Below, in pieces: positions 1-10,417 of a DNA stretch of 10,417 bases. Under the pieces are notes generated by a model. The model ran no database searches and was not told where the DNA came from. It was given only the letters and a program-made list of their open reading frames with translations. The stretch spans positions 1-10,417 of the forward strand of contig JASHUX010000066.1 of the NCBI GenBank assembly GCA_030039775.1, in the 5' to 3' direction. The number at the start of each line of letters is the position of its first letter. The stretch's first letter is position 1. The position numbers and the translations under genes were made by a program. This DNA comes from Alphaproteobacteria bacterium. Its GTDB lineage: Bacteria > Pseudomonadota > Alphaproteobacteria > ATCC43930 > CGMCC-115725.

Positions 1-134
1 TTGCCATCGTGAAGGGCGGTCGCGACGCGCTCCACGATCGCGGCGATGGTCGTCGCGAACGCCGGATCGTCGATCGCCGCCTGCAAGACGTCGCGCGATT
101 TGGCCAGATAATCCTGGATCGGCCTCGCCGTCAT
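1..134 (-). CDS. gmhA: Probable phosphoheptose isomerase (GmhA-like, SIS domain), 5' end only
   Basis: Only the first 44 codons are inside the window; the gene continues past the left edge. The visible peptide starts MTARPIQDYLAKSRDV and ends with ALHDG followed by a Lys or Asn codon. This matches the N-terminal helices of GmhA-type SIS proteins, where a (Q/E)xYLxxSxxxL helix and a DxxFxxTI helix come just before the GNGGSAADAQH sugar-phosphate loop, which would lie outside the window. GmhA converts sedoheptulose 7-phosphate to D-glycero-D-manno-heptose 7-phosphate for LPS heptose in the cytoplasm. The ATG at 132-134 is the only good start; a purine-rich GAGAGGA lies about 11 bases upstream, which is rather far. 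The gene diverges from the SDR gene at 230. The family assignment rests on a short N-terminal match, so another SIS-domain isomerase is possible. Confidence 0.6.
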   Translation of the reverse strand, partial: MTARPIQDYLAKSRDVLQAAIDDPAFATTIAAIVERVATALHDG

Positions 135-229
135 GCCGCCGACAATCCTCTCTCCCTAGACATTTGCGCCAGTGTAATGTGTCTCGGAAGCAAGACCAAG
201 GGAGGCGCGGCGCGCCGGCGGAGACGAAC

Positions 230-1144
230 ATGGAACAGGTTGAAGGTAAGGTCGCGTTCATCACCGGCGGCGCGAGCGGCATCGGCTTCGGCATGGCGCG
301 CGTGCTCTTGCGCAACGGCATGAAAGTAGTCATCGCCGACATTCGCCAGGATCATCTCGACGAGGCGGCGGCCGCGCTCAAAGGCTCGAACGCGGCGCAT
401 TTCATCAAGCTCGACGTCACCGACCGCGCCGCGATGGCGGCGGCGGCCGACGAGACCGAACGCGTCTTCGGCAAGGTGCATGTCCTGTGCAACAACGCCG
501 GCGTCGGGATTCTGGGCGGTTCGAAGCGCGCCACCTTCGACGATTGGGATTGGGGCATGGGCGTCAATCTCGGCGGCGTCATCAACGGCGTGCAGACCTT
601 CGTGCCGCGCATCATGGCGCATGGCGAAGGCGGGCATATCGTCAACACCTCGTCGATGGCGGGCGTACTGCCCGGCGGCGCCGCGACCATTTACGTCACC
701 GCGAAGGCGGCGGTGCTCGGCCTGTCGGAATCGCTGCGCCAAGAGCTGGCGCCGGAGAAGATCGGCGTCACCGCGCTATGCCCCGGCCCGATCACCACCA
801 ACATCCACGAAGTCTCGACGCTGCGCCCGGAGAAATACAAGAACAGCGGCCTCGGCGAGGTCGAAGCGGCGCTCGCGGTGCGGAAGCCCTCGCCGGTATG
901 GATGGACCCGATCGAGGTCGGGGAAATGGTGACGGACGCGATCCGCCGCGATCTCCCGTTCATTTTCACCCACAACGAATTCAAGGAAGGCGTGGCCCAG
1001 CGTTTCGCCGCGACGCTCAACGCCTTCCCACGCGGCCCCGTGGACGAGGAAAAGGCGAAACGCTTCGGCTTTCCAACCTCAAACCCGATGTACGCGGAGC
1101 TATTGGCCAAAAACCCCGACCCCGCCAAAGGCGGGGAAAACTAA
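230..1144 (+). CDS. SDR-family NAD(P)-dependent oxidoreductase
   Basis: This is a 304-residue classical short-chain dehydrogenase with a single Rossmann-fold domain, presumably cytoplasmic. The cofactor loop TGGASGIG is at residues 12-19, and Asp37 at the end of the second strand suggests a preference for NAD(H). NNAG is at 88-91. The catalytic set is Ser142 in NTSSMAG and YVTAK with Tyr155 and Lys159. The CPGP motif follows, and a C-terminal tail of about 100 residues probably forms the substrate lid. I chose the ATG at 230 over an in-frame ATG at 164: a GGAG (220-223) sits 6 bases before it, and the extra 22 residues would come before the normal family start. The substrate cannot be read from the sequence. 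The gene appears to be a single unit, divergent from the GmhA-like gene; I see no clear promoter between 135 and 229. Confidence 0.93.
   Translation: MEQVEGKVAFITGGASGIGFGMARVLLRNGMKVVIADIRQDHLDEAAAALKGSNAAHFIKLDVTDRAAMAAAADETERVFGKVHVLCNNAGVGILGGSKRATFDDWDWGMGVNLGGVINGVQTFVPRIMAHGEGGHIVNTSSMAGVLPGGAATIYVTAKAAVLGLSESLRQELAPEKIGVTALCPGPITTNIHEVSTLRPEKYKNSGLGEVEAALAVRKPSPVWMDPIEVGEMVTDAIRRDLPFIFTHNEFKEGVAQRFAATLNAFPRGPVDEEKAKRFGFPTSNPMYAELLAKNPDPAKGGEN
1120..1136 (+). other. Perfect 7-bp stem-loop at the 3' end of the SDR gene
   Basis: CCCCGCC (1120-1126), a 3-base AAA loop and GGCGGGG (1130-1136) form a perfect hairpin inside the last codons of the SDR gene, just before its TAA. It is followed by AAAA and not by a run of T, so on the plus strand it is not a standard intrinsic terminator. 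It could still slow transcription or protect the mRNA 3' end. It also encodes the DPAKGGEN tail of the protein, so it may have no separate role. Confidence 0.4.
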
Positions 1145-1152
1145 CCTCGTCA

Positions 1153-1181
1153 TTGCGATCGTTTCGGATATACATTATATA
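1153..1181 (+). promoter_or_regulatory. mazEF promoter with AT-rich probable operator
   Basis: A -35-like TTGCGA (1153-1158) and a -10-like TATATA (1176-1181) are separated by exactly 17 bases. They lie in an AT-rich island (1168-1186) that stands out from GC-rich surroundings. The island contains two ATATAC direct copies (1168-1173 and 1181-1186) overlapping the -10, a plausible binding site for the AbrB-type antitoxin MazE, whose family autorepresses its own promoter. Transcription would start near 1188-1189, next to the mazE ATG at 1190. Promoter and operator are inferred from base pattern only. Confidence 0.55.
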
Positions 1182-1189
1182 TATACCCC

Positions 1190-1435
1190 ATGCGCGCGCG
1201 CGTTGCGAAATGGGGCAACAGTCTGGGGGTGCGGATTCCGCGCGAAATTGCGGATCGCGCCGGCATGTCCGAAGGTAGCGAGATCGAGATCGAGGCGAAG
1301 GGCGAGCGCGTCGTCATCGCGCCGGCGCGTAAGCGCTACAAGCTCGACGATCTGCTTAAAGGCATGACGCCGGAAGCGATGCACGAGGCCTTCGACTGGG
1401 GACCTGATCGCGGTCGTGAAGCGATCGACGAATGA
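1190..1435 (+). CDS. mazE: MazE-type antitoxin (AbrB/SpoVT DNA-binding fold)
   Basis: An 81-residue antitoxin of a type II toxin-antitoxin pair. Residues 1-45 match the MazE/AbrB swapped-hairpin domain: VAKWGNSLGVRIP at 5-17, then a turn and EGSEIEIEAKGERVVI. This domain dimerises and binds the operon's own promoter. The acidic C-terminal part (about 46-81, with DDLLKGMTPE and EAFDWG) is the segment that in this family wraps around and inhibits the MazF ribonuclease. The ATG lies directly after the AT-rich promoter island with no Shine-Dalgarno sequence in front (only CCCC), consistent with leaderless translation. The stop overlaps the next start (ATGA, 1432-1435), so the two genes are translationally coupled. 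Confidence 0.9.
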   Translation: MRARVAKWGNSLGVRIPREIADRAGMSEGSEIEIEAKGERVVIAPARKRYKLDDLLKGMTPEAMHEAFDWGPDRGREAIDE

Positions 1436-1800
1436 CGTCGCGCCGCGCGGCTACGGCTTACGAGCCGGATGCGGGCGATCTCATCTGGACCGATTTCGAG
1501 CCGCGCACCGGTCGCGAGCAAGGCGGCCGGCGCCCCGCCCTTGTGATTTCACCGGCCGCGTTCTGGCGCGCCAGCCACTTCGTCATTGTGTGCCCGATCA
1601 CGTCGCGTGTCCGACCGTTCGCGACCAGCGTCCTCTTGCCGGAGGGTATCGGCATCGCGGGCGAAATTTTGGTCAGCCACATCCGCAGCATCGACGCTGA
1701 CGGGCGGCCCATCGCCTTCGCAGGCGCTCGTGTCGGCGAAGCGGTGATCGCCGATGTGCGCGCAAAGCTCGCTGCGTTGGTCGGCTTTGATGCGGGATAG
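1432..1800 (+). CDS. mazF: MazF/PemK-family toxin endoribonuclease
   Basis: A 122-residue toxin, the usual length for MazF/PemK (about 110-120), which cleaves single-stranded RNA at short specific sequences. Family hallmarks are visible: GDLIWTDFEPRTG at residues 15-27, then GGRRPALVISP (31-41), where Arg34 corresponds to catalytic Arg29 of E. coli MazF. CPITSRVRPF (54-63) carries the conserved Thr after the third strand, and GEILVSHIRSIDA (77-89) follows. All key positions look intact, so the toxin should be active. The start overlaps the mazE stop by 4 bases, the normal antitoxin-toxin layout. About 10 extra N-terminal residues precede the conserved core. The cleavage motif cannot be predicted from sequence alone. 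Confidence 0.92.
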   Translation: MTSRRAATAYEPDAGDLIWTDFEPRTGREQGGRRPALVISPAAFWRASHFVIVCPITSRVRPFATSVLLPEGIGIAGEILVSHIRSIDADGRPIAFAGARVGEAVIADVRAKLAALVGFDAG

Positions 1801-1806
1801 ACGTCG

Positions 1807-1962
1807 CTATATCACCCCGACCAGCAGCTGGACGATAAGGATCACCAGCACCGTGCCGGCGCCGCCGGAGGGGTAATAGCCCCAGCCGCCGCTATAGGGC
1901 CACAACGGCAACGATCCCAGCAGGATCAAGATCACCACAATCAACAAGATCAGCCACAGCAT
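1807..1962 (-). CDS. Small hydrophobic membrane protein, DUF3309 type
   Basis: A 51-residue protein on the minus strand, convergent with mazF and separated from it by 6 bases. It has two strongly hydrophobic segments (MLWLILLIVVILILLG, and TVLVILIVQLLVGVI at the C-terminus) joined by a loop with SLPLWPYSGGWGYYPSGG. That loop, LPxWPYSxxWGYxPSGG between two Leu/Ile-rich helices, is the signature of the DUF3309 family, small proteins of unknown function common in Alpha- and other Proteobacteria. The start at 1962 is preceded by GGAGGA (1967-1972). An upstream in-frame ATG at 1974 would add four residues but sits on the ribosome-binding site. It probably forms a two-helix hairpin in the inner membrane. 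No function can be inferred. Confidence 0.85.
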   Translation of the reverse strand: MLWLILLIVVILILLGSLPLWPYSGGWGYYPSGGAGTVLVILIVQLLVGVI

Positions 1963-2041
1963 CACGTCCTCCATTCACTCGGCCTTCAACACAACACCGT
2001 CACGAGCGGTTCGGCTTCACGGCACCAGCGTCGAAAAAAAT

Positions 2042-2070
2042 CTTGACTAAGTTCTTGTTTTGTTCTAGTT
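2042..2070 (+). promoter_or_regulatory. Sigma-70-type promoter of a SOS-type transcript
   Basis: CTTGAC (2042-2047), a 17-base spacer and CTAGTT (2065-2070) fit the alphaproteobacterial housekeeping pattern CTTGAC-N17-CTATAT, with 6/6 and 4/6 matches. The spacer contains a LexA-type operator. Transcription should start near 2077 and run rightward into the 40-codon ORF at 2100, and possibly on to the hydrolase gene at 2397. The low-GC sequence (2033-2070) contrasts with the genome average. It is not supported by any strong downstream gene. Confidence 0.5.
2051..2065 (+). promoter_or_regulatory. LexA operator (GTTC-N7-GTTC)
   Basis: GTTC at 2051-2054 and GTTC at 2062-2065 are separated by exactly seven bases, which is the established direct-repeat LexA box of Alphaproteobacteria (recA, lexA and imuAB promoters). 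It lies between the -35 and -10 elements, the position where LexA would block RNA polymerase. An 8-base match can occur by chance about once per several tens of kb, but its placement inside a promoter-like spacer raises the likelihood considerably. Confidence 0.6.
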
Positions 2071-2099
2071 GAAGAAGACGAGATTGGGAAGTGGAGTAC

Positions 2100-2222
2100 A
2101 TGCCGAGTATGGCGCACGCAACGGCCAGAAATAATTTCGCGCAATATCGGAAGGAGAGGAGCGAGCGGACGGACCAAACCGACGACAGAGGGAAAATCCG
2201 GAACGAAGCCAATTTCCTGTAA
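2100..2222 (+). CDS. Possible 40-residue small protein under the SOS-type promoter
   Basis: The ATG at 2100 follows a GGAG (2093-2096) by only three bases and lies about 23 bases after the predicted transcription start. The ORF encodes a very hydrophilic, charged peptide (MPSMAHATARNNFAQYRKER and so on, ending NEANFL), with no membrane segment and no family I recognise. Codon third positions are moderately GC-rich, but the AGA and AGG codons are unusual for this genome. The TAA at 2220-2222 lies inside the first copy of a 36-bp repeat, and the same frame stays open beyond it until TAA at 2391-2393. The ORF may therefore be the front end of a broken gene of about 97 codons, a real small SOS protein, or chance. 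Confidence 0.3.
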   Translation: MPSMAHATARNNFAQYRKERSERTDQTDDRGKIRNEANFL

Positions 2223-2325
2223 ATAACAGGTGGAACAGGCGACGGGAGGGCGTCGGCGTCTGGTACGGAAGCGCGTGGGGCGCCTGTAGATTTCCAGCAG
2301 ATAACAGGCGGAACAGGAGACGGGG
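2212..2325 (+). repeat. Two-copy 36-bp imperfect direct repeat in the gene-free stretch
   Basis: Copy 1 is 2212-2247 and copy 2 is 2290-2325, 78 bases apart start to start; 30 of 36 positions agree. The shared pattern is ATTTCC-N5-ATAACAGG-N-GGAACAGG-N-GACGGG. Both copies also carry inverted repeats: CCTGT/ACAGG around a 5-base loop at 2216-2230, and a perfect 7-bp CGCCTGT/ACAGGCG pair (2281-2287 with 2304-2310) around copy 2. The surrounding stretch 1975-2396, over 400 bases, otherwise holds only the SOS-type promoter and the small ORF. I see no rRNA, tRNA or convincing conserved protein in it. Confidence 0.7.
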
Positions 2326-2396
2326 CCGCGGCGGCGAGCAGGGTTTCGGCGAGCATGACGGCACGGCTTGTTCCGCTGCCGCATCCGGGCTAAGCC

Positions 2397-3344
2397 ATGC
2401 TTATGTCAACGCCGCTGCCCTTCGTGCGCGATTTGGCGATCGAGTACGGCGTCGCCGACACGGTGTCGCCGCTGATCCGCCGCGTCGTGGCGAAGAACCC
2501 GTCCGCCTTCACCTTCAAGGGCACGGGCACGTATATCGTCGGACGCGGCACGGTCGCGGTGATCGATCCCGGGCCGCTGCTCGACGAGCATGTCGCGGCG
2601 CTGACCCGCGCGCTCGCCGGCGAGACGGTGAGCCATATCCTCATCACCCACACGCACGCCGACCATTCGCCCGCGGCGGCGCCGTTCAAGACCGCGACCG
2701 GCGCCAAGACCTTCGGCTTCGGCCCGCACGGCTCGGGCCGCACCCGCGAGCTGGAGCACGACCCCGGCCTCGGCAAAGGCCCGTTTGAGGAAGGCGGCGA
2801 CCGCGCCTTCGTCCCGGACCTGGTGATGCGGGAGGGCGACACGGCCGAAGGACCGGGCTGGCATCTGACCGCGATCGAGACGCCGGGCCATACCTCGAAC
2901 CATCTCTGCTTCCGCCTCGCCGAGGAGGACGCGGTGTTCACCGGCGATCACATCATGGGCTGGTCGACCACCGCGATCGGCCCGCCCGATGGCGACATGG
3001 CGGCCTACAAACATTCGCTGAAGCGGTTCCTGCCGGGTGCCGACGCCGCGGCGGCGCGGTTCTGGCCGACGCATGGCCCGCCGGTGCGCGACACCGGCAA
3101 GCTGGTGCAGGCCTATATCGCCCATCGTGACGAGCGCGAGGCGCTGATCCTCCGCGCGATCGAGCGCGGCGCGACGACCGTGCCCGAGATCGTCGCGCGG
3201 GTTTACCTCGGCCTCGATCCGCGCCTCGTCGGCGCCGCCGGGCGTTCGACCCTGGCGCATCTGATCGAGCTGATCGAGCGCGGTGCGGTCGTGGCCGAGG
3301 AAGTTCCCGGGGCGCCGGCGCGCTATCGGCTGGCGGGGCGCTGA
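2397..3344 (+). CDS. Metallo-beta-lactamase-fold hydrolase with C-terminal winged helix (LACTB2-like)
   Basis: A 315-residue cytoplasmic metallohydrolase. The zinc-binding motif THTHADH gives His85, His87, Asp89 and His90. Further ligands are His165 in PGHTSNH, Asp184 in FTGDHIMG and His226 in WPTHGPP, so both metal sites look complete. From about residue 240 the protein continues into a helical segment resembling the BLACT winged-helix domain ([10 protein letters not shown], then [20 protein letters not shown]), as in LACTB2-like enzymes. Relatives include RNA or thioester hydrolases; the substrate is not evident here. The start is ATG 2397 or, two codons later, ATG 2403; neither has a strong ribosome-binding site. 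The stop is one base before purA, so the two are very likely co-transcribed and translationally coupled. Confidence 0.88.
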
Positions 3345-3345
3345 T

Positions 3346-4638
3346 ATGGCGAACGTCGCGGTCATCGGCGCGCAATGGGGCGACGAAGGCAAAGGCAAGA
3401 TCGTCGACTGGCTATGCGAGCGCGCCGAAATCGTCGTGCGCTTCCAGGGCGGCCACAATGCCGGCCACACCCTGGTCATTGGCGGCAACGAGTTCCGCCT
3501 TAGCCTCTTGCCGTCGGGCGTGGTGCGGTCCGGCAAGATGTCGCTGATCGGCAATGGCGTCGTGGTCGATCCGTGGCATCTGCTGAAGGAGATCGATGCA
3601 ATCGCCGCCAAAGGCGTCGCGGTATCTCCGGACAATCTGCGCGTCGCCGAGAACGCGGCGCTGATTCTGCCGAGCCACGGCGAGATCGACCGCGCGCGAG
3701 AACGGCGCCGCGGCAACAATCCCATCGGCACGACCGGTCGCGGCATCGGCCCCGCCTACGAGGACAAAGTCGGCCGCCGTGCCATCCGTCTCTGCGATCT
3801 CGCCGAACCGGCGACGTTGGGCGCGAAGCTCGACGAACTGTTGCGCCACCACAATGCCCTGTTGCGCGCGCTCGATGCGCCCGAGGTCCATCGCCCGCAG
3901 CTTGAAAAGTCCCTAAACGAGATTGCCCCCAGGATCCTGCCCTACGCCGACACGGTATGGGACCGGCTCGACCAAGCACGCCGCGCTGGGCGCCGAATCC
4001 TGTTCGAAGGCGCGCAGGGCATCATGCTCGACGTCGATCACGGCACTTACCCCTTCGTCACGTCGTCGATCACGCATCCGGCCGAGGCCGCGGCCGGCGC
4101 CGGACTGGGCGTGCGCTCGGTCGGCTACGTGCTCGGCATCACCAAGGCCTATACCACGCGCGTCGGCGGCGGCCCGTTTCCGACCGAGCTGACGGACGCG
4201 GTCGGCGAGGAACTCGGCATGCGCGGCAAGGAGTTCGGCGTCGTGACGGGACGCAAGCGTCGCTGCGGCTGGTTCGACGCGGTGATGGTGCGCCAGGCGG
4301 TCAAGGTCGCCGGCATCGATGGCATCGCGCTGACCAAGCTCGACGTGCTCGACGGGTTCCAGGAACTCAAAGTCTGCGTCGGCTATCGCCGCAATGGCGC
4401 GACGCTCGACCATCTTCCGGCCAATGCAAACGTCCAGGCCGAGATCGAGCCGGTCTACGAGAGCATGGAAGGCTGGAGCGAAAGCACCCAGGGCGCGCGG
4501 AGTTGGGCACAGCTTCCGGCACTCGCCATCAAATACATCCGCCGCATCGAGGAATTGATCGAGGCGCCGGTCGCCCTGCTCTCGACCAGCCCCGAGCGCG
4601 ACGACACCATTCTGGTCCGCGACCCGTTCGCCGACTGA
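3346..4638 (+). CDS. purA: Adenylosuccinate synthetase
   Basis: A 430-residue enzyme, the normal full length. It joins IMP and aspartate using GTP to give adenylosuccinate, the first committed step from IMP to AMP, in the cytoplasm. The GTP loop GDEGKGK is at residues 12-18 with catalytic Asp13, and GGHNAGHT carries catalytic His41. [13 protein letters not shown] starts at residue 129. [43 protein letters not shown] and TKLDVLDG follow in the usual order, and the C-terminus is complete. I chose the ATG at 3346 because the family starts directly with (M)[17 protein letters not shown]; a longer in-frame version would overlap the upstream gene. It follows the MBL hydrolase stop by one base (TGATATG), and a small membrane protein gene starts 5 bases after its stop. 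Confidence 0.98.
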
Positions 4639-4643
4639 GCGCG

Positions 4644-5024
4644 ATGACGCTCGCGGAAAAAATCCTTTATCACCAAATCCACCCGGCGAAGCTCGCCGCC
4701 GATATCGGCGCCGAGATCGTGTCGCTGCCGCTGCTCTGGTATCACGAGCTCGCCTGGGGCTTGGTGACGCATTTCGCGCCGGCTTTCATCGCCTCGGCGC
4801 TGATGCTTCGTTTCGGCGATTTCGCATACATCAAGAATGCGCCGCGCGGCCGTTATCTCAAACGCTACATGACCCGGCCGGCGGAATTTGCGCGCTTCGC
4901 CGCCGACGTCGCGATGATGGTGGCGGCCTGGTACCACCAGCCTTGGATTATCGCCGCCGGCTTGGTCGTGGTGGTCGCGGCCTGGACCTACGGCTTGGTC
5001 TGGCGCCGACGCAGCCGCGTTTAA
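4644..5024 (+). CDS. Small multi-pass membrane protein of unknown function
   Basis: A 126-residue protein starting 5 bases after the purA stop, probably on the same transcript. It begins MTLAEKILYHQIHPAKLAAD and shows hydrophobic stretches at about 21-40, 42-57, 86-97 and 101-120, pointing to three or four inner-membrane helices. A basic cytoplasmic-type loop lies between (KNAPRGRYLKRYMTRP), and the tail RRRSRV is strongly basic. The sequence resembles hypothetical proteins found near purA in related alphaproteobacteria, as far as I can recall, but I know of no assigned role. Its TAA (5022-5024) shares bases with the stop of the convergent hydrolase gene. The reading frame is supported by position, start spacing and GC-rich third positions. 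Confidence 0.8.
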   Translation: MTLAEKILYHQIHPAKLAADIGAEIVSLPLLWYHELAWGLVTHFAPAFIASALMLRFGDFAYIKNAPRGRYLKRYMTRPAEFARFAADVAMMVAAWYHQPWIIAAGLVVVVAAWTYGLVWRRRSRV

Positions 5025-5683
5025 CGTCCCGCGATCGCCGCCTTCGGTTTGTGGTTTTTGGCCACGTAGGTTTGGATCGCCTCGTCCAGCTCCGGCAGGT
5101 TTTCGGCGAAGAAATGATCGGCGCCGTGGACCAGCTTGTAGACGATCTTGATGTCGCGCTGGTGCATCAGCTTGTCGATCAGCTTCTGCACCGCTTCGAT
5201 CGGCACCATCGGGTCTTCGTCGCCGTGGACGATGAGGCCCGATGATGGGCACGGGGCCAGGAAGCTGAAATCGTACATGTTGGCTGGCGGCGCGACCGAG
5301 ACAAAGCCGTCGATCTCGGGCCGCCGCATCAGAAGCTGCATCCCGATCCACGCCCCGAACGAAAAGCCGGCGATCCAGCACGCCGAGGCGTTTGGGTTGT
5401 AGCTCTGCAGCCAGTCGAGCGCCGAGGCGGCGTCCGACAGCTCGCCCTCGCCCCGGTCGAACGTGCCCTGGCTGCGTCCGACGCCGCGAAAATTAAAGCG
5501 CAAAACCGCGAAACCTTGCTGCACAAAGGCGTGGTAGGTGGTGTACACCACCTTGTTGTTCATGGTGCCGCCGTACTGCGGATGCGGGTGCAGCACCAGC
5601 GCAATGGGCGCGTTCGGTTGCTTGGCGTGGTGATACCGGCCCTCGAGGCGGCCGTCCGGCCCGGCAATGATGACTTCAGGCAT
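5021..5683 (-). CDS. Alpha/beta hydrolase (COG2945-like, dienelactone-hydrolase fold)
   Basis: A 220-residue single-domain alpha/beta hydrolase. The strand-turn segment LHPHPQYGGTMNNKV (31-45) is typical of the COG2945 group. FNFRGVGRSQG (63-73) forms the next loop. The nucleophile elbow GFSFG gives Ser108, an Asp in HGDEDP (155 or 157) supplies the acid, and His190 in HGADHFF completes the triad. No signal peptide is seen, so it is cytoplasmic. The substrate is unknown; relatives act on small esters. I chose the ATG at 5681-5683 because the family begins near (M)PEVxxxGPxGRLEG; a longer reading frame back to 5824 would run through the cysE promoter region. The gene diverges from cysE and converges on the small membrane protein gene. 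Confidence 0.9.
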   Translation of the reverse strand: MPEVIIAGPDGRLEGRYHHAKQPNAPIALVLHPHPQYGGTMNNKVVYTTYHAFVQQGFAVLRFNFRGVGRSQGTFDRGEGELSDAASALDWLQSYNPNASACWIAGFSFGAWIGMQLLMRRPEIDGFVSVAPPANMYDFSFLAPCPSSGLIVHGDEDPMVPIEAVQKLIDKLMHQRDIKIVYKLVHGADHFFAENLPELDEAIQTYVAKNHKPKAAIAGR

Positions 5684-5719
5684 GATCCTTACCCAACCAA
5701 AACACTCGGTCTTTCCCCA

Positions 5720-5749
5720 TTGAAGATGTGGCGTATTGCCCGCTAAAAT
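5720..5749 (+). promoter_or_regulatory. Likely promoter of the cysE-isc operon
   Basis: TTGAAG (5720-5725) and TAAAAT (5744-5749) are separated by 18 bases and match the sigma-70 hexamers at 4/6 and 5/6 positions. Transcription would begin near 5756, leaving a leader of about 67 bases. The leader contains a GC-rich run with GCCGGGC twice (5781-5787 and 5794-5800). This is the only good promoter candidate before cysE, and iscR follows cysE by just 10 bases, so it probably also transcribes the iron-sulfur genes. I see no clear IscR site here. Confidence 0.5.
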
Positions 5750-5822
5750 CGACTGCCTATCTAGGACAATGACGGGCGCTGCCGGGCGGCGGCGCCGGGC
5801 AACCATAGCATAGCAGGAAGCC

Positions 5823-6575
5823 ATGATATTGAAGAACTTGCGCGAAGATATCGAGAATGTGCTTCGGCACGACCCGGCGGCCCGCTCGGCGCACGAGATC
5901 GTGTTCTGCTATTCGGGGCTGCACGCGGTGTGGCTGCATCGGGTGGCGAATTTCCTGTGGCGGAACGGCTTTCTGTTCCTCGGCCGCTTCGTCTCGCAGA
6001 CCGGCCGGTTCCTGACTGGGATCGAAATCCATCCTGCGGCCAAAATCGGCCGCCGGCTGTTCATCGATCACGGCATGGGCGTGGTCATCGGCGAGACCGC
6101 AGAAATTGGGGATGACGTCACGCTTTATCAACAGGTCACGCTGGGCGGCACCAAGCTGGACCGCGGCAAGCGCCATCCGACCTTGGGCGACGGCGTCATT
6201 GTCGGGGCCGGCGCGAAGATTCTGGGCGGGTTCACCGTCGGCCAAGGCGCGCGCATCGGGCCGAATGCGCTCGTGCTGCGCGAAGTGCCGCCGGGCGCCA
6301 AAGTGCTGGCGGCGGCGTCGCATCCTCAAGGCGAGGAACCGGCGGAGACGCCGCACGTCGCTAATGAAGCCGATCTCGCCCGCGCGGCACAGCGCGAGTT
6401 CCAGCCCTATGGCGCCTTCCTGCCCTACGGCACGCCGTGCGACGACACGCCCGACCCGATCGCGTGCAAAATCGACAAGCTCGGCGCCGAGATCGAAGCG
6501 CTGCGTACCCGCGTCGGCGAACTCGAACGCGACCTCGACGAGGCCCGCGCCCCGGCCGCGCGCCGCCAAGCCTGA
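5823..6575 (+). CDS. cysE: Serine O-acetyltransferase
   Basis: A 250-residue acyltransferase making O-acetylserine from serine and acetyl-CoA, the carbon precursor of cysteine. The N-terminal helical part is short (1-65), as in EpsC/short-type CysE. The left-handed beta-helix follows, with [10 protein letters not shown] (67-76), [17 protein letters not shown] (80-96, active-site His83) and [17 protein letters not shown] (107-123). The hexapeptide core ends near residue 165. A tail of about 85 residues follows, finishing in a predicted coiled coil ([20 protein letters not shown]) and a basic Ala/Arg end. The usual cysteine-synthase-binding C-terminal Ile is not present. AGGA lies just before the ATG. 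The gene heads a tight cluster with iscR and two cysteine desulfurases, linking cysteine supply to sulfur delivery for Fe-S clusters. A similar cysE-isc linkage is known from Azotobacter. Confidence 0.95.
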
Positions 6576-6585
6576 GGCCGACGCC

Positions 6586-7077
6586 ATGAGACTCAGCACC
6601 AAGGGCCGCTATGCCGTTATGGCGATGGTCGATCTCGCGAAACACAGCGACGGTCAGCCGGTCGTCCTCGCCGATATCGCCGAACGTCAGGCGATTTCTC
6701 TCTCCTACCTCGAACAGCTTTTCGCCAAGCTCCGCAATGGCGGGCTCGTGAAAAGCGTGCGCGGGCCGGGCGGCGGCTATCTCCTTGGCCACGGTGCCGA
6801 CGAAACCCGCATTTCCGACATAATCCTTGCCGTTGATGAGCCCATTCGGGCCACGCGCTGCACCCCGGGCGCGCCGCTTGGCTGCAGCGGCAACAAGGTG
6901 CGCTGCCTTACCCACGATTTGTGGGAGGAGCTCGGCAACCAGATTCACCTCTATCTCAGCTCCGTGACGCTGGCGGATGTGGTGGCACAGCGCGTGCTTG
7001 GCCTGTCCGGCGTGATCCACCGCGCCGCGCATGGCGTCTATGAACCCGACAGCGAAAGACCGGCGCTGACCCAGTGA
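6586..7077 (+). CDS. iscR: Rrf2-family Fe-S regulator IscR
   Basis: A 163-residue transcription regulator. The start [18 protein letters not shown], the winged helix-turn-helix (about 25-68, with RGPGGGYLL) and a cluster-ligand region are all present. The ligand region has Cys92, Cys100, Cys107 and His110, the three Cys plus His known to hold the [2Fe-2S] cluster in E. coli IscR. Spacing here is C-x7-C-x6-C-x2-H, longer than the E. coli C-x5-C-x5-C-x2-H. The family represses isc genes when cluster supply is sufficient. GAGG (6574-6577) lies 8 bases before the ATG, and cysE ends only 10 bases upstream, so iscR has no obvious promoter of its own. Its TGA overlaps the GTG start of the next gene (GTGA, 7074-7077). 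Confidence 0.94.
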
Positions 7078-8177
7078 GCGGCCCCGCCTATCTCGACTGG
7101 AACGCGACCACGCCCTTGCGGCCGGAAGCCGCGGCAGCGATGGCAGAGACGTTGGCGCATACCGGCAACCCATCGTCGGTGCATCGCGCCGGCCGCGAAG
7201 CGAAGAAGCTGCTCGATCAGGCCCGCGCCCGGGTGGCCGAACGGGTCCGCGTTGCACCCGCCTATGTGACGTTCACCGGCGGCGGCACCGAGGCCAATCA
7301 CCTCGCGCTGCGCGGCCTGCCGGAGCGCCGGTTGATCGTGTCGATGATCGAGCACGATTCGGTGTTGGCGGCGGAGCCCGATGCGGCACGCCTGCCGGTC
7401 ACGCCCGACGGCGTCGCCGATCTCGATTCGCTCGACCGCATCCTGACGGCGGATCCGCGCCCGGCGCTGGTGTCGCTGATGTTGGCCAACAACGAGACCG
7501 GGGCGATCCAGCCGGTCGCCGAAGCGGCCCGGATCGCGCATCGCCATGGCGCCTTGCTCCATTGCGACGCAGTCCAGGCGTTCGGAAAAATTACGTTCAA
7601 TTACAGTGAATTGGGCGCCGATCTGATGACCGTTTCGGGACACAAGATCGGCGGGCCGATGGGCGTTGGCGCGTTGATCGCATCGCCCGATCTGCCGATC
7701 CAGGCCCTGCAGACCGGCGGCGGCCAAGAGCGCGGCCGCCGCGCCGGCACGGAGAACCTACCGGGCATCGTCGGGTTCGGCACCGCCGCGAATCGGGCCG
7801 AGCCGGACGACGGCCGCATCGCCGCGCTCCGCGACCGGACCGAACGCCGCCTCGTCGCCGTCGCACCCGATGCTCATATCCATGGCGGGAGCGTTCGTCG
7901 TCTTCCCAATACGACCTGCATCTCCATGCCCGGCGTCGCCGCCGCGACGCAAGTGATGGCGCTCGACCTCGCCGGTGTGATGGTCAGCGCCGGCTCAGCC
8001 TGTTCCTCGGGCAAAGTAAAGCGTTCGCACGTGCTCGACGCGATGGGCGTGCCCTCAGCGCTCGCCGAATCAGCGATCCGCATCAGCCTCGGCTGGAGCA
8101 CGACCGAAGCCGACATCGACCGGCTGGTGGAGGCGTGGGGGGCGCTTTACGCGCGTACACGGAGCCGCGCCGCATGA
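7074..8177 (+). CDS. NifS-like cysteine desulfurase (first of two)
   Basis: A 367-residue PLP enzyme of aminotransferase class V that removes sulfur from cysteine as a persulfide. It starts at GTG 7074 ([19 protein letters not shown]), the usual family beginning, and overlaps iscR by 4 bases. Visible residues are the TGGGTEANH cofactor loop (68-76), His94, Asp165 in HCDAVQ, the PLP lysine Lys191 in SGHK, and catalytic Cys310 in GSACSSGK. It is shorter than the IscS copy that follows and has a distinct C-terminus, without the extended IscS tail that contacts IscU. A tandem NifS-like/IscS pair is known from ISC operons of Rickettsiales and other alphaproteobacteria, so this is probably an old duplication. 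Whether it serves Fe-S assembly, tRNA thiolation or another acceptor is open. Confidence 0.92.
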
Positions 8178-9364
8178 CCGAACGCCCGATCTATCTCGAT
8201 TACCAGGCGACGACGCCGACCGATCCGCGCGTGGTCGAAGCGATGCTGCCCTATTTCACGGAGAAATTCGGCAACCCCGGTTCCGCGACGCACGCGTACG
8301 GTCGCGAGGCGGAACGGGCGATCGAAACGGCGCGCGGTCAGCTCGCGGCGCTGATCGGCGCGGAGCCACGCGAGATCGTGTTCACCTCCGGCGCGACCGA
8401 ATCGAACAACCTCGCCATCAAAGGCGCCGCGCATTTTCACCGGACGCAAGCGAGGGAACAAGATTTTCGCGATCATGTCGTCACGGTCGCGGCCGAGCAC
8501 AAGTGCGTACTCGAGGCGGCAAAGGCGCTTGAGCCCGATGGGTTCCGGGTGACGTTCCTCGGCGTCGACGGCGACGGCATTGTCGATCCCGAAGCGGTGC
8601 GGCGGGTCGTCGACGATCGCACGGCCATCGTCTCGGTCATGGCAGCGAACAACGAGATCGGCGTGATCCAGCCGCTCAAGGAAATCGCCGCGATCTGCCG
8701 CGCGGCCGGCGCCTTGTTCCATACCGACGCGGCGCAGGCGATCGGAAAAATTTCATTCAACGTCAGTGAATTGGGGATCGATCTTGCGTCCATCTCCGGG
8801 CACAAAATGTACGGGCCGAAGGGGATCGGCGCGCTGTACGTTCGGCGTCGGCCGCGCGCCCGGATCGCGCGCTTGATCGATGGCGGCGGCCAGGAGCGCG
8901 GCCTGCGTTCCGGGACTCTGCCGACCCCGCTCATCGTTGGAATCGGTGCCGCCGCTGCCATCGCCCAGGCGGAAATGACTCAGGAATCGATCCGCCTGAC
9001 GCATTTGCGGCGGCGCCTGTTATCCCGCATCGAAAAGCTGGTTCCCGGGATTCAACTCAACGGCGATCCCGAGCGGCGCCTGCCCGGTAATCTCAATCTC
9101 AGTTTTCCCGGCGTAAACGCCGCCGAGCTGATGGAGAATTGCCCTGGGGTCGCGGTGTCGTCGGGCTCGGCCTGCTCTTCCGCCGAGCTCGAGCCGTCTT
9201 ATGTGCTCCGGGCGTTGGGCTTTTCCGACGAGCGTGCAGCCGCGAGCATCCGCGTCGGCCTTGGCCGCATGACCACCGAAGCCGACATCGATCGCGCCGC
9301 CGACCTCTTAGCCGCCGCCTGGCGCGGCCTGCTTACCGCGCCGGATGAAAAGGCGCAGGCGTAA
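8174..9364 (+). CDS. iscS: Cysteine desulfurase IscS
   Basis: A 396-residue group I desulfurase, close to the usual IscS length of about 404. It begins [16 protein letters not shown]. The TSGATESNN loop is at 71-79, His109 is in AAEHK, DAAQ is at 185-188, and Lys211 in [10 protein letters not shown] holds PLP. Catalytic Cys334 lies in the mobile loop [15 protein letters not shown]. It supplies persulfide sulfur to scaffold and thiolation partners. GGAG (8161-8164) lies 9 bases before the ATG, which overlaps the previous stop (ATGA). In standard ISC operons the scaffold gene iscU follows directly; here the next gene, 45 bases on, is an A-type carrier. The final EKAQA tail differs from the E. 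coli end, so the IscU-binding surface may have changed. Confidence 0.95.
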
Positions 9365-9374
9365 CCTATATAAA

Positions 9375-9403
9375 TTGGCGGGATTTAGCCCTTAGGGTAT
9401 GAT
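9375..9403 (+). promoter_or_regulatory. Internal promoter directly before the A-type carrier gene
   Basis: TTGGCG (9375-9380) and TATGAT (9398-9403) are 17 bases apart, with 4/6 and 5/6 matches to the sigma-70 hexamers, in a short AT-richer gap (9365-9409). Transcription would start at about 9410, on or next to the ATG, giving a leaderless or nearly leaderless mRNA. This agrees with the lack of a Shine-Dalgarno sequence before that ATG. The TAGGGTAT at the -10 loosely resembles half of a type 1 IscR site, but the other half is not convincing. Confidence 0.45.
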
Positions 9404-9409
9404 CGAATC

Positions 9410-9748
9410 ATGGCACTTCGTCAGGCAATGACCATCACCGACGCCGCCGCGGAACGCATTCAAGCGTTGATCGCTAAGCGCGGCAAGGAGTCGCTCGGCA
9501 TCCGTGTCGGCGTGCGGTCGCGCGGCTGCTCCGGCCTGACCTACACGCTCGAATATGCCGACGAAAAGGGCAAATTCGACGAAGTGGTGAGCGACAAGGG
9601 CGTCACCATCTTGATCGACCCGAAAGCGACCATGTTCATCATCGGCACCGAGATGGATTACGTCGAGGACAAGCTCCAGTCCGGCTTCACCTTCCGCAAT
9701 CCCAATGAGAAGGGCCGCTGCGGTTGCGGCGAATCCTTCCATGTCTAG
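9410..9748 (+). CDS. iscA: A-type Fe-S carrier protein (IscA/SufA family)
   Basis: A 112-residue protein, the normal family length, that carries or inserts Fe-S clusters into target enzymes. MTITDAAAERIQAL opens the HesB/IscA fold. The three cluster-binding cysteines are present: Cys40 in RGCSGLTY, then Cys104 and Cys106 in the C-terminal CGCGESF. The 45-base gap after iscS contains its own likely promoter and no trace of iscU. Its position between iscS and fdx favours the name iscA; erpA- or sufA-like function cannot be ruled out on sequence. The next gene starts 6 bases after its TAG. Confidence 0.93.
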   Translation: MALRQAMTITDAAAERIQALIAKRGKESLGIRVGVRSRGCSGLTYTLEYADEKGKFDEVVSDKGVTILIDPKATMFIIGTEMDYVEDKLQSGFTFRNPNEKGRCGCGESFHV

Positions 9749-9754
9749 CGCGGC

Positions 9755-10183
9755 ATGGCGCAGGAACCCAGTCCGATAAAGCTGTTTCAGATCGAGGAGC
9801 CCGGCGGCGCCCCCGAGGCCGAGGACGGCTTCGGCATGGCGGTCGGCATCGAGCTGTCGAAGCGCGGCGGCGCCTCGGTCGCCGCGGCGATCGGCGGCAA
9901 CGCCGAGCTGATCGTACGGCCGGCGCCGGGCGGCATTGCGGGCACGCCGACCGACGCGATGCTCGGCGATTTGCTGCGCGATTTGCGCTCGCTGGCGGAA
10001 AAGGCGATCGCACGCCCGGTGACTCATGCCGTGGTCCGGATCGACGGATTCGACATGACCGACGCGGCGGTAGTGACCGCGGCGGCGAAGGCCGGCCTGG
10101 CGCTGCTTGGCATCAAGCGCGACGGCGATGTGCTCGCCGCCGCCATCGAAGCCGAGGATCTCGCCGCCATTCTTTCCGAGTGA
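9755..10183 (+). CDS. HscA-derived mini-protein (truncated Hsp70 ATPase-domain remnant) in the ISC operon
   Basis: A 142-residue protein in the place where hscA normally stands, 6 bases after iscA and 10 bases before fdx. Residues 9-34 (KLFQIEEPGGAP, then MAVGIEL) parallel the HscA-specific leader LLQIxEPG and the first Hsp70 strand (AVGIDLGTTNS). The phosphate-binding GTTN is missing; SKRG stands there instead. Residues 73-96 (LLRDLRSLAEKA, then PVTHAVVRI) and 109-131 (AAAKAGLALLGI, then DVLAAAI) parallel the Hsp70 stretch running from ILKxLxxxAE through the AGLxVLRxxNEPTAAA helix. Everything else of the ATPase domain and the whole substrate-binding domain is absent. It should not bind ATP normally or handle the LPPVK motif of IscU. 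The frame is intact with strong GC-rich third positions, so it looks maintained and not decayed. No clear ribosome-binding site is seen. The homology is read by eye from recalled family sequences. Confidence 0.7.
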   Translation: MAQEPSPIKLFQIEEPGGAPEAEDGFGMAVGIELSKRGGASVAAAIGGNAELIVRPAPGGIAGTPTDAMLGDLLRDLRSLAEKAIARPVTHAVVRIDGFDMTDAAVVTAAAKAGLALLGIKRDGDVLAAAIEAEDLAAILSE

Positions 10184-10193
10184 GTTTCTTCGC

Positions 10194-10417
10194 ATGCCCA
10201 AAATGACGTTCATCGAACGGGACGGCAACCGGCGCGAGGTCGACGCGCCGCTGGGCCTGTCCGTGCTGGAGATCGCGCACAAGCACGGGGTCGATATCGA
10301 GGGCGCGTGCGAAGGCTCGCTCGCCTGCTCGACCTGCCACGTCATTGTCGATCCCGATTGGTACGACGTGCTGAAGGACGCGAGCGAGGACGAGGAGGAT
10401 ATGCTCGATCTCGCGTT
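10194..10417 (+). CDS. fdx: ISC-type [2Fe-2S] ferredoxin, 3' end outside the window
   Basis: The first 74 codons of an adrenodoxin-type ferredoxin. MPKMTFIERDGNRREVDAP opens the beta-grasp fold. The cluster loop holds Cys39, Cys45 and Cys48 (GACEGSLACSTCHV), and the typical acidic segment ASEDEEDMLDLA follows. The fourth Cys, expected some 35-40 residues further on, lies beyond the right edge. Fdx of this type supplies electrons for IscS/IscU-based cluster assembly. It begins 10 bases after the mini-HscA stop, as fdx follows hscA in standard ISC operons, which supports the origin proposed for that small gene. Confidence 0.95.
   Translation, partial: MPKMTFIERDGNRREVDAPLGLSVLEIAHKHGVDIEGACEGSLACSTCHVIVDPDWYDVLKDASEDEEDMLDLA

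Follow-up and report, generated by a model that had tools for sequence, protein, structure and literature searches.

The usual picture of an Hsp70 is that of an ATP-driven machine with two domains. The locus described here raises the question of what an ORF of only 142 residues is doing at the position of hscA in an ISC operon, and whether its product is a decaying remnant of HscA or a protein with a job of its own. A first-pass annotation of this DNA had proposed that the ORF is a shrunken HscA with a new role, and we followed up that proposal by comparison with related genomes.

The mini-HscA gene and its operon

The window (the whole stretch of DNA that was analyzed) is one entire contig of 10,417 bases from a genome that is 71% complete. 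Its right end carries, in order, cysE (called by eye and from the loci of relatives), iscR, a NifS-like desulfurase gene, iscS, iscA, the 142-residue ORF, and fdx. The Rrf2 regulator gene iscR is at 6580..7077 (+) and is followed by the gene for the NifS-like enzyme, which is the second cysteine desulfurase of the operon, at 7074..8177 (+). The iscS cysteine desulfurase gene is at 8177..9364 (+), with a start that was picked by eye (an alternative in-frame GTG is at 8135), and its product matches the IscS model at 3 to 373 of 402 and is without the canonical IscU-binding C-terminal tail. The A-type carrier gene iscA is at 9410..9748 (+). The intact ORF that had been annotated between iscA and fdx is indeed present at 9755..10183 (+), 6 bp downstream of iscA and 10 bp upstream of fdx; we refer to its product as mini-HscA. 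The [2Fe-2S] ferredoxin gene fdx, at 10194..10417 (+), begins with the ATG at 10194 and has its 3' part beyond the contig end, and the ferredoxin is full length at 20 of 20 relative loci.

The close spacing is common among relatives. The gap from iscA to the mini-HscA gene is ≤30 bp in 32 of 43 locus rows, with gaps of 145 to 279 bp also present, and the gap from the mini-HscA gene to fdx, counting overlaps, is ≤30 bp in 37 of 41. The fdx starts are rough, and many genomes enter these rows twice. Two loci from genus g6 (L044 and L047) have ~200 bp between iscA and the mini-HscA gene. The desulfurase genes at 7074-8177 and 8177-9364 (+) stand in tandem, and the first of them, the NifS-like one, is also found in the operon of Allostella. 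Elsewhere in the window, small overlapping ORFs at 1190-1435 and 1432-1800 (+) resemble, by eye, an AbrB/MazE-type antitoxin and a MazF/PemK-type toxin.

Descent from HscA

Taken singly, the window protein has no significant match to a Pfam or NCBIfam model. Its best match, to DUF6661 (E value of 0.11), was discarded as noise, as was a match to gamma-glutamyltransferase (E value of 0.024), and against PDB sequences it has a weak match to a BiP domain (E value of 0.16). We rest the likeness to HscA on the orthologue profile, at the level of the family, and not on the window protein alone. The profile was made from an alignment (A1) of 22 of the 27 short orthologues; the absent ones are L007, which is truncated at a contig end, and L014, L019, L027, and L029, which were set aside to keep down the number of near relatives. 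When A1 was compared by HHalign with an alignment of 7 full HscA proteins (A2), the probability was 98.9 and the E value was 1.9e-17 over HscA residues 1 to 191, a match that ends ahead of the terminal helix. When the A1 profile was compared with PDB sequences, it matched Hsp70 domains in three pieces in order with an E value of 2e-10 for the whole match; taken one at a time, only the piece for subdomain IA segment 2 reaches significance (2.6e-6), with a weak value for the first piece (0.88) and no significance for the last.

At an E value of ≤0.01, Pfam HSP70 matches 9 of the 22 orthologues and an HscA model matches 11 of the 22, with a best E value of 8.1e-12 versus 1e-8 for the best DnaK model. 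The Hsp70 similarity that had been supposed from the single sequence is thus significant at the family level, and, as judged by these profiles, the descent of the 142-residue ORF from HscA is well supported.

Retained and lost parts of HscA

In order to place the retained parts, six conserved A1 blocks were run along full HscA. In the 627-residue HscA of Allostella sp. ATCC 35155, the best matches of the six blocks occur in order at residues 1, 20, 33, 136, 167, and 372, with z scores of 4.6 to 6.4, while runners-up reach at most 3.9. As a control, the scan was extended to all 7 HscA proteins of A2, to 119 fetched proteins of >560 residues, and to 300 shuffles of the Allostella HscA. Five of the six blocks are in order in all 7 HscA proteins, the seventh of which is shorter and has its later positions shifted. 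The observed score was reached by 0 of 300 shuffles for four blocks, by 1 of 300 for the terminal-helix block, and by 16 of 300 for the leader block, so that the leader taken alone is weak. The control likewise weakened the block for strands 2 to 3, which is ambiguous since it falls at 33 to 34 in 3 of the 7 HscA proteins and elsewhere in the other 4, and upheld the remaining four, including the first strand block of IA segment 1, which is firm. The best match of the leader block is nevertheless at HscA residue 1 or 2 in 7 of 7 proteins and falls in bin 0 for 112 of the 119 full HscA proteins. The assignment of the terminal helix is based on one 12-column block, which falls at about residues 370 to 390 in 119 of 119 proteins of >560 residues and has a score of 24.5 in HscA, compared with a best score of 19.7 in five unrelated proteins of the operon.

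These positions were converted to Hsp70 subdomains through an alignment of Allostella HscA with DnaK and the limits given in PMC3531320 (IA, 1 to 37 and 120 to 171; IB, 38 to 119; IIA, 172 to 227 and 311 to 368; IIB, 228 to 310; terminal helix, 369 to 383). The HscA-type leader KLFQIEEPGG, assigned by block scan and homologue comparison, is encoded at 9779..9808 (+), and the histidine of the HscA leader is replaced in it by glutamate. The first strands of IA segment 1 are at 9836..9913 (+), corresponding to HscA residues ~20 to 43, with the nucleotide loop DLGTTNS replaced. IA segment 2, with the conserved R..AE....RPVTHAV, is at 9974..10111 (+), corresponding to HscA ~136 to 183 and DnaK ~120 to 167, and the terminal helix of the nucleotide-binding domain (NBD) is at 10130..10165 (+), corresponding to ~372 to 383 of both HscA and DnaK. 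The leader, the AVGIEL strand, and the Hsp70-like segment of the first-pass annotation are all present; the ending of that segment can now be stated more exactly, since its last stretch, ...LAAAIEAEDLA, fits the NBD terminal helix. From the block matches, it is well supported that mini-HscA is made up of the leader of HscA followed by subdomain IA of Hsp70 and the terminal helix.

Subdomains IB, IIA, and IIB, the linker, and the peptide-binding domain are gone. Mini-HscA stops at a position equivalent to HscA ~383 and so is without the substrate-binding domain for the LPPVK motif of IscU. None of the 29 orthologues (27 short forms, of which one is truncated at a contig end, and 2 forms with 265 residues) has DLGTTNS, DLGGGT, NEPTAA, or VPAYF, and each of these motifs is present in 7 of 7 full HscA proteins. 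These absences bear out the earlier observation that the phosphate loop, most of the nucleotide domain, and the peptide-binding domain have been lost. The strongest conservation in A1 is in the acidic leader, VGGNAE, R..AE....RPVTHAV, and the terminal helix. Among the 22 orthologues of A1 there is no conserved cysteine, and mini-HscA should therefore not itself carry sulfur or clusters. Of the scaffold role that had been suggested for the ORF, a metal or sulfur scaffold that bears a cluster or persulfide is accordingly unlikely.

Conservation and selection

The gene is present in 30 of 39 genomes of the window's family, as 27 short forms (one of which is truncated where its contig ends), 2 forms of 265 residues, and 1 contig-end fragment; a raw tally of 34 of 39 had also taken in DnaK-type matches. 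Ten genomes do not have a whole gene. In three of these, the iscA of the operon is found with only 1, 38, or 106 bases of contig remaining behind it, and the 106-base remainder is in the genome that carries the fragment. The other seven have no iscA of operon type, the best candidate having 36% identity. It follows from this survey that the gene is present at every family locus where the sequence past iscA can be read far enough, and most of the seven apparent losses are indistinguishable from missing assembly. In one genome of genus g4 (G006) that is rated 100% complete, SufB is present, and the operon iscA and the mini-HscA gene seem to be absent. The operon thus seems to be dispensable, judging from this near-complete genome.

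Nine sampled genera retain both the lobe and the leader peptide. Whole short forms have 117 to 161 residues, their starts being taken provisionally as the first start codon met on going upstream from the leader. There is no stop within any match, and the frame is closed in 28 of the 29 extracted genes, the other being cut by a contig end. QIEEP is invariant in the 22 aligned rows. A protein database search gave 2,227 proteins at an E value of ≤1e-3 among 8,000 scored, a number that may include fragments of other Hsp70s; among the 120 homologues listed, QIEEP is near the start in 118 and the length is 149 residues in 60. Where names are given, they are hypothetical protein or "molecular chaperone DnaK (HSP70)," and five are from "Stellaceae bacterium." When 386 genomes were sampled evenly across the class, with at most 10 candidates scored per genome, 3 genomes matched at an E value of ≤1e-12, a threshold that misses the 265-residue forms, and all 3 are from the window's family. 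No match to the window protein was found on plasmids at an E value of 1e-5.

Within genera, dN/dS is 0.14 to 0.41 in 43 of 43 pairs, one of which is the pair of 265-residue forms. These values are rough because synonymous distances are high in many pairs. At the same loci, iscA has dN/dS values of 0.02 to 0.21, so mini-HscA evolves faster than IscA. The substitution pattern indicates that mini-HscA is under purifying selection, a conclusion that is well supported, and we regard the conserved, HscA-derived, single-lobe protein predicted from these alignments as real.

Loss of IscU-related components and presence of SUF

In the 28 family genomes that were tested, 21 of which are at least 90% complete, no protein exceeds the model cutoff for IscU, HscB, or HscA (for the last, NCBIfam TIGR01991). 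U-type matches in the family score only 38 to 52 bits versus a cutoff of 192.4, and the one that was checked, in genome G010, is SufU. A hidden full-length hscA/hscB pair elsewhere, which together with a lack of conserved orthologues would have counted against the first-pass annotation, was therefore discarded as a candidate on these cutoffs. In the window genome (71% complete), the HSP70 matches are two pieces that resemble DnaK and a third match that is short and weak. SufB is present in 26 of the 28 genomes, and there are partial matches in the other two. In G010, the one SUF operon that was examined, SufB is followed by SufC, SufD, SufS, and SufU, and this SufS is a third cysteine desulfurase.

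IscS has changed as well. The canonical C-terminal tail is found in 0 of 20 family IscS sequences and in 8 of 8 readable IscS sequences, from 10 loci, that are beside a true IscU; the Allostella genome (G039), which also has the tail in the comparison with the family sequences, is counted again among these loci. According to PMC2854127, E. coli IscS(Δ376–404), i.e., IscS without residues 376 to 404, does not bind IscU. ISC loss in alphaproteobacteria with SUF is described in general terms in PMC10631705. By model searches and alignment, then, the mini-HscA lineage has SufB and neither IscU nor HscB, and its IscS is without the IscU-docking tail.

A proposed route from an Allostella-like to an Aliidongia-like form

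In another family of the same order, four genomes were sampled, including Allostella sp. ATCC 35155, in which the operon genes stand in the same order and include iscU, hscB, and the gene for an HscA of 627 residues. All four have IscU, HscB, and HscA over the cutoffs and no SufB match. HscA-like proteins of intermediate size, 265 residues, are encoded by Aliidongia dinghuensis and a close relative (L050:8215-9009 and L031:1504-2298), and the A. dinghuensis database protein (P0121) is identical to that of genome G014. Pfam HSP70 recognizes the 265-residue form over its cutoff. A search with this form listed 27 proteins, most of similar length, of which P0146 is only 44% identical, and this suggests that the 265-residue stage has some depth. 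One listed protein of 407 residues, P0144, joins a piece of this type to amidohydrolase-type domains and is perhaps an assembly chimera.

In a quick tree of IscR, NifS, IscS, and IscA (21 rows), the two genomes with 265-residue forms fall outside the other 18 family members with SH-aLRT support of 97; the tree is rooted on the Allostella row alone, as other Stella-group loci had too few operon genes. With one outgroup row and a quick tree, this first-branching intermediate makes a single-step internal deletion unlikely. The first-pass annotation was thus right that HscA has shrunk, and its single internal deletion gives way to several: the alignments indicate that more than one internal deletion is needed, together with loss of the C terminus. 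In the simplest history, cluster assembly would have passed to SUF, IscU, HscB, and the IscU-docking parts would have been lost, and HscA would have shrunk stepwise, from 627 to 265 to ~140 residues, in its ancestral operon slot. Because the Aliidongia form is a halfway form and the Allostella form is full length, this path can be studied directly.

Possible function and rival explanations

We lean toward the reading in which the stepwise-reduced HscA is a conserved, single-lobe, ATP-independent docking subunit of an IscS/IscA/ferredoxin module. Shrinkage in place to a conserved lobe, with loss of the ATP motifs, suggests that the lobe has its own job. In E. coli, Fdx is reported to have copurified with IscS, HscA, and IscA (PMC3750173). 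Since the operon has kept ferredoxin and these reported partners and has lost the parts tied to IscU, we infer an adaptor surface toward ferredoxin, IscA, or IscS. Mini-HscA would retain contacts formerly made by HscA with ferredoxin, IscA, and/or IscS and would hold them together as a redox and sulfur-delivery module that might feed acceptors other than IscU. Two candidate contact surfaces can be named: the acidic leader, which is invariant, and R..AE....RPVTHAV, a conserved basic helix end. A role as an ATP-independent docking subunit with this adaptor mechanism is plausible. Evolutionary rate covariation between mini-HscA and IscS gives a rho of 0.61 (P = 0.002) with 13 of 17 taxa and 0.33 (P = 0.04) with 20 of 26, using the taxa in which all genes are readable and with P values uncorrected for the 21 and 10 pairs tested, respectively. 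The corresponding values for mini-HscA and Fdx are 0.00 and 0.18, and in the 20-taxon set the pairs NifS-Fdx (0.45) and IscS-Fdx (0.44) are stronger. We give these correlations little weight, as they do not firmly single out any partner for mini-HscA. The docking reading also has against it the faster evolution of mini-HscA relative to IscA, the variable length of the short forms, and the apparent dispensability of the operon.

The docking reading has to be weighed against several others. Mini-HscA might be a relic in slow decay, in which HscA has been eroding since the loss of its IscU client and the remnant serves mainly to couple the translation of iscA and fdx. The short gaps on both sides of the gene, its faster evolution relative to IscA, the stepwise shrinkage, and the missing operon in G006 would all fit such a relic. 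However, the uniformly low dN/dS (below 0.42 in every pair), the constancy of QIEEP, and the absence of internal stops, with the frame closed in 28 of 29 genes, speak against decay, and amino acids would not be kept by coupling alone. The long gaps seen at some loci also argue against coupling, and what remains appears to be one structural lobe and no random piece; we therefore find a relic fairly unlikely. A different possibility starts from the missing IscU-docking tail, which is absent from all 20 family IscS sequences, and from the fact that IscS shows the strongest rate covariation with mini-HscA in both taxon sets. Mini-HscA would then sit on the face of IscS as a stand-in at the IscU site and tune sulfur delivery without contact with Fdx or IscA. 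Yet the covariation is weak, with other pairs stronger in the larger set, and the loss of the tail removes a docking site and does not remodel it, which leaves a stand-in of this kind unlikely.

It is very unlikely that mini-HscA is a modulator of DnaK or DnaJ, i.e., a free-standing subdomain IA with DnaK or J-domain proteins as its binding partners. The parent lobe does line the Hsp70 linker cleft together with IIA, according to PMC3531320, and DnaK-type matches exist in the family genomes. However, that cleft requires subdomain IIA, which is absent here, HscB is not found over the cutoff in any of the 28 genomes, and the gene is still in the isc operon with a leader that is peculiar to HscA. 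Finally, the failure of the window protein alone to match any family significantly would be expected of a small ORF that arose by chance, resembles HscA in its leader by coincidence, and is unrelated to HscA. The family profile refutes this idea (E values of 1.9e-17 and 2e-10, with block matches in order), and the synteny with Allostella and the 265-residue intermediate leave a non-HscA origin vanishingly improbable.

Relation to known systems and implications

Compared with the HscA (Hsc66) of Allostella, mini-HscA has the same place before fdx, a leader of the form LxQIxEP, and the same order of IA blocks and terminal helix, but it has 142 residues rather than 627, is without IB, IIA, IIB, the linker, the peptide-binding domain, and the ATP motifs, and has no HscB or IscU partner. 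The 265-residue A. dinghuensis protein and its kin share the operon slot, an IEEP leader, IA, and an end resembling the terminal helix; unlike mini-HscA, they keep, by eye, a remodeled IB region and traces of lobe II. The operon itself has iscR, iscS, iscA, and fdx in the order of iscRSUA-hscBA-fdx but is without iscU and hscB and has a second desulfurase, with SUF elsewhere in the genome. HSPA13/STCH proteins are Hsp70 relatives that do not have the peptide-binding domain and keep the whole nucleotide-binding domain. Both they and mini-HscA are without the substrate-binding part, whereas mini-HscA is one lobe without an ATP site. We searched open-license papers on truncated, degenerate, or reduced HscA or Hsp70 and on ISC-SUF replacement and found no such protein, in agreement with the earlier view that an Hsp70-derived mini-protein in an ISC operon is not known to have been described.

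It is possible, although we hold this only tentatively, that a lobe of an Hsp70 motor, with neither ATP use nor substrate binding, has become a dedicated adaptor for a desulfurase, an A-type carrier, and ferredoxin. This lineage has lost the IscU client, the co-chaperone, motor lobe II, and the peptide-binding domain, and it has held on to one lobe and the leader. It is in effect a natural deletion experiment, which points to a function of HscA apart from IscU and to the parts of the protein in which that function should be sought. If this adaptor reading is true, ordinary HscA would also have a docking site for ferredoxin, IscA, or IscS in its leader and subdomain IA.
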